From contig NZ_JAETXJ010000005.1 of NCBI RefSeq assembly GCF_022508225.1, forward strand, positions 124,001 through 188,000: 64,000 nt of DNA, in the 5' to 3' direction. How positions within the stretch are numbered: position 1 is the first letter of the stretch; each line of letters begins with the position of its first letter. Shown piece by piece: positions 1 through 64,000 of the stretch. The notes below the pieces were generated by a model. It was not told where the DNA came from and did no database searches. It saw nothing but the letters and a program-made list of their open reading frames with translations. The stretch is from Desulfovibrio sp. UIB00 (lineage in GTDB: Bacteria > Desulfobacterota > Desulfovibrionia > Desulfovibrionales > Desulfovibrionaceae). Both the position numbers and the translations under genes were made by a program.

Positions 1-1043
1 AACAGAATGAACAGCCACAGGGCCTCGCGTACATGCAGGCGCAGATCCACCAGCAGGGCCACGGCAAAAAGGGACTGCCCGGCGGTCAGTAGTATTTCCT
101 GAAACTGGTGAGTGTCAAGGTTTATGGAAGGTGAAAGCGATCCGGATGACGCGGCGTAGACGCCGGGGATCATGCCCACAAGCAGGGTCCACTGGTTCAG
201 TTTGGACGAAAGCAGGCTGCCCAGAGCCAGTGAAGCATTGCCCCGCGCGGCAAACATGAGGGCAATGATGAACTCGGGAGATTCAGAGGCAAGAGGCGCA
301 AGCCATTGCACCAGCAAAAATTCGTTGATGCCCAGCAGTTTTCCGCTGGCAACCAGACTTTCGCTGAAGGGCTCGGCATTGCACAAAATGACCAGCGCCG
401 AAAAAAGGAAAATAAGGATAACGCTGCGCAGGCGCACCTTTTTGGCAAAATGGGCCAGCAGGGCTGCGGGGCCTTCGGGTTCTTCCTCTTCCACGGGTCT
501 GCGGGCGATAATGCAGATGTACCAGATATAGATACCCAGCAGCACTGCGCCGTCAACCCAGGTCAGCGAACCCTTGAGCGGAATAAACAGGGCGTAAATG
601 GTTGCTAGGCCGAGAAAGAGTACGTCCGTGCGTTTGTCGTCCGGCAGGGACACCCCCGAATGGAACCGTCTGGCAAAAACAAGTACAATGGCCGACCAGC
701 CTACGCCGATGAGCAGCCTGTTGGCCCCGGTCATGTTGGCAATGGCGTAGTGGGAGTACGCGCTTTCGGGGTGCTGGCCTGCCATCCAGGTAAAGTACAT
801 GTCCACGGCATATTCGGGCAGCACGGCGATAAAGGCCACCACAGCCACGGCTACAGCCTGCGGGATGTCCATCTGGGCCACTTCGCACGCCCAGGTGAGC
901 AGAAAGGATGCGCCCAGAATGGCCATGCCCGAGAGCAGGGCCACCAGAAGCGGCGAAACGTCAGGGTGCAGAAAGCGTAGCCCAATGCCTGGCAGGGTCA
1001 TGCCCACGGCAATGATGTAGGGGCGCAGTGCGCGAATGGTCAT
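1..1043 (-). CDS. CaCA-family cation exchanger (sodium/calcium-exchanger type), 3' end outside window
   Basis: I translated this minus-strand frame directly; it is open for 347 codons from an ATG at 1043 and runs off the window. It is preceded by AAGGAG at good spacing. The product is very hydrophobic and has two alpha-repeat-like regions typical of the CaCA superfamily: one near residues 52-125 with AVLPEYAVDMYF and TGANRLL, and a second near 240-290 with LASESPEFIIALMFA and GSLLSSKLNQ. The acidic residues in PEY and SPE match the ion-binding glutamates of the family. A charged cytoplasmic stretch (EEEEPEG, about 185-191) separates the halves. Family knowledge says cation/proton or cation/sodium exchange across the inner membrane. 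The manganese-type riboswitch upstream suggests Mn2+ export rather than Ca2+ transport, which is inference. Confidence 0.85.
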   Translation of the reverse strand, partial: MTIRALRPYIIAVGMTLPGIGLRFLHPDVSPLLVALLSGMAILGASFLLTWACEVAQMDIPQAVAVAVVAFIAVLPEYAVDMYFTWMAGQHPESAYSHYAIANMTGANRLLIGVGWSAIVLVFARRFHSGVSLPDDKRTDVLFLGLATIYALFIPLKGSLTWVDGAVLLGIYIWYICIIARRPVEEEEPEGPAALLAHFAKKVRLRSVILIFLFSALVILCNAEPFSESLVASGKLLGINEFLLVQWLAPLASESPEFIIALMFAARGNASLALGSLLSSKLNQWTLLVGMIPGVYAASSGSLSPSINLDTHQFQEILLTAGQSLFAVALLVDLRLHVREALWLFIL

Positions 1044-1062
1044 GCTGTTCTCCTTAAAAAAT

Positions 1063-1094
1063 AAAAAAGACCTTGGCGATGTAACGCCAAGGTC
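1063..1094 (-). terminator. Riboswitch expression-platform terminator
   Basis: On the minus strand a perfect 10-bp stem (GACCTTGGCG / CGCCAAGGTC) with a 6-nt loop is followed by a run of T. It lies between the aptamer and the exchanger start codon, and its 5' arm uses the GACCTT that also closes the aptamer. Termination and ligand-bound aptamer should therefore be mutually exclusive. Confidence 0.85.
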
Positions 1095-1188
1095 TCACTA
1101 ATCGGCTGTACCGACGGCGACACCAGGCCTGAGGCCATGCTGTTGATGTCGCCCGGGTTTCAAGAACCCAGTTACTCCCCTTGAGCTG
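1069..1188 (-). promoter_or_regulatory. yybP-ykoY-type manganese riboswitch
   Basis: Read on the minus strand, the leader has the conserved aptamer elements of the yybP-ykoY class: AAGGGGAGTAACT at its 5' end, an internal GGGCGACATCAACA segment pairing with GGTGTCGCC, and the closing GTGAGACCTT. The last element overlaps the terminator stem. In this class Mn2+ binding stabilises the aptamer and frees the downstream gene from termination, turning on Mn2+ exporters. Its position 26 nt upstream of the exchanger start and downstream of a good promoter fits this role. The class assignment is from motif recognition, not a covariance search. Confidence 0.82.
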
Positions 1189-1190
1189 CC

Positions 1191-1219
1191 AAAATAGACG
1201 TTGTTCACGGTGCTGTCAA
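1191..1219 (-). promoter_or_regulatory. Sigma70 promoter of the riboswitch-exchanger unit
   Basis: TTGACA (1219-1214 on the minus strand), a 17-bp spacer and TATTTT (1196-1191). Transcription would begin just before the aptamer's first conserved bases. Confidence 0.75.
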
Positions 1220-1398
1220 CAATTCCACCGGGCGCTCAGCGGCATGCAGCGCTGCGTAGTCAGGGACACAGGCTTTGCTGTCCGAACCATGCGCCGCATT
1301 GTTGCAAGGGGGCAGGCGGCACTTGCCAGTATGGGTGCCTGCGGCTAAAGTGACGATGAATTATGTGCCGGCGTAGTCGGCCAGCCTAGGAGCTCTTT

Positions 1399-2673
1399 GT
1401 GAATATTACTTGCCCGCGTTGCGGCTTCAGCCGCGAATTGCCCGCCGATCGTCTGCCCTCCAAGGCAGTTATAGCTACATGCCCGCACTGCGCCTGCCGG
1501 TTCCGTCTGGTTCCCGGCGTTGGCGTCATGGATGTGCTGTCCGAACCGGAACACCCCATTGAAAATCCTGCACACAACGGTGATTCCAAAGTCGCCGCTG
1601 CGCGGCCTGAAAAGTTGGGTGCGGAACCGCATGGGCGGGGAGCCTGGCAGTCGGGCGATGATGATCCATTGCCCCCTGGGGCCATTGTTCCCGGTCATTC
1701 CGTGCAGAAACCTTCCTATTCGGATGACGAGCGGGACGCGAGCCGTGAACCCGCGCAAAAGCCGCAGTCTGGCAGAAAATTCCCCCAGGCGGATGCTGGA
1801 GAAGAAAAGCATATAGGTAATCTGTGGGGGCTGCTGGGCGGCAAAAATATTTTTGGCCAGCGCGATGACAAAAGCAGTGAAAAGCGTGCTGGCGAAAGGG
1901 ATGACGACAATCAGCAGAAACGTAATTCGCAGCGCGGACTTTTTGGCCCTGCTGACGATGATGCTGATGAAAGCCGTAATGCCAGCGCGGCCTATGCGCG
2001 TGAGTCTGCGCGTTTTGAAAACGGCCACGACGCCAGTCAGGACGATGCTCAGCACGGCCCGGCCAATCCCTGGGATGCCGCGCCTGAACCCGATGGCTGG
2101 ATACCCGCCTTTTATCACACCTGCATGCGGGTCATGTTTGGCGCACACAACTTTTTTGCCCATATGCGGGCTGAATCCTCACAGGTGCGGCCGCTGGTGT
2201 TCTATCTGATCATCAGCGTGATTCAGGTTGTTATTGAAAGGGTCTGGTCGGGCATCTTTCTTTCGCTCATGGCCCCCAGCGCCGCCTCTGACCCCGAGCT
2301 GGAAAAAATGCTCATCCTGCTTTCACCCCAGCTCAGCCTGCCCATGACCATCCTGATCAAAACAGGCGTTTCTGTGGTGCAGCTCTACGTGCTGACGGCG
2401 CTGATGCATTTTACCTATGGCTTTATAACTGGCAAAAGGCCCGAATTCTCGCTGGTGTTTCAGGTGGCGGCCTATGCGGCGGCCCCCTCTTTGCTGTGCG
2501 TGGTGCCTTTGCTGGGTTCCATTGTTGGCTTTATCTGGATGGTTGCCTGCGTCCTTGTGGGTTGCCGCACGGTTCTTAATCTTACGTGGCCGCAGACCTT
2601 CATGGGTTTTGCCCCTGTTGTGCTGCTGCTCGCGCCGCTGTTGTTGCAGGTGATGAAGGCTGCACAATTCTGA
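1399..2673 (+). CDS. Zinc-ribbon and Yip1-domain membrane protein
   Basis: The N-terminus carries an MJ0042-type zinc ribbon: two CxxC pairs at about residues 5-8 (CPRC) and 28-31 (CPHC). A long, charged, low-complexity linker (about 60-230, rich in D, E, R and Q) follows. From about residue 255 to the end there are several hydrophobic segments of Yip1-like character. Proteins combining a zinc ribbon and a Yip1 domain occur in deltaproteobacteria, but their function is unknown to me. It is followed after 8 bp by a small helical protein and then a lipoprotein, so it probably belongs to an envelope-related operon. No catalytic motif was seen. Confidence 0.8.
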   Translation: MNITCPRCGFSRELPADRLPSKAVIATCPHCACRFRLVPGVGVMDVLSEPEHPIENPAHNGDSKVAAARPEKLGAEPHGRGAWQSGDDDPLPPGAIVPGHSVQKPSYSDDERDASREPAQKPQSGRKFPQADAGEEKHIGNLWGLLGGKNIFGQRDDKSSEKRAGERDDDNQQKRNSQRGLFGPADDDADESRNASAAYARESARFENGHDASQDDAQHGPANPWDAAPEPDGWIPAFYHTCMRVMFGAHNFFAHMRAESSQVRPLVFYLIISVIQVVIERVWSGIFLSLMAPSAASDPELEKMLILLSPQLSLPMTILIKTGVSVVQLYVLTALMHFTYGFITGKRPEFSLVFQVAAYAAAPSLLCVVPLLGSIVGFIWMVACVLVGCRTVLNLTWPQTFMGFAPVVLLLAPLLLQVMKAAQF

Positions 2674-2681
2674 GGATTGCC

Positions 2682-3026
2682 ATGGCCCGCTTTTGGCGAA
2701 AAATTGCGCTATTCTGGCATGAATTTCGCAATTGTCGTAAATATGGCGCAAGCATCAGGCCAGACACCATTCGCGCCAAGGCCGAAGACCTTGGGCATCT
2801 GGCGGAACTGGCCGGAAGAAGTATTGCGCTGACGGAAGCGGAATCGCTCCATCTGGCCCAGTTGGAGCGGGAAATGCGCAGCCTTGTGCAGATGACCCGC
2901 CAGACCTCGTTTTGCACCATCCCGGCAGAAAAACGCCGCGATCTGCACGACAGCCTGGCGCAGGCCAGGGAAAAGCTGCTCGATTCCATGCAAAATGCAT
3001 GTCTGGCCTCGGAGAAAACGCAATGA
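2682..3026 (+). CDS. Small helical protein of unknown function
   Basis: I chose the ATG at 2682, giving 114 residues, because an earlier in-frame start at 2586 would overlap the upstream gene by nearly 90 bp. The product is hydrophilic, arginine-rich at its N-terminus and rich in Glu, Leu and Ala in the middle (about 30-100), suggesting a helical bundle or coiled coil. There is no signal peptide, membrane segment or recognised motif. Its stop overlaps the start of the next gene by 4 bp (ATGA), so the two are probably translationally coupled. I do not recognise a family. Confidence 0.6.
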   Translation: MARFWRKIALFWHEFRNCRKYGASIRPDTIRAKAEDLGHLAELAGRSIALTEAESLHLAQLEREMRSLVQMTRQTSFCTIPAEKRRDLHDSLAQAREKLLDSMQNACLASEKTQ

Positions 3027-3805
3027 ACCATCTGTATACTCGGTTTTGCGGCTTGGGCGGCGCGGTGTCGCGCCAGCGCGGGCCACTTGCGCTGGCGCTG
3101 GGCGCAGCTACAGTTCTGGCAACGCTTTTGTTTACGCTTCTGGGCGGCTGCTCTTCGCCGCCGGACGACAGCCGCAGGTCTGTGAGCGTCACCGGCGACT
3201 TTGGCACGCCTTTTCAGTTGCAGATAAACAACTTTGTGCGCCGTCAGCCTCCTGCCATTTACGTGGCTCCGCAGATGGTTCTGGGGCGGCGACCCCGCGC
3301 CCTGTTCGTGCCTTTGCGTGCCACGCAGCAGATAGCCAATGCCGTGAGCTTCAGCGAGATGCTTTCACGGCAGATATGGCAGGTCTGGCTTTCGCTCAAT
3401 GCCTTTCAGGCCCTTGAGTATGCGCCGCAGGGCGCGCCGTATGAACCCTCCCGAGCCATAGCTCTGGCCCGCCAGCGCGGTGCGGAAATGGTGGTCGGGG
3501 GGTACATCAATCACTACATGGACGGCGGCAGCACCGGCTCAAGCTCGCTTTCGCTGGCTATGGAAGTGTACGACGCGCGCTCCGGCACCTTGCTCTGGTC
3601 CATGGCTCAGGGTGGCCTGATGGAAGCCCGACAGGTGCACGATTTTTATCTTTTCTCCATCAGGGAGCGCAATCCCGGCGACCCCTCGGGCTTTATCGCC
3701 CGCTCGCTGGCGTGGGATATGGGCCGCGAGGTTCTGGCCTGGGTTGATCCTTCGTCCAAGGAAAAGTCGTTCTGGGATACGGTGTTTGGCACAAAGGCCT
3801 TTTAG
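3023..3805 (+). CDS. Putative lipoprotein of unknown function
   Basis: From the ATG at 3023 the product is 260 residues. A hydrophobic stretch at about 21-42 ends in the lipobox LGGC, with Cys43 followed by SSPPDD, so export and lipid modification are likely. The mature part has mixed alpha/beta character. A region near 140-200 (RGAEMVVGGYINHYMDGG, then YDARSGTLLWS) resembles the fold of periplasmic lipoproteins of the TolB-N/DUF799 kind, but I cannot assign it firmly. The 4-bp overlap with the preceding small gene, and the Yip1 protein upstream, suggest a three-gene envelope operon. Confidence 0.7.
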   Translation: MNHLYTRFCGLGGAVSRQRGPLALALGAATVLATLLFTLLGGCSSPPDDSRRSVSVTGDFGTPFQLQINNFVRRQPPAIYVAPQMVLGRRPRALFVPLRATQQIANAVSFSEMLSRQIWQVWLSLNAFQALEYAPQGAPYEPSRAIALARQRGAEMVVGGYINHYMDGGSTGSSSLSLAMEVYDARSGTLLWSMAQGGLMEARQVHDFYLFSIRERNPGDPSGFIARSLAWDMGREVLAWVDPSSKEKSFWDTVFGTKAF

Positions 3806-4059
3806 GTGTAGAGTAATCCGTTGTCGTTCCTCATATGGCGCATGGTTGTACTTTTTTGAACTTTCTGTGGGGTGGGCAACTGTAGTTTCAGGTTTACCTT
3901 GTGGGCTGGTTTGTCGTGCAAAGGCGGATACTGTCTGAAATATTGGAAGGATAAGCTTTGAGTCGCGGCTTTGCCATTCTGGCTTTTGATCTTTTCGGTA
4001 AGGCTGTTTTGCCGCCGCCGATAAGCTATAGACCGTCATGCGGGTTTTGCCGTCAAACA

Positions 4060-4094
4060 GGAGCGGGGTAGTAATGCCCCGCTCCTAACTTTTT
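4060..4094 (+). terminator. Rho-independent terminator after the lipoprotein operon
   Basis: Perfect 9-bp stem GGAGCGGGG / CCCCGCTCC with an 8-nt loop, then TAAC and five T. It is about 255 bp past the lipoprotein stop. Confidence 0.65.
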
Positions 4095-4117
4095 GAGTGG
4101 TAAGGAAAAAGCTCTGT

Positions 4118-4146
4118 TTGACGAAGCCATTGTCACAGGGTAAGTA
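4118..4146 (+). promoter_or_regulatory. Candidate sigma70 promoter for the large membrane protein
   Basis: TTGACG, 17-bp spacer, TAAGTA, followed by TAATAA. It lies between the upstream terminator and the gene starting at 4331, implying a leader of about 175 nt. Confidence 0.45.
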
Positions 4147-4330
4147 ATAAGAAATACTAGGGCTGTTCACTCCGTCACAAGCAGGTTGCGCGCTGCTTCA
4201 CCGCGCCGCATCCGTCTTGGGTTCGGCCTTTTGCCAGCAAAAGGCCGTGCAAATATGTGGGAACAGTTCCTTGCCGATCATTCCCCCAATGGATTTGGCT
4301 GAATGGGAAGCGGCAGAAAGGAGATCCGCC

Positions 4331-7330
4331 GTGTGCGCGAAGATGCAAGGTCTTTATTTTGACAAGCAGGACAGGGACATCCTGGCTCTGGTTAACCGTA
4401 TTCTGGAATCCGACGGCAAACAGTCGGACACATTTCTTTTTGATCCCAGCCTGCATCCGCACGGCATCAAGGAACTGGTGGCCTCGCCTGTGTCGCGCAT
4501 GGCGTATGCCGTCATAAACCTGCTGCGCAACCTTCAGGCGGGCCGTACACAGGCTCGCGACCGTCTGCTTGCCCTCAAGACCCTGTATGACGAAGTGCTC
4601 AACAGTGCCCACTCGGCCCTGCGGCGCAACACTGCGCGCGCCCTCATGCAGATCATGAAGAGCATGGTGCGCGCCCACGGCAACCAGCTTGAGCAGCTCA
4701 AGCTGGCGCACGACTTTCGCCGCACCGTGCAGGGTACGCCGCGCGTGGTGCGCCGCATGCTTGCGCGCTATCACCTGCCTGAAATGCCCGAAAGCTGGAA
4801 TCAGCTTGCCTTTGACGACCATGTGTATGACGCCAACACCAAGGGGCGCAAAACCCCCACCCATCTGATCATGGACGCGTGGATCAAAGGGATGCGTTCC
4901 CTTACCGTGGCCTATGAATACTGGGTGCAGCCCGAGGCAGCGCGTGAAATTCTGCGTGCAGCGGAAATCACCGGTATCGGCGTGCGTATCGGCCTGGAAT
5001 TTCATCTGCCTTTTTACGGGCGATTCATCAGCCTGTTCTGGATTCCCCGTGGCTTCAGCTCCAACGAGGATTTTCTGGAGTTTTTGCACAGCCCCAAGGT
5101 TGCCGAACTTATGAAGCGGGGCCGCGAGGTGCTGCGCTGGCGGCGTGAACGCGTGCTCGAAAGCCTTGCACTCTGGAACGAAATTCAGCGTCCACAGCTT
5201 GAAGCCCAGTGGGGAGTAACTGTGCCGGAACTGACCGGCGAGGGGTTTTCGCGGCATGTGGGCCGGGGGCAGGCCTCTGGCCTGCATCTTGCCGAGGCGC
5301 TGCATGCGCATGTGCAGCCATCGTTGCGTGAACGCGCAGCCCTGCTGCGCGAGAGCGATAGCGAGGAGGCCAGGGCCGAACTGGTTTTTCTGGATAACCT
5401 GAGCGCTGAATACATCGCCGACCACTGGCTTTCCCCCCTGGAACACCCGGAAATGCCCGACCTCAACAAACCCTGCGCGCACGGCGACCTGCCGCCGCTC
5501 ATGCAGCTTTCTGTGGGTGATATTACCCGCGAACTTTCCGAACTGAACCCCGGCTACCGCCTTGTGCTGACCACCAAGGGGCTGAGCGTGGAAGACGTGG
5601 CGGAACTTTTGTGGGACAGCCGGGGCAGCATCAGCCATCTGGAAATTTTCAACATGCGCGGCTGGATGGAAGGCAAACACTCCTGCCTCAAGGCTATCAG
5701 CGAGTTGCAGCAAGCTCTCAATGAAGGGCTTGGCCCGCGTGTGAAGCAGATGATCCGCACGATGGTACGCCGCATGAGCACCCAGGACGAGGAGCGCGCG
5801 GCAAAGTTCCGCCATATTCTGCACAACGTGCCGAAATTGTGGGAGCACTATCGCAACAAGCCCCTTGGTTCACGCCTTGGCACAAGCTCGGTGAGCCGTG
5901 ATTCTTATGGCATGGGTTTTGTGCTGCGCGAGACCCTGCCCGCCCGCAGCCGCAAATTTTACGCAAGGGATCAAAAGCAGCCGGATATTCCCGTGTGTTC
6001 GCCGGTTGAAGAATGCGTGCGTTACAGCAAACCCCGCAATCCTTCGCCCTGGCAAAAGGCCTTGCGCCTGTTGCGCCATCTGCCCGGCTGCCGCCATATG
6101 GGTATGGAACGCCAGTCTGTCTGGAAGACCGCCAGCGTGGACTTTCGCATCTGCACCAAGGGCAACGTGCTCAACCTTGGCGGCTTGAGCCTTGCCTGCG
6201 GCAACGGCCTGCTGGGCAAAACCTGCGAAAAGGGCAGCAGCGAATCTCTGGGGCCAGCATATTTCAACAGCTTTGTGAGCAACTGCCTCAAGGTGCTCAT
6301 GGGCTTCTGCCCGGCGTTTTTCTCCTTTATGTACACGCAGAACTGGTGGTTCCTCGCCTGGTGCGGCACCTTTATCTGGTTTGGCATCACCGGGTTCCGT
6401 AACGTGGTGCAAATGGTCATGGCCGCCAAGGGGGCGACGCGCTCCACGCTCATTCACTGGAAAGATCAGGTCAACGTGAGCCGCTTGTGCGATTCCCTCA
6501 TGTTCACGGGTTTTTCGGTGCTACTGCTCGAAATGTTGGTGCGTGTGCTGCTGCTCGATAAAACACTTGGCATTACAGCGGCCCAGAATCCCTGGGTGGT
6601 GTTTGGCGTGCTCAGCCTTGTTAACGGCATTTATTTGTGCGCGCACAATGTGTTTCGCGGTTTTCCCAAAGAAGCATCCATCGGCAATCTGTTCCGCAGC
6701 CTTCTGGCCATCCCCGTGTCGTCGCTGTACAACTGGGTGCTGTATCAGGCGGCCTTTCTGCTTGGGGTGGATAATCCGGCCATGTATCTTGTGCCGAGCG
6801 CTGCGGTTATTTCCAAGATGGCCTCGGATTCGGTTGCCGCTCTCATTGAAGGTTATGCGGACAGCCAGGTAAACCTGCGCATGCGCAGATGGGATTATCG
6901 CAGCAAGCTTGCCAATGTTTTTGACTGCTACACGCGGCTGGAATTGCTGTTTCCTGACGAAGACGCACTGATCAAGCTTGCGAAACCCGGCGGCCTGCAG
7001 GGCAGCGGCGGGGTGATGGGCAAGGAGCTTGAACGGGCTTTCATCATTAACGCCCTTGACCTCATGTATATATGGTTCTACCAGCCACGTGCGCAGGATG
7101 CATTCCGGCAGATTGCCAGAACCATGCCTGAGGCTGACCGCAATGTGCTTGCACGGGCGCAGCTTGTGCTGACGCGTGAGCGCGAGGTCAGCCAGATGCT
7201 GGTGGACGGATTGCTTGGACGTAATTTCTCCCGGCCACTGGCTTTTTACCTCGATAAGCGGAAAGAATATCTGAGGCGGTTAAGCCGCCTGTGCCGTCCG
7301 GGAAAGATGCGGGAGCCGGTAACCTTCTGA
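4331..7330 (+). CDS. Very large membrane protein of unknown function
   Basis: I place the start at a GTG (4331), which has AAAGGAG seven bases upstream; ATGs at 4217 and 4289 lack this. The product is then 999 residues. The first ~620 residues are soluble and rich in basic residues, with no motif I can name; HPHGIKELVASPVSRMAY near 45-60 and a hydrophobic patch around 220-245 (FHLPFYGRFISLFWIPRG) stand out. About five or six membrane segments occupy 650-840 (including VLMGFCPAFFSFMY, a segment near 720-745 and YNWVLYQAAFLLG). A hydrophilic C-terminal tail of about 150 residues follows. No catalytic or nucleotide-binding motif is obvious. It stands alone between terminators. Confidence 0.8.
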   Translation: MCAKMQGLYFDKQDRDILALVNRILESDGKQSDTFLFDPSLHPHGIKELVASPVSRMAYAVINLLRNLQAGRTQARDRLLALKTLYDEVLNSAHSALRRNTARALMQIMKSMVRAHGNQLEQLKLAHDFRRTVQGTPRVVRRMLARYHLPEMPESWNQLAFDDHVYDANTKGRKTPTHLIMDAWIKGMRSLTVAYEYWVQPEAAREILRAAEITGIGVRIGLEFHLPFYGRFISLFWIPRGFSSNEDFLEFLHSPKVAELMKRGREVLRWRRERVLESLALWNEIQRPQLEAQWGVTVPELTGEGFSRHVGRGQASGLHLAEALHAHVQPSLRERAALLRESDSEEARAELVFLDNLSAEYIADHWLSPLEHPEMPDLNKPCAHGDLPPLMQLSVGDITRELSELNPGYRLVLTTKGLSVEDVAELLWDSRGSISHLEIFNMRGWMEGKHSCLKAISELQQALNEGLGPRVKQMIRTMVRRMSTQDEERAAKFRHILHNVPKLWEHYRNKPLGSRLGTSSVSRDSYGMGFVLRETLPARSRKFYARDQKQPDIPVCSPVEECVRYSKPRNPSPWQKALRLLRHLPGCRHMGMERQSVWKTASVDFRICTKGNVLNLGGLSLACGNGLLGKTCEKGSSESLGPAYFNSFVSNCLKVLMGFCPAFFSFMYTQNWWFLAWCGTFIWFGITGFRNVVQMVMAAKGATRSTLIHWKDQVNVSRLCDSLMFTGFSVLLLEMLVRVLLLDKTLGITAAQNPWVVFGVLSLVNGIYLCAHNVFRGFPKEASIGNLFRSLLAIPVSSLYNWVLYQAAFLLGVDNPAMYLVPSAAVISKMASDSVAALIEGYADSQVNLRMRRWDYRSKLANVFDCYTRLELLFPDEDALIKLAKPGGLQGSGGVMGKELERAFIINALDLMYIWFYQPRAQDAFRQIARTMPEADRNVLARAQLVLTREREVSQMLVDGLLGRNFSRPLAFYLDKRKEYLRRLSRLCRPGKMREPVTF

Positions 7331-7532
7331 AACCGATCTCCGCCGATACCGGAAGGCCAGAGTAGGCAAAGGATAGCAAGGGAACAGGTATTGCCTGCTA
7401 CGCGGGCGTCATCTGAATAAAATCATACAGCGGGCGCGGCTTTTGCCTTTGCGCCGGGCACAGGGCGCTCCTGCCTGACAGGCAGCGCCAGTACACACCG
7501 GAAGTATGGGAACGACGCGGTTCCCGTCTTCA

Positions 7533-7570
7533 AACCACCGTTGCAGGTACGCTTGCTCCGGTGGTTTTTT
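7533..7570 (+). terminator. Rho-independent terminator
   Basis: AACCACCG / CGGTGGTT stem with an 18-nt loop, followed by six T. It probably ends the large membrane protein transcript, or could attenuate read-through into the dehydrogenase. Confidence 0.6.
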
Positions 7571-7668
7571 GTTGTTGCGGCAAAAGTACAAGGTAAAACT
7601 GTTAGTGATCTGTTTTTTCACGTTTTTATTTTAAGCGAGTGCATTGTGTGGTCAATCAATCAAAGATG

Positions 7669-7714
7669 TGCTTGTGCAAAAAATAATTTTTCACTCTAGT
7701 TGCTTGTGCAAAAA
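7669..7714 (+). repeat. Two 14-bp direct repeats upstream of the alcohol dehydrogenase
   Basis: TGCTTGTGCAAAAA occurs at 7669-7682 and again at 7701-7714. The starts are 32 bp apart, about three helical turns, so one regulator could bind both on the same DNA face. Each copy holds the small inverted repeat TTG-TG-CAA. The role is inferred only. Confidence 0.5.
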
Positions 7715-7878
7715 GGAACATTTAAATGTGAAACTAAAAGGAAAAAAAGAACTAACTAAATGCTGTGTTATGCTTGCATTGGTTTTTTATATGGTATATT
7801 TTTTTCCACAGGAGTCTTTCATACATACGACAGAGCATTTCACACTGATATCGTTCTGTATAACAAAAGGAGTTACGA

Positions 7879-9078
7879 ATGAGTACGGATCTTAAGAGCA
7901 TGCATATGGGTCAGATCACCTCGTTCTTTATCCCCAACGTCACCCTGGTGGGCGAGGGATGTTCCAAAGAGATTCCTGCTCGATTGAAGAGCATCAATGG
8001 TGCGAAGCCGCTGGTTGTAACTGACCAGGGTATCGTCAATGCCGGTATCCTTAAAGTGATCACCGACATCCTTGATGCCGCCAAGATGAAGTATGCCATA
8101 TACGATAAGACCATCCCGAACCCCACGGATAAAAACGTTGCAGAAGCTTTTGACCTGTACAAAAAGGAAAAGTGCGACAGCATCGTTACCCTTGGCGGCG
8201 GCAGCTCGCATGACTGCGGCAAGGGCGTAGGCTTTTTGGCTGGCAACGGTGGCAAGATTCATGACTATGAAGGCGTGGACAAGTCCAAAAAGCCCTTCCC
8301 CCCGTATGTTGCTGTTAATACCACCGCTGGCACCGCCTCTGAAATGACGCGTTTCTGCATTATCACCGACACCTCGCGCAAGGTGAAAATGGCCATTGTT
8401 GACTGGCGCTGTACCCCCAGCGTGGCCATTGACGATCCCGTCCTGATGATGGGCATGCCCCCGGCCCTGACCGCAGCCACCGGCATGGACGCCCTGACCC
8501 ACGCCGTGGAAGCCTACGTTTCCACTGCCGCCACGCCCATGACCGATGCCTGCGCTGAAAAGGCCATGGAATACATCAACCGGTACCTGCGCCGCGCCGT
8601 TGCCAACGGCCGGGACAAGGAAGCCCGCGAAGGCATGTGCTATGCCCAGTATCTGGCTGGTATGGCCTTCAACAATGCCAGCCTCGGCCACGTGCACGCC
8701 ATGGCTCACCAGCTTGGCGGCTTCTATGACCTGCCCCACGGCGAATGCAACGCCATTCTGCTGCCCCATGTGTGCGAATACAACCGCATCTCCAGCCGTC
8801 GCCGCTTTGGCCGCATTGCCCAGCTTCTGGGCGAACTCACCCAGGGCATCAGCGCTGACGAAGCCTCTCGCAAAGCCATCACCGCCATCAACATCCTGTC
8901 CAAGGACGTGGGCATCCCTGATGGCCTGATCGCCCTTGGCAAGAAATACGGCAAGGAAGTACGCGAAGCCGATATCCCCACAATGACCGCCAACGCCCAG
9001 AAGGACGCCTGCGGCCTTACCAACCCCCGCTCCATGACGGATGCGGCTGTGGCGGCTATCTACAAGGCGGCCCTGTAA
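7879..9078 (+). CDS. Iron-containing alcohol dehydrogenase
   Basis: A 399-residue group III alcohol dehydrogenase with AAAGGAG upstream of the ATG. The N-terminal Rossmann-like half has the NAD-binding GGGSSHDCGKG. The C-terminal half carries the metal ligands in the usual spacing: Asp204 and His208 in GMDALTHAVEAY, His273 in HAMAHQLGG and His287 in LPHGECN. The family oxidises or forms short-chain alcohols with NAD+/NADH in the cytoplasm. In Desulfovibrio related enzymes are highly expressed and take part in ethanol and aldehyde metabolism; that is family knowledge. It is monocistronic, with two terminators downstream and a long AT-rich leader upstream. Confidence 0.95.
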   Translation: MSTDLKSMHMGQITSFFIPNVTLVGEGCSKEIPARLKSINGAKPLVVTDQGIVNAGILKVITDILDAAKMKYAIYDKTIPNPTDKNVAEAFDLYKKEKCDSIVTLGGGSSHDCGKGVGFLAGNGGKIHDYEGVDKSKKPFPPYVAVNTTAGTASEMTRFCIITDTSRKVKMAIVDWRCTPSVAIDDPVLMMGMPPALTAATGMDALTHAVEAYVSTAATPMTDACAEKAMEYINRYLRRAVANGRDKEAREGMCYAQYLAGMAFNNASLGHVHAMAHQLGGFYDLPHGECNAILLPHVCEYNRISSRRRFGRIAQLLGELTQGISADEASRKAITAINILSKDVGIPDGLIALGKKYGKEVREADIPTMTANAQKDACGLTNPRSMTDAAVAAIYKAAL

Positions 9079-9158
9079 TACAGTGTCCTCCAGAATGTAG
9101 GCCGTTTGCCTGATCCCCCATTGCGGGGCAGGCCTTTGGCAGACATCGCGGTATGAAA

Positions 9159-9186
9159 AACGGCGCGGACTTTCCGCGCCGTTTTT
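9159..9186 (+). terminator. Terminator after alcohol dehydrogenase
   Basis: AACGGCGCGG / CCGCGCCGTT stem with a 5-nt loop and a T run, about 80 bp past the stop codon. Confidence 0.85.
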
Positions 9187-9290
9187 CTTGCTCTTTGCGT
9201 TGTGCTCTACGGCAAGCCTCACGGCGCATTTTTGTTCCGCGTATCTGGCGGGGTATGAAATGAAAAACTGCGTGGCTTTGCCCCATAACA

Positions 9291-9321
9291 AAAAAGCGGC
9301 ATGGAACCCATGCCGCTTTTT
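9291..9321. terminator. Bidirectional terminator between alcohol dehydrogenase and yedF
   Basis: GCGGCATGG / CCATGCCGC with a 3-nt loop, flanked by five A on the left and five T on the right. It can stop transcription from both sides; yedF ends just to its right on the minus strand. Confidence 0.8.
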
Positions 9322-9357
9322 GCGTGTTAAGGCAGCCCATGCCCGAGGGGCAGGGGC

Positions 9358-9963
9358 TCAGGGACGGATGACTTTGTCTGCCAGGTCAAGGCTGGTGACA
9401 ATATCAAGCATGTTTGAGGTGTCGCCCACTTGCTTGGCTTCCAGCAGACCAAAGTGCGCAAGGCAGGTGCCGCACACAAGCACAGAAACGCCATCGGTTG
9501 CCATTTTTTTCAGGGCATCCAACGCAGGGCCAGGCTGGGATGCAAGTTTAACGCCGCCGTTGATCAGTACAATACGCCACAGGCGAGGCCCGAGCTCCGG
9601 CAAGGTTGCCACAAAATTGCCCATGAGTTTGGCGCCCAGCCCGTCATCGCCACGGCCAATGGTCTCAGTGGTGATGAGTACCAGCGTCCGGTTGGTTTCA
9701 CCCAGAGGGCGTGATGCTTCTTCGGCCTGCTGCGGAGCGGATGCCGCAGATTCACCAGCACTCGCCGTGATGCGCCAGCAGTCGGGGCCTTCCTGGCTGG
9801 CAGCAACAGTAAAGCCGCGACCTTCCAGAAAGCGCCGCACGTTTTCCCGGGCAGGCTCGTTGTCCACCAGTACTTCCAGGGCATTTGCTCCTGCTGCCAG
9901 GGCGTCGCGGGTGCGCATGACGGGCTGGGGGCAGGCCAGCCCTCTGCAATCAAATTGTTCCAT
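9358..9963 (-). CDS. yedF: YedF-type sulfurtransferase-like protein (TusA + DsrE-like)
   Basis: The start is set at 9963, where GAGGATATTC precedes the ATG; a start 18 bp further upstream has no ribosome-binding site. The 201-residue product begins with a TusA/SirA domain (1-70) containing the CPxP motif (GLACPQPV, Cys11). It ends in a DsrE-like domain (about 95-201) with a CGTC pair (VLVCGTCLAHFG). This two-domain layout is that of YedF, linked by family knowledge to selenium metabolism and sulfur relay. No selenium genes are adjacent here, so a general sulfur-transfer role is equally possible. Confidence 0.88.
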   Translation of the reverse strand: MEQFDCRGLACPQPVMRTRDALAAGANALEVLVDNEPARENVRRFLEGRGFTVAASQEGPDCWRITASAGESAASAPQQAEEASRPLGETNRTLVLITTETIGRGDDGLGAKLMGNFVATLPELGPRLWRIVLINGGVKLASQPGPALDALKKMATDGVSVLVCGTCLAHFGLLEAKQVGDTSNMLDIVTSLDLADKVIRP

Positions 9964-10061
9964 GAATATCCTCCTGAGCATGATATCTGCGATTTACAAC
10001 TATTAGGGGTAAGGGTAGTTAGAAAAAAGCCGATAAGCAAGACAAACTAAGGTAGGCATAT

Positions 10062-11729
10062 ATGGGCATTGCGCTTCAGGTAGTAATCATTGCCGCTTTG
10101 GGCGGTTTGGCCGCTTTGGGTGGTATACAGGGTATAAGCTGGCTGGTGGTCGGCATTATTTTTGTCTGCGCCGGTGCAAACATCTGGCTCTGGCTGAGCG
10201 GGCGTTCCCGCGCTGCCCGTCTGGCACAGTATCTGGAGGCTCAGACTTCAGCGCCAGCTGCTGATGGCGATGTGGAACAGCGGGCCATGCAGTGCATTGA
10301 AAGCCTGCGTGAAACGCTGAAAACCAAGGCGGACGCTCAGGTTGTGGAATCCTTGCAGGCGCAGAACAGCGAACTCGCCAAGCAGCTCAAGGAATCTGAG
10401 GAACTTGTCGTAACCTTGCGCGGGCGGCGCGAAAAGGGCGTTATCGCCCTGCACAAGGCCCACTCGGTGTGCACCAGACTTTCTGGCGACATGCGCAAGC
10501 TTGCCAGCCTCATTACGGACGTGAACGGCGGCGTTGCCGTGCAGCGTGACAGGCTGGAGGAAACAGGCGCGGCAATGGAGCGCGTGGCCGATTCTGCCAG
10601 TCAGGCCTCCCTGCGTGTGCGTGAACTTTCCGAGAGCGCCCAGAATTCAAGCGCCAGCGCAGCCACGGGCGAGCAGGAAGTGGAAGGCGCTGTTGGCTCC
10701 ATTGACAGTGTGCGTGACACCATCGTGCAACTCAAGGAAGCCATGGCTGGTCTGGGCGAAAAAGCTAGCAATATCGGTCAGGTCATGAGCGTCATCAACG
10801 AAGTGGCGGATCAGACCAATCTGCTGGCCCTCAACGCCGCCATTGAAGCGGCGCGCGCTGGCGAGGCCGGGCGCGGATTTGCCGTGGTGGCCGACGAGGT
10901 GCGCAAGCTGGCTGAAAAAACCATGGGTGCCACCAAGGAAGTCGAGGAGGCCGTAAAGGCCATTCAGGATGAAACACGGCGTAATGTGCTGACTGTGGAC
11001 AAGGCCGCGCAACTGAGCGTGGACGCGGCAGACAAGGCCACCAATGCCGGTGATGTGATGCGTACTATTCTGCAAAGCATGGCGGATACCGCCGGGCACC
11101 TTGCCAGCATCGCTGCCGGTGCCGCCGAGCAGTCCGAGCAGAGCGCCGGAACCAGCGGAGCGCTGGAAGAAGTCCGAGAGGTGGCAGAGAGCACCTCCAA
11201 AAACATGGAGATGTTTACTGCCTCGCTGCTGACGTTCCAGAGCGGCATGGAAGAGCTGGATATGATCGTCAATGCGCTTGTTGCAGGCGACTTTGATCAG
11301 GCCCTCTCCGACAAGTTCGTGGAGTGGACGCCCAAGCTTGAACTGCATGTGCCCCTGGTGGACAGGGAACACAAGCTGCTGGTGGAATATATCAACGAAC
11401 TGCATCAGGCCATGACGCATAACAAGCCTGTGTCTGAAATGATCACGGTGCTCAAAAAGCTGCGCGATTACACGGCCACCCACTTTGGCGATGAAGAAAG
11501 GCTGTTCAATGTTCCCGCCTACAAGGCCGCAGCGGAGCATATGAAGATTCATAAAAAGTTTGTCGCCAAGCTGGATGAGGTGGAAGAGCAGTTGCGCATG
11601 GGCACCGCCACTGTGAGCATGGATCTGCTGACCTTCCTCAAGGATTGGCTGGTACAGCACATCATGGGCACAGACCCCACCTATTTGCCCTACCTCAAGC
11701 CTGAGGACAAGGAACCCGCTAAGCGGTAG
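10062..11729 (+). CDS. Methyl-accepting chemotaxis protein with C-terminal hemerythrin domain
   Basis: 555 residues. Two N-terminal hydrophobic segments (about 2-22 and 25-46) form a membrane hairpin with almost no periplasmic domain. A coiled coil leads to the MCP signalling domain, whose tip is near 245-285 ([14 protein letters not shown], then [17 protein letters not shown]). Residues about 425-545 form a bacteriohemerythrin with di-iron ligands visible in [22 protein letters not shown] and the late HIMGTD. The receptor therefore senses from the cytoplasm, most likely O2 or redox state, as in the Desulfovibrio DcrH group. It is monocistronic, with a terminator 34 bp after the stop. Confidence 0.93.
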
Positions 11730-11762
11730 TCATAAAATCAAAGATTTTTTATGCAAGCAAAG

Positions 11763-11783
11763 AAGCCCCGAAAGGGGCTTTTT
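11763..11783 (+). terminator. Terminator after MCP-hemerythrin
   Basis: AAGCCCC-GAAA-GGGGCTT followed by TTT; a GAAA tetraloop hairpin. Confidence 0.8.
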
Positions 11784-11803
11784 GCTTGCGTGCGGAACCC
11801 TAC

Positions 11804-11840
11804 AAAAAAGGGGCCGTCACGCCGGGCATGCGTGACGGCC
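11804..11840 (-). terminator. Terminator after the acyltransferase gene
   Basis: On the minus strand GGCCGTCACGC and GCGTGACGGCC form an 11-bp stem with a 7-nt loop, then CC and six T. It lies 133 bp beyond the acyltransferase stop. Confidence 0.75.
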
Positions 11841-11972
11841 TCTGTGCGCAGGTGGCGCTTCAGAACAATATTTCTTCCTGTCCCCTTTCTGAGCCTGGAA
11901 TAAAGATAAAAATTTCAGAGGGAGGGGACGAAAGGGGCACGCTTTCACAGAACATCCCGCTGCAGGTCTGCC

Positions 11973-13727
11973 CTACGCGGGCCAGCTGCCCTCGCGAAGT
12001 CTGCGCATGCCTTCCTCTCCCACATAGCGGCGCAACTGCTTGTCAGGGGCGTTGAGCAGATCCACCACCAGCAGGGCATCAAGGGTCCCAAAGGTTCTGT
12101 CTTCGTGAAAGGCGGCAATGCGCCCACCCAATTGCAGGTAGTGCTTAAAAAGGATGGGCAGGGTGCGCCCGCCCTCCATCTGCCGCACCAGCGCGTTGAC
12201 GGACTTGTAATCAAGATGCTGGGCAAAGGGCAGTTCTTCCCGCAGCTTGCGGGGCTGTTTGCCGTGCACCAGACTTGCCAGAGGCGTATCCCAGTGGCGC
12301 AGGCGCAGGTGCCGCCAGAGCAGGTCTACCGATTGCGGGCGATAGTTGAGACCAATGCTGGCAGGGCCAAAGAGGGTACGCACGCCATTACGCAGGGCCA
12401 TCTGCCCAATACCCTTCCATAGCAGAAGCAGGGGAGTGTAATCGCGCTGATATTCAGGGCAGACAAAGGCGCGTCCAAGCTCCAGCGCATTGCCGCATTG
12501 GCGGAAAAATTCCGGCTCGTACTCAAAAAGCGAGGCAGTGTAGAGGTGTTTTTTGTCATACTGCCATGTTCCTTCTGGTCGCACCACTCGTGCCCGGTAT
12601 GAACCGGCAATGTTTTTGCCTTCTTCGTCCAGAAGCAGCAGGTGTGAATATTGCGGGTCGTAGCGGTCTGTATCCCGCGCCTGCCCAGATCCTTCCCCCA
12701 GCGCGCGAAAGGCCTCTTCGCGTCTTCTGGTCAGTTCGTCCAGCAGCAGGGGGGATTCGTTGCCCTCAAGCAGATAGACGCCGTAGCGGCCTTCGCGGGC
12801 CAGCATGCGGTTTTCCGGCAGGGCGGCAAGGCTGACCATGATATCCATCTTGGCAGCGGCAGGGGCCAGGGGCAGGCAATTGGCTGCATGCCCGGCTGCA
12901 CCGTGTTCAGAACCCAGGGCAGAGCGGCAAAGCCCCAAACAGTGGGTGCGCTGCTCGTGGTTCAGCCCGGTCAGAATTTCTGCGGGGATGGCCTCGCCCA
13001 CGATCATGCGGGCGGTGCTTCCCCTTTGTCTGAACAAGGTATTGGGCAGCAGAACCTCGCCGACGTTTTCCTTGAGCGCTGTTGCAGCGATAAACAGGGC
13101 GTTCTGCCGTACGCCCATATGCAAGGGAACAAAATTCAGGCCGGGGATATCGGCATTGCGCCCGCCAAGCCTGCTGAGCAGGCGCGACCATGGCTGCTCA
13201 GCAATGCCGCGTCCCAATTGCCAGCGGGCCACACGCCCGGAGGGGAAAATACCCAGTGCGCCGCCCGCCCGCAGGTGGGTCATGGCTGCGCGCAACACTG
13301 CGGCGTTGGCGGCTGCGCCGCCAGAAAGATTCAGGGGCAACAGCATGGGGGCAAGTTGCGCCAGTTGGGGAATGCGCAGCAAGGCATCGCTGGCAAGAAT
13401 TTTGAGATCGGGACGTGCCTTGCCGCAGAGCGCAGCAAGCATCAACCCTTCAAGCGCGCCGGAGGGGTGGTTGGCAAAAAGCACCACCGGTCCGTGGGCA
13501 GGAATGCGCTCCAGATCGCCGCGCAGGCATTCCGTACGGACATCCAGCGCAGTGAGGCAGGCGGTGGCAAAGGTTTGAGGGTCGCCGCACTGGGGCAGTG
13601 TGTCGGCCATTTTTTCCAACCGGGCGAAACCCGAAAGCTGACGGGCCAGGGCGCGGGCCAGCCGCCCGACGCTTCTGACCAGCGGGCGGCCAGGTGCAAG
13701 GGGTAAAATATCAGCATTGCCGGGCAT
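11973..13727 (-). CDS. Bifunctional acyltransferase, OlsF-like (PlsC-type plus GNAT-type domain)
   Basis: 584 residues, starting at an ATG with AGGAG upstream. The N-terminal half (about 50-280) is a PlsC-like acyltransferase with the block NHPSGALEG (His then acidic residue) and a later FPSGR. The C-terminal half (about 315-560) is an OlsB-like N-acyltransferase of the hemolysin/GNAT type, with DRYDPQYSHLLLLD, LELGRAFVCPEYQ and LFGPASIG. This fusion is the layout of OlsF, which makes ornithine lipids in one protein: N-acylation by the C-terminal half, then O-acylation by the N-terminal half. The amino-acid head group cannot be read from sequence. Ornithine-type lipids replace phospholipids in some bacteria; the role here is inferred. 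Confidence 0.82.
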   Translation of the reverse strand: MPGNADILPLAPGRPLVRSVGRLARALARQLSGFARLEKMADTLPQCGDPQTFATACLTALDVRTECLRGDLERIPAHGPVVLFANHPSGALEGLMLAALCGKARPDLKILASDALLRIPQLAQLAPMLLPLNLSGGAAANAAVLRAAMTHLRAGGALGIFPSGRVARWQLGRGIAEQPWSRLLSRLGGRNADIPGLNFVPLHMGVRQNALFIAATALKENVGEVLLPNTLFRQRGSTARMIVGEAIPAEILTGLNHEQRTHCLGLCRSALGSEHGAAGHAANCLPLAPAAAKMDIMVSLAALPENRMLAREGRYGVYLLEGNESPLLLDELTRRREEAFRALGEGSGQARDTDRYDPQYSHLLLLDEEGKNIAGSYRARVVRPEGTWQYDKKHLYTASLFEYEPEFFRQCGNALELGRAFVCPEYQRDYTPLLLLWKGIGQMALRNGVRTLFGPASIGLNYRPQSVDLLWRHLRLRHWDTPLASLVHGKQPRKLREELPFAQHLDYKSVNALVRQMEGGRTLPILFKHYLQLGGRIAAFHEDRTFGTLDALLVVDLLNAPDKQLRRYVGEEGMRRLREGSWPA

Positions 13728-13836
13728 GGGGATTCTCCTGTGCTTGGGCTGGGCATGCGCGTGGGCGCATACCCGGCTGGTTCCGTTTCCTGCGCGTGGC
13801 GGCGAGCCGGGCCGGGCGAGGGTAATTTTCGTATGT

Positions 13837-14232
13837 CTAACAGTATTCGGCGCACACTTCCTGAGGAAGCGGCGTGGCCTTCATCTGGATCATATTTGTG
13901 CGCAGATCGTTTTCAATGTTCTGCTGGCATTCGCAGCAGCGGGTCGCCCCTGGTGCGGCCATGAGGCGGGCTAGGGGAATCTCTTCGCCGCATTCTTCGC
14001 AGCGGCGGGGGCCGCCGTGCCGCAGGAGCGCCACAAGGCTCTGGAGTTCACGAATGCGCTGGGAGCTGCGGCGGGCGCTGCAATGGGCTATGTGGGCCGC
14101 CTCAAGGTGGCTGGCTGCGTCCAGTTCGTCCGCGCAGTGCTGAGCCTGAAAAACATCGCGCAGCAGGGTGAGACGGTGCATTTCTTCGTTCAGTTCGCCC
14201 TGAAGACGCTGCAAAGTGTGCAAATTGTCCAT
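13837..14232 (-). CDS. DksA/TraR-type zinc finger protein
   Basis: 131 residues. The first ~85 form a helical hairpin-like region rich in Glu, Leu and His. A C4 zinc finger follows at about 88-112 (RCEECGEE and RCCECQQ). This is the TraR/DksA C-terminal fold, found in proteins that enter the RNA polymerase secondary channel. It lacks the exact DxxDxA tip of DksA as far as I can see, so a role in transcription control is plausible but unproven. The gene is divergent from the regulator starting at 14480. Confidence 0.8.
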   Translation of the reverse strand: MDNLHTLQRLQGELNEEMHRLTLLRDVFQAQHCADELDAASHLEAAHIAHCSARRSSQRIRELQSLVALLRHGGPRRCEECGEEIPLARLMAAPGATRCCECQQNIENDLRTNMIQMKATPLPQEVCAEYC

Positions 14233-14404
14233 GTCTGCCTCCTCCGGAGAATTTCCGATGGTTGAACTGTTGCTCTTGGGGCATCATGAATGTGCTGGTT
14301 TGCGTTATGGTGACGCCCATGTGAACTTGTGCGTCATGTTGGCGGCAAAGTGGTGGAGGCGGAGGCTGTGCTTTCTGAACAGATGCAGCTCAAGGGAAGA
14401 TTTG

Positions 14405-14433
14405 TTGACAGGGGGGTGTTTGTGCAATAATTT
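14405..14433 (+). promoter_or_regulatory. Promoter of the YheO/DauR-like regulator
   Basis: TTGACA, 17-bp spacer, TAATTT. The predicted start of transcription falls at about 14440, so an upstream ATG at 14438 would have no leader. This favours the GTG at 14480. Confidence 0.7.
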
Positions 14434-14479
14434 TCTCATGCATATAATTTATCATCACGATGTAGCCAAGGAGGAAGTT

Positions 14480-15151
14480 GTGTCCGAATATAGAAAGCCC
14501 TCAACATTAGAGCGGTTTATCCCTATTGTGGACTTTCTGGGCGCTTTTTTGGGTGCGGACTGTGAAGTTGTGCTGCACGATGCCACCAGGCCGGACAGCT
14601 CCGTGCTTGCGATAGCCAACAGCCATATAAGCGGACGCCGTGTGGGATCGCCCATTACGGATATGGCGTTGCGGCTTATCAAGGACGGTACCTGGATGAC
14701 CGCGCCTTTTATTACGGGCTATAAAACGCAGAGCAAGGATGGTCGTCAGCTCCATTCGGCAACATATTTTATCCGTGAAGACGATGGTTCTTTGGCGGGG
14801 ATGTTATGTCTCAACATGGATGCGGCCCCGCTGATTGAGGCGCGCGATCTGCTTGAGCGCTTCATATCGCGAGCGCGAATGGAAAAGCCCAGGTCAGATG
14901 TTGAAAATGGGCATCCTCTTGAAACATTCGCTGAATCGCTGGAAGACCTGACCAGCAGTATTATCCAGCAAGCAGTGAATGGCGCGGATATCCCGCCGGA
15001 TCGCATGACGGCAGATGAAAAAATAGCTATTGTACGCACCCTTAACGAAAAAGGAGTATTTTTGCTTAAAGGTGCGGTGGCGGTTGTGGCGCGCCATCTG
15101 GCAGCATCTGAGGCCACCGTTTACAGGTATCTGCAACGGGTTTCTTCCTGA
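14480..15151 (+). CDS. YheO/DauR-like PAS and helix-turn-helix regulator
   Basis: The start is a GTG preceded by AAGGAGG; the product is 223 residues. Residues about 8-125 match the YheO-like PAS domain (FIPIVDFLGAFLGADCEVVLHD, here cited only as its opening part FIPIVDFLGAFLG). The C-terminal ~60 residues form the DauR-type DNA-binding domain, ending in HLAASEATVYRYL, a clear recognition helix. Such regulators control amino-acid catabolism (DauR represses D-arginine use). The next three genes encode RidA, an amino-acid-type symporter and a cysteine desulfidase, so this protein probably responds to cysteine or a related amino acid. Its promoter shares spacing and -10 sequence with that of ridA. 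Confidence 0.85.
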   Translation: MSEYRKPSTLERFIPIVDFLGAFLGADCEVVLHDATRPDSSVLAIANSHISGRRVGSPITDMALRLIKDGTWMTAPFITGYKTQSKDGRQLHSATYFIREDDGSLAGMLCLNMDAAPLIEARDLLERFISRARMEKPRSDVENGHPLETFAESLEDLTSSIIQQAVNGADIPPDRMTADEKIAIVRTLNEKGVFLLKGAVAVVARHLAASEATVYRYLQRVSS

Positions 15152-15186
15152 AGTGTTTTCCGCACACATGATTTTTTTCTATCATA

Positions 15187-15215
15187 TTGACAAAAAATTA
15201 TTATCAAGATAATTT
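15187..15215 (+). promoter_or_regulatory. Promoter of the ridA-symporter-desulfidase operon
   Basis: TTGACA at 15187-15192, 17-bp spacer, TAATTT at 15210-15215. It lies 100 bp upstream of ridA and just after the regulator gene, so the operon can be transcribed separately from its regulator. Confidence 0.75.
15200..15213. promoter_or_regulatory. Candidate operator palindrome over the -10 box
   Basis: ATTATC-AA-GATAAT is a perfect 6+6 palindrome that overlaps the spacer and -10 box of the operon promoter. A repressor bound here would block RNA polymerase. Assignment to the adjacent YheO/DauR-like regulator is inference. Confidence 0.5.
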
Positions 15216-15314
15216 TGTTTCACTGCGATAGCTGTGCTTGCAGGGCGTGTGGTCTCCTTAACGGGGCAGCGCATAACATCTTGTTTTAACAACTTGTTAA
15301 GGAGAATCCGTCAA

Positions 15315-15689
15315 ATGTCTCAGCGTATTGCAACGGAAAAGGCCCCAGCAGCCATTGGCCCGTACTCTCAGGGTATGGTCTGCGGCACCCTTCTTTTTAC
15401 ATCCGGTCAGATACCCGTTGATCCTTCCACCAAGGCTGTGCCCGACGATGTGGCTGCTCAGGCCCGGCAGTCGCTGGAAAATGTCAAGGCCGTTGTGGAA
15501 GCTGGCGGCAGCAGCATGGACCGTGTGGTAAAAACTACGGTGTTTCTGGCTGATATGGGTGATTTCGCCGCTGTGAATCAGGTGTACTCCACCTATTTTG
15601 CAGAGCCTTTTCCTGCCCGGAGTTGCGTACAGGTTGCGGCCTTGCCTCTTGGCGTAAAGGTCGAGATTGAAGCAATCGCCGCCCTGTAG
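15315..15689 (+). CDS. ridA: RidA family enamine/imine deaminase
   Basis: The ATG at 15315 follows AAGGAGAATCCGTCAA; the product is 124 residues, the normal family length. Motifs include APAAIGPYSQG near the N-terminus, FTSGQIPVDP, and the C-terminal FPARSCVQVAALPLG with the catalytic Arg of the family. RidA hydrolyses reactive 2-aminoacrylate to pyruvate and ammonia. That intermediate is released when cysteine is desulfurised, so its place in one operon with a cysteine desulfidase makes chemical sense. Confidence 0.93.
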   Translation: MSQRIATEKAPAAIGPYSQGMVCGTLLFTSGQIPVDPSTKAVPDDVAAQARQSLENVKAVVEAGGSSMDRVVKTTVFLADMGDFAAVNQVYSTYFAEPFPARSCVQVAALPLGVKVEIEAIAAL

Positions 15690-15765
15690 GCGTAAGTGGG
15701 CTTAGCTGTCTGAGCATCGGCGGCATGGGGCCGCTGAACGGTACTTCATCGTCAGGAGACACCAC

Positions 15766-16950
15766 ATGTCCAAGAGCAAGAACGAATTCGGTCTTATTCT
15801 CAAGCTGCTGGCAGGCATTGTCATTGGCGCACTGATCGGTTTTGCGGCCAATGAAAATGTCATGCAGGTTGTAATGTCTCTCAAGTATGTTCTGGGCCAG
15901 ATAATCTTTTACACCGTGCCGCTCGTTATCATTGCGTTCATTGCGCCTGCCATTACCCGGCTTGGACAGAACGCCAGCCGCATGTTGATTGCGGCGCTGG
16001 TCATTGCTTACATTTCTTCCGTAGGCGCGGCCACCATGTCTTGTCTCGCCGGATACGCCATTATTCCCCATTTGTCCGTTCCCACGGCGGTGGCGGCCCT
16101 GCATCCTCTGCCCGATGTGCTCTTCAAGCTGGATATCCCCCCGGTCATGCCGGTCATGACAGCCTTGGTAACGGCTATTCTCATTGGCATAGCATCGCTG
16201 TGGACACGTGCTGAAATCATGGTGCGCCTGCTGGACGAGCTGGAAGCCATCATGCTCAAGATCGTGAGCAACGTGGTCATTCCCCTGTTGCCGCTCTTTA
16301 TTGCCGCCACCTTTGCCGGACTCGCCTACGAAGGTAGCCTCACGCGGCAGCTTCCCGTATTCTTGAAAGTTATCATTCTTGTGTTGCTCGGGCACTACAT
16401 TTGGCTTGCCGTGCTGTACTCTATTGCCGGTATTGTGTCTGGTCGCAATCCCCTTGAGGTGCTGCGCCACTATGGCCCGGCCTACCTTACTGCTGTTGGC
16501 ACCATGTCCAGCGCGGCGACGCTGCCAGTTTCCCTTTCCTGCGCATCGCGATCTTCCGTACTTTCCAAGGAAATGGTGGAGTTCGCCGTGCCGCTTGGGG
16601 CGACAATCCATCTCTGCGGCTCCGTGCTGACGGAAACTTTTTTTGCCATGACTATTTCCATGTTGCTGTATGGCTATTTGCCCAGCCCGGCGACAATGGC
16701 GGTGTTTATTGCCCTGTTTGGGGTGTTCGCCATCGGTGCTCCTGGCGTGCCTGGCGGTACAGTAATGGCTTCTCTTGGCATTGTGGTGAGTGTGCTTGGT
16801 TTTGATCCTGCCGGGGTGGCCTTGCTGCTCGCCATATTTGCCCTTCAGGATAGCTTTGGCACTGCCTGCAACGTTACCGGCGATGGCGCAATGGCCCTGA
16901 TGCTGGAAGGCCTTTTCAACCGGTCAAAAGGCAAGGTCAGCCAAGCCTGA
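15766..16950 (+). CDS. Dicarboxylate/amino acid:cation symporter (SLC1/DAACS family)
   Basis: 394 residues with CAGGAG upstream of the ATG. The protein is almost entirely hydrophobic with about eight membrane segments and the two re-entrant loops of this family. The late block GTACNVTGDGAMALML corresponds to the family's substrate- and cation-binding segment near the C-terminus (NxTxDG). The family imports glutamate, aspartate, serine or similar solutes with Na+ or H+. Lying between ridA and a cysteine desulfidase, this member is a good candidate for cysteine or serine uptake, which is inference. Confidence 0.88.
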   Translation: MSKSKNEFGLILKLLAGIVIGALIGFAANENVMQVVMSLKYVLGQIIFYTVPLVIIAFIAPAITRLGQNASRMLIAALVIAYISSVGAATMSCLAGYAIIPHLSVPTAVAALHPLPDVLFKLDIPPVMPVMTALVTAILIGIASLWTRAEIMVRLLDELEAIMLKIVSNVVIPLLPLFIAATFAGLAYEGSLTRQLPVFLKVIILVLLGHYIWLAVLYSIAGIVSGRNPLEVLRHYGPAYLTAVGTMSSAATLPVSLSCASRSSVLSKEMVEFAVPLGATIHLCGSVLTETFFAMTISMLLYGYLPSPATMAVFIALFGVFAIGAPGVPGGTVMASLGIVVSVLGFDPAGVALLLAIFALQDSFGTACNVTGDGAMALMLEGLFNRSKGKVSQA

Positions 16951-16997
16951 AAATCATGAATATAACAACCCCCTGCAATAAATGCGAGGAAGCATAC

Positions 16998-18281
16998 ATG
17001 CCCAATTCCCAATGGCCCAGTTTTATTGAACTGCTGCATAAGGAAGTAGTGCCCGCTCTAGGTTGCACAGAGCCAGTAGCCGTGGCGCTGGCTGCTGCCC
17101 ATGCCGTTGAGGCTCTGGGTTGCCAGCCCGAGAACATAAAGGTGCTCGTTAGCGGTAATTTGCTGAAAAACGGCATGGGTGTTGGTGTGCCCGGCACCGG
17201 TGCCACGGGTATGAATATTGCCGCTGCTGTCGGGGCGATTGGCGGAAAGGCTGCGCGCGGGCTTGAAGTGCTGGCGGAGCTTACCCCCGAACAGGCCGAA
17301 GCGGGCCGCAATATGGTCGAAGCAGGCCGTGTCCATGTGGGCATTGCCGAAGGCTCGCCCCTGCTGTATGCGGAAGTTCTTGTGGAAGGCGGGGGCCATA
17401 CAGGCCGGGCTGTGCTTGAGCATGAGCACACCAACATTGTGCGTATTGAGCGCGATGGCAAGGTACTGTTCAGCCGTGAAGAGCCAGAGGGCGCGGCAAC
17501 TGCAAAAAGTGACGAGTGGCCGCTGTCCATTGCCGCCATTCACGAGTTTGCCACGCAGGCACCTTTTGAAGACATCAGCTTTATTCTTGAAGCCGCAAGG
17601 CTCAACGAAGCGGTGGCTCTGGAAGGCCTGGCCCGGGAATACGGCCTGCAGGTAGGACGCACCATTGATGGCAATATCCGCAAACGTCTTATGTCCGACG
17701 ATGTGGCTACCCTGGCGGTCAAACTGACGGCTGCCGCTTCCGATGCGCGCATGGACGGCGTGATGATGCCTGTGATGAGCAATTCCGGCAGCGGGAATCA
17801 GGGCATAACCTGCACCATGCCGGTGGTGGCCTTTGCCATGCGGCTGGAAGCAGGGGACGAGGCTCTGGCAAGGGCGCTGATTATGAGCCACCTTACCTCA
17901 ATTCACGTCAAGCATCGTCTGGGGCGGCTTTCGGCTTTATGCGGCGCTACGGTTGCCAGCATGGCCTCCGCCTGCGGTATTGTAATGCTGCTTGGCGGCG
18001 GGATAGAGCAGATTGACCGTACCATCCGCAATATGGTGGGCAACGTGGCGGGCATGATCTGCGATGGCGCCAAGACCGGTTGCGCCATGAAGGTTGCTTC
18101 GGCGGTAGGCGCGGGCGTGCAATCTGCCATGCTGGCTATGGATGGTATGGGCGTAACCCGCAATGAAGGCATTGTTGAAGACGATATTGAACAATGCATT
18201 GCCAATCTGGCCCGGCTGGGCTGCGACGGTATGGCTCAGGCTGACCGCGTGGTGCTGGACATCATGGTGGCGAAAAGCTGA
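16998..18281 (+). CDS. cyuA: L-cysteine desulfidase, CyuA/YhaM (UPF0597) family
   Basis: I take the ATG at 16998 (GAGGAAGCATAC before it), giving 427 residues; an earlier ATG at 16956 is possible. The sequence follows the CyuA/YhaM family along its length: VVPALGCTEPVAVALA at about 14-29, GVPGTGATGMNIAAAVG, SNSGSGNQGI, and cysteines in SALCGATVA and ICDGAKTGCAMKV. The three conserved cysteines (GCTEP, CDGAK and the following GC) are the expected ligands of an oxygen-sensitive [4Fe-4S] cluster. The reaction is L-cysteine to pyruvate, ammonia and sulfide without PLP, via 2-aminoacrylate. It is the last gene of the operon. Confidence 0.9.
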   Translation: MPNSQWPSFIELLHKEVVPALGCTEPVAVALAAAHAVEALGCQPENIKVLVSGNLLKNGMGVGVPGTGATGMNIAAAVGAIGGKAARGLEVLAELTPEQAEAGRNMVEAGRVHVGIAEGSPLLYAEVLVEGGGHTGRAVLEHEHTNIVRIERDGKVLFSREEPEGAATAKSDEWPLSIAAIHEFATQAPFEDISFILEAARLNEAVALEGLAREYGLQVGRTIDGNIRKRLMSDDVATLAVKLTAAASDARMDGVMMPVMSNSGSGNQGITCTMPVVAFAMRLEAGDEALARALIMSHLTSIHVKHRLGRLSALCGATVASMASACGIVMLLGGGIEQIDRTIRNMVGNVAGMICDGAKTGCAMKVASAVGAGVQSAMLAMDGMGVTRNEGIVEDDIEQCIANLARLGCDGMAQADRVVLDIMVAKS

Positions 18282-18331
18282 GTTTGCTGTAGCGGCATTC
18301 CCTCAGTGGCAAAAGGCCAGAACTGAGCTGC

Positions 18332-18395
18332 AAGGGTCCCTTCCTGTCGTTGCCTTTACCAGTAATGGATAAGGTGCGTGGAAGGGGCCTTTTTT
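18332..18395 (+). terminator. Likely terminator after cyuA
   Basis: AAGGGTCCCTTCC and GGAAGGGGCCTT pair with one bulge across a loop of about 35 nt, followed by T. The loop is long, so confidence is moderate. Confidence 0.5.
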
Positions 18396-18456
18396 GTGAT
18401 GTGGTAAACCCACAATCTGTTCAATGAGTTCTGGCTGCTTTGCGGGCTTCTGTACG

Positions 18457-18489
18457 CAAAAGCCCGTCCCGCAATGCGGAACGGGCTTT
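18457..18489 (-). terminator. Terminator after pdxST
   Basis: On the minus strand AAGCCCGTTCCGC-ATT-GCGGGACGGGCTT (one mismatch) followed by TT. It is 35 bp beyond the pdxT stop. Confidence 0.75.
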
Positions 18490-18523
18490 ATATCAGGCTT
18501 TGTCGGCAGATTGCCGCAGCGGC

Positions 18524-19102
18524 CTACTTGCCGCAGAAGGACAGAAAGTAGCTGTGCATGCGCGTGTCTGGCGTAAGCTCGGGGTGGAAGGACGTGGCCA
18601 GAATATTGTTCTGGCGCACGGCTACCGCCTGACCGTCAACCTCTGCCAGCACCTTTACACCCGCGCCCACGCCGGTAATGACAGGAGCGCGAATGAAAAC
18701 TGCCGGGAGGGGGTCTGCCCCGATCTCGGGTATGCTCAGATTGGTTTCAAAGCTGTCCACCTGCCTGCCAAAGGCGTTGCGTCGCACGGTGGCGTCAAGC
18801 ACGCCCAGGCGGGGCTGATCCGAGTTTTCAATGTCGCGGCACAGCAGTATAAGCCCGGCGCAACTGCCATAAACGGGCATGCCGTCGAGTATGCGCTGGC
18901 GCAGGGGCTCAAGCATGTTCCATTCATTGAGCAGTTTGCCGATGGTGGTGCTTTCGCCGCCGGGAATGATCAGGGCATCAATGCCCTCAATATCCTTGAG
19001 CTGGCGCACCTCGCGGGCCGTTGCGCCAAGGCTGGCAACAGCGGCCACATGCTCGCGAAAGGCTCCCTGAAGAGCCAGAACGCCTACGCAAAGCTGCGAC
19101 AT
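18524..19102 (-). CDS. pdxT: Pyridoxal 5'-phosphate synthase glutaminase subunit
   Basis: 192 residues from an ATG that overlaps the pdxS stop codon (TAATG), so the two subunits are translationally coupled. The class I glutaminase features are present: IPGGESTT near residue 45, the nucleophile in YGSCAGLIL (Cys about 79) and the His-x-Glu pair in SFHPELT near the C-terminus. It releases ammonia from glutamine and passes it to PdxS in the 12:12 PLP synthase complex. This is the DXP-independent route to vitamin B6. Confidence 0.96.
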   Translation of the reverse strand: MSQLCVGVLALQGAFREHVAAVASLGATAREVRQLKDIEGIDALIIPGGESTTIGKLLNEWNMLEPLRQRILDGMPVYGSCAGLILLCRDIENSDQPRLGVLDATVRRNAFGRQVDSFETNLSIPEIGADPLPAVFIRAPVITGVGAGVKVLAEVDGQAVAVRQNNILATSFHPELTPDTRMHSYFLSFCGK

Positions 19103-19983
19103 TACCAACCCCGTTCCTGCATGCGTTCGGCAGAAGGAATGGTGGAAATTTCAATGCCCACCATGGGTTCGCCCAGATCGCGGGAGATTTCGGCCAGCAT
19201 GGCGAAATCGTTGTAGTTGGTCACGGCCTGCACAATGGCCTTGGCGCGCTTGGCCGGGTCGCCGGACTTGAAGATGCCGGAGCCGACGAACACGCCGTCG
19301 CAGCCGAGGTGCATCATCATGGCGGCGTCAGCGGGGGTGGCAATGCCGCCAGCGGCAAAGTTCACCACGGGCAGGCGGCCTTCCTTGCGCACGGCGTAGC
19401 ACACTTCAAGGGGAGCGCCGATTTCTTTGGCGTAGTTGGCAACTTCGGCTTCGGGCAGGCTGCACAGCTTGCGCACGTCGTCCATAACCTGACGGCAGTG
19501 GCGCACGGCTTCAACCACGTTGCCTGTGCCGGGTTCACCCTTGGTGCGGATCATGGCTGCACCCTCGGCGATACGGCGCAGGGCTTCACCCAGATTGCGG
19601 CAGCCGCACACGAAAGGCACGGTAAAATCGCGCTTGTCGATATGGTACTTGTCGTCAGCGGGGGTGAGCACTTCACTTTCGTCAATATAGTCGGCGCCCA
19701 TGGCTTCAAGGATACGGGCTTCAACAAAATGACCGATACGGGCCTTGGCCATGACGGGAATGCTCACCACTTCCATGATGCGCTTGACGATGGTGGGGTC
19801 GGCCATACGGGCCACGCCGCCTGCGGCGCGAATATCGGCAGGTACGCGTTCCAGGGCCATGACTGCGCAGGCTCCCGCTGCTTCGGCGATCTTAGCCTGT
19901 TCGGGAGTGGTGACGTCCATGATCACGCCGCCTTTGAGCATTTCAGCAAGGCCTGTCTTCAGGCGGATGGTGCCCTGTTCCAT
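19102..19983 (-). CDS. pdxS: Pyridoxal 5'-phosphate synthase lyase subunit
   Basis: 293 residues with AAGGAG upstream. It matches PdxS throughout: [16 protein letters not shown] at the N-terminus, [19 protein letters not shown], the catalytic lysine in VMAKARIGH, and the phosphate-binding TKGEPGTGN. The enzyme is a (beta/alpha)8 barrel that joins ribose 5-phosphate, glyceraldehyde 3-phosphate and ammonia to form PLP. It forms an operon with pdxT. Confidence 0.97.
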
Positions 19984-20211
19984 ATCTTTCTACTCCTTCT
20001 GAGCCGGAGGCCGGCTGGTGATGATGTCTGCATGCCGCACATGCGGCGGCTTTGCTGGCGTGTATATATGTCAATAAGCCGCACCTGACAATATGATACC
20101 TGACATGCTCCGCAGCAGGACATCCCGCCGCAAAAAACTTCCGTCATTGGCCCATGCGGCTTGCGCTTCGGGCGTCCTCTGGCTATGCTTAAGGACTCAA
20201 AAGGAAGTATG

Positions 20212-21132
20212 ATGACAGAAAGTTTCCCCATTCTTTTGCCATTGCTTCGCGGCCCACTGCCTTTGCACGCTTTTGAAGCGTCCGCTCAGTCCGGCCAGGC
20301 CCCAGCCGCCGGAAAAGGATCAGACCCACACTGGGCTGGCGCTTTGCGTCTGTGGCCCGGTCTGCCTGATGCGCCTGCCGAAGGTTTTTTTTGTCCGGAT
20401 ACCTATCCCTTTTCACCCCGCGAGGCCGTGGCCTGCCTTGGCGATCTGCAACAGATGGGCGATGCGGCCCTTTCCGGCCTGCCGGTTGGCGCAGCCGCCG
20501 CTGGCAACGCGCGCGCCGCGCGCCGCAGCTCAGAAATGGCCATGCTCTCCGGCCTTGAAAAATCTGATGGCGATGCCGCAGCCGCTCTGGCGGCAGAAGC
20601 GGCCCGCAAGGAGCTGCTTGCGCGCACTCAGGCGCAGAAGACCCTGCTCTGGGTCTGGCAGCAGGAGGAAAGCCTGGCTGATCTGGCGGAGCTGACAGCG
20701 AGTTTTGCCAAAAATGCGGGCAGCCTGACAGCTTCTCTGGGGGTTGACCCGGATGAAGATATGGCCGGGCTGACGCCGGATGCCCTTACGGGCGACCTGG
20801 TGCGCCTTGGTTCGCCCATTGCGCTTGATACTGGCCTTGTGCCGCCGTGGCGGCTGGTGATGGCCAACGCGCTCTATTTTGTGCCGCCCCATGCGCCCAT
20901 TATTATTGAAGGGGCCATGCGTGAAGATGTGCTGGATATGCTGGAATTTGTCCCGGCCCCAGAACGTCAGGGCCTGCTTGGCGCGCCGGAGTCGGCCTCC
21001 GCAGGCGCACCGCTGCCCGTGGCGGTAGAAGCCCGCGCCCCGGGCTGGAAACTGCTTGGGCATACCCGCCCCACAGGGCAGCCGCCGATTGACGCCGAGC
21101 GGGTGTGGATCACCTGGAGGGCCGGAGCATGA
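20212..21132 (+). CDS. Protein of unknown function coupled to a HAD phosphatase
   Basis: I take the second of two adjacent ATGs (20212), with AAAAGGAAG upstream; the product is 306 residues. It is acidic, alanine-rich and apparently soluble, with no signal peptide or membrane segment. A predicted helical stretch (about 95-165, including KTLLWVWQQEESLADL) sits between a compositionally biased N-terminus and a mixed C-terminal part. I recognise no family. Its stop overlaps the next gene's ATG (ATGA), so it is probably co-translated with the HAD hydrolase. Confidence 0.7.
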   Translation: MTESFPILLPLLRGPLPLHAFEASAQSGQAPAAGKGSDPHWAGALRLWPGLPDAPAEGFFCPDTYPFSPREAVACLGDLQQMGDAALSGLPVGAAAAGNARAARRSSEMAMLSGLEKSDGDAAAALAAEAARKELLARTQAQKTLLWVWQQEESLADLAELTASFAKNAGSLTASLGVDPDEDMAGLTPDALTGDLVRLGSPIALDTGLVPPWRLVMANALYFVPPHAPIIIEGAMREDVLDMLEFVPAPERQGLLGAPESASAGAPLPVAVEARAPGWKLLGHTRPTGQPPIDAERVWITWRAGA

Positions 21133-21821
21133 ACAGCCAGCAGGCGCAGTCACTCACCGCGCAAGGTTTGTTCCCGCACGGCATTGCTGGCGTGATCTTT
21201 GACTGCGACGGCGTGATGATTGATTCGCGCGAGGCGAACAACATCTTTTACAATCGTGTTCTCGCCTGGTTTGGCCTGCCGCCCATGACCATTGAACAGG
21301 AAAACTACTGTTTCATGGCTACATCGCGTCAGGCATTGCTGCATATTGTGCCGCAGCCTCTGCACGGGCAGATCGACCATGTCATCCGCCACGAGGTTAT
21401 TTACCAGCGCGATATTGTCCCCATGCTGCGCTTACAGCCCGGTTTTATGGACTTTATCGGCAATCTGCGGAGCAGGGGGGTGCGTATGGCCGTGCACACC
21501 AATCGAAAGCTCGATGGAATACAAACGGTTCTGGACATTTTTTCCCTGCCCTCCTATTTTAATCCTGTGGTCGCGGCGGATACCGCCGCACCCAAGCCTT
21601 CGCCCGAGGGTACGCGGCACATATGCGCCGCGTGGCAATGCCCTCCGCAACAGGTGCTTTTTGTTGGCGACAGCGAGCACGACAAGGAGGCGGCCCGGGG
21701 GGCGGGCGTGATATTTGCCGCATTTAATGGCGGCCCGTTACGGGGAGAGATTACGGCGGCGGATTATCCCGGTCTGCACAATGCGCTGGCCGCAGTGCTG
21801 CCGCCTGTTTCCGGCCTGTAA
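21129..21821 (+). CDS. HAD-superfamily hydrolase, phosphoglycolate-phosphatase-like
   Basis: 230 residues from an ATG overlapping the previous stop by 4 bp. All four HAD motifs can be read: I in FDCDGVMIDS, II in AVHTNRK, III at the Lys of APKPSPEG, and IV in VGDSEHD. The cap insert after motif I is helical, as in subfamily I. These enzymes remove phosphate from small metabolites; Gph-like or beta-phosphoglucomutase-like activity cannot be told apart here. It may act with the unknown protein it is coupled to. Confidence 0.88.
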   Translation: MNSQQAQSLTAQGLFPHGIAGVIFDCDGVMIDSREANNIFYNRVLAWFGLPPMTIEQENYCFMATSRQALLHIVPQPLHGQIDHVIRHEVIYQRDIVPMLRLQPGFMDFIGNLRSRGVRMAVHTNRKLDGIQTVLDIFSLPSYFNPVVAADTAAPKPSPEGTRHICAAWQCPPQQVLFVGDSEHDKEAARGAGVIFAAFNGGPLRGEITAADYPGLHNALAAVLPPVSGL

Positions 21822-21868
21822 GGCCTGGACCCGTTGCGAATATAAAAGAAAGCCACGCTGGAGGGCGC

Positions 21869-22171
21869 ATGATTGTTGTTGCCAATACCATGAGCGCTAT
21901 TGCCCTGGTGCTCGGGTCTCTGCTTAGTCTGTATTTCTGGATTGTCATTATCGCGGCTGTGCTCACGTGGGTGCGCCCCGATCCGTACAATCCTATTGTG
22001 CGCACCCTGCGCACGCTTACGGAGCCTGTGTTTTACCGTGTGCGCAAATGGTTGCCGTTCACCTATTCAAGCGGCATGGATTTTTCGCCTGTGGTGGTGC
22101 TGCTGGCCATTGAGCTGTTTAACAGGATTGTCATTACCTCGCTGGCCCAGTACGCGATGACGCTTCATTAA
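21869..22171 (+). CDS. YggT family membrane protein
   Basis: 100 residues with GGAGGGCGC before the ATG. Two hydrophobic segments (about 8-32 and 72-94) flank the signature WVRPDPYNPIVRTLRTLTEP. YggT proteins are small inner-membrane proteins often found near cell-division genes. Function is not firmly known. It starts 47 bp after the HAD gene and may share its transcript. Confidence 0.88.
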   Translation: MIVVANTMSAIALVLGSLLSLYFWIVIIAAVLTWVRPDPYNPIVRTLRTLTEPVFYRVRKWLPFTYSSGMDFSPVVVLLAIELFNRIVITSLAQYAMTLH

Positions 22172-22382
22172 AAGAACTGGCACCGCCGGAGGACTGATTT
22201 TTTACACATGCTCCATGCGGATGTCTGAGAATCCGCGCCAGGAGAACAAGCCCATATAACCTGTAGCCGCGCTGCACAAAGCCACATCGGCGCAGCGGCA
22301 CAGGCGGGCTGATCCCCTTGAGCAAAAGCCTCAGTTGATGCGCAGGCAAAAGCCTATGAACATCTAACAATGGAGATTTCTT

Positions 22383-22610
22383 ATGGATCAGCAAGAACTG
22401 GAACTGCTGGAAAAGTACGCTGCCACTGATCCGGAGCTGAAATCCCTTTGGGAAGATCACGTGCTCTACGAAAAACAGGTGGAAAAGCTCGAAGGCAAAG
22501 CCTTCCGTTCGCCCACTGAAGAGCAGACGCTCAAGCAATTGAAAAAGCAGAAGCTCGAAGGAAAAACCCAGCTCATGGCCGTTCTTGATCGTCTGAAGAA
22601 ACAAGGATAG
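22383..22610 (+). CDS. DUF465 / YdcH-like small helical protein
   Basis: 75 residues with TGGAG upstream. The composition (Lys, Glu, Leu, Gln) and pattern, including LWEDHVLYEKQVEKLE and a LKKQKLEGK repeat, match the YdcH/DUF465 family of short coiled-coil proteins. Function is unknown. It precedes ilvB by only 25 bp and may be co-transcribed with the branched-chain amino-acid genes. Confidence 0.8.
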   Translation: MDQQELELLEKYAATDPELKSLWEDHVLYEKQVEKLEGKAFRSPTEEQTLKQLKKQKLEGKTQLMAVLDRLKKQG

Positions 22611-22635
22611 CCGGGCTTTTTTTAAGGAGTCGGAC

Positions 22636-24327
22636 ATGGAATGTACTGGTGCGCAGATTCTCCTTGAGTCCATGAAGCGAGAGGGCGTGGATGTGCTGTT
22701 CGGTTATCCGGGCGGTGCGGTCATTGATATTTATGATGAACTACCGCGACATCCCGAGCTACGCCATGTGCTGGTACGGCACGAGCAAGGAGCTGTGCAC
22801 GCGGCTGACGGCTATGCCCGTGCCTCGGGCAAGACCGGCGTATGCCTGGTCACCTCGGGGCCTGGAGCTACCAATACGGTCACGGGCATAGCCACAGCCT
22901 ACTCTGATTCCATTCCTCTGGTGGTGTTCACCGGGCAGGTGCCCACCCAGCTGATCGGCAACGATGCCTTTCAGGAAGTGGATATCGTGGGCATCACCCG
23001 GCCCTGCACCAAACATAATTTCCTGGTCAAGGATATCAGTAAACTGGCGTTGACCATCCGTCAGGCCTTTTACCTTGCACGTTCGGGCCGCCCCGGCCCG
23101 GTGCTGGTGGACCTGCCCAAGGACGTCATGCAGAAGCGGGCTGAATTTGTCTGGCCTGAAGACGTCTACATGCGCAGCTACAACCCCACTTACAAGCCCA
23201 ACCTGAACCAGTTGCGCCGCTCGGTGGAAGAACTGGCAAAGGCCGAGCGTCCGGTGATTCTGGCGGGCGGCGGGGTTATTCTGTCCAACGGTGCGGAGGC
23301 CCTTACCGGGCTTGCGCGCAAGCTGAACATCCCTGTTACCTGCACCCTCATGGGGCTTGGGTCTTTTCCGGCCACAGACCCCCTGTGGCTGGGCATGGTG
23401 GGCATGCACGGCACCTACGCGGCCAACCTTGCCATCAATAACTGCGATGTGCTGATGTGCGTGGGCGCGCGCTTTGACGACCGCGTTACCGGCAAGCTGG
23501 CGGCCTTTGCGCCCAAGGCCCGCATTGTGCATATCGACATTGACCCCACGTCCATTCGCAAGAATGTGGAGGTGCATGTGCCTGTGGTTGGCGATTGCCG
23601 CTTGGCGCTGGAAGGCATTGCCGAAATCTGCGAGGCCAAGCTGGAAAACAAGGACTGGGCGGGTGAACATGCCGCCTGGATTGCCGCCGTGGCCGAGTGG
23701 AAGGCAAGCAAGCCCCTGTGTTACCAGTGCAATGGCAACATCAAACCGCAGTCGGTCATTGAAGCTCTTTACGACATCACCGGCGGCGATGCCATCATCG
23801 CCACCGAGGTGGGACAGCACCAGATGTGGGTGGCCCAGTTTTATTCGTTCACCAAGCCGCGCACCCTGCTGACCAGCGGTGGCCTCGGCACCATGGGCTA
23901 CGGTTTTCCCGCTTCGGTGGGGGCGCAGTTTGCCTTTCCGGATAAAAAGGTCATTGCTGTGGCAGGCGACGCCTCGCTGCAGATGAACATTCAGGAGCTG
24001 GCAACCGTAGTGGCCAACAAGCTGCCTATCAAGGTCGTCATTCTGAACAACCGCTACCTGGGCATGGTGCGCCAGTGGCAGGAGCTCTTTTACAACAACA
24101 ACTACAGTTCCACCAACATGGAAGCCCAGCCCGACTTTGTGAAGCTGGCCGAGGCCTACGGGGCCGAAGGCTATCGCATTGAAAAGGCTGAGGACATGCG
24201 GGCCGTGCTTGAAAAGGCCCTTGCTTCGCCCAACCCTGCCTTTATTGACGTGGTAGTAGAGCGCGAAGAAAACGTGTACCCCATCGTGCCCGCTGGTGCG
24301 GCGCTTGATGAAATGTTGCTGGTGTAA
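22636..24327 (+). CDS. ilvB: Acetolactate synthase, large (catalytic) subunit
   Basis: 563 residues with AAGGAG upstream. The N-terminal Pyr domain carries the catalytic glutamate in VRHEQGAVHAADGYARASG (about residues 48-66). The central domain has the FAD-binding type region, and the C-terminal PP domain holds the thiamine-diphosphate motif GDASLQMNIQEL. The enzyme condenses two pyruvates to 2-acetolactate, or pyruvate with 2-oxobutyrate, the first common step to valine, leucine and isoleucine. ilvN follows after 11 bp and ilvC lies downstream. Confidence 0.97.
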   Translation: MECTGAQILLESMKREGVDVLFGYPGGAVIDIYDELPRHPELRHVLVRHEQGAVHAADGYARASGKTGVCLVTSGPGATNTVTGIATAYSDSIPLVVFTGQVPTQLIGNDAFQEVDIVGITRPCTKHNFLVKDISKLALTIRQAFYLARSGRPGPVLVDLPKDVMQKRAEFVWPEDVYMRSYNPTYKPNLNQLRRSVEELAKAERPVILAGGGVILSNGAEALTGLARKLNIPVTCTLMGLGSFPATDPLWLGMVGMHGTYAANLAINNCDVLMCVGARFDDRVTGKLAAFAPKARIVHIDIDPTSIRKNVEVHVPVVGDCRLALEGIAEICEAKLENKDWAGEHAAWIAAVAEWKASKPLCYQCNGNIKPQSVIEALYDITGGDAIIATEVGQHQMWVAQFYSFTKPRTLLTSGGLGTMGYGFPASVGAQFAFPDKKVIAVAGDASLQMNIQELATVVANKLPIKVVILNNRYLGMVRQWQELFYNNNYSSTNMEAQPDFVKLAEAYGAEGYRIEKAEDMRAVLEKALASPNPAFIDVVVEREENVYPIVPAGAALDEMLLV

Positions 24328-24338
24328 GGGAGATGGCT

Positions 24339-24827
24339 ATGCAACGACATGTGCTTTCCGTGCTGGTGGAAAACGAACCCGGTGTGCTTTCCCGCGTGGC
24401 TGGCCTGTTCAGCGGGCGCGGCTTCAATATCCATTCCCTCAATGTGGCTCCGGCTCTGGAAGAGGGCGTTTCGCACATGACCATCACCACCGATGGCGAC
24501 AGTCTTATTCTGGAGCAGATCATGAAGCAGCTCCACAAGATTGTTTCGGTCATCAAGGTGGTGGATTTTGCGGATATTCCCGCTGTGGCACGCGAAATGA
24601 TCTTTGTTAAGGTGCAGGCAGAAGGCCCCATGCGGGGCGAAATTCTGCGAACTGTTGAAATATTCCGCTGCAAGGTGGTTGATGTCAGCCCCAATGAAAT
24701 GACCATTGAGGCCACTGGCGACCAGAACAAGCTGGACGCCATCATCAGCCTGTTGCAACGGTTTGGAATCAAGGAACTGGCGCGCACAGGCGCAGTTGCC
24801 ATGCGTCGTTCCAAGAAAACGGATTAG
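24339..24827 (+). CDS. ilvN: Acetolactate synthase, small (regulatory) subunit
   Basis: I use the second ATG (24339), which has AAGGGAG six bases upstream; an ATG at 24333 directly abuts that site. The 162-residue product starts MQRHVLSVLVENEPGVLSR, an ACT domain with GLFSGRGFNI, and ends in the IlvN C-terminal domain (IEATGDQNKLDAIISLL). It activates IlvB and gives valine feedback control in this family. Confidence 0.96.
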   Translation: MQRHVLSVLVENEPGVLSRVAGLFSGRGFNIHSLNVAPALEEGVSHMTITTDGDSLILEQIMKQLHKIVSVIKVVDFADIPAVAREMIFVKVQAEGPMRGEILRTVEIFRCKVVDVSPNEMTIEATGDQNKLDAIISLLQRFGIKELARTGAVAMRRSKKTD

Positions 24828-26175
<1,348 letters not shown>

Positions 26176-26211
26176 TTCCGCTGTTTCAGCCGCAGGCTGA
26201 AAGCGTTTTGT

Positions 26212-26253
26212 TGGGGCTTTTCGCGGTATTTCCGTGAGAAGCCCCATTTTTTT
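26212..26253 (+). terminator. Terminator after ilvC
   Basis: TGGGGCTTTTC / GAGAAGCCCCA stem (one mismatch) and seven T, 36 bp after the stop. Confidence 0.85.
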
Positions 26254-26729
26254 ATCCGCTGAAAAATAACAAAGCCGATGTCCTTCATGGAGCCTGCCCG
26301 TAGAGGATTGGGACGCAGCCGACATGATTCTAGGCTGACAGGGGATATTGCCATAGTAAATTGATCAATTTTATCGACTTCTGCATGTTGCAAAAATAGT
26401 TACTGTTTGCCACAATCAGGCCATACAGCTTGTATATAAAGTTGTTGTCTTCCATGCGCCGGAGCATCCTGCGGGCTGCCTCGGTGTGCCGTATTTTACG
26501 GGCATGGCCTTTCCGCTTTTGGTTTTATCATGTGTGCATTGCTTCCCGCCTTTGCCTTGCGACCGCCCATTTATGTAGCCAGTTACGCTGGTATGACCTG
26601 CTCTGGCATTGTGTCCGCGCTGTACTTTTTGCGTTCCGCGCCCGCTGCAACAGCGTGTGCTTGCGCAGGAGGGTTGGTGCGGCTTTTCGGCGTGTCGGTT
26701 TGCACCTTGATTTTTCAGGAGATTAAGAC
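26254..26729. other. Intergenic region before a Cache-type MCP
   Basis: About 475 bp without a supported gene. It holds a candidate promoter at 26407-26436; the rest shows no repeat or structure that I could identify. The leader of the MCP would then be near 290 nt. Confidence 0.5.
26407..26436 (+). promoter_or_regulatory. Candidate promoter upstream of the Cache-type MCP
   Basis: TTGCCA, 18-bp spacer, TGTATA, followed by TATAAA overlap. No better candidate was seen closer to the gene. Confidence 0.4.
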
Positions 26730-28529
26730 GTGCTCAGAAATTTCAGCATCAGTCAGCGAATTATCTTTTTTGTCATCATCATGATCGCCCTGATTATTTC
26801 CATCGCGGGCCTGTCCGTGCGCATGACGGAAGGCGTCATTGCTGACGGCACGGCACTTGCCAAAGAAATGCTGCTCGACTCCCAAAGGGCGCGCATCAAG
26901 GATATCACGCACTCCCAGGCGCTTGGTCTGGCGGCCATGACGCAAGGCCAGTCCGAGGCCGAGCAGTTGCGCATCATTGCGCAGTATGTGGACAGCGCCC
27001 GGTTTGAGGATGACAGCTCCGGGTATTTTTATGTGTACAAGGGCACGCTCAGCGCGGCCCATCCCTTGCAGAAGCAACTGATCGGCAAGGATCTGGCTTC
27101 AACCGCTGACAGCAGGGGCGTTCACTATGTTAGTGAACTGTACAGGGCCGCGCAGCGCGGCGGCGGGTTTGTGGATTTTGTGTTTCCAAAGCCCGGCTCT
27201 GGCGACGTGTTCAAGCTGGGCTATGCGGAAGCTATTGCGGGCACGCCCTTCTGGATTGGCACGGGCGTGTATATCGACAATGTGGACAAGGCCGAAAGTC
27301 GCCTCATCACCACCATGCGCTCCATCCTGCACAGCCAGCTGGCAATCTATGGCGGTGGTTTTTTGGCGATACTGTTGCTGGTGGTCTGCCCGCTTTCCTA
27401 TGCTATGGTCGTGTCCATAACTCGCCCTCTTGCGGGCATAACCCGGCATGCTCGCGCCGTGGCGCAAGGCAATCTTGATGAAGAATTTGAAACAACAGGG
27501 CGCGATGAAGTGGCGACCCTGCAACAGGCCTTGAGCGCAATGGTTGTGAAGCTCAAGGAGTTTATCGGTCAGGCCGAGGAGCAGAGCCGTCTTGCTGGTA
27601 AGGCCGCCAGTGAAGCCCAGCAGGCGCAGGCGGAGGCTCTCGAAGCCGAGCTCAAGGCAAAGGACAAAGCCGCTGCCATGCTCCAGGCTGCGGAAAGGCT
27701 GGAGCGGGTTGCCCAGGCTGTGAGCACTGCCTCTACCCAGCTTTCGGCCCAGATAGAGCAGTCGGACAAAGGGGCTGTGCATTCCGCCCAGATGCTTGCA
27801 GAGGCCGCAACAGCCATGAACCAGATGAACGCCAGCGTGCAGGAGGTGGCGCTGAGCGCCGCAACCGCATCTGACGCGGCCAGCCAGACACGTGAGCGCG
27901 CTCTGAGCGGAGCGGGCATTGTGGAAAAGGCCGTGCAGAGCATTGGTCATGTGCACGAAGTTTCGTTGCGGCTCCGGGATGGCATGGCCGAACTTAACGA
28001 CCATTCACAGGCCATTACGCGCATCATGGGCGTTATTTCGGATATTGCCGACCAGACCAACCTGCTTGCGCTCAATGCCGCCATTGAAGCTGCCCGAGCG
28101 GGCGATGCTGGGCGCGGCTTTGCCGTGGTGGCGGATGAGGTGCGCAAGCTGGCGGAAAAAACCCTCGCCTCAACCCAGGATGTGGGCAACGCCATCAAGG
28201 CCATCCAGGAAAGCACGGCCAAGAGCGTTTCGGACATGGACAAGGCTGTGGGGCAAGTGGAGCAGGCCACGGATTTTGCCAATCAGTCGGGCAAGGCTCT
28301 GGAAGAAATCGTGGCTACTGTAGAAGCCACCGCCAACCAGGTGAACGCCATTGCCGAAGCCAGCGGGCAACAGTCTGCTGCCAGCGAAGAAATCAACCAT
28401 TCAATTGATGATGCCACACAGGTCGCCCACCAGACGGCGGAGGCCATGGACGAAGCCCAAAAGGCCGTGGCTGATCTGGCAGTTCAGACCAGGGGGCTGG
28501 CCGATCTGATTGTGGATATGAAAAACTAG
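26730..28529 (+). CDS. Methyl-accepting chemotaxis protein with single Cache periplasmic domain
   Basis: 599 residues, GGAG upstream. Membrane segment 1 is at about 11-30 and segment 2 at about 205-230. Between them lies a small Cache-type (sCache_2-like) sensor with [16 protein letters not shown] and a later [13 protein letters not shown], as in receptors for small organic acids. A HAMP region (about 230-285) leads to the signalling domain with its tip near 445-485 ([31 protein letters not shown]). Ligand unknown. Monocistronic with a terminator 23 bp after the stop. Confidence 0.93.
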
Positions 28530-28552
28530 GGGCTGTCTCTTTGTAACACTGC

Positions 28553-28591
28553 GGGTCTCTGTGCGGTGCAAAACCGTGCAGAGGCCCTTTT
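28553..28591 (+). terminator. Terminator after the Cache-type MCP
   Basis: GGGTCTCTGTGCGGT / ACCGTGCAGAGGCCC with a 5-nt loop, a few mismatches or wobbles, and four T. Confidence 0.7.
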
Positions 28592-28676
28592 GCATTCAGG
28601 GTGCGGAAGCCTTCTGGAAGTAGTCTGGCGGGTCGTCCTCTCTGGTCCTCCTGGTGCTGGCGGCTATTTGCTCCTC

Positions 28677-30128
28677 TCAATGCAGCCATTCCGCCCAGGC
28701 CGTTTTAAGCCGCGTCACGCAATCTGGTATGTCTTCAAGGCGAATTTTGCCAAACCCCAGAAACAGCGTGTCGGGCGGGCAGTCGGCCTTGTCCTGCCAG
28801 AACTGCATGGTGGGGTAGACCCGCACCCCCTGCTCCAGGGCTTTTTTTATGAGCAATTTCTGATCAATACCGGCAGAAAAACGCAAAAGAAAATACTGGC
28901 CCGTTCCGTTGCCTGTAATGCGCAGGCCCGATCCAAGACGGGAAAATTCCTGAATGAACAGCTCAAGGCGGTTTTTGAACACATGGCTCAGACGGCGGAT
29001 ATGCCTGTCGTACTGGCCGGTTTCGAGCAGGCGACCAATAATATACTGGTTCAGTACGGGGACGGTGCTGTTGTATTCGTCAAACATTTCGCGAAAAGCG
29101 GTGGCAAGCTGCGGCGGCAGAATCATGTACCCCATGCGGATGGAAGGGGATATGCCCTTGGAAAATGTGCCAAGATAGATGACCCGCGCTTCCGAATCTA
29201 TGGACTGCAGCGAAGGAATGGGCTTGGAATAGTAGCGCATCTCGCTGTCAAAGTCGTCTTCAAGCACGTAGACGTTGTTGCTCTGCGCCCAGCGCAACAG
29301 GGCATGTCTGCGCCCGATGGGGAGCGTGACACCGGTGGGGAACTGGTGGGATGGCGTGGTATAGATGGCAAATGCCTGCGGCCTGTGGGGCAGGTCGGCC
29401 ACTTTCAGGCCGTTTTCATCCACGGGTACGGTCTCAATGGGCAGGTGGTTGTTGCGGAATACAGCGGCCGCCTTGTTGAAGCCGGGTTCTTCCATCAGAA
29501 TTTTTTGCCCGCGCCGGGCTGCTATTTTGCACAGATATTCCAGCGACTGCTGCAAACCGCAGGTTATGACGATCTGGTCTTCCGTGCAGTTCACGCCGCG
29601 AATGCGTTTGAGGTAGCCCAGCAGGTTTTTGCGCAGGTAGGGTTCGCCCTGCATGACCTGCAAGGCAGAAATTTTTTCTTCTCTCTCCAGCATCTCAAGG
29701 CATTCAAAGGTGTATTTTTTCCAGAGGCTTTTGGGAAAAAGGTCAACCGTGTGGCTGCTGTTTGTCAGGTCGTAAACCAGGGGCTGCCCGTGAATCTGCG
29801 CCTGCCTTTGGGCATAAATTTCTGGCTGCGCGGGGCGCTGCGCAGGTTGTGGCGCTGTGTGCCCTGTTGGCGCGGCTGGGGCGTCAATGATGGGAACATG
29901 CTGCACCACAAATCCTACCCCCGTGCGGGCGGCTATATAGCCCTCCGCCACCAGTTGACTATAGGCATTGTCCACAGTATTGCGGCTGACCCCCAGCATG
30001 GATGCCAGCGTCCTGCTGCCGGTCAGGATCGTGCCCTCTGCAAGCGCGCCGCAGGCAATATCCTGCTTCAACTGGCTGTATATCTGCAAATACAGCGGCC
30101 CGGAGCCGTTCTTGCCCGTGCTGATCAT
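28677..30128 (-). CDS. MocR/PdxR-type regulator (GntR HTH fused to aminotransferase domain)
   Basis: I place the start at ATG 30128, giving 483 residues; the frame stays open upstream to 30398, but that would run through the divergent promoter and repeats. The N-terminal winged helix (about 10-75) has the GntR pattern LASMLGVSRNTVDNAYSQL. The rest is a fold-type I aminotransferase domain with the PLP-lysine region in YLGTFSKGISPSIRMGY. MocR proteins use PLP or an amine adduct as effector and usually control vitamin B6, GABA or transport genes. This one is divergent from an EamA exporter, its likely target. Confidence 0.9.
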   Translation of the reverse strand: MISTGKNGSGPLYLQIYSQLKQDIACGALAEGTILTGSRTLASMLGVSRNTVDNAYSQLVAEGYIAARTGVGFVVQHVPIIDAPAAPTGHTAPQPAQRPAQPEIYAQRQAQIHGQPLVYDLTNSSHTVDLFPKSLWKKYTFECLEMLEREEKISALQVMQGEPYLRKNLLGYLKRIRGVNCTEDQIVITCGLQQSLEYLCKIAARRGQKILMEEPGFNKAAAVFRNNHLPIETVPVDENGLKVADLPHRPQAFAIYTTPSHQFPTGVTLPIGRRHALLRWAQSNNVYVLEDDFDSEMRYYSKPIPSLQSIDSEARVIYLGTFSKGISPSIRMGYMILPPQLATAFREMFDEYNSTVPVLNQYIIGRLLETGQYDRHIRRLSHVFKNRLELFIQEFSRLGSGLRITGNGTGQYFLLRFSAGIDQKLLIKKALEQGVRVYPTMQFWQDKADCPPDTLFLGFGKIRLEDIPDCVTRLKTAWAEWLH

Positions 30129-30140
30129 GTCTGCCCCCAG

Positions 30141-30186
30141 GTGGCACCATAAAATATGTATCATGTGGCACTTTTGATGGTGCCAT
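30141..30186. promoter_or_regulatory. Repeat cluster, probable MocR operator
   Basis: Three copies of one element lie in the divergent intergenic region: GTGGCACCAT at 30141-30150, GTGGCAC at 30165-30171 and the inverted ATGGTGCCAT at 30177-30186. The first two are direct repeats 24 bp apart, and the outer pair form an inverted repeat. MocR-type regulators are known to bind direct repeats plus an inverted one between divergent genes, so this fits autoregulation and control of the exporter. Confidence 0.6.
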
Positions 30187-30237
30187 GCCCACTGTATCAA
30201 AGGGGGCAGCAAACACAATAAAAGGATGGGGGGCTCC

Positions 30238-31245
30238 ATGTCCACGCAAGACGATACTGCGCCGCAGGGCGGAATGTGGCGGGGGAACGGCACAAAATAT
30301 GTTCTGCTGGCGGTGCTGGCAGTGGCCTTTTTGGCCACCGGGGGTATCTTTGTGCGCCAGAGCGGTCTGTCGCCCATCAATACGGGCATGTACCGCATGC
30401 TTTTTTCTATCCCGCTGCTCTGGCCGTTGGCCTATGGCAGGCTTGGGCGGCTCAGCGGCAGGGATGTCGTCCTGCTGCTGTTATCCGGCCTGTTCCTGGC
30501 GGGCGATGTGGCCCTGTGGAACACGGCATTCAGCTATACAACGGTTGCCAATGCCAACCTGCTCACCAATCTGACGCCGTTCACGGTTATTCCGGTCTCA
30601 TATTTTCTGTTTCACGAGCGACTGCCGAAGCTGTTCATTCCCGGCGCGGCTGTTACCCTTGCCGGGGTGGTGCTATTGGTGGGGGGCAAGGCCAGCCCTG
30701 TGCCGGGCAACTATTTTGGTGATTTTCTGGCACTGGCTGCGGCCTTTTTTTACGCGGGATTTCTGCTCATTGCCTACCGCCTGCGCGACAGGATGGAAAG
30801 CAGCGTCATCATGCTTGGCAGCGCCGTTGGCGGGCTTGTGGGCCTTTTTTTTGCCTCGTGGGGCGTGGAGGGTTTGCAGATTCCGCGAAGTTGGGATGAT
30901 CTGTGGCCCATACTGGCTCTTACGCTCTGCGTGCAGGTAATAGGGCATAACATGCTCACGCATTGTCAGGGCAAGCTCAGCGTCAATCTTTCTTCGGTGA
31001 TATGCCTTTGCCAGCCTGCCATTGCAGCTGTGTACTCGTGGGCCATATTTTCAGAGAAATTGTCTGGGCTGGAAGTTATGGGCATAGGGGTGGTGCTGGT
31101 GGGCGTCTATATTGTCAAAAGGCAGTATACGCCAAGCAAGGATTGCGTTGCCGGGGCCGGACAAAAGGGCGCTGGCTGGCTGCCCCCTGTGATCGCCCGC
31201 TGGCTGGGCAGGCGGTGCAAGCCTGCCGTGGCGGAAGAGCCGTAG
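30238..31245 (+). CDS. EamA-family (DMT superfamily) transporter
   Basis: 335 residues from ATG 30238, chosen over 30226 because an A/G-rich site is then correctly spaced. About ten membrane segments in two EamA repeats are visible, with the typical AFSYTTVANANLLTNLTP at the end of the first half and GEKLSGLEVMG-like spacing (here SEKLSGLEVMGIGVVLVG) near the end of the second. The C-terminal ~45 residues are basic and hydrophilic. The family exports amino acids and other metabolites. The divergent MocR regulator suggests that an amine or B6-related compound controls it. Confidence 0.88.
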   Translation: MSTQDDTAPQGGMWRGNGTKYVLLAVLAVAFLATGGIFVRQSGLSPINTGMYRMLFSIPLLWPLAYGRLGRLSGRDVVLLLLSGLFLAGDVALWNTAFSYTTVANANLLTNLTPFTVIPVSYFLFHERLPKLFIPGAAVTLAGVVLLVGGKASPVPGNYFGDFLALAAAFFYAGFLLIAYRLRDRMESSVIMLGSAVGGLVGLFFASWGVEGLQIPRSWDDLWPILALTLCVQVIGHNMLTHCQGKLSVNLSSVICLCQPAIAAVYSWAIFSEKLSGLEVMGIGVVLVGVYIVKRQYTPSKDCVAGAGQKGAGWLPPVIARWLGRRCKPAVAEEP

Positions 31246-31267
31246 AAAAAAAATATTTCGGGCCGAT

Positions 31268-31320
31268 GGGGCTTTTCCGTCAGAGACTCGCATTGTCCTG
31301 ACGGAACAGCCCCTTCTTTT
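31268..31320 (+). terminator. Terminator after the EamA gene
   Basis: GGGGCTTTTCCGTCAG / CTGACGGAACAGCCCC, 16-bp arms with one mismatch, followed by TTCTTTT. It sits between the convergent EamA and MCP genes. Confidence 0.8.
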
Positions 31321-31323
31321 GTG

Positions 31324-33081
31324 CTACTGTTGCATGCTGGACATGAGATCCATAAGATTTTGGGTCTGCCCTGCCAGTTCGGCCACGGCATCTGCCGCTT
31401 CGCGCATGGCGGCAGAGGTCTGACGCGACATTTCGCTTATCTGGGTTATGGCGCGGCTTACTTCATCGCTGGCGGCAGACTGCTGCTCGCTTGCGGCGGC
31501 AATGGCATTGACCTGGTCCGCCGTGCCCTCAACCGTGGCCACAATATCGGTCAGGGCCGCACCAGACTGGCTGGCGTAGGTATTGGCTTCTTCAATCTGC
31601 CTTGCGGCCTTGTCCACAGAATCCATGCTCTGGGTAGCGCTGGACTGGATGGCCTTGATGGCGTTGGCAACGTCATGGGTGGAGGCCATGGTTTTTTCCG
31701 CCAGTTTGCGCACTTCATCCGCCACCACGGCAAAACCGCGCCCGGCATCGCCAGCTCGGGCAGCCTCGATAGCCGCGTTGAGGGCAAGCAGGTTGGTCTG
31801 GTCGGCTATGTCTGAAATAACGCCCATGATGCGGTTGATGTTTTGGGTGTGTCCGTGCAGTTGGGCCATGTCGTCCTTGAGCGTCATGGAGGCCTGATGC
31901 ACCTGATCAATGCTGCGCAGTGAACGCTTGACGATTTCTGAGCCGTTTTCCGCCTTGGCGCGGGTTTCTGTGGAGGCCTGCGAGGCAACGGACGCGTTGC
32001 GCGCCACTTCCTGCACAGTGGCATTCATCTGCTGCATGGCAGAGGCCGCCTCGCCCAGTCGGGCCGATGTCTCTTGCGCGCCTTTATCTGACTGTTCAAT
32101 CTGCGCGGCCAGGCGCGCGGTAGCTGCACTCACTATCCGGGCCACCTCCTGAAGCCTGGCGGCGGCCATCCGCAGAGATTCGCTTTTGTTTTGGGCTTCT
32201 ATATTGGCGGTTTCCGTCTGGCGCAATGCTTCGGTTGCCTTGGCGGATTGCTCCCGAGCCACCAGCGATTCGCGTTGAGCACTTTCGATATGGGTTTTCA
32301 GCGCCAGCACCATGGCGACTATGGAAGCGTACACGCCGACGCTGTCGCTATTTGCGTCATGAATGTCGTAGTCTCCGGCGGCAACACGGCTTGCCACTGC
32401 CTGGAGTTCGCCGGGGTCTTTGCCAAGTTGATGCTTTATGGAGCGCGAAAGTGCAAGAGAAACGATGATGCTGAAAAATACGGCGGCAGCACTGAGCGCA
32501 TATGCGCCTTTAACGGCGCTTTCGCCTAAGGTAACGGCCTCGGCAGACACCTGTTTGTTGTCTGACTTGGTAAGTGCCATCAGTTCTTCATAGAGTGGCT
32601 CAATGCTGTTGAATAAGGGCGTGTATTTCTTTTCAAATATGTTTATTGCCTCTCCGCGTTCTTCACATTGCACAAATGCAAGGATTTCTTTGCGTACAGT
32701 GTTGAGCTTGCGAGAAATTGCATCAATTTTTTCTATCAGTTCCTTTGCCGCTGCATGATGCTGGTCTTCGGATTCACCCACAATGGAAAAATATCTATCA
32801 TGATTTTCCCTGATTGAATCCATCGTGCTGGTGATGTTGGAGGAATAGCGTTCGATCTCTGCTGGCGATGTTTGTGAAATAAGCGCCAATACGTCAGAGC
32901 GAATAATCCAGAATTTCAGATGCATTTCCTGAAGTTCTATGAGCGATGGGAGTAACGATGTATCTATTTCAATGAATCTTTTATTCATTGCAGAAATGTT
33001 TTTGATCGACATGCCACTCATCGCAAGCAGAACAAGTGTAATGAAAAAGAATGATAATCCAAGTTTTACAATCAGTCGCAT
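31324..33081 (-). CDS. Methyl-accepting chemotaxis protein, four-helix-bundle sensor
   Basis: 585 residues, with AGGAGGTGAAAG before the ATG. Segment 1 is at about 8-28 and segment 2 at about 180-200. The periplasmic part between them is all-helical (4HB_MCP type; [21 protein letters not shown]). A short HAMP-like region is followed by the signalling domain with its tip near 440-475 ([31 protein letters not shown]). It is a close paralogue of the MCP at 33474-35240, but its sensor domain differs, so a different ligand is likely. It lies downstream of an MCP remnant. Confidence 0.92.
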
Positions 33082-33191
33082 AATCTTTCACCTCCTGGGT
33101 TTGTGCTACAGACACTTGCGATGAATGTATAACATATGCAAAGAGCGTGCTAAATTTTTTCAATGGCATGAAGGACAAAATATACAACAAC

Positions 33192-33215
33192 GCGGTGGTT
33201 TTTCTGAACCACCGC
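33192..33215. terminator. Hairpin following the MCP remnant
   Basis: GCGGTGGTT / AACCACCGC with a 6-nt loop; on the minus strand it is followed by the T-rich GTTGTTGT. It probably was the terminator of the lost MCP gene. Confidence 0.5.
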
Positions 33216-33264
33216 TTTGTACGTGCCATGCAGTGTGTGGGGGATGCCGTCGCAAGCTGGGATA

Positions 33265-33355
33265 AATCGTGATTCATGGCTTCTGCCAATTGCATGAGGT
33301 TGCTGGCTTGGGCGGAAAGGTTGGTTATGGCCTCTGCCGCCTCGCTCATGGCTGT
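33265..33355 (-). pseudogene. 3' remnant of a deleted MCP gene
   Basis: On the minus strand the frame reads TAMSEAAEAITNLSAQAS and then NLMQLAEAMN, which is the C-terminal tail seen in the neighbouring MCPs ([24 protein letters not shown]). Just upstream of the ACA-GCC codons the similarity stops at a TAG and AT-rich sequence. No signalling-tip or sensor sequence remains. The fragment is followed by its own hairpin, so a third tandem MCP once stood here and lost all but about 30 codons. Confidence 0.65.
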
Positions 33356-33403
33356 CTAAAATATAAAGGCAGTTGATCAGACTCCCAGGATGACACAGCA
33401 AAC

Positions 33404-33433
33404 AAAAACGCCGACCCGGAGGTCGGCGTTTTT
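33404..33433. terminator. Bidirectional terminator after the MCP at 33474-35240
   Basis: AAAAACGCCGACC-CGGA-GGTCGGCGTTTTT: a 13-bp perfect stem that works from both strands. Confidence 0.85.
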
Positions 33434-33473
33434 GCAACGAATGTTGCAGACATCCAGGGATGCCCTGAAAAAA

Positions 33474-35240
33474 CTACTGGGCGCGCATCTGCGCAATAAG
33501 GCCCGAAAGCCCGTTGGCCTGGGCTGCCAGATCTTCCACAGCTTCAGTGGCTGCACGCATGGCAGAGGCTGTTTGACGGGACATGCCGTTGATCTGGTCA
33601 ATAACGCTTGTGACCTGATCGCTGGCGGCAGACTGCTCCTCGCTGGCAGAAGAGATGGCGGTAACCTGATCAGAGGTGGATTCCACCATCACAACGATAT
33701 CTGTCAGCGCTTGCCCGGATTGCTGGGCAAAATCATTGGCCTGCTCGATCTGAAGGGCAACGTTATCCACAGAATCCATGCTCTTTGCGGCACTGTCCTG
33801 AATGGCTGTGATGGCGTTGGCCACGTCATGCGTGGAATTCATTGTTTTTTCCGCCAGTTTGCGCACCTCATCAGCGACCACGGCAAAACCGCGCCCGGCA
33901 TCGCCAGCTCGGGCGGCTTCAATAGCGGCATTAAGGGCAAGCAGGTTGGTCTGGTCGGCAATATCCGAAATAACGTTCATGATGCGGTTGATATTTTGCG
34001 TATGTTCCCGGAGCTGCGCCATATCGTTCTTGGTCGCCAGCGAAACATGGTGCACCTCGCTGATGCTGTGCAGGGAGCGCTTGACGATTTCCGCGCCTTG
34101 TTCGGCCTTTTGGCGCGTTTCCAGCGAGGCGGCATTGGCGGCTGCGGCGTTTTGCGCCACCTGATGCACGGTCTTGTTCATCTGCTGAATAGCGCTGGCT
34201 GCCTCAGTCAGCCTGAGCGACGTCTCGCATGCGCCCTTGTCAGACTGCTCAATGTGCGCAGCCAGTCGCGTTGAAGCGTCGCTCACAACCTGCGCAACCT
34301 GCTGAAGACCCTCAGAAGCGGCGCTCATTGCTTCGGCTTTGCGCTGAGCTTCAACGCTTGCTGCCTCCGCCTGCCGCAGGGCTTCTTCTGCCCGCTGGGC
34401 GCTTTGCCTGGCATTTTCCGATTCCTGGTGCGCCCTTGCCATGTTTTCCTTAAGCGTCTGCGCCATGGAAACCATGTCTGCATACACGCCGGTTTTGGCA
34501 CTGCCATCGTCAATATCGTAATCGCCGTTGGCAACCCGGCGGGCTATGACGGCCAGTTCGCCGGGGTCTTTGCCCAGTTGCCGCCCCACAGAACGCGTGA
34601 GCAGCCAGGTAATGCAGATGCTGATGATAACGGCAGCCAGAGTGATGGCAATGGACATGTTGCGGGTTTTTTGCCCTGCATCGGTGGCGCTTTGGGCCGC
34701 AAGCTTGCTGCCTGTGATGTTCATATGTACGACTTTGCCATAGGTTTCGCCAAGTTCCTGAAACACTGGGCGGTATTTTTTGTCAAAGGCCACGTTTGCC
34801 ACGCCGCGCCGTCCATCCAGCACCCCCTTGATGATGCCTTCGCGCGCCTTGCTTTCCTGCAAGGAAAGGTCGGCAATGCGGGCCATAAGGGACTTGCCTT
34901 CCTCACTATCCATGCCGGGGGTGGCGCTGCGCAGTTGCAGATAGGCAGCCTGATCACGTTGGATGGAATCCATGGAATCCTGAAGATTTTTTTCGTACTT
35001 GCGGATCTCGTCGGCGTAGGTTTGCGACATTATTGACGCAAGATCGGCGCGGAGCGAATTGAGCTGCACATTCATGGACTGGATGGCAGTGACAGAAGGC
35101 AGCCATGCCTCGTCAATCTCGCGCACCTTGCCGTTCATTTCGCCCACGTTGTGCATGGTGACGGCAGAAGACACCAGAATGACAGCGATGAGACTGCCGA
35201 AAGAGAGCACAAGTTTTGCGCCTAGTTTCATGTGAGGCAT
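33474..35240 (-). CDS. Methyl-accepting chemotaxis protein, four-helix-bundle sensor
   Basis: 588 residues, GGAGG upstream. Membrane segments are at about 7-27 and 188-210; the 160-residue periplasmic domain between them is helical (4HB_MCP type, [20 protein letters not shown] at its start). HAMP-like and coiled-coil stretches precede the signalling domain with its tip near 445-480. The C-terminus lacks a pentapeptide tether. Paralogue of the MCP at 31324-33081; both signalling domains are nearly the same while the sensors differ. Confidence 0.92.
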
Positions 35241-35643
35241 CCTCCACGTTCAGCTGAAACTGCCCTGTTTGCCCAGGGCAGCGCTGTTGACAGCATAGAG
35301 CAGATGAACTTGAACAAGTTTGTCTGTTCACGCGGATTCTGAAAATCCGCGCCACGAAATGCTCTGGTGGGCCGTAGGGGGGCGGCCCAGAAACTGACAG
35401 TCTGGCGGAATGCTTGAATACGCCGAAATTCAGAAGTCCGATTGCCAAACGTTGCCAGTAGGGGGCAACGCGATGGGGGGAGCAATCAGATGCGGCATGG
35501 CGCGGCAGCAGGAATGAGCCGGACAGAGCCACTGTCTGAATTTACGGAGAACTGGAAAATAAGTTTATAGCAGAGGCAATATATCTGCGCAAGGTGGTCT
35601 GCGGCAATGGCTGGGCGTGATGCTTGCCCGCGAGGGGCTATCG
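35241..35643. other. Long leader of the MCP at 33474-35240
   Basis: About 400 bp with no supported gene. A candidate minus-strand promoter lies at 35564-35592, implying a leader of about 320 nt. Within it is a hairpin near 35330-35352 (GCGGATT / AATCCGC) and a smaller one, but no recognised riboswitch motif. Confidence 0.5.
35564..35592 (-). promoter_or_regulatory. Candidate promoter for the MCP at 33474-35240
   Basis: On the minus strand TTGCGC, 17-bp spacer, TATAAA, just downstream of the DppD-like gene's stop. Confidence 0.45.
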
Positions 35644-36633
35644 CTATAGCTGGCCGACCAGCCAGCAGGCCGTGCTGTGTGCGCCGCTGGCAGCTGTGGG
35701 CGGCATTTCGGCGGCGCAACGCGCAAGGGCTGACTTGCAGCGGGGGTGGAATGGACACCCCGTAGGCATCTTGGCAAGGGATGGAACTGTGCCTGGTATG
35801 GTTGGCAGGCGCTCAAGGCCGCGTGAACGGGCGCTGGGCGCAGCGTGCAGCAATCCTTGAGTGTAGGGATGGCGCGGGTCAGCGAACAGCTCCTGGGCCG
35901 GGGCGCATTCTACCAGACGCCCGGCGTACATAACGCCCACCGTATCCGCCATCTGGGCGGCTACGCCGAGATCGTGGGTAATCAGCAGTACGGCCATGCT
36001 GCGCTCGCGGCAGCGGGCCGCCAGCAGACGCAGAATCTGACCCTGAATGGTAGCGTCCAGCGCAGTGGTTGGCTCATCAGCCAGCAGCAGGGCAGGTCTG
36101 CACGACAAAGCCATGGCGATCATGACGCGCTGACGCATGCCGCCCGAGAGCTGATGCGGGTAATCGTCATAGCGACTCTGCGGCGCGGGGATGCCCACTT
36201 CCGTCAGCAGCTCTATGGCAGCCTCCCGGGCTTTTGAGCGGCTCATGCCCTGATGCAGTCGCAAAGGTTCCGCCACCTGATCGCCAATTTTGAGCACCGG
36301 GTTGAGAGAGGTCATGGGCTCCTGAAAGATCATGCCCACCTGACGACCACGCACGGAGCGCATTTCTTTTTCTGAAAGCTCAAGCAGATTCTGACCGTGC
36401 AGCAGAATACGCCCGTCAAGCACCGCGTTGGGCGGGGTGAGCTGCAAAATGGCTTTGGCCGTGAGACTTTTACCGCAGCCGGATTCACCAACGAGGCAAA
36501 CTGTTTCGCCCTCATGCAGACAGATGTTTACGCTGCGCACGGCGGGCAGCGGGCCGTCTGCGGTTGCAAAGGTCACAGAGAGGTTTTCCAGTTGCAGCAG
36601 GGGGCTTGAGGCTTGGGTGGACGGATTGTTCAT
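35644..36633 (-). CDS. Peptide-type ABC transporter ATP-binding protein (DppD/OppD-like), orphan
   Basis: 329 residues. The ATPase core shows Walker A GESGCGKS (about 50), Q-loop GMIFQEPMTSLNP, signature HQLSGGMRQRVMIAMAL, Walker B LLLADEPTTALD and the H-loop THD. The C-terminus has the oligopeptide-transporter extension with GCPFHPRC, which in this family can hold an Fe-S cluster or be a structural motif. DppD normally works with DppF, two permeases and a binding protein, but none of these is near. It may serve a transporter encoded elsewhere. No strong ribosome-binding site was seen at its start. Confidence 0.88.
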   Translation of the reverse strand: MNNPSTQASSPLLQLENLSVTFATADGPLPAVRSVNICLHEGETVCLVGESGCGKSLTAKAILQLTPPNAVLDGRILLHGQNLLELSEKEMRSVRGRQVGMIFQEPMTSLNPVLKIGDQVAEPLRLHQGMSRSKAREAAIELLTEVGIPAPQSRYDDYPHQLSGGMRQRVMIAMALSCRPALLLADEPTTALDATIQGQILRLLAARCRERSMAVLLITHDLGVAAQMADTVGVMYAGRLVECAPAQELFADPRHPYTQGLLHAAPSARSRGLERLPTIPGTVPSLAKMPTGCPFHPRCKSALARCAAEMPPTAASGAHSTACWLVGQL

Positions 36634-36784
36634 GGGCGGAGCCTACCAGAAGGTGCTGGCAAAAAAAAGTCTTGGGGCCTGGGGTGCTGCGGCAGAGGGG
36701 AAGGTAATGGAAGGCAGGACGGGAAAGAAAAGGCAAATAAGGGGAGATGTTTTTTGCGGGGTGGGTGAGCCTGTCAGGCTGATT

Positions 36785-36920
36785 TACGCAAACCCGACTT
36801 TTACGCCCTGAATGCGTCAGCGCCGGGATTTTGATGCTCACGTACTTGAGTACGCTGCGCTCAAAATCCCGGCGCTTCCTTTTCAGGCCGCAAAACGCGT
36901 ATTTTGCAAATTCGCCCAAC
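36785..36920. repeat. Long imperfect palindrome with perfect 16-bp core arms
   Basis: The core arms AGCGCCGGGATTTTGA (36819-36834) and its complement (36861-36876) are perfect. The 26-base loop holds a nested CGTAC-TTGA-GTACG hairpin. Outside the core, the flanks (GCAAACCCGACTTTTACG on the left, and the complement of the right flank, GCAAAATACGCGTTTTGCG) are also similar, extending the symmetry to about 135 bp. This looks like a REP- or MITE-type mobile intergenic repeat. Confidence 0.6.
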
Positions 36921-37054
36921 ACCAGCCATCGCCTTCGCATTCGCTCCGGCGAGTTTAAGGAAGGCAACACAACGACCAGCTCCTGATGGAGTACAAATTT
37001 TTCTGACTCGTAAGGTATTCCTTTGGTCATGGCTGAATGAAACTTGTCAGTATC

Positions 37055-37082
37055 ACATGCACCTTGTCGAAGTGGTGCATGT
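37055..37082. repeat. Perfect 9-bp inverted repeat
   Basis: ACATGCACC / GGTGCATGT with a 10-base loop, followed on the plus strand by CTTTGTTTG. It could be a weak terminator or a protein site. Confidence 0.45.
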
Positions 37083-37234
37083 CTTTGTTTGCTATCAGAA
37101 TTTATCCACGCGTAGTGCTGCCAGAATATTCAGAGCAACTAAAAAGGTACAAGGCTCATTCTCTGGCAGCAATAAAATCAATGGTAGTTGGCTGAAGCGG
37201 AATTCCATTCGGAGCGGAAATGTTCTCTGGCATA

Positions 37235-37402
37235 AACGCGGCGCGGAGGGAGATCACCTGAGCGAGTGCAGCGAGCGAGGGAAGCTCCCGCAGCTATGGC
37301 CGCGTTGCCCTCGCCGGTTTGTGGAAGCTGAAAACTCAAGGGGGTGCTTCGGGGGGGATGCAAGGGGGGCCGAGAAGGGGGCGTAGCCCCATAACCGGCC
37401 CC
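37235..37402. other. GC-rich structured non-coding block
   Basis: AACGCGGC (37235-37242) pairs with GCCGCGTT (37299-37306), with GGGAG/CTCCC inside. A second nested hairpin has GGGGCCG (37366-37372) and CGGCCCC (37396-37402) around GGGGGC-GTA-GCCCC. No protein reading frame explains it. It could be an RNA gene, a remnant of a mobile element, or a family repeat. Confidence 0.4.
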
Positions 37403-37540
37403 GCCTTGCTGCGCGCCGCACAGGCGTCCCAAACCCCGCCGGAAGGCGGAAAATTGCGCCCGAAGGGCAGAAAAAAATAGTATCGTACAGATCGGCCGAA
37501 AACGCGCCGCATCTACGCCCAAAATATATCCCAAAACGTA

Positions 37541-37585
37541 AAAAGCCCCCGGCTCAGAAACTATATGGTTTCCGCCGGGGGCTTG
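37541..37585 (-). terminator. Terminator of the mlaD-mlaC-mlaA unit
   Basis: On the minus strand AAGCCCCCGGC ... GCCGGGGGCTT with an inner GGAAACC / GGTTTC pairing, then a T run; 24 bp after the mlaA stop. Confidence 0.85.
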
Positions 37586-37608
37586 CATTCTGGCTTACAG
37601 GGCAAGGT

Positions 37609-38454
37609 CTAGTGCAATACCTGCGCCTTGCGGAAGTTCACATAGGCCTCGCGCATGGCTATGTAGGGGTCAACAGCCACGGTGTTCAGGTCTTCATACA
37701 GGGGCAGCACATCGCCGAGGGCGTTGAACCGCAGGCCGCCGCCAATCCCAAGGCTCAATTCCGTGGGTTGCAGGTAGAACAGCGGGTCGGCAAACAGATC
37801 GCCAGCACGGCCCACAGTGTCGCGCGCGGAGCTTGGGCCAATGATGGGCCAGACAATATAGAAACCATGCCCAAGGCCCCAGCGTCCAAGAGTCTGACCA
37901 AAGTCTTCGCCTGTGGGATCAACGGGCACAATGGTTTTGTGTCCTTTTGCCACGTCGGCAAAGCCCGCGCTGGAAGTGGTGTTGATGACAAAACGCCCAA
38001 ATTCCACCCCCGCTTCAAAAAAGCGGAACTGCAGAATGTTGTTCACAAAACGCACAGGGAACAGAAGGTTGGAAAAGAAATTTTTCAACCCGGAGCGCAA
38101 CTGGTGCGGCGTAACTGCTTCCCATGCTGTGTAGGCGGGCTTGGCAACATAGAGAAAGAAAATGTCATTGAAATGGAACCAGAACCTGTTCCACGGTTCA
38201 ATGGGGTCGGAAATACTCTGGATCGGCTCATTGTCGTAGTCGTCCAGGGTACTGTCTGCATTCATTGTCCCGTAGGGCGTTACTGTGATGGCCCCAGGCT
38301 GCAGCTGGGGCGCTTTGCCGTACACAGTGGAGGGCGCAGGCGCCTGACTGGGGGCCGCACTGGCTGGCGCATGCCACAAGCAAAGCAGTGCGGCCAGCAG
38401 AAAGCCGGGCACATAGAGATGCCCTAGCAGTGTTGATGAGTAGTTACTGGCCAT
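37609..38454 (-). CDS. mlaA: MlaA (VacJ) family outer-membrane lipid asymmetry protein
   Basis: I take the ATG at 38454, giving 281 residues and an 11-bp overlap with mlaC; an upstream start at 38496 would add a run of arginines. An N-terminal signal peptide (about 12-34, ending PASAAP) looks like a signal peptidase I substrate rather than a lipobox, unlike the E. coli lipoprotein. The MlaA body is clear: DPIEPWNRFWFHFND, then NNILQFRFFEAGVEFGRF and GPSSARDTVGR. The protein pulls mislocalised phospholipid from the outer leaflet and passes it to MlaC. Confidence 0.93.
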   Translation of the reverse strand: MASNYSSTLLGHLYVPGFLLAALLCLWHAPASAAPSQAPAPSTVYGKAPQLQPGAITVTPYGTMNADSTLDDYDNEPIQSISDPIEPWNRFWFHFNDIFFLYVAKPAYTAWEAVTPHQLRSGLKNFFSNLLFPVRFVNNILQFRFFEAGVEFGRFVINTTSSAGFADVAKGHKTIVPVDPTGEDFGQTLGRWGLGHGFYIVWPIIGPSSARDTVGRAGDLFADPLFYLQPTELSLGIGGGLRFNALGDVLPLYEDLNTVAVDPYIAMREAYVNFRKAQVLH

Positions 38455-39088
38455 TGCCCTGCCGGACCTCCTGCGCCTTGGCCTTGACCTTGGCAATAAG
38501 CTGGTCAGGGCTGCCGGTGTTCAGAATGTCCTGAAACTGGGTGCGATAGTTTTTGACCAGGCTGATATTTTCAATCAGCACGTCATAAACAAGCCATGAT
38601 CCGTTTTTGGGGAGCATGCGGTAAGCAACGGGGACTTTTTTCGAGTCCTTCATGGTGATGATTGTGCGCACTTCGGTGCGGTCGCCCTTGGGGGACGAAA
38701 CCTCGCCAGTGTACACCACCTGTTCGCCATTGTATCCGTCAATCTTGCTCAGGTAGGTATTCAGGAGCAGTTCTGCAAAGGCATCGCTGAACTGCTGTTG
38801 CTGCGCCGGGCTGAATGTGCTCCAGCGCGGCCCCACCGTGCGCGAAGAAAATTCTTTGAAATCAAATATGTGCAGGACTTCATCTTCAATCTGCTGGCGC
38901 AGCGGGCCGCGCGTGGCAGGATTGACGTAGTCGGGGTTCTTGATGGAGCCGAGGATGCGGCTGATGGAAGTTTCCAGCGCCAGTTGTGCAGGAGAACTTG
39001 CACTGGCCGCGCCGGGCAACAGGGCAACTGTCAGCAGCGCAAGCAGAAAGCCTGCGGCTATATGGCGTGTGGTCGCATGAATGGTCAT
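38444..39088 (-). CDS. mlaC: MlaC family periplasmic phospholipid-binding protein
   Basis: 214 residues. A signal peptide occupies about 1-30 (AAGFLLALLTVALLPGAASA). The rest follows MlaC: FDFKEFSSRTVGPRWSTFSP, LLLNTYLSKIDGYNGEQV, and the later YRMLPKNGSWLVYDVLIENISLV, cut here to its first part YRMLPKNGSWLVYD. It shuttles phospholipids between MlaA in the outer membrane and the MlaFED complex in the inner membrane. It starts 2 bp after the mlaD stop. Confidence 0.93.
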   Translation of the reverse strand: MTIHATTRHIAAGFLLALLTVALLPGAASASSPAQLALETSISRILGSIKNPDYVNPATRGPLRQQIEDEVLHIFDFKEFSSRTVGPRWSTFSPAQQQQFSDAFAELLLNTYLSKIDGYNGEQVVYTGEVSSPKGDRTEVRTIITMKDSKKVPVAYRMLPKNGSWLVYDVLIENISLVKNYRTQFQDILNTGSPDQLIAKVKAKAQEVRQGNGQ

Positions 39089-39090
39089 TG

Positions 39091-39543
39091 TTATTTGACT
39101 CCTCCGAAGGCGTACTTGCCGATGAGGGAACCGAGGTCAACGGCGGATTCCGTTTCAGTAATTGTGTCGCCAGCCGCAAGGACATGCTCCGAACCTCCGC
39201 GCGAAAGGCTGACATATTTGTCGCCAATGAGGCCACTGGTGCGGATGGAGGCGATGCTGTCTTCCGAAAGTTTCAGGTCTTTGTCGAGCCGCAGGCGCAC
39301 CACTGCCTGATTGCGCACCGGGTCCGGGTCAAGACCAATGCTTACCACGCGTCCTACCGGCACCCCGGCCATTTCAATATCCGCCCCGACCCGCAGGCCG
39401 GAAACAGAATCAAAGTTGGCAGAAAGTTCAAAGCCCTGCTGGCTGAAAACTTCCATCTTGCCCAGCTTGATGGTCAGGTAGGCAACGCATACAAGGCCGA
39501 ACAGGACAAAAAGGCCCACAGCGGTTTCACGAACAGTACTCAT
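39091..39543 (-). CDS. mlaD: MlaD family MCE-domain protein
   Basis: 150 residues from ATG 39543; an upstream in-frame start at 39585 would overlap the promoter region and lacks a ribosome-binding site. One N-terminal membrane segment (about 8-26) is followed by an MCE domain (about 38-115: FDSVSGLRVGADIEMAGVPV, IRTSGLIGDKYVSL). MlaD forms a hexameric ring under the MlaE permease. Here mlaE is not next to it, and a good promoter lies just upstream. Confidence 0.92.
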   Translation of the reverse strand: MSTVRETAVGLFVLFGLVCVAYLTIKLGKMEVFSQQGFELSANFDSVSGLRVGADIEMAGVPVGRVVSIGLDPDPVRNQAVVRLRLDKDLKLSEDSIASIRTSGLIGDKYVSLSRGGSEHVLAAGDTITETESAVDLGSLIGKYAFGGVK

Positions 39544-39590
39544 AAGGTTCAGGTAGCTCCACAGATAATTCGGCAATAAGATCAAATCTC

Positions 39591-39619
39591 AGTATAAGTG
39601 CGCCATGACAAAGTTTCAA
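39591..39619 (-). promoter_or_regulatory. Promoter of mlaD-mlaC-mlaA
   Basis: On the minus strand TTGAAA (39619-39614), 17-bp spacer, TATACT (39596-39591). It lies between mlaF and mlaD, about 48 bp before the mlaD start, so the downstream three genes can be expressed without mlaF. Confidence 0.7.
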
Positions 39620-39689
39620 GCCCTACTGTTGAGTAGGTAATCGCGAATCGCCAGGTTATCGCAATTTTTATTATACAGCGGCGCAGTTT

Positions 39690-40505
39690 TTATGATGCCA
39701 GCCAGCGGTCAAGGGCCTGCCGCACCGCCGGATCTGGCGCTTCGCCCATGGCGGCCTGCGTGTCGCCGGGTTCACGCAACAAAAATTGGCGCAGATATGG
39801 GTCATCGCTTGCTTCAAGCTCGGCCAGCGAACCGGAAAAAAGCGCGCGGCCTTCGCCCAGTACCAGAACATGGTCGGCAATGGCCCTCAGGCTGGCAAGG
39901 TCGTGGCTGACCACAACCACTGACATGTCGGTATATTGCTTGCGCATGGCAAGCAGCAGTTCGTCCATACGGGCAGCGGTGATGGGGTCAAGACCGGAGG
40001 TTGGCTCATCGCACAGCAGAATGCGCGGTTCGGCCACAATGGCCCGCGCAAGGCCCGCGCGTTTGCGCATGCCGCCGGAAAGCTGGTTGGGATAAAAATC
40101 GGCAAAATCCTCAAGACCCACCATGCGCAGCACGCGCAGGCCAGCCTCGCGGACAAGCTTCTTGGGGAGATTCAGATGCTCCGTGAGGGGCAGCGTGACG
40201 TTTTGCACCAGCGACAGAGCGCCCAGCAGCGCGCCGTCCTGAAACAGCACGCCCATGTTGCGGCGCATGCGCCGAAATTCTTTTTGCGGCAGGGCAAAGA
40301 GGTCTTTGTCGCCTATGAGCACATGGCCAGCCTGCGGGCGCGAAAGGCCGATGATATGGCGCAGCAGGGTGGACTTGCCACAGCCGGAACCGCCAAGAAT
40401 TACAGAAACCTTGCCGCCCGGGAGCACCGCGTTGACATCGCGCAGAACCACATGCTCGCCGTAGCCCACGCTGAGATCCCGAAATTCAATGTCCCATGCC
40501 TGCAT
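39690..40505 (-). CDS. mlaF: MlaF family ABC transporter ATP-binding protein
   Basis: 271 residues. ATPase motifs: Walker A LGGSGCGKSTLL (about 38), Q-loop MGVLFQDGALLGALS typical of MlaF, signature NQLSGGMRKRAGLARAI, Walker B ILLCDEPTSGLDP and H-loop VSHD. MlaF powers phospholipid movement between MlaC and the inner membrane with MlaE and MlaD. A permease gene is missing on both sides. Confidence 0.93.
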   Translation of the reverse strand: MQAWDIEFRDLSVGYGEHVVLRDVNAVLPGGKVSVILGGSGCGKSTLLRHIIGLSRPQAGHVLIGDKDLFALPQKEFRRMRRNMGVLFQDGALLGALSLVQNVTLPLTEHLNLPKKLVREAGLRVLRMVGLEDFADFYPNQLSGGMRKRAGLARAIVAEPRILLCDEPTSGLDPITAARMDELLLAMRKQYTDMSVVVVSHDLASLRAIADHVLVLGEGRALFSGSLAELEASDDPYLRQFLLREPGDTQAAMGEAPDPAVRQALDRWLAS

Positions 40506-40880
40506 GAATACCGCCTGTCGCCTCTGATATGGATTATCGATTGGAGCAGATTATCATTGAAAGGTATGTCTCTGCTCCGCACGGTTTTTTGTAAAATTCC
40601 CGTTGAAAAATATTTTGTCAGGCGACCCCGTATCGCTCGCAAGCAAGTATTTCAACGTGAGAATGCCTTGATGTCGGAGCGCCGCCAGCAGGTGGATGGC
40701 CTGCGGGCCTTCTGGCGCTTTTGCAGCATAACGCAGGGAGGCAGGAGGAACAAGTGCGGATGATGCGCCACGCTGCGGGCGCGGTTGGCGAGATTTTGCG
40801 AAGCTTGGCTGGCTGCGCGGGGGATGACCCTTCTTACAAACGGGATTCTCCCCCGCCAGACAACTCAAAGTGAAAACGCG
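40506..40880. other. Intergenic region between yebC and mlaF
   Basis: About 375 bp, too short for mlaE. It contains a hairpin after yebC (GCGGGGGA at 40817-40824 pairing with TCCCCCGC at 40849-40856, with an inner CCC/GGG pairing, no T run) and a possible mlaF promoter near the mlaF start on the minus strand (TTTCAA and GATAAT 18 bp apart). Nothing else was recognised. Confidence 0.5.
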
Positions 40881-41618
40881 TTAGTCTGTGGGCATATCGT
40901 CGGGGAAGTCCGCGTTGGCATAGACATTCTGAACGTCGTCATTGTCGTCCAGCGCGTCCATGAGGCGCAGTACCTTCATGCCCACTTCGGCGCTCACAGC
41001 CACAAGATTCTGCGGAATCATGGCCAGTTCAGCTTCCTGCATGGCAATACCGGCTGCTTCCAGCGCATCGCGCACCGAGGTGAAATCGGCCATGGCGGTG
41101 TGGATGGTCCACACGTCCTCATCGTCAATGACATCGTCTGCGCCGGCTTCAAGAGCGGCTTCCATAATTTTGTCTTCGGGGTAGGCGGCCTTGTCCACGG
41201 CAATAACGCCCTTGCGGTCAAACATCCAGCCCACGCTGCCGTTTTCACCCATGGCCCCGCCATGCTTGGTGAAAAGGTGGCGAACTTCAGCCACGGTGCG
41301 GTTTTTGTTGTCAGTGGCAACTTCCACCATGATGGCGATGCCGTTGGGCCCGTAGCCTTCGTAGAAGGTTTCTGTCAGATCGCCGCCTGCGTCTTCACCC
41401 GTACCCTTGCGGATGGCAGCCTCAATCTTGTCCTTGGGCAGGTTGACGGCCTTGGCTGCGGCAATGGCCGCGCGCAGGCGGGAGTTGCCCACAGGGTCAC
41501 CGCCGCCCTTGGCTGCGATGATGATTTCTTTGGCGGCCTTGGTGAAAATCTTGCCGCGCTTGGCGTCCTGGCGACCCTTACGGTGCTGGATATTGGCCCA
41601 TTTACTGTGACCTGACAT
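40881..41618 (-). CDS. yebC: YebC/PmpR family DNA-binding regulator or translation factor
   Basis: 245 residues with GGAGG upstream. The N-terminus [20 protein letters not shown] and the following [15 protein letters not shown] are family signatures; the acidic C-terminal domains ([14 protein letters not shown], and [11 protein letters not shown] at the end) are also as expected. YebC proteins have been described as transcription regulators and, more recently, as factors that help ribosomes at polyproline. It probably forms a unit with the downstream mlaF only by proximity. Confidence 0.95.
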
Positions 41619-41648
41619 AAAACCTCCGAAACCTAGTGTAGAGTATGT

Positions 41649-42329
41649 TTATATACCCGGCGGCGCGTCGTCGGCAACTTCGTGTGAAGTTTCTCCGGCG
41701 GCTTCGCCCGGCACGTGCGCCGTTGGGGTAGCGCCCGCCTGGCCGCGAAAACCAAGGCCGACAAAAAATGTTTCCTTGCTTTCGGCCCGCGAGCTTTTGG
41801 GCTTGAACGATTTGACCGCATCAAAAGCCTTGCGCATGGGCGCGAGCAGCTCCTGAATATCTGGCCCCATAAAAATTTTGACCACAAAACTGCCGCCCTT
41901 TTTAAGGTGCAGACAGGCTACAGCCAATGCCTCAACCGTAAGCTCAAGCGAACGGGCCTGATCCGTAAAGCGCGTGCCCGTTGTGCGCGGGGCCATGTCG
42001 CTGATGACAACGTCAAATGGCCCCAGCTCCTTGAGTTTTGCTTCAAACTCGGCGGAGCGGTTGAACACGTCTTCCTGCATGAATGTGACCTGCGGCGGGA
42101 ACACCGTTTCGGTGCTCTGAATGTCGCAGGCAAGCACAAGTCCACGCGTACCGACCTTTTCCGCCGCGCCCATGGACCACGATCCGGGGGCAGCGCCAAG
42201 GTCGAGAACCCGCTGGCCGGGGCGCAGCAGGTGGAACTTGGAGTCCAGCTCCTTGAGCTTGTAGACCGAGCGCGCGGGATAATTCTCGCGCTTGGCCTTC
42301 AGAAAATAATGATCTCGGTATTCTTTCAT
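41649..42329 (-). CDS. rlmE: 23S rRNA 2'-O-methyltransferase RlmE/FtsJ
   Basis: 226 residues from ATG 42329; an ATG 12 bp upstream is an alternative. The SAM-binding motif [15 protein letters not shown] follows the N-terminal [21 protein letters not shown], and the K-D-K-E catalytic set is seen in SVYKL, VISDMAP, VVKIF and SKETFFV. RlmE methylates a U in helix 92 of 23S rRNA. The last ~30 residues are a non-conserved tail. Separated by 30 bp from yebC on the same strand. Confidence 0.95.
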
Positions 42330-42510
42330 GGTAAATTCCAACAGGTGACCATACCCTTTTTTATTGCGCTCGCCAAGTGCGCAGTGCAGCCCTTCGTGAC
42401 GAGCCGCGCAAAATCGCCGAACAGGTTGACCTCTGGGATTTATCAGGATATTTTTTCAATAAGTTTCCAGAACCTTTGATCTCGCACACTATCACCAGTA
42501 AGGAGAGGCT

Positions 42511-43047
42511 ATGAAACGGATTCTTTTGGCCGCTTGTCTTGCGGGTTGCGCGCTCGCATTTGGAGCGCAGACGGTACTGGCGGAAAGCATTAAAGTTCCT
42601 GTGAACAAGATCAGCAGTGAAGGCGTTGGAGAGGCCATCGGCTTTGTTGCTTTTGAGGATGATGGCAAGGGCGGTATGGATATCATGGTTGATATCGCGG
42701 GCATACCCCAGGGCGACCACGGCATGCACGTGCATGAAAATCCTTCGTGCGCACCCGCTGCCAAGGATGGCGCCAACGTGGCTGGCCTGGCCGCAGGGGG
42801 ACATTATGATCCCACCCATGCAGGCAAACACGAAGGCCCAGGCAAGCATGGGCACAAGGGCGATCTGCCGCTTATCACCGCCGATGCGCAACAGAATGTG
42901 AAGGCCAAGTTGCATGTGACCGATCTGACCACATCTGACATCAAGGGCCGCTCGCTCATGATTCATGCTGGCGGCGACAATTATTCCGACCAGCCAGCTC
43001 CTCTTGGCGGCGGAGGCGCGCGTATCGCCTGCGGCGTGATCGAGTAG
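42511..43047 (+). CDS. sodC: Cu-Zn superoxide dismutase, periplasmic
   Basis: 178 residues with AAGGAG upstream. The signal peptide covers about 1-24 (ending TVLAES). Metal-binding histidines are seen in GMHVHENPSC, GGHYDPTHAGKH and KGDLPLITAD-adjacent positions, and the last Cu ligand in MIHAGGDNYSDQP; the Cys pair (PSC and RIACG) forms the conserved disulfide. It removes superoxide in the periplasm, useful to an anaerobe that meets oxygen. Monocistronic with a terminator about 180 bp downstream. Confidence 0.96.
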   Translation: MKRILLAACLAGCALAFGAQTVLAESIKVPVNKISSEGVGEAIGFVAFEDDGKGGMDIMVDIAGIPQGDHGMHVHENPSCAPAAKDGANVAGLAAGGHYDPTHAGKHEGPGKHGHKGDLPLITADAQQNVKAKLHVTDLTTSDIKGRSLMIHAGGDNYSDQPAPLGGGGARIACGVIE

Positions 43048-43226
43048 GATTATGTTTTTTGCGTTCACGCGGCAAAAAATTTATCTGTTCGCGTGGATAG
43101 ATCATGTCCTCCCTTGTGTGGGTCTTGCAGTTCTGGCAAGGGCGCGTCATTATCGGCGCAAAGTATTGCCAGCCACAGGGGAGAGCCTCCGACTGCCGTA
43201 ACCGGCGCGGAGTTTGGGATTATTCT

Positions 43227-43257
43227 GCCCCGCTTGCTTGCCGCAGCGGGGCTTTTT
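43227..43257 (+). terminator. Terminator between sodC and the CgeB-like gene
   Basis: GCCCCGCT / AGCGGGGC with a 10-nt loop and five T. Confidence 0.75.
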
Positions 43258-43304
43258 GTTTGATAGGACAGTTTCGCAAGGATCCTGCAGTGGTGGAGAG
43301 AAAT

Positions 43305-44942
43305 ATGGCCGACCAAGACAAACGCCCCCAGCGGGTTCGTTTGCCTGACTTTACGGGGCGGGGTGTGAGCCTGCCCGATGGCCCGGACGCCTGGACCTGC
43401 CGGGGTGAGGGCGATGCCGTGCTGCTGCTCGGGCTGGGGCCAAAATCAGGAGCAAACCTGCCGCAGGTTTTGCCCCAGCTTGCCAATGCCCCCGCCGTAT
43501 ACTGGCTGGAATCCCCGCAAGTGACTCGTGCCCTGGAGGCATGGAGGCTGGAGGCAGAAATTTTGCCGCGCGAACCGTTGCCCGCCCATTGGCGCGCGGT
43601 CACCGCAGAGCAGGCTGTGGCTCTGGCAGGGCAGTGTCATTGCTACATTTACTCGCCCGGCCTACGGCTTGATCCTGAATTTTGGGGGCCGTTGCTGGGC
43701 CGGGTGGATGCGGCCCTTGCGCTTCCTGCATCCGCTGCGCGGGCGAGTGCGTCCATGGTGGCCGAGGGTGTTCGGGGGGCAGTTCTGTTGCCCGGCAATG
43801 ATGGGCAACTGCTGCATCAGGAATTGTGCACGGCTCTTGCCGAATGCGGTTTCGGGCCGGTGGTGGACGCTCTGCCTCAGCCCGCGTCTGGCATGGGCGG
43901 AGCGCATGCTGGCCGTGAGGATGATTTTTTGCCCCGCTGGCGCGATCTCTTGCAAGGGGGAAAGCCCGTATTTCTGCTTTCAGTAAACCTGCGCGGGTTG
44001 GATGCCGACGGGCGCGTTTTTGAGCTTTGCCGGGCCCTTGGGATTCCCGTTGCCCTGTGGTTTGTGGATAATCCCTGGCATATTTTGTCTGGTCTGCGGC
44101 TGCCCTGGTGGCGGGATGCCCATATTTTTGTGACGGATGCCGGCTTTGTTGATGGTCTTAGAGCGTATGGCGCAAGCCGGGTCTTTCATCTGCCCTTGGC
44201 TGTTGCGCCCCACATGTGGCGCGAGCTGCCGGATATTGCTCCATCCTCCGTTACAGTGGAGCCGCCCCTGTTCGTGGGGCGCTCCGCCTTTCCTGAAAAA
44301 GAGCGCTTTTTTGCTGCGGCCTGTGTGCCGCAGACTTTGGAGGCTGATGCCGCGAGGCTGCTTGAGGCCAGCACCGGCCCGGGGGATGCTCCGCATTTTT
44401 TTTGGTGGCAGGACAAACTGGGAGGCACGCTGTGGCCTGGTTATGATGCGCGCCGTCCGGGCCTTGGGGCAGAGCGCTGCGCACAGGCCAACAGACGGCG
44501 CTGGCTCTTGACCGCAAGGGCGGGTTCGGTTGGCGGGCTGCGCGTCATCGGCGATGACGGCTGGAAATCCCTCTTGCCCAACACAGAAATACTGCCGCCA
44601 GTGGATTACTACACGGCACTGCCCGAAGTGTATGCGCGGGCCGAAGCCGTGCTGAACGTAACGAGCCTCCTGTTGCCGCAGAGCCTGAGCCAGCGCCATT
44701 TTGACGTCTGGGCCAGCGGCGGGTTGCTGCTCAGTGACGCCACATCCGGATTGGAAATCTTCCCTGCGGAATTGACCGAACCCATGACATTGCGCGGGCC
44801 CGACGACTTTATGGCCAGATGCGCATGGTTTCGGGCGCATCCGCAAGCCGCGCATGATCTGCGGCAGGCATGGCGTGGAAATCTGCGCGCTCACCACGGC
44901 TATAAGCAACGTATTCAGCTGATTATTGAAAAACTTGTCTGA
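43305..44942 (+). CDS. CgeB-like glycosyltransferase
   Basis: I take the ATG at 43305 (GGAGAG upstream); the open frame before it runs through a terminator. The product is 545 residues. The central part (ALGIPVALWFVDNPWHILS, then DAHIFVTDAGFVDGLRAYGA) and the C-terminal part (YARAEAVLNVTSLLLPQSLS, RHFDVWASGGLLLSD) match the CgeB/DUF3880 type of GT-B glycosyltransferase. Many Desulfovibrio carry several of these, thought to decorate surface structures such as flagella; substrate unknown. It lies just upstream of the surface-glycan genes. Confidence 0.82.
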   Translation: MADQDKRPQRVRLPDFTGRGVSLPDGPDAWTCRGEGDAVLLLGLGPKSGANLPQVLPQLANAPAVYWLESPQVTRALEAWRLEAEILPREPLPAHWRAVTAEQAVALAGQCHCYIYSPGLRLDPEFWGPLLGRVDAALALPASAARASASMVAEGVRGAVLLPGNDGQLLHQELCTALAECGFGPVVDALPQPASGMGGAHAGREDDFLPRWRDLLQGGKPVFLLSVNLRGLDADGRVFELCRALGIPVALWFVDNPWHILSGLRLPWWRDAHIFVTDAGFVDGLRAYGASRVFHLPLAVAPHMWRELPDIAPSSVTVEPPLFVGRSAFPEKERFFAAACVPQTLEADAARLLEASTGPGDAPHFFWWQDKLGGTLWPGYDARRPGLGAERCAQANRRRWLLTARAGSVGGLRVIGDDGWKSLLPNTEILPPVDYYTALPEVYARAEAVLNVTSLLLPQSLSQRHFDVWASGGLLLSDATSGLEIFPAELTEPMTLRGPDDFMARCAWFRAHPQAAHDLRQAWRGNLRAHHGYKQRIQLIIEKLV

Positions 44943-44984
44943 AAAGTGGCGAGGGTTGGATGCATAGCTGAACAGGAGAAAGGC

Positions 44985-45013
44985 TTGACAAGTCGTGCGC
45001 TTTTGCCTATTGC
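44985..45013 (+). promoter_or_regulatory. Promoter of tRNA-Ala
   Basis: TTGACA, 17-bp spacer, TATTGC, with transcription predicted about 20 bp before the mature tRNA. Confidence 0.65.
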
Positions 45014-45040
45014 TCATTTCCTGCGTTAAGCTTTCCATGT

Positions 45041-45116
45041 GGGGAAGTAGCTCAGCTGGGAGAGCATCGCCTTCGCAAGGCGGGGGTCGAGGGTTCAAAT
45101 CCCTTCTTCTCCACCA
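45041..45116 (+). tRNA. tRNA-Ala, anticodon CGC
   Basis: All four arms pair: acceptor GGGGAAG / CTTCTCC, D arm GCTC / GAGC, anticodon arm TCGCC / GGCGG with loop TTCGCAA, and T arm GAGGG / CCCTT with TTCAAAT loop. The anticodon at positions 34-36 is CGC, reading GCG. The acceptor has G3:U70, the alanine identity pair. CCA is encoded. Confidence 0.95.
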
Positions 45117-45123
45117 CAATATC

Positions 45124-45158
45124 AAGGGGTTACGGATAATACCGTGGCCCCTTTTTTT
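45124..45158 (+). terminator. Terminator of tRNA-Ala
   Basis: AAGGGGTTACGG / CCGTGGCCCCTT, 12-bp stem with two G-T pairs, then seven T. Confidence 0.85.
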
Positions 45159-45351
45159 ATGCGTTGCACATCTGTAAAGACTTCGGGATGAACGGTTCGG
45201 CTTGTGTGCACAGCGGCCATTTTTCGTGTGGAATCTGTACGCACCAAAATACATTGGCAATCGCGCTGCAAGTTGGATAAAAAGTATGCATTGCCCTTTT
45301 GGACTGGAATGGAAAGGGCAGTGCTTCAATAAAAAGCAGAAGAGGGACGTC

Positions 45352-46758
45352 ATGGGCAATTCACTTTCATGCTTCAAAGCCTACGATATTCGGGGCCGCG
45401 TGCCGGGTGTTCTCAATGCGCCGCTGGCACTTGCTCTCGGCAGGGCCGTTGTCGAAATCCTGGGTGCAAAAAGCGTTGTGATTGGCCGCGATGCCCGGCT
45501 TTCCGGCCCCGAATTGCGCGATGCGCTGGCCTTGGGCTTGCGTGAGGCCGGGGCGCAGGTGACGGACATAGGCATGTGCGGCACGGAAGAAATCTATTAT
45601 GCCGCCGCCAACCAGCCCTTTGGCGCGGGCGTCATGATCACGGGCAGCCACAATCCGGCGGACGAGAACGGCTTTAAGCTGGTGCGCGGCGGGGCCATAC
45701 CCATCAGCGGTGATTCTGGCCTGTTTGCCCTGCGCGATCGCGTGGGGGCCATCCTTGCTGAGAACGGCGACACTGCCGAATCCCGTGAACTACCCCCTCT
45801 GCACAATGCCTCGTTCCGGGCCGACTATGTGGCCTGGCTGCTTGAATACAGCGGTGCAGCACAGCTTGCGCTAACTGCTGGCCGCAAGCCCTTGAAGATT
45901 GTGGCTGATGCGGGTAATGGCTGCGCCGGACTAGTGTTGAACGACCTGATGGCCTCGTTGCCCTTTGAATTTGTCTGCCGCCAGATGCAGCCGGACGGAA
46001 CTTTTCCCGATGGCGTGCCCAACCCCTTGCTGCCGGAACGGCGAGCGGCCACAGCCGCTGCCGTGCGCGAATCTGGCGCGGATATGGGCGTTGCCTGGGA
46101 CGGCGATTTTGACCGCTGCTTTTTTTATGACGCGGACGGTAACTTTATTGAAGGTTATTACTGCATAGGCCTGCTGGCGCAGGAGCTGCTGCGGCGTGTG
46201 CCTGGCGGCAAAGTGGTGCACGACACCCGAGTGTACTGGAACACCCGTGAGGTGGTGCAGGCCGCAGGCGGGCAGCCCGTCATGGGCAAGACCGGACACG
46301 CCTTCATGAAAGAACGCATGCGCGCCGAAGATGCCGTGTATGGTGGCGAAATGAGCGCGCATCACTATTTTCGCGATTTTGCCTACTGCGATTCGGGCAT
46401 GCTGCCCTGGCTGCTGGTGGCCTCGTTGCTGCACCGTACTGGCAAACCTCTGGCAGAGCTTGTGGCAGAGCGCATGGCGGCCTATCCATGCAGCGGTGAA
46501 ATCAACCGAAGGGTGCAGGATGCCCCAGCCCTCATGCGGCTGGTGAGGGATCGTTATGCGCCTTCGGCTCTGCACGAAGACAGCATGGACGGCGTTAATC
46601 TGGAATTCGCCGACTGGCGTTTCAATTTGCGCATGTCCAATACTGAACCCCTGCTGCGCCTGAATGTGGAGAGCAGGGGAAAACATTCGCTGATGGAAGA
46701 AAAAACGGCTGAAATACTAGCTTTTCTGGAAGAGCAGGGTGGGGCCGTGCCCGCCTGA
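45352..46758 (+). CDS. manB: Phosphomannomutase/phosphoglucomutase
   Basis: 468 residues from ATG 45352 (GAGGGACGTC before it); the open frame upstream to 45202 has no ribosome-binding site. The four-domain alpha-D-phosphohexomutase fold is clear: FKAYDIRGRVPG, active serine in TGSHNPADENG (about residue 98), metal loop DGDFDRC (about 245), sugar loop GGEMSAHHYF and phosphate-binding RMSNTEPLLRLN. It converts mannose 6-phosphate to mannose 1-phosphate for ManC. Confidence 0.94.
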   Translation: MGNSLSCFKAYDIRGRVPGVLNAPLALALGRAVVEILGAKSVVIGRDARLSGPELRDALALGLREAGAQVTDIGMCGTEEIYYAAANQPFGAGVMITGSHNPADENGFKLVRGGAIPISGDSGLFALRDRVGAILAENGDTAESRELPPLHNASFRADYVAWLLEYSGAAQLALTAGRKPLKIVADAGNGCAGLVLNDLMASLPFEFVCRQMQPDGTFPDGVPNPLLPERRAATAAAVRESGADMGVAWDGDFDRCFFYDADGNFIEGYYCIGLLAQELLRRVPGGKVVHDTRVYWNTREVVQAAGGQPVMGKTGHAFMKERMRAEDAVYGGEMSAHHYFRDFAYCDSGMLPWLLVASLLHRTGKPLAELVAERMAAYPCSGEINRRVQDAPALMRLVRDRYAPSALHEDSMDGVNLEFADWRFNLRMSNTEPLLRLNVESRGKHSLMEEKTAEILAFLEEQGGAVPA

Positions 46759-46918
46759 GGTAGCCGTTGCGGTTCTGCCGCTTACAGGCGGAGCAAGGCC
46801 CGATAGGCAAGATCGCAAGCTTGTTTGTGAACGCTTGACGCCGTAGTATGGAATCGTTTGCCCTGCTGGCAGTGTATCGGATTGGTGTTCCAACATTGAC
46901 GCAATGGTGAGGAAATTC

Positions 46919-48334
46919 ATGCAGAATATTGCCCCTGTGATTCTGTGCGGCGGTAGTGGCACGCGTTTGTGGCCGCTCTCGCGCGAGGCATACCCAAAGC
47001 AGTTTGTGGATCTGGGCGACGGGAAAACGCTGTTCAAGGATACAGTGCTTCGGGCGCAGCATATGCCGGACAGCATGGAGCCTGTTATTGTGTGCAATGA
47101 GGCTCACCGCTTTTATGTGACCGCAGAGCTGTACGAATGCGGCGTGCATGGCAAAATCCTGCTGGAACCCGCGCCGCGTAACACTGCTCCGGCTATTGCT
47201 CTGGCGGCCTTTGCCTTGAAGGAAGACGGCGCAGATCCGCTCATGCTGGTATTGCCCTCTGACCATGCCATTGGCGATGAAGGTGTCTTTTTTGAAGGCG
47301 TAAAGCGCGCGGCGGCCCTGGCGGAACAGGGGCGTATTGTCACCTTTGGCATAGCCCCCACTGGCCCGGAAACAGGCTTTGGCTACATCGAACAAGGCGA
47401 GGCCCTCGGAGCTAATGGATACAGGGTTGCCCGTTTTGTGGAAAAACCAGATGCGGAAAAAGCCACGGTCATGCTGGCCAGGGGCGGTTATTCGTGGAAC
47501 AGCGGCATGTTTTTGCTGCGGGCTTCTGTATATCTGAAAGAGCTGGAGCGTTTTGCTCCCAAGATATACGCCGCCTGCAATGCCGCATGGAAGGGCCGCA
47601 AGGATGATCAGGCCTTTTTCCGCCCGGACAGCGAGGCATTCCTTTCCTCCCCGTCTGATTCAATAGACTATGCGGTTATGGAGCAAACGGATCTGGCGGC
47701 TGTTGTGCCGCTTGGCGTCAGCTGGAGCGACCTTGGCTCATGGGAGGCCTTTTATCAGTTAGGGCAGCAGGATGACTCCGGCAACGTATGCTCCGGTGAT
47801 GTCATGACCGAGGGTGCTGAAGATTGCTATTTTAACGCCACCCACAGGCTGCTGACGGCTATTGGTGTGAGCGGGCTTGTGGTGGTGGAAACACAGGATG
47901 CCGTGCTTGTTGCGCCGCGCGACCGCGTGCAGGACGTTAAAAAGATTGTTGGCCGCCTGCAAAGCGCTCAGCGGCCCGAGTGCAGGCAGCACCCCCTGGT
48001 CTATCGGCCGTGGGGCAGCTACGAAACTCTTGTCATGGACGGGCGGTTTCAGGTCAAGCGCATTATTGTGAACCCTGGTGCCGAGCTTTCTTTGCAGATG
48101 CACCACCACCGCGCCGAGCACTGGGTTGTGGTGAGCGGCACTGCGGAGGTGACCAATGGTGATCTGGTTAAATTGTTCACGGAAAACCAGTCGACCTACA
48201 TACCACTCGGCACCATGCATCGGTTGAAAAACCCTGGGGTTATCCCTCTGGTGCTTATCGAAATACAGTCCGGCTCCTATCTGGGGGAGGACGATATCGT
48301 GCGGTTTGCGGATGTGTACGGGCGGGAAGGGTAG
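46919..48334 (+). CDS. manC: Mannose-1-phosphate guanylyltransferase / mannose-6-phosphate isomerase
   Basis: 471 residues from ATG 46919, with GAGGAAATTC upstream. The nucleotidyltransferase half begins at residue 8 with LCGGSGTRLWPLSRE and later has EKPDAEKA and YSWNSGMF. The C-terminal cupin (about 355-465) is the type II phosphomannose isomerase domain with QMHHHRAEHWVVVSG and its metal-binding histidines. It makes GDP-mannose from mannose 1-phosphate and GTP, and may also feed fructose 6-phosphate into the route. Confidence 0.95.
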   Translation: MQNIAPVILCGGSGTRLWPLSREAYPKQFVDLGDGKTLFKDTVLRAQHMPDSMEPVIVCNEAHRFYVTAELYECGVHGKILLEPAPRNTAPAIALAAFALKEDGADPLMLVLPSDHAIGDEGVFFEGVKRAAALAEQGRIVTFGIAPTGPETGFGYIEQGEALGANGYRVARFVEKPDAEKATVMLARGGYSWNSGMFLLRASVYLKELERFAPKIYAACNAAWKGRKDDQAFFRPDSEAFLSSPSDSIDYAVMEQTDLAAVVPLGVSWSDLGSWEAFYQLGQQDDSGNVCSGDVMTEGAEDCYFNATHRLLTAIGVSGLVVVETQDAVLVAPRDRVQDVKKIVGRLQSAQRPECRQHPLVYRPWGSYETLVMDGRFQVKRIIVNPGAELSLQMHHHRAEHWVVVSGTAEVTNGDLVKLFTENQSTYIPLGTMHRLKNPGVIPLVLIEIQSGSYLGEDDIVRFADVYGREG

Positions 48335-48475
48335 CACTGCTGCCTGTATGGTTGCTGCACGACCGCTGTTTCGACCAGTGGACAATGGTAGCCTTGCAAG
48401 GTATTTTATCCGCCTCCTTGCTCACAGCTGGGAGTTTCAGCCCTCGTAGCTTCACCGTTAAAATATACCGAGATT

Positions 48476-49624
48476 ATGAAAAAAGCGCTTATAACCGGCA
48501 TCACCGGACAGGATGGGGCTTACCTTGCGGAGTTTCTGTTGCAGAAGGGCTACGAAGTGCACGGCATTAAACGGCGCGCCTCGTTGTTCAACACTGACCG
48601 CATTGATCATCTGTATGAAGACCCTCATGCCAATCGGCGGCACTTTATTCTGCATTACGGCGATCTGAGCGACTCCAGCAATTTGGTGCGCCTGATGCAG
48701 GAAGTAAAGCCGGACGAAGTGTATAATCTGGCGGCGCAGAGCCACGTGCAGGTTTCATTTGAGTCTCCTGAATACACTGCGGATGTGGATGCCCTCGGAA
48801 CCTTGCGTCTGCTTGAGGCTATCCGCATTGCCGGGCTTGCTGAGACCACGCGTTTTTATCAGGCCTCTACTTCAGAGCTTTTTGGTCTGGTGCAGGAAGT
48901 GCCGCAAACGGAAAAAACACCGTTTTATCCGCGCTCTCCCTATGCATGCGCCAAGCTTTACGCCTACTGGATTACGGTCAACTACCGCGAAGCCTATGGA
49001 ATGTACGCTTGCAACGGCATTCTTTTTAACCACGAGTCGCCAATCCGTGGTGAAACCTTCGTGACGCGCAAGATCACCCGCGCTATGTCGCGTATGGTGC
49101 TTGGCTTGCAGGATTGCCTGTATCTCGGCAACATGGACGCCAAACGCGACTGGGGGCACGCCAGAGATTACGTTGAAATGCAGTGGCTTATGTTGCAGCA
49201 GGGAAAGCCTGACGATTTTGTGATCGCCACCGGGAGGCAGTTTTCCGTGCGCGATTTTGTCAATACCGCAGCCGCAGAACTTGGCGTATGTCTCAGCTGG
49301 CAGGGCTCTGGCGTGGAAGAAACCGGCACCGTAACAAGCGTTGACGTGAGCCGATTGCAGCAGGTCGCCGGCAACCGTCAGGGGCTGGAATGCCATCTCA
49401 AACCCGGCGATGTCATTGTGTGCGTTGATCCGCGTTACTTCCGCCCCACAGAAGTGGAAACCCTGCTGGGGCAACCGGCCAAGGCCAAGGAAAAGCTGGG
49501 TTGGGAGCCGAAAACCTCCTTTGAAGACATGGTGGCCGAAATGGCGCGCGAAGACCTTGCCCTGAGCATGCGCGATGCCGTGTGCAAAGTGGCGGGCTTC
49601 AAAACCTTCAGCCACAATGAGTAA
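48476..49624 (+). CDS. gmd: GDP-mannose 4,6-dehydratase
   Basis: 382 residues. It starts [20 protein letters not shown] with the dinucleotide-binding GxxGxxG, has the TSEL catalytic Thr ([10 protein letters not shown]) and YACAK as the SDR YxxxK. The product is GDP-4-keto-6-deoxymannose. The last 8 bp overlap the next gene, so gmd and fcl are coupled. Its ribosome-binding site is weak (ACCGAGATT). Confidence 0.96.
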
Positions 49625-50570
49625 TGCAGTGCGCAAGGATGCTCTGGTCTATGTGGCGGGCCACAGGGGGCTTGTAGGCAGCGCTCTGTGTCGCGCCTTG
49701 ACGCGTTCGGGCTATGCGCGACAGGTCACCCGCACACATGCGGAACTGGATCTGTGCGATCAGCCCGGAGTGCGAGCTTTTTTTTCCCAGCACAGGCCTG
49801 AAGTGGTGATCCTGGCCGCTGCCAAGGTGGGGGGCATCCACGCCAATGCCACATATCCCGCAGAGTTTATTTATCAAAATCTGCAAATCCAGAACAACGT
49901 CATCGACAGCGCATACCGCAACGGTTGTAAAAAGCTGCTGTTTCTGGGGTCATCGTGTATTTACCCCAAGATGTGCCCGCAGCCCATCAAGGAAGAGTAT
50001 CTGCTCACGGGGCCGCTGGAACCAACCAACGATGCTTACGCTCTGGCCAAAATCTCGGGCATCAGGATGTGCCAGGCCTACCGCAAGCAATATGGTTTTG
50101 ATGCTATCAGCGCCATGCCTACCAATCTGTATGGACCCGGCGACAACTATCATCCGGAAAACAGCCATGTGATTCCTGGGCTTATCCGTCGTTTTCATGA
50201 AGCAAAAGCACGCGGTGCTTCAGAGGTTGCTATTTGGGGTAGTGGAAAAGCTCTACGCGAATTTCTGCACGTGGACGACATGGCGGAAGCCTGCGTATTT
50301 TTGCTTGAGAACTATTCTGACTTTGAGCATGTGAATGTGGGGAGCCAGCAGGAATGCACGATTATGGATATTGCCCGGCTTATCGCCAGCGTTGTGGGCT
50401 TCAATGGTGAAATTGATACTGATTCTACCAAGCCGGACGGCACGCCCCGCAAGCTGATGGATTCGGGCAAACTTTTTGGCATGGGCTGGCAACCCCGCGT
50501 GGGGCTTGAAGAAGGTCTGCGCGATGCGTACAGCGATTTTTTACAAAACCAGCATATGTGGGGCTATTAA
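49617..50570 (+). CDS. fcl: GDP-L-fucose synthase
   Basis: 317 residues from ATG 49617, which overlaps the end of gmd; an earlier in-frame start at 49575 would overlap further. The N-terminal [16 protein letters not shown] binds NADP(H). The catalytic region has [19 protein letters not shown] and the YxxxK in [11 protein letters not shown]. The enzyme epimerises and reduces the Gmd product to GDP-L-fucose, donor for the fucosyltransferase at 56105. Confidence 0.95.
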
Positions 50571-50977
50571 CCCACTAGAAAATTGCTGTTTTTTTTTGTG
50601 ATCGTTTGCTTGCTAGTCAAGAGGTTCTGGTTGAACCCTTGCGCAAGGGGTCGGCCTTATTCATGAATTTTCTGTCGTAAGGGAAGCAATTCTAGACGAA
50701 GGTGTTATGCCGCCAAGCTAATGAATGCTTCAGAATGGATTTGGAGAGGATATTATTCGGTCTCCTTGAGCTGGATGACAGTGTAGCCTGCTCCTGGTGG
50801 CACCCTAAAGATATCAGATGGGGAACGTGTTGTTCGTGCCGAGCGATTGTGCGCTGCAATACATGCGATATTAACGCAAAAATATCTGTCCATTTTTGAT
50901 TTTAATTCGTTTTTATCTATTGTACCAAAAAGATTGTAAAATGGTTGGATTAAAAAAATGCAGCGCTGATTCGGGAT
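50571..50977. other. AT-rich junction between the GDP-fucose operon and the variable glycan genes
   Basis: About 400 bp with no supported gene. Composition changes visibly here from GC-rich to AT-rich. A short hairpin (AACCCTTGCGCAAGGGGT, near 50634) lacks a T run. This is the likely boundary of acquired DNA. Confidence 0.5.
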
Positions 50978-51806
50978 ATGTTGAGAAGCTTCATCAGGTT
51001 TGAGCGGTTCAGAAAAGGTTCCATGAAATATCGTACGAGTTAAGCGATGGCAGATTTGAATGCCGCTACCGGTGAAACAAATTTTGATGCGCATTACATC
51101 TGCCATCCGGCTTGGGCTGCTCGCAAGATCAAAGCTCATCAGCCTGAAAAGCATATTGATATTGGATCAAAGTTGGATTTTGTAACGTTGCTTTCCGCCT
51201 TTATTCCCGTTGAATTTTACGACTATAGGCCTGCATCAATCTTGCTCTCTGATCTTTCTTGTGGTCGTGCTGATTTGTGACTATAGCATCGCCTCATTAT
51301 CGTGCATGCATGTGGTAGAACATGCCGGGCTTGAGCGCGATGTGGATATTTTTGATCCTCAGGGCGACTTGAAAGCAATGGCGGAACTGGCAAGAGCGGT
51401 CAAACCTGGGGGACATCTGTATTTTATTGTACCCTTGGGGGGCAAAGCTAGAATTCAGTATAATGCGCACAGAATATATGATTTTAAACATATTTTGAAA
51501 TGCTTCCCTTAATTTGAACTTGCAAATTTTGCCTTTGTAGCGGTTTGCGGACAGCACATTGACCCTGCAATGAAAGAAAACACTGATGCGAGTCGTTACA
51601 GTTGCGGCTGTTTTGAATTCGTGAAAAATGAAATTGTATCTTCTGTCTGCAAGAAAAGATTGTTTTGTAGTTATTATTTAAAATTCTTCAAACGTTTAGG
51701 CTGTGGCGGCGTAATTTCTCAGGTGAAATATAAAAAGACTTTTTTGAGTCTTAAGAGGAAGTTGCGTTTGTGGTGGGCGAAGCCGCGTCTAGGATGGAAG
51801 CTATAA
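50978..51806 (+). pseudogene. Decayed DUF268 (SAM-dependent methyltransferase-like) gene
   Basis: Fragments in two frames join to a DUF268-like protein: MLRSFIRFERFRKGS from 50978, then a TAA at 51041, then FDAHYICHPAWAARKI and KHIDIGSKLDFV. The frame breaks near 51276-51280 in a TTT stretch (one extra base) and continues with SLSCMHVVEHAGLERDVDIF, RAVKPGGHLYFIVPLGG and YNAHRIYDF. A second in-frame TAA is at 51510, after which CGQHIDPAM and SCGCFEFVKNE follow to 51806. Two stops and one frameshift make decay much more likely than sequencing error. Homologues occur in sugar-modification clusters. Confidence 0.75.
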
Positions 51807-51847
51807 TGCTCTCCAGTTCTTCGTAAATTTTTTTCTGTGTGGATAAT

Positions 51848-53647
51848 ATGCTGAAAACACTAAGTAAAATTTTTTTCTTATTGCCTCAACTACGTCAAAA
51901 ACAACTTATAGGGCTTGCCCTGGCAATGGTGCTTGTCAGCTTTGTTGAATTAGGCCTCGCTGGAACCATCTCATTATTGGGTGTTGCCCTTGCTGATCCT
52001 GCTAGCTTAGAAAAAATTGCAGTATTTAAAAAAATATTTCAATTAGTTCCAAATATTAGTCGCGAGATGCCATCTTCAGTGCGTATGCTCCTTTTTGTCA
52101 TGGGAATGGTGTGTATTGCCACTATTGCAAAAAATATCATTACAGCAGTACTTACGTATTGGCAAAATGTCGTATCACAGTTGATAGGCAGTGATGTTAG
52201 TAGCTTGCTGTTCGAAAAATACATGTATGCACCGTATTTTTGGCACATGCAAAAAAATCCTGGTGAGTTGAGCGATTATTTAAACTGGCGCGGACAAATT
52301 GCTGCTTTGTTCTTGGGTGTGTTACAAGTTGTTAGCAATTTTGGGGTTATGTTCATTTTAATGTTGGGGGTTTTCTGGGTTGCCCCAACTGTTGCCTTGT
52401 TGCTCTATGGCGTGACAGCATGCGTTGCAATTTTGGTTTATAAATTTTCACAAAATAATGCCAAAAATGCTGGGATCCAGTTTGTTGGATTATCTACTGG
52501 CGTGAGCCGTGTAATACATGCCGCTTTGCACGGAATTCGAGAAGTGCAGATTTACCATAGGCGGAGTGCGTTTATAGAAAAATACTCGAGCGCATTGGCT
52601 ATGATGGCCCGGCTGAGTGCGCGGCAAGGGACCTATCCGACCTTGCCGACTTGGTGTCTTGAATGCTCAGGTATGTTACTGCTTTTTTTATCGATCATTG
52701 TTATGGTATTCAATGGTGAAAACGTCGCAATGATAACCGGCACTCTCACAATGATGGCTGCAGTTTCATGGCGGTTGCTTCCTGCAGTAAATAAAATTGT
52801 TGGTGGGATTTTGCAGGTCAAGACGTATTATCCTACAGTAATAAAAATACTGGAAAATTATTCTGATTCGAATGTGACTGAAAAGGAAAGTGACTGGTTA
52901 AAGACGTTTTCTTTGATTGAAATCGCTGATGTAGATTTTTATTATCCTGATTCAAAAAATGCAGCCCTGAAAAATTTGAACCTAACCATTCCAAAGGGAT
53001 GCATGATAGGTGTTGTCGGCCTTTCAGGTGCCGGGAAAAGTACTCTTGTGGGCATTTTGACCGGGCTATTGAAGCCAACATCTGGGAAAATAATTATAGA
53101 TGGAACAGAAACTGCGCCTTTGCCTGGATTTATAAAGATAGGCTATGTCCCGCAACACCCCTATATTATGGACGCTTCATTGGCAGAAAACGTTGCCTTT
53201 GCAGATTGGGGGGGGGTGCCGGACGAAGGCAGAGTTATTAAGTGTTGTCAGTTGGCCGCCATCGACTTTTTAGATGAACTGCCGCAGGGTATTAATACGA
53301 TACTCGGCGACAGGGGTGTGCGTCTTTCCGGCGGTCAGGTGCAACGAGTTTCAGTGGCCCGGGCACTTTACAACAACCCAGAGATTCTTCTTTTTGACGA
53401 GGCTACGAGTGCCTTGGATGGTGCTGCGGAATCTGCTATTCAAAAAACAATCATGACCTTGAGCAATGATTTGACTATCATTATTATTGCACATCGGTTG
53501 AGTACTGTTGAGGAGTGTGACAAACTTTTCTGGCTTAAGGATGGAAAAGTTCACAGGAGTGGACCTGCCCGGGATGTTTTAGCTGAATATGAAGCATTTT
53601 TGGCAGAACACACCTGTGGCACGGATTGCATTGCAGGCAAAGTGTAA
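51848..53647 (+). CDS. ABC transporter, fused permease-ATPase (flippase type)
   Basis: 599 residues from ATG 51848; a GTG at 51839 is an alternative, and neither has a strong ribosome-binding site. Six membrane segments lie in about 15-330. The ATPase half has Walker A GLSGAGKSTL (about 397), Q-loop IGYVPQHPYIMD, signature LSGGQVQRVSVARAL, Walker B ILLFDEATSALDG and the H-loop AHRLS. This half-transporter layout is that of MsbA/PglK-type exporters that flip lipid-linked glycans. Its place among glycosyltransferases makes export of the locus's glycan precursor the likely role. No Wzx/Wzy genes were seen in this window. Confidence 0.88.
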   Translation: MLKTLSKIFFLLPQLRQKQLIGLALAMVLVSFVELGLAGTISLLGVALADPASLEKIAVFKKIFQLVPNISREMPSSVRMLLFVMGMVCIATIAKNIITAVLTYWQNVVSQLIGSDVSSLLFEKYMYAPYFWHMQKNPGELSDYLNWRGQIAALFLGVLQVVSNFGVMFILMLGVFWVAPTVALLLYGVTACVAILVYKFSQNNAKNAGIQFVGLSTGVSRVIHAALHGIREVQIYHRRSAFIEKYSSALAMMARLSARQGTYPTLPTWCLECSGMLLLFLSIIVMVFNGENVAMITGTLTMMAAVSWRLLPAVNKIVGGILQVKTYYPTVIKILENYSDSNVTEKESDWLKTFSLIEIADVDFYYPDSKNAALKNLNLTIPKGCMIGVVGLSGAGKSTLVGILTGLLKPTSGKIIIDGTETAPLPGFIKIGYVPQHPYIMDASLAENVAFADWGGVPDEGRVIKCCQLAAIDFLDELPQGINTILGDRGVRLSGGQVQRVSVARALYNNPEILLFDEATSALDGAAESAIQKTIMTLSNDLTIIIIAHRLSTVEECDKLFWLKDGKVHRSGPARDVLAEYEAFLAEHTCGTDCIAGKV

Positions 53648-54036
53648 TGCTTCATTTTTATATTTTCGCATGTGTTAGCTAAAGTACGAAATTGTTACTT
53701 GCCTCTGTGGGGCGGGGGAACATTTTTTCGTGTTCAATTTGAATGATATCTTTGCTTCAATGTGCGCCTCTGCAATTTTTCAAGGGTGCTCCTAAGTGGT
53801 TCTGCGAAGCTGAAAGCACCCCAATGCCCAGCGACCCATGCAATCCTTTTCACTAATACTGGTTACGACGGAATCTCATTGGAAGCTATGGTATAGGTCG
53901 AGCTGCTTGGGGGCTTGAGTCCGAGCAGCTCTGAGTTGCCTTTATACGTTGCTGGATCTTTCATTGATCTGGCCTTGCATCGTATGTTCAAGGACTTAAC
54001 AGTAAACACTTGTGGAAAATCTCTAAAGGACAAGCA
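53648..54036. other. Intergenic region with an inverted repeat
   Basis: About 390 bp without a supported gene. At 53900-53931 GAGCTGCT and AGCAGCTC form an inverted repeat with a 16-base loop. A short open frame at 53915-54112 overlaps the next gene and has no family features; I do not count it. Some of this may be gene debris, as upstream at 51 kb. Confidence 0.45.
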
Positions 54037-55803
54037 ATGCACAGTTGCTCACCCATTATTTCATTTATTATCGCTACATTTAATGCCGGTGAGACACTTC
54101 GGCGTTGTCTGAATTCTTTGTTGGAGTGTGATACGCACCAAATCGAAATCATCATTAAAGATGCCTGCTCTGTTGATGACACGCAGAATATCGTTGACGA
54201 ATATTTGGATCGTCTACCTATTCGGTTTATATGCCAACGAGATACTGGCATTTCTGATGCATGGAATCAGGCCGTTACAGCTGACGGAGGTCCTCAGGGA
54301 CAATGGATTCTTTTTCTGGGGGCTGATGACTTTATATGTTCCCCGCATCGCCTGAAGGCAACGGTAGCTGCTCTGGGTAATCTTGCGGAACATGCTGAAT
54401 ACGCTGCTGCTCCGGTTACCTTGGTCAATGGAGATGGTTTTGCGGTAGATACCCTCTTCCCCTCACGCTCTCTTAAGCGCGACCTTCCTATGGGGATGCC
54501 GCTACCGCATCAGGGTTTATTTCATCGGCGCTGTTTGTTTTCAGCTAACAGATTCGACACTTCGTTACGGATTACAGGTGACTATAGCTTTTTGTGCAGC
54601 ACTCTGAAGCCTGACAACTTGGTCTATCTTGATCTACCTGCCCTGGTTTGTATGAGCCTTGGAGGTGTAAGTGGCAACCTAGAAGGCCTGGCAAGGCGGA
54701 ACCGCGAAGTTTTGCGGGTATCCAGAAAGTTTTTCCCTGACTGCGCTCGCGGCGCGCTGTGGAAGCGCCTGGTTTTGTCTTATCTGTTCAATGGGTTGTC
54801 CATATTGTTTGGGGCACAATTTGCAACAAGGTGTGCTGACTATTATCGAAGGCTACTTCGTAAGACCCCACTCTGGACCACAAGGGAGCCATTGTCTGGG
54901 GCCATGCGGCTACCTGAAGATTCAGCCACTACATGCAGCAGCCAGCAGCCAGTTTTCTCTTTATTGGTTGCTACACTTAACAGAGGACAACCACTACAGA
55001 AGTTTTTGGACTGCTTGTTGGAACAGACGATCGGGACCTCTTCATTTGAGGTTCTTATTGCAGACCAGAATCCGTCAGGTTTTTTACAACCACTGATTGA
55101 TGGCTATGCTGATCGTCTGTCCATTCGTGTTGTGCAAGTGCCCAATATCGGTGTTTCGCATGCTCGGAATGTCCTGGTGCCATTGGCCCATGGGCAATAT
55201 ATTGCCTTTCCTGATGATGACTGCTTTTATGAAGCTGATACGTTGCTAGAAGCCCAGAAAATTTTTGAATCCCACCTGCATGTGCATGCTATTCAGGGGA
55301 GTTGGTCTGCCCCTGGCAGGGATAGAAAATTAATTTGCCCTTCCAATCGGCTGTGCACTTCGCTATCCATTTTTAAGCGGGGCGAAACTTATGTGCAGTT
55401 TTTTAGAAAAGAATCTGTAAATCACATTGGTCTTTTTGATACTATGTTAGGGCCCGGTACTGGGTTGCCATATGGTTGCGGGGAAGATACTGACTATTTG
55501 TTGCGCGCCATTGAGAAAGGTTTGACAGTAGTATACGCACCTTCAGTTCATGTTCACCATAATGAAGTTGATGTTATGGCTATAATGACTAACAAACAAA
55601 AAATTATATCTTATGCAACGGGGCGTATGTATCTTTTGCGTAAGCATAAACTCCCATTGTGGTTTCAGGTATTCAATATAATTTATCCATTACTTAGAAT
55701 TCCCTTTGAGGGGATTGGATCAAGAAAATACCGATTTATGATGTTCAAGGCGAGGCTGCACGGTTTTTTTTACGTGCGCTCATCTTCAGCGTTAAAGGGT
55801 TGA
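54037..55803 (+). CDS. Glycosyltransferase with two GT2 domains in tandem
   Basis: 588 residues from ATG 54037, with AAAGGA upstream. The first GT-A domain (about 5-240) opens PIISFIIATFNAGETLRRCL and has the metal-binding GADD (WILFLGADDFI) and RDTGISDAWNQA. The second (about 315-540) opens PVFSLLVATLNRGQPLQKFL and has YIAFPDDDCFY. Both appear intact, so one chain may add two sugars or alternate linkages, as in some capsule and S-layer polymerases. The donors cannot be read from sequence. Confidence 0.9.
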   Translation: MHSCSPIISFIIATFNAGETLRRCLNSLLECDTHQIEIIIKDACSVDDTQNIVDEYLDRLPIRFICQRDTGISDAWNQAVTADGGPQGQWILFLGADDFICSPHRLKATVAALGNLAEHAEYAAAPVTLVNGDGFAVDTLFPSRSLKRDLPMGMPLPHQGLFHRRCLFSANRFDTSLRITGDYSFLCSTLKPDNLVYLDLPALVCMSLGGVSGNLEGLARRNREVLRVSRKFFPDCARGALWKRLVLSYLFNGLSILFGAQFATRCADYYRRLLRKTPLWTTREPLSGAMRLPEDSATTCSSQQPVFSLLVATLNRGQPLQKFLDCLLEQTIGTSSFEVLIADQNPSGFLQPLIDGYADRLSIRVVQVPNIGVSHARNVLVPLAHGQYIAFPDDDCFYEADTLLEAQKIFESHLHVHAIQGSWSAPGRDRKLICPSNRLCTSLSIFKRGETYVQFFRKESVNHIGLFDTMLGPGTGLPYGCGEDTDYLLRAIEKGLTVVYAPSVHVHHNEVDVMAIMTNKQKIISYATGRMYLLRKHKLPLWFQVFNIIYPLLRIPFEGIGSRKYRFMMFKARLHGFFYVRSSSALKG

Positions 55804-56104
55804 ATGTTGCTGTCGGAACTGATTGTAATAATCTATTTGAGTTCTACGTAGTCTGATCCTTTACAATTTTCTGTATCTGTAATGTTGCACATTGATGTTG
55901 CTGGAACTGCCATATCATGCTTTGTGTTGTCTCATTGTCTAGGCATATAGCTACGGGCATGATTCTTTTTAATGTATCATATGCGTAAATTCTGTCGGAA
56001 AAATGTATGTGTCTTGTCATTCTCACATCTGGGAGTGATATGAAATTTGTAATATACGATAGGGTTGCTTCCACTAGCGACCAGCCGGCAATAGGTGAAT
56101 AAAA
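55804..56104. other. AT-rich intergenic region, no gene seen
   Basis: About 300 bp with no open frame having a ribosome-binding site and no clear promoter or repeat. Confidence 0.4.
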
Positions 56105-57001
56105 ATGTCATGTAATTTATCTCAACCATTTGTAGGAGCGTGGATTGCCGGTGGGCTTGGCAACCAGCTTTTTCAGTTTGCAGCAGCGTATGCATATTCA
56201 TTACGGACTGGAGCAACACTACTTTTAGACACAAATTTTTTTCATCATCCAGCAAAAAACCGTGACTACGCGCTTGCCAAGCTGGGCCTCAATGAAAAAA
56301 AATGGCCTTGGGCCACTCCGCCATTTGGTGATAGATGGTCAATCTCTCCACGCCGCATGGCAGGGGTTTTGATCTCGAAAATACGGCAGTGGCGTCTGCG
56401 GTATACCGTCATCAGCGAAAAGCGTTATGATTACGATGAAGTTCTTTCATTGATAAATCCATCAGTTTATCTTTATGGATACTGGCAGTCACCGTTGTAT
56501 TTTGTAGATGCGGCCAGTCAGTTGCGTGATTCTGTCAAACTGGCCCCGCTTGTAAAGGCGAATGTCCCACTTGCTGAATCCATTCGCAACACCATGTCAG
56601 TAGCGGTCCATGTACGTCGGGGTGATTATGCCACGCAGCATAGTGACACCTTTGGTCTTATCCCATATGAGTACTATGCTTACGCAGCCTCTTTGCTACG
56701 CAGGGGATTTGAAAACCCACAATTTTTTATTTTTTCTGATGATTATGATTCTGCCCGGGATATGTTTGGCGATTGGCCTGATGCAACCGTTTGCCCTGCA
56801 CTGTCAGCAGAAGAAGATCTGGCCCTGATCGCTTCCTGTAAGCATCAAATAATCGCAAACTCAACCTTTTCATGGTGGGGGGCTTGGCTTAATTCAAATC
56901 TTGAAAAGATTGTTATTGCTCCAAAGCAGTGGGCCCAAAAAAAGGTTTTGCTGTCTCGGTATATTTTTGACTTGTTCCCTCAAAATTGGCTTCTTTTGTA
57001 A
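56105..57001 (+). CDS. Alpha-1,2-fucosyltransferase-like enzyme (GT11)
   Basis: 298 residues. It opens with GGLGNQLFQFAAAYAYSL, the GT11 N-terminal motif, and carries the GDP-fucose-binding HVRRGDY (about residue 170), then FIFSDDYDSA and NSTFSWWGAWLN near the C-terminus. These are the three family motifs. It would transfer L-fucose from GDP-fucose, which manB-manC-gmd-fcl upstream produce; linkage alpha-1,2 is the family default, not shown here. Confidence 0.93.
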   Translation: MSCNLSQPFVGAWIAGGLGNQLFQFAAAYAYSLRTGATLLLDTNFFHHPAKNRDYALAKLGLNEKKWPWATPPFGDRWSISPRRMAGVLISKIRQWRLRYTVISEKRYDYDEVLSLINPSVYLYGYWQSPLYFVDAASQLRDSVKLAPLVKANVPLAESIRNTMSVAVHVRRGDYATQHSDTFGLIPYEYYAYAASLLRRGFENPQFFIFSDDYDSARDMFGDWPDATVCPALSAEEDLALIASCKHQIIANSTFSWWGAWLNSNLEKIVIAPKQWAQKKVLLSRYIFDLFPQNWLLL

Positions 57002-57025
57002 CAGCCAACTGTACATGGATTTTTT

Positions 57026-58111
57026 ATGATGCATTCAATATCCAAATGGTTAAAATCATCAGTCAAGTCATTTCTTGAGTGTTTTATTGCCACGCCAGAG
57101 GATACTTTTGCCCTTGAAAAGTTTTGCGCACAACACAATGGCAAGTGTGGGGTGGCCGCCTGCGTCACGGCGTTGAAGATTTCTCCAATTAAAGTTCGAC
57201 AGAGTCTTCGCTGGCTTCAATATCTGGAAAAATGTAAAGATAATTCCCGTACCCCTATCGCAAGAGCGTTGCCAGGCGGTAAAGTGTACTTCAAAACAAT
57301 TTTTTATGCGCCCTTGGAATTGCCATTTATTAAAATGAATCTTGCAGAAAGTCTGCACTATGTGGATAAATTTATTGTTGTTGAAGGCAATAGAACTCAT
57401 GTGGGTGAGCCGCGAGAGTATATTTTTGAGAACTATATCTCATCTATTCCAGATGATCTTCGACATAAAATTTTATACATCAAAGCAGACATTGCCAATG
57501 AAACCATTGACTGTACTGGAAGCAACGATGGCTGCCAGATGCATAATAATGAAAATATCTTATGGGATTCATTTGAAAAGTATGTAGATTTGCAGGATAA
57601 TGACATTGTTATTTCTGCTGATGCCGACGAGGTCATTTACCGCAAGGTTTACCCTCTGATTTTAAATCTGCTGCGTCCCGAGCGCCCCCTCATTCTTCCT
57701 TTGCACCAGTTTTTTTACAGAATGAATTACCTGTGGAAGAATGAAACGTTTTGGGCCCCCACCGCGACATATGCGGGTTACTATAACCATCGGCCGCATC
57801 CCCATAAGTGGCGTTACGATGGTAAAAAGTTTCCTATAATGGCCGGGTGCCATTTTTCGTGGCAGCTGACCATTGAGCAGATGTTATTCAAGCTTAAAAC
57901 CTACGCCCATAATGACATCTATGGGCATCTTGCTGATCGGATAGTTCTTCAGGATGCTGTAGATAAAAAGAAATATCCTTTTGATCCTGATCGGCCCTTT
58001 GTTATTGACGAGCTAAGTCCAGACAATGATCAAATCTATTATCCAGAATCTTTTTTTACCTTTCGTTCAGATTTTGATCACTTGTTGCCGGTAAAAGGTC
58101 ATGAAGCGTAA
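57026..58111 (+). CDS. GT17-like glycosyltransferase
   Basis: 361 residues. A start one codon later is possible. After a helical N-terminal ~95 residues, the region FYAPLELPFIKMNLAES, VDKFIVVEGNRTHVG and the metal-binding DIVISADADEVIY resemble GT17 (beta-1,4-GlcNAc-transferase-like) proteins of bacteria. A His-rich stretch (YYNHRPHPHKWRY) follows. The assignment rests on these motifs only. It overlaps wecB by 11 bp. Confidence 0.72.
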   Translation: MMHSISKWLKSSVKSFLECFIATPEDTFALEKFCAQHNGKCGVAACVTALKISPIKVRQSLRWLQYLEKCKDNSRTPIARALPGGKVYFKTIFYAPLELPFIKMNLAESLHYVDKFIVVEGNRTHVGEPREYIFENYISSIPDDLRHKILYIKADIANETIDCTGSNDGCQMHNNENILWDSFEKYVDLQDNDIVISADADEVIYRKVYPLILNLLRPERPLILPLHQFFYRMNYLWKNETFWAPTATYAGYYNHRPHPHKWRYDGKKFPIMAGCHFSWQLTIEQMLFKLKTYAHNDIYGHLADRIVLQDAVDKKKYPFDPDRPFVIDELSPDNDQIYYPESFFTFRSDFDHLLPVKGHEA

Positions 58112-59243
58112 AATACTCATTTTTGTTGGCACGAGGCCGGAAGCCATAAAGATGGCGCCAGTGGTAAAAGCTCTGCGCACTCGAAGCGATCAGTTTGATG
58201 TTACTCTGCTGTCAACCGGTCAGCACCGTGAAATGCTGATGCAGACCTTGGGAGACTTTGCTCTGGAGCCGGACATCAACCTTGATCTTATGACAGCCAA
58301 CCAGAGCTTGGCGCAGCTCTCCTCGCAGCTGATGACCTCCATTGATGCAGTTCTTGCTCGGGAAAACCCCGATATTATTTTGGTGCAAGGCGATACAACA
58401 ACGGTGATGGTTGCCTCCCTGTGCGCCTTTTACCGGGGGATTTCCTGCGGGCATGTGGAAGCTGGGCTGCGAAGTTACAATATGCATTCACCCTTCCCGG
58501 AGGAGTTGAATCGCAGGGTTGCGGGGCTTGTGGCCAGTCTGCATTTTGCCCCCACAGATCGAGCTGTAGCTGCTTTGCATGATGAAGGTGTTCCATCTGA
58601 TGTAGTTTATCTGACTGGTAATACCGGTATTGATGCCCTGCTTTGGACAGCCAATGACATCTTAATGTCCCCACCAGTTTTACCCAGTCAGATTCAAAAA
58701 ATTATCGACTCTGGCCAGCGATATGTGCTTATCACCGGTCATCGGCGGGAAAGCTTTGGCAAGGGATTTGAGTCAATTTGCCAGGCTCTAAAAAAGTTGG
58801 CATCAATCCATCGCGATGTAGCATTTCTTTACCCAGTTCACTTAAATCCAAATGTGCGCAGTACCGTATTTCATGCTCTCTCGGATTGTCCTAATATTGT
58901 ACTCACAGATCCTTTGCCTTACAGGCAATTTGTTGCTGCAATGCAGGGCGCATACTGTTTGTTGACAGATTCTGGTGGGGTGCAGGAAGAGGCCCCCTCG
59001 CTCAAAAAACCCGTCCTGGTAATGCGGGATGTGACGGAACGGCCCGAGGGAGTTGCGGCTGGCTGCAGCTGCCTTGTTGGTACAGATTGCGATAAAATCG
59101 TTCATAGCGTTTCGGCAATCCTAGATGATCCTGATGGCCGCTATCAGCTTATGGTGGCGGCGAAGAATCCTTATGGGGATGGACGCGCGTCTGAACGTAT
59201 TGCAGATATCCTTTCGGATTTCTTTTCAACCAAGACAGTTTGA
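58101..59243 (+). CDS. wecB: UDP-N-acetylglucosamine 2-epimerase, non-hydrolysing
   Basis: 380 residues, overlapping the preceding gene. It begins KRKILIFVGTRPEAIKMAPV and has VQGDTTTVM, the catalytic block GHVEAGLRSYNMHSPFPEE and a late LLTDSGGVQEEAPSL with VMRDVTERPEG. It interconverts UDP-GlcNAc and UDP-ManNAc, supplying ManNAc or ManNAcA for the glycan. No wecC dehydrogenase was seen nearby, so free ManNAc may be used. Confidence 0.96.
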   Translation: MKRKILIFVGTRPEAIKMAPVVKALRTRSDQFDVTLLSTGQHREMLMQTLGDFALEPDINLDLMTANQSLAQLSSQLMTSIDAVLARENPDIILVQGDTTTVMVASLCAFYRGISCGHVEAGLRSYNMHSPFPEELNRRVAGLVASLHFAPTDRAVAALHDEGVPSDVVYLTGNTGIDALLWTANDILMSPPVLPSQIQKIIDSGQRYVLITGHRRESFGKGFESICQALKKLASIHRDVAFLYPVHLNPNVRSTVFHALSDCPNIVLTDPLPYRQFVAAMQGAYCLLTDSGGVQEEAPSLKKPVLVMRDVTERPEGVAAGCSCLVGTDCDKIVHSVSAILDDPDGRYQLMVAAKNPYGDGRASERIADILSDFFSTKTV

Positions 59244-59244
59244 A

Positions 59245-60471
59245 ATGCGCATAGGTATAGTCACAACATGGTTTGAACGGGGCGCGGCCTATGTTTCACG
59301 TCAATATCGGGATCTTTTACGCAAGAACGGCGATGATGTCTTGATCTATGCTAGAGGCGGAGAAAGGTACGCACAAAATGATCCCAGCTGGAATACCCCA
59401 GATGTCACTTGGGGGAAAAAATGTGCTGTACAGAGGATTACGGGAATTGACAGGAAAGATTTCGTATCCTGGATTCGCCGCAATAACCTTGAATTGATTA
59501 TTTTTAACGAGCAGTGGTGGTTTCCCCCAGTATACTGGGCTATGGAGTGTGGATGCAGGACTGTTGCATACATTGACTATTATACTGAAGCAACGGTGGA
59601 TAGTTTCTCCATATATGACGGGCTTATTTGTAATACTCAACGGCACTATAGTGTATTCAAAAAACACCCTTACTGCCAGTACATTCCTTGGGGGACAGAT
59701 CTAGAGCTGTTTCACCCTCAATCGACTGGGTCTCGTGGTCATGAAGGCCCCGTTTTTTTTCATTCCGCAGGACTGAGTCCTTACCGCAAAGGGACGGACC
59801 TTGTGTTGAAGGCCTTTGCGCGTCTTATTGGCCCGGCTCATCTTGTTTTGCATATGCAGGAAGGGGCCTTTAGTTCGATCGCCGATGTCGAGTCTTTAGC
59901 CAATGAACTGATGGAGCAGGGGCGTCTTACCATCTATAACAGAGAAGTTCCGGCCCCAGGATTATATCATTTGGGAGACGTCTATGTGTATCCATCACGC
60001 CTTGAGGGGATTGGTCTGACGCAGGCGGAAGCGCTTGCTTGCGGGCTGCCCATCATTGTTCCCGACAACCCGCCCATGAATGAATTTGTGGCTCCCGAAT
60101 CCGGGGTCGCAGTGGCGGTCGACAAACTCTGGTCCCGAGCCGATGGTTATTACTGGCCCCAGTGTCTGGTCAATCTGGATGCTCTGGCAGCCGCCATGCA
60201 AACCTTTGTTGATGACAGATGTGCTCTTGTTGGAAAAAAAGTTGCAGCACGTGCTTTTGCAGAACGTTGCCTCAACTGGTATAAAAACGGCAGTAATCTC
60301 TCCGCCTGGCTTTCCGCGCTGCCAAAACATTCGTTGCCCGATGACTTAAAGCGTCAGTTACAGGATGATGAAATTCCTCTTCCGGTGACTGCAGTAAAAC
60401 TACTCAAAAAATGTCCCAGGATCTGGAATCTTGTGACGCATTTGCATAAGGTCTTTCGCAAACGCTATTGA
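59245..60471 (+). CDS. GT4-type glycosyltransferase
   Basis: 408 residues from ATG 59245, one base after the wecB stop; the frame is open further upstream but that is within wecB. The N-terminal domain begins MRIGIVTTWFERGAAYV. The C-terminal Rossmann half has HSAGLSPYRKGTDLVLKAF and the family's acidic donor-binding motif in YPSRLEGIGLTQAEALACG, with the E-x7-E pair. A GT-B retaining fold is expected; donor unknown. Confidence 0.9.
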   Translation: MRIGIVTTWFERGAAYVSRQYRDLLRKNGDDVLIYARGGERYAQNDPSWNTPDVTWGKKCAVQRITGIDRKDFVSWIRRNNLELIIFNEQWWFPPVYWAMECGCRTVAYIDYYTEATVDSFSIYDGLICNTQRHYSVFKKHPYCQYIPWGTDLELFHPQSTGSRGHEGPVFFHSAGLSPYRKGTDLVLKAFARLIGPAHLVLHMQEGAFSSIADVESLANELMEQGRLTIYNREVPAPGLYHLGDVYVYPSRLEGIGLTQAEALACGLPIIVPDNPPMNEFVAPESGVAVAVDKLWSRADGYYWPQCLVNLDALAAAMQTFVDDRCALVGKKVAARAFAERCLNWYKNGSNLSAWLSALPKHSLPDDLKRQLQDDEIPLPVTAVKLLKKCPRIWNLVTHLHKVFRKRY

Positions 60472-60680
60472 GATTGTTTGCGGCAATTGTTTGCAGTGGG
60501 CCGAACGGCACTATGCAGACGGCAGGCCGACAAATATACTTGTCAGGGTGATAAGTGTTCGGCGTTCTCGGGCTTGTTGTGCCCACCATGCTTTTTCGGT
60601 AACTTTACTTTTCTTCCGGCAAGCCTCAGAAACTCTTTGTCTGGAACCTCGTATTCAGCTGCAACTTCTGTTGGGGGCAT

Positions 60681-61625
60681 ATGATCGCGCCTATAGTCAT
60701 TTTTGCCTTTAATCGGCCACGTCATCTGAAAAATACCCTTGAGGCGTTGCAACGCAATTCTCTCGCGGCACAAAGTGATTTGTTTATTTATTGCGACGGG
60801 GCGCGTTCTGATGCGGAAAAAAAACTGACGGAAGAAACTCGGCGTGTAGCCCGTGGCACCCTGGGCTTTCGCTCTGTCACGGTTGTTACCTCAGAAGTTA
60901 ATCAAGGCCTCGGTGAAAGCATCATACGCGGCGTGACAGAAATTATAGCAAAGCATGAACGCGTTATCGTGCTTGAGGACGATCTGCTTACAGCCCCTTT
61001 CTTTCTGGAGTACATGAATACCGGGCTCGATATTTATGCCGACAATCCGCGCGTTGCTTCAGTACACGGCTATCTTTACCCACATACGGTATCATCTCCC
61101 CCCGAAACTTTTTTCCTGAAGGGTACAGACTGCCTGGGCTGGGGAACATGGAAACGGGCTTGGGATATTTTTGACGCTGACGCTGCAAGATTGTTGCAGC
61201 GCATTCGCGACGCGGCTTGCGTCCACGATTTTAATGCCCAAGGTTGCTATAATTTTACCGGGCTGCTGGCCGATGTGGCTGAGAAACGCAATTCTTCTTG
61301 GGCGGTGCGGTGGCATGCTGCAGCCTATTTGCACGATATGTATACGCTTTACCCTGGACGTTCCCTTGTTTTTCATGCCGGTTCTGACGGCTCAGGCACA
61401 AACTGCGGCGTTGACACGCTTTTTGACGTTCCTTTAAGCACCACCCCCATTGAGGTAACTTCCATTGAAGTGCGGCCAAACCCAATAATGGTTGAGGCTA
61501 GACTAGCGATCTTGTTGAAAGAAAGTGGGGGGCATTTCGGCATTTTTAAAACGCGTGTCCGGCGGTGTTTTCCTTTTCTGGGAAGAATGTGGGATGCTTT
61601 GCGCGGTAAAAAGATTCGGAGATAG
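60681..61625 (+). CDS. GT-A type glycosyltransferase (GT2-like)
   Basis: 314 residues; a G-rich stretch precedes the ATG. It begins APIVIFAFNRPRHLKNTLEA and has LFIYCDGARSDAE and the metal-binding VLEDDLLTAP (DxD-like EDD), followed by GTDCLGWGTWKRAWD. The layout resembles small GT-A enzymes of the GT2/GNT-I-like type found in O-antigen loci. A hydrophilic C-terminal tail follows. A 210-bp gap separates it from the GT4 gene upstream. Confidence 0.8.
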   Translation: MIAPIVIFAFNRPRHLKNTLEALQRNSLAAQSDLFIYCDGARSDAEKKLTEETRRVARGTLGFRSVTVVTSEVNQGLGESIIRGVTEIIAKHERVIVLEDDLLTAPFFLEYMNTGLDIYADNPRVASVHGYLYPHTVSSPPETFFLKGTDCLGWGTWKRAWDIFDADAARLLQRIRDAACVHDFNAQGCYNFTGLLADVAEKRNSSWAVRWHAAAYLHDMYTLYPGRSLVFHAGSDGSGTNCGVDTLFDVPLSTTPIEVTSIEVRPNPIMVEARLAILLKESGGHFGIFKTRVRRCFPFLGRMWDALRGKKIRR

Positions 61626-61627
61626 TT

Positions 61628-62545
61628 ATGGTCACGTGCAAGTTGTTGGCACGGAAACTGTGCTTTGGTGCCTATCAAGTATGCGCCGCCGGGATAAATC
61701 TGGTTTGTCCTCCTGCAATAGTTCTTGCTTATCACAGGGTTGCGCAGCATAAAGGAGACCCACTCCAACTGACGGTAACTCCCAAGAATTTCACTGAGCA
61801 ATTGGAGATCATTGCGGAGACATTTGATGATGTCGTGCGTTTTGACGCTGTCCAGTTGCATACAGCACGGCCATCTGTTTGTCTGACCTTTGACGATGGT
61901 TATATGGATAATTACACTATTGCATTGCCTATATTGGAGCGTTTTAATATACCTGCTACATTTTTTGTGAGTACAGGCCACGTTGAGCATGGTTGGCCCT
62001 ATTGGTGGGAAGCACTAAGCATATGTGGGAGATTGGCAGACCATGGGCGCATTCTGGCAATGCCCTCTTCAGAACAACATAAGGCTGTTCACGTACTGCT
62101 GGAAGCGTGTGCTCCTGCCGCAGAGGCTCTGGAAGAGTGTCACCCATTAACAATTGCGGCCCTACAAGAGTTCAGCCGCCATCCCTTGGTCTGCCTTGGC
62201 GCACACACACATACTCACCCGCGTTTAAGCAACCTCGGAGCTGAAGATCAATATCAAGAGATAAAAAAATCCTTGGATAAGCTGGAAAGCTGGACATCCG
62301 TCCGGCCGACTGTGGCCGCATATCCCTTTGGTGCCCGTTCTCCTTTTGGCCGATTTTGCGATTACAACAAGGACAGCATAAAGGCCTGCCGCAGGCTTGG
62401 ACTTAAACGCGCGGCAGCCAACTTTCCTGGACAGGTTCGGCCATGGACAAACTGCTACGCCATACCGCGGCATCTCGTGCGTGATTGGGATGGGCCAGCA
62501 TTCAAGATACAGCTTCGCACCTTTTTGACAAGAGGATATTTTTAG
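61628..62545 (+). CDS. Polysaccharide deacetylase (NodB/CE4 family)
   Basis: 305 residues, starting 2 bp after the previous stop with GGAG upstream. NodB motifs: VCLTFDDGYMDNY (metal Asp pair) at about 85, and the histidine motif as LGAHTHTHPRLSNL near 188, followed by YPFGARS. The family removes N-acetyl groups from polysaccharides or lipid-linked sugars using a divalent metal. In this locus it may trim GlcNAc or ManNAc residues; there is no obvious signal peptide, so it may act in the cytoplasm. Confidence 0.9.
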   Translation: MVTCKLLARKLCFGAYQVCAAGINLVCPPAIVLAYHRVAQHKGDPLQLTVTPKNFTEQLEIIAETFDDVVRFDAVQLHTARPSVCLTFDDGYMDNYTIALPILERFNIPATFFVSTGHVEHGWPYWWEALSICGRLADHGRILAMPSSEQHKAVHVLLEACAPAAEALEECHPLTIAALQEFSRHPLVCLGAHTHTHPRLSNLGAEDQYQEIKKSLDKLESWTSVRPTVAAYPFGARSPFGRFCDYNKDSIKACRRLGLKRAAANFPGQVRPWTNCYAIPRHLVRDWDGPAFKIQLRTFLTRGYF

Positions 62546-63804
62546 TGCGGCCAGTTCTTTGTAATACTCTTGACTGTGGCGGCGGCGCTGCCATTGCCGC
62601 CCGACGACTCCACCGGGGGCTGCGGCAGTTGGGCGATGATAGTGTCTTTGCTGTCATGCAGCAGAGCGGGGATATCCCCGGCTGCCTTGCGCTTACCAGC
62701 CGACTGCGACGCACACTTCAGCCCTTCTTTAGGCAGGGCGAACGGCTGCCCCTCTTGCTTTACCCCAAGCGTGATCGGAATGTCCTTTTTTCGCCTTCCT
62801 GGAGACCATCTGGAGTTCATAGGGACATCATGGGCTTGCGCCCAGACGTGGTGCACCTGCATTGGATCGCGGACAGCTTCGTGCCGTTGCATTCTTTAGC
62901 GAGGTTGACCGCCCCTATCGTGTGGACATTGCATGATACATGGGCGCTGACAGGCGGCTGCCATATTCTTAAAGGCTGTGAGTTCTATCGACAGGGCTGC
63001 GGGCGGTGTCCTGAACTGGGCAGTCGAACAGGCATGGACATGAGTTCGTTGGGGTATTCATTGCGCGAGGCCGCCTATAAAAAAGTACGTATGACAATTG
63101 TTGCGCCCAGTCGACACATGGAGGTGCTGGCAAAGGCGAGCCCATTATTTCAGAATCACCAGATCGTGCGTATTCCCAATGGCGTTGATACTGAGCGTTT
63201 TCGGCCGATTGATAAGCATGTTGCACGCCATATTTTGCAGTTGCCGCAAGACGTGCCGTTGCTGGTTTTTGGAGCAGTAGCACCTGGCCGCGATCCCAAC
63301 AAAGGGTTTGATCTGCTGTGTGATGCGTTGCGCGAGTTGCCGATGCCCTTGCGCGGGCGTGCACAGTGCGCTGTTTTTGGTGGGAGCATTGCAGCCTCGG
63401 AAACGCCGCTTCCCGCCATAGAGCTTGGCCGACTGCATGATGACGTATCACTGGCGCTTGTTTACTCTGCTGCAGATGTTTTTATCTGCCCTTCCCGTGA
63501 AGAGAATTTGCCTAACACGATTATGGAGTCGCTTGCCTGCGGTACCCCTGTGGTAGCCTTCCGTACCGGTGGCATCCCTGACCTGGTTGATGATGAGGAA
63601 AATGGCATGCTGGCGCCATGCTATGATGTGAAGGCTCTGGCAGAAGGCATTACCAAGATACTGCTGAGTTCTGTAGATCAGAAACAACGGTTGTCCTGCG
63701 CGGCCCGCCAAAAAGCTGTTGACGAATACGCCTTGCCAGACATTGCACGGCGTTATCACGACCTGTATCTGACATTGATCGCAGATTCTCAGCATTTTCA
63801 TTAA
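62545..63804 (+). CDS. GT4-type glycosyltransferase
   Basis: I take the GTG at 62545, which overlaps the deacetylase stop (TAGTG) with GAGGA upstream; the product is 419 residues. An ATG-initiated frame from 62485 would overlap the deacetylase by 60 bp. The N-terminal half has TLDCGGGAAIAARRLHRGLR, and PDVVHLHWIADSFVPLHSLA leads to TWALTGGCHILKGCEFYRQG, typical of a group of GT4 enzymes. The C-terminal donor-binding part has SREENLPNTIMESLACGTPV. Substrate unknown. Confidence 0.9.
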   Translation: MRPVLCNTLDCGGGAAIAARRLHRGLRQLGDDSVFAVMQQSGDIPGCLALTSRLRRTLQPFFRQGERLPLLLYPKRDRNVLFSPSWRPSGVHRDIMGLRPDVVHLHWIADSFVPLHSLARLTAPIVWTLHDTWALTGGCHILKGCEFYRQGCGRCPELGSRTGMDMSSLGYSLREAAYKKVRMTIVAPSRHMEVLAKASPLFQNHQIVRIPNGVDTERFRPIDKHVARHILQLPQDVPLLVFGAVAPGRDPNKGFDLLCDALRELPMPLRGRAQCAVFGGSIAASETPLPAIELGRLHDDVSLALVYSAADVFICPSREENLPNTIMESLACGTPVVAFRTGGIPDLVDDEENGMLAPCYDVKALAEGITKILLSSVDQKQRLSCAARQKAVDEYALPDIARRYHDLYLTLIADSQHFH

Positions 63805-64000
63805 AGCGTGTCAGAGCATAGCCAGTTTCAGAATTTACTAAACAATGCCAACGCGGATTACTGTGTAGCGGCAACAACAGTTTTCAGAGATGCTCAAAGC
63901 GTTGTGACAGATGTTTCTACCCCTTTGTATGTGAGGCGTTAGGGACTATGGCGTGCTTCTTGGCATGTGCCAAGGTAAAGCTGTGCAACTGTTATGAACG
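63805..64000. other. Window end, no gene seen
   Basis: About 200 AT-richer bases after the last glycosyltransferase, without a supported frame. The glycan locus may continue beyond the window. Confidence 0.4.

Follow-up and report, generated by a model that had tools for sequence, protein, structure and literature searches.

Results

An mla locus cut in two

The 64,000-nucleotide stretch of Desulfovibrio sp. UIB00 that was analysed (the window) carries one half of what is, in all probability, an ordinary Mla transporter, whose operon was cut once by an exchange with the yebC-ruvC region in the ancestor of one clade and whose products would be assembled in trans. The four genes mlaF, mlaD, mlaC and mlaA are present on the minus strand with no adjoining permease gene, as a sequence-only reading had described them (Table 1). 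The interval 37609-40505 and its borders contain no MlaE ORF; the neighbours are yebC and oppD, the ATPase gene mlaF adjoins mlaD, and no gene for MlaB (STAS) was found between mlaF and mlaA.

Table 1. Features of the mla region in the window
Feature	Position	Strand	Remarks
Intrinsic terminator-like hairpin directly 3' of mlaA	37543..37584	-	fold -30.4 kcal/mol, z=-4.9
mlaA, outer-membrane component	37609..38496	-	PF04333 E=6e-60, 203 bits, above Pfam cut-off
mlaC, periplasmic carrier	38444..39088	-	PF05494 E=3e-49, 167 bits, above Pfam cut-off
mlaD, MCE-domain protein, short proteobacterial type, 150 aa	39091..39543	-	PF02470 and TIGR04430, both above curated cut-off
Promoter-like element TTGAAA-N17-TATACT	39591..39619	-	47 nt upstream of mlaD ATG
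mlaF, ATPase of Mla transporter	39690..40505	-	PF00005 (ABC_tran); best NCBIfam match MlaF, 183 bits, below cut-off 441
New junction yebC/mlaF, rearrangement breakpoint region	40506..40880	-	
Candidate promoter-like element TTGTTC-N17-TATGCT before mlaF	40725..40753	-	
yebC, ancestral upstream neighbour of ruvC	40881..41618	-	

The MlaD protein is short with a single MCE domain (TIGR04430 158 bits, cut-off 135), while the scores of MlaF, MlaC and MlaA fall below the curated NCBIfam cut-offs of the E. coli-type equivalogs; the window mlaF shares 80% identity with its counterpart behind mlaE in the unsplit genome G055. Moreover, the translated N-terminus of MlaA has a signal-peptide-like stretch (LLAALLC), in which the lipobox rule, applied by eye, gives no clear lipobox. 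The spacing from mlaD to mlaC is 2 bp, the mlaA ORF overlaps the end of mlaC, and the hairpin behind mlaA has a U-rich end and a fold that none of 200 shuffles reached. Between the stop codon of mlaF and the ATG of mlaD lie 146 bp, which do hold the promoter-like element that had been proposed for them, as both the coordinates and the scan confirm.

Location of mlaE and gene order across the genus

The MlaE profile has two matches in the genome, neither of them in the window. The canonical mlaE is located on another contig (G000:C2:199656-200468) in the order argS-SPOR-mlaE-ruvC, where it ends 6 bp before ruvC. It is intact, and its product scores 259 bits with PF02405 and 234.7 with TIGR00056 (cut-off 212.2), and 255.6, below the cut-off of 315, with the MlaE 'exception' model NF033619. 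The dN/dS of mlaE is 0.03-0.12 in nine pairs of split genomes versus 0.04-0.15 in eight unsplit pairs, and on sequence comparison both mlaE and the half in the window are under purifying selection. The permease is thus neither missing nor replaced, and of the two possibilities raised earlier, mlaE elsewhere or another permease in use, the genome search bears out the first.

The same arrangement recurs in relatives. Counting this genome, 73 members of the genus were compared: the gene after mlaE is mlaF in 50 of them (in G033 judged from a 24-residue mlaE tail where a contig ends) and ruvC in 19, and mlaE was not found in four. Two of these four (G004 and G061) were left unclassified; the other two (G020 and G027, 79-80% complete) have no match to mlaC, canonical mlaE or mlaF and keep a paralogous permease and ATPase. 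In the 19 split genomes ruvC lies 1-14 bp behind mlaE in every case, and yebC stands directly before mlaF in all 17 that have both on the contig. The pair yebC-ruvC is adjacent in all 49 non-split members of the genus in which both genes were found and in 0/17 split ones, so that the old junctions (mlaE-mlaF and yebC-ruvC) and the new ones (mlaE-ruvC and yebC-mlaF) are mutually exclusive across genomes. Among 80 loci in named records, which overlap with these genomes, mlaE leads to ruvC in 10 and to mlaF in 70. Gene order in the window and in relatives therefore agrees with a split locus. Two D. piger records (L204 and L207), unlike the split clade, have mlaE directly before mlaF in the order SPOR-mlaE-mlaF-mlaD-mlaC-mlaA-oppD.

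Conservation of the outer flanks is uneven. The genes argS and fabD precede SPOR-mlaE in all 17 split genomes with room for them, and rlmE precedes yebC in 17/17; the nearest unsplit genomes (G025, G029 and G055) have sodC-rlmE-yebC, ruvC-ppi-yccA and mlaA-oppD in common with the genome studied here. The gene oppD follows mlaA in all 50 fetched unsplit genomes of the genus versus only 8 of the 19 split ones, the window among the eight; of those without it, eight have at least 2 kb to spare and three have less than 0.9 kb. Behind ruvC, ppi is found in 6/16 unsplit stretches of the genus and in 14/19 split ones. In addition, G016, G030 and G050 have an additional lone mlaC elsewhere, and G041 has a possible mlaD/mlaC break, at which its two contigs share repeat sequence.

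Promoter-like elements before mlaD and mlaF

The element before mlaD is the only sigma70-like match in a scan of 37400-41000, a frequency (one per 3.6 kb) not above chance (shuffles: mean 1.7). The comparison among genomes provides good evidence for a promoter. The mlaF-mlaD gap scores at least 9/12 against the sigma70 consensus in 19/19 split genomes; the reverse strand reaches this score in 3/19, and shuffled sequences in 3.0 on average and in 7 at most. This scoring, like that of the yebC-mlaF gaps, took in gaps from 28 bp to below 600 bp; of the 'other' mlaF-mlaD gaps 43/51 were used, those of G014, G059, G063 and five outgroup genomes, in which mlaF and mlaD overlap by 4 bp, being dropped. 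Majority conservation is 98% and 91% in the two hexamers and 46-59% in the flanking bases and in the last 12 nt of the spacer. Many unsplit genomes of the genus have related elements ahead of mlaD, which more distant genomes almost never do; creation of the promoter by the split was rejected because unsplit relatives have such elements. Furthermore, the earlier view that it stands in place of the permease is not supported, since in unsplit genomes mlaE precedes mlaF and does not separate it from mlaD, and many of them also have an mlaF-mlaD gap with a related element. It is likely, from these comparisons, that mlaD has a promoter of its own which is older than the break.

The same motif could also be a regulator site or a feature of an mRNA leader, as conservation runs on past the -35 hexamer into the first five bases of the spacer (82% majority) and the full motif, with up to two mismatches, occurs genome-wide only at mlaD, fewer times than a reversed control pattern (three). 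However, in all 19 split genomes the hexamers are correctly oriented, exactly 17 nt apart and 39-96 nt ahead of the mlaD start codon, the distal spacer is weakly conserved (58%), and in two independent breaks between mlaF and mlaD (G008 and G034) the element has remained beside mlaD, there too with a spacing of 17 nt. We therefore regard a site other than a sigma70 promoter as improbable.

For mlaF, 16 of the 17 yebC-mlaF gaps in split genomes could be used (that of G018, of 1 bp, was dropped), and a candidate element is recognisable in 10 of them, present as a variant in two more and lacking in four. By consensus score it is not above chance (4/16 at 9 or more; shuffled mean 1.6, maximum 4). 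Among non-split genomes, 11 yebC-ruvC gaps (two from the outgroup) could be scanned, and the element was recognised in none of them; their top score, in G002 and G071, is 9/12, against 9-12 in the 10 split genomes. Capture of an old ruvC promoter by mlaF was rejected on these grounds.

One clade and a probable single event

The 19 split genomes form one clade, with one change on the tree. Its SH-aLRT support is 100 on the tree of mlaE+F+D+C (75 rows, covering 70 genomes of the genus, without G004, G020 and G027), 84 on the non-mla tree of yebC+ruvC+rlmE (36 rows), 85 on mlaE alone (73 rows) and 99 on mlaF+D+C+A (74 rows). Since ruvC follows yebC in the other genomes and yebC precedes mlaF in the split clade, it appears that one reciprocal two-break exchange swapped the tails of SPOR-mlaE/mlaFDCA and yebC/ruvC. 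Most simply this was an inversion, which we consider the likeliest form because two cuts give exactly both new junctions if the operons are oppositely oriented. Where both operons are on one contig, they are opposite in the unsplit genomes G006, G055 and G062 and not in G036, and opposite in the split genome G042 and not in G021 and G058; in G036, G021 and G058 the orientation misfits a single inversion, and later rearrangements must therefore be assumed.

A one-way move of mlaFDCA as a block, by transposition or horizontal acquisition, with mlaE staying behind, or the reverse, would dispense with the reciprocal exchange. The absence of oppD behind mlaA in the eight split genomes with room for it, when all fetched unsplit ones have it there, and the lone mlaC copies of some relatives could be read in that way. 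But such a move predicts mlaE beside the gene that formerly followed the block, with yebC and ruvC flanking the insert; instead, ruvC itself follows mlaE throughout the clade, oppD is still behind mlaA in eight split genomes, and the separate trees of mlaE and of mlaF+D+C+A recover the same clade. Taken together, these points make a block move very unlikely, and the mixed outer flanks do not lower the odds of the exchange because the new junctions do not rest on them. Horizontal replacement of mlaFDCA was rejected on the agreement of the two trees on the clade. An assembly gap or misjoin explains poorly why the junctions recur in 19 species, including G042 and G021, whose assemblies consist of one contig.

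A second MlaE-type system

The other MlaE-family match in the genome is a STAS-MlaE permease (on contig C4; PF02405 224 bits), so its presence would allow that it serves the MlaF and MlaD of the window and that the mlaE beside ruvC is a relic. However, it adjoins its own ATPase, only 42% identical to the window MlaF, a PqiB/MCE-type protein and a PqiC-type lipoprotein, and there is no MlaC or MlaA match in this gene set; because these partners are its own, borrowing of the second permease, the other option raised earlier, is unneeded. Moreover, the orphan mlaE is intact in this genome and under purifying selection in the split clade, and G020 and G027 keep the paralogous permease and ATPase without mlaC, canonical mlaE and mlaF. 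We consider it hardly credible that the second permease is the partner. The system resembles Mla/Pqi-like systems with STAS-MlaE in having an MlaE-family permease, an ABC ATPase, an MCE protein (closest to PqiB) and a lipoprotein (closest to PqiC), and is a gene set separate from the window Mla; the chimeric Mla-Pqi system Mpc of Brucella, as outlined in PMC12436622, offers a comparison for such systems.

Discussion

All of MlaF, MlaE, short MlaD, MlaC and MlaA of the Mla system known from E. coli and A. baumannii (MlaFEDB-MlaC-MlaA) are encoded in this genome. In E. coli, according to the account of gene arrangement in PMC10665443, a single operon holds mlaB-F and mlaA lies apart from it, whereas here mlaE is on a different contig, joined to ruvC, mlaA follows mlaC and the locus has no mlaB. 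The description of the gene order as the usual one thus holds for the genus Desulfovibrio (E-F-D-C-A) and not for E. coli. In D. alaskensis G20, mutants in the homologues of mlaF, mlaD and mlaA within the operon Dde_2297-Dde_2301 fall into a set that resemble one another in fitness pattern and have defects under phosphate limitation or SDS; in the portion of PMC5193443 on this set, Dde_2297 is an unnamed first gene and mlaE is not named. Full-text literature searches turned up no paper describing this rearrangement or, for Desulfovibrio, an mla operon in two parts.

Most probably, in the ancestor of one Desulfovibrio clade a reciprocal exchange, physically most likely a single inversion, cut the operon for the proteobacterial Mla phospholipid transporter once; as the gene order shows, SPOR-mlaE/mlaF-mlaD-mlaC-mlaA and rlmE-yebC/ruvC became SPOR-mlaE-ruvC and rlmE-yebC-mlaF-mlaD-mlaC-mlaA. 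MlaE made from argS-SPOR-mlaE-ruvC would then assemble in trans with MlaF and MlaD at the inner membrane, and MlaC and MlaA, to judge from homology, co-retention and purifying selection, would complete the route to the outer membrane. The genes mlaD-mlaC-mlaA could be transcribed from the promoter that probably arose in the genus before the split, and mlaF by read-through from yebC, from a newer promoter, or both.

A broader reading, which we offer tentatively and hold to be rather doubtful, is that the internal mlaD promoter came first and made mlaDCA independent, that the operon then tolerated breaks, and that permease and ATPase came under separate regulation. At least three breaks would fall under it (mlaE/mlaF together with ruvC/yebC, and mlaF/mlaD in G008 and, separately, in G034), and mlaD would have kept the promoter each time; the permease supply of the split clade would be tied to the expression of argS-SPOR-ruvC, and a new promoter before mlaF in part of that clade may make permease and ATPase separately regulable. 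If this is true, these genomes would form a natural series in which to test if internal promoters come first and allow operons to break up.

An apparently incomplete transporter can thus be explained as a whole one in two places, probably by one event with breakpoints in short gaps, and the order of steps would be promoter first and break later. Surveys of Mla based on gene neighbourhood, such as that in PMC10665443 as its approach is described, could score this clade as being without an MlaDE(F) cluster. The clade may moreover serve as a natural experiment on whether the subunits of one ABC transporter must be co-transcribed.

A probable partner permease on another contig

On the minus strand of the window, the genes are arranged in the order rlmE-yebC-mlaF-mlaD-mlaC-mlaA, followed by oppD and an mcp gene. 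The gaps are 146 bp between mlaF and mlaD and 2 bp between mlaD and mlaC, and folding gave a strong terminator-like hairpin 3' of mlaA (-30.4 kcal/mol, z -4.9). No permease gene lies within or adjoining this mla locus; the absence of the permease and the 146-bp gap, both pointed out by the sequence-only reading, were confirmed. In Pfam, MlaD, MlaC and MlaA each hit the family specific to them, and MlaF hits the general ABC ATPase family; MlaD passes the NCBIfam MlaD equivalog, and the best NCBIfam match of MlaF is the MlaF equivalog, at a score below its cut-off. Moreover, a perfect inverted repeat is located between oppD and mlaA, and a search allowing 2 mismatches found no further copy of it in the window.

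A search for the MlaE family in the whole assembly of this strain (G000; 20 contigs, 3.46 Mb) gave two matches, on contigs C2 and C4. The C2 match is a canonical MlaE of 271 aa, encoded between a SPOR-domain gene and ruvC, with 6 bp from the end of mlaE to ruvC. The C4 match is presumably of the STAS-MlaE type, a label that we take from the known architecture, and belongs to a second lipid-transport set, in which the MCE protein is nearest PqiB and the lipoprotein nearest PqiC, giving a mixed Mla-Pqi arrangement. Since the C4 permease has its own set, and the window MlaF shares 42% identity with the C4 ATPase versus 80% with the MlaF encoded 3' of mlaE in the unsplit genome G055, sequence comparison indicates that the C2 mlaE is most likely the partner permease of the window mla genes.

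Coordinates of the features (G, genome; C, contig; L, fetched locus)
Feature	Position	Sequence or content	Status
Element before mlaD	window 39619-39591, minus strand	TTGAAA-17-TATACT	putative promoter
Promoter-like element before mlaF	window 40753-40725	TTGTTC-17-TATGCT	candidate
Inverted repeat, 16 bp, 26-nt loop	window 36819-36876	AGCGCCGGGATTTTGA	
Second lipid-transport set	L004 3860-7779 = G000:C4:61859-65778	MlaE-domain protein (long N-terminal part), ABC ATPase, PqiB/MCE-type protein, PqiC-type lipoprotein	
mlaE match in G001	G001:C70:13175-13819	holds one TAA	

Reciprocal exchange of two junctions

In the 73 genus genomes compared, mlaE is followed by mlaF in 50 (unsplit) and by ruvC in 19 (split); in the other 4 (G004, G020, G027 and G061, 63–81% complete) no mlaE was found. 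By coordinate tally, yebC adjoins ruvC in 49/49 non-split genomes with both matches and in 0/17 split ones, and it lies immediately 5' of mlaF in all 17 split genomes whose contig carries both genes. The split genomes have two new junctions in place of two old ones, a pattern that amounts to a reciprocal exchange with two cuts. The cut sites are mostly short gaps (mlaE-mlaF, median 19 bp, range 3–399, across 53 non-split genomes, including five from the outgroup; mlaE-ruvC, 1–14 bp across the 19 split genomes). Among named records, the best 80 of 112 loci were also compared, a set that overlaps the 73-genome comparison; here mlaE is followed by mlaF in 70 and by ruvC in 10, and the latter include records under the names Desulfovibrio desulfuricans and Desulfovibrio sp. 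MES5. In the outgroup, mlaE and mlaC are on one contig and at most 3 kb apart in 24 of the 25 genomes with an mlaC match; the 25th (G113, 43% complete, mlaC in two pieces) was left out of judgement. In the draft G001, mlaE may be broken or carry a sequencing error.

All 19 split genomes group in a single clade on the mlaE+F+D+C tree, on which the state changes once (75 rows, SH-aLRT 100), and the same clade was recovered from mlaF+D+C+A (74 rows, support 99), mlaE only (73 rows, 85) and yebC+ruvC+rlmE (36 rows, 84), all being quick trees without bootstraps and with a long-branch warning among outgroup rows. One inversion would yield the exchange if both operons lay in opposite orientation. They do so in unsplit G006, G055 and G062 and in split G042, and not in unsplit G036 or split G021 and G058; with orientations differing in this way, a single inversion is no more than the likely physical event.

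Furthermore, argS and fabD lie 5' of SPOR-mlaE in 17/17 split genomes with room, the same as in unsplit ones, and rlmE lies 5' of yebC in 17/17 split genomes. The far flanks sodC-rlmE-yebC, ruvC-ppi-yccA and mlaA-oppD are common to G000 and its nearest unsplit genomes (G025, G029 and G055). The gene oppD is 3' of mlaA in 50/50 fetched unsplit genus genomes versus 8/19 split ones; of the others, 3 have less than 0.9 kb available, and in 8 it was not found despite at least 2 kb of sequence (G017, G058, G023, G021, G035, G005, G015 and G060). Beyond ruvC, ppi is present in 6/16 unsplit genus stretches and 14/19 split ones. As the oppD and ppi flanks are not conserved everywhere, later local changes there must be assumed.

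Putative promoters before mlaD and mlaF

Scanning 3.6 kb of the window gave one consensus match, which by itself is expected by chance. Across the split genomes, the mlaF-mlaD gap has at least 9 of 12 matches to the sigma70 hexamers in 19/19 and at least 10 in 17, while controls at 9 or more gave 3 on the reverse strand (0 at 10 or more) and a mean of 3.0 (maximum 7) in shuffles. Anchored on the 17-nt spacing, majority conservation in this clade is 98% and 91% for the hexamers, 82% for the first five spacer bases and 46–59% for the distal spacer and flanks, although the gap length varies from 99 to 471 bp. Within the genus, the gap is usable in 43 non-split genomes; 28 of these also reach at least 9 matches and the other 15 fall below (reverse strand 3; shuffles mean 2.8, maximum 7), and TTGAAA-17-TATACT is identical in G025, G029 and G055. 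Since non-split genomes also carry it, the putative promoter predates the split. Among 29 distant loci (MlaE 58–68% identical), 14 gaps of 10–26 bp are too short for the element and 1 of the 15 longer ones reaches 9 of 12; five outgroup genomes have no such gap, their mlaF and mlaD overlapping by 4 bp. The gap is 1,431 bp in unsplit G063 (L130), possibly by insertion.

A second type of break, between mlaF and mlaD, was found in G008 (L103) and G034 (L086/L087), which are placed apart on the mlaE+F+D+C tree; these are independent events. The element is kept with mlaD in both, as TTGAAT-17-TATACA or TTGCAT-17-TATACT, and a terminator-like hairpin is now 3' of mlaF in G008. The putative mlaD promoter, as judged from these comparisons, came first and remains with mlaD at each break seen. 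In G041, mlaE-mlaF-mlaD (L120) and mlaC-mlaA (L121) are on separate contigs with repeat sequence common at the break, possibly a further break or an assembly effect. In addition, a lone mlaC, 50–57% identical to the window MlaC, occurs in G016 (L104), G030 (L079), G050 (L106), G064 (L124) and G061 (L140), with no other mla genes in the fetched stretches around it.

The yebC-mlaF gap is 1–476 bp in the split clade. Its element can be recognised in 10 of the 16 split gaps that are usable; 2 more carry a variant and 4 lack it. In non-split genomes, 11 yebC-ruvC gaps could be scanned, and the element was not recognised in them. By consensus score it gave 4/16, with a shuffled maximum of 4, which is not above chance, and hence it is only a candidate promoter. 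In G018, where this gap is 1 bp, mlaF would presumably be read through from yebC.

Function of the split system

Both loci are retained in 19/19 split genomes. The dN/dS values are 0.03–0.12 for mlaE and 0.05–0.12 for mlaF in nine split pairs, and 0.04–0.15 and 0.04–0.24, respectively, in eight unsplit pairs. The genus has two genomes that gave no match to mlaC, G020 and G027 (about 80% complete); canonical mlaE and mlaF were likewise not found in them, which fits joint loss but may be due to incompleteness. Our literature search found no report of such a split mla arrangement. In D. alaskensis G20, mutants in genes of the mla operon belong to a set that shares similar fitness profiles, involving phosphate limitation, starvation or SDS (PMC5193443), and by analogy the window mla genes would be expected to have the function of that operon. 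The system is a known transporter in a split gene arrangement; the split is explained by one rearrangement, and the striking parts are that a putative promoter came first and remained with mlaD, and that a reciprocal swap has been fixed throughout a clade.
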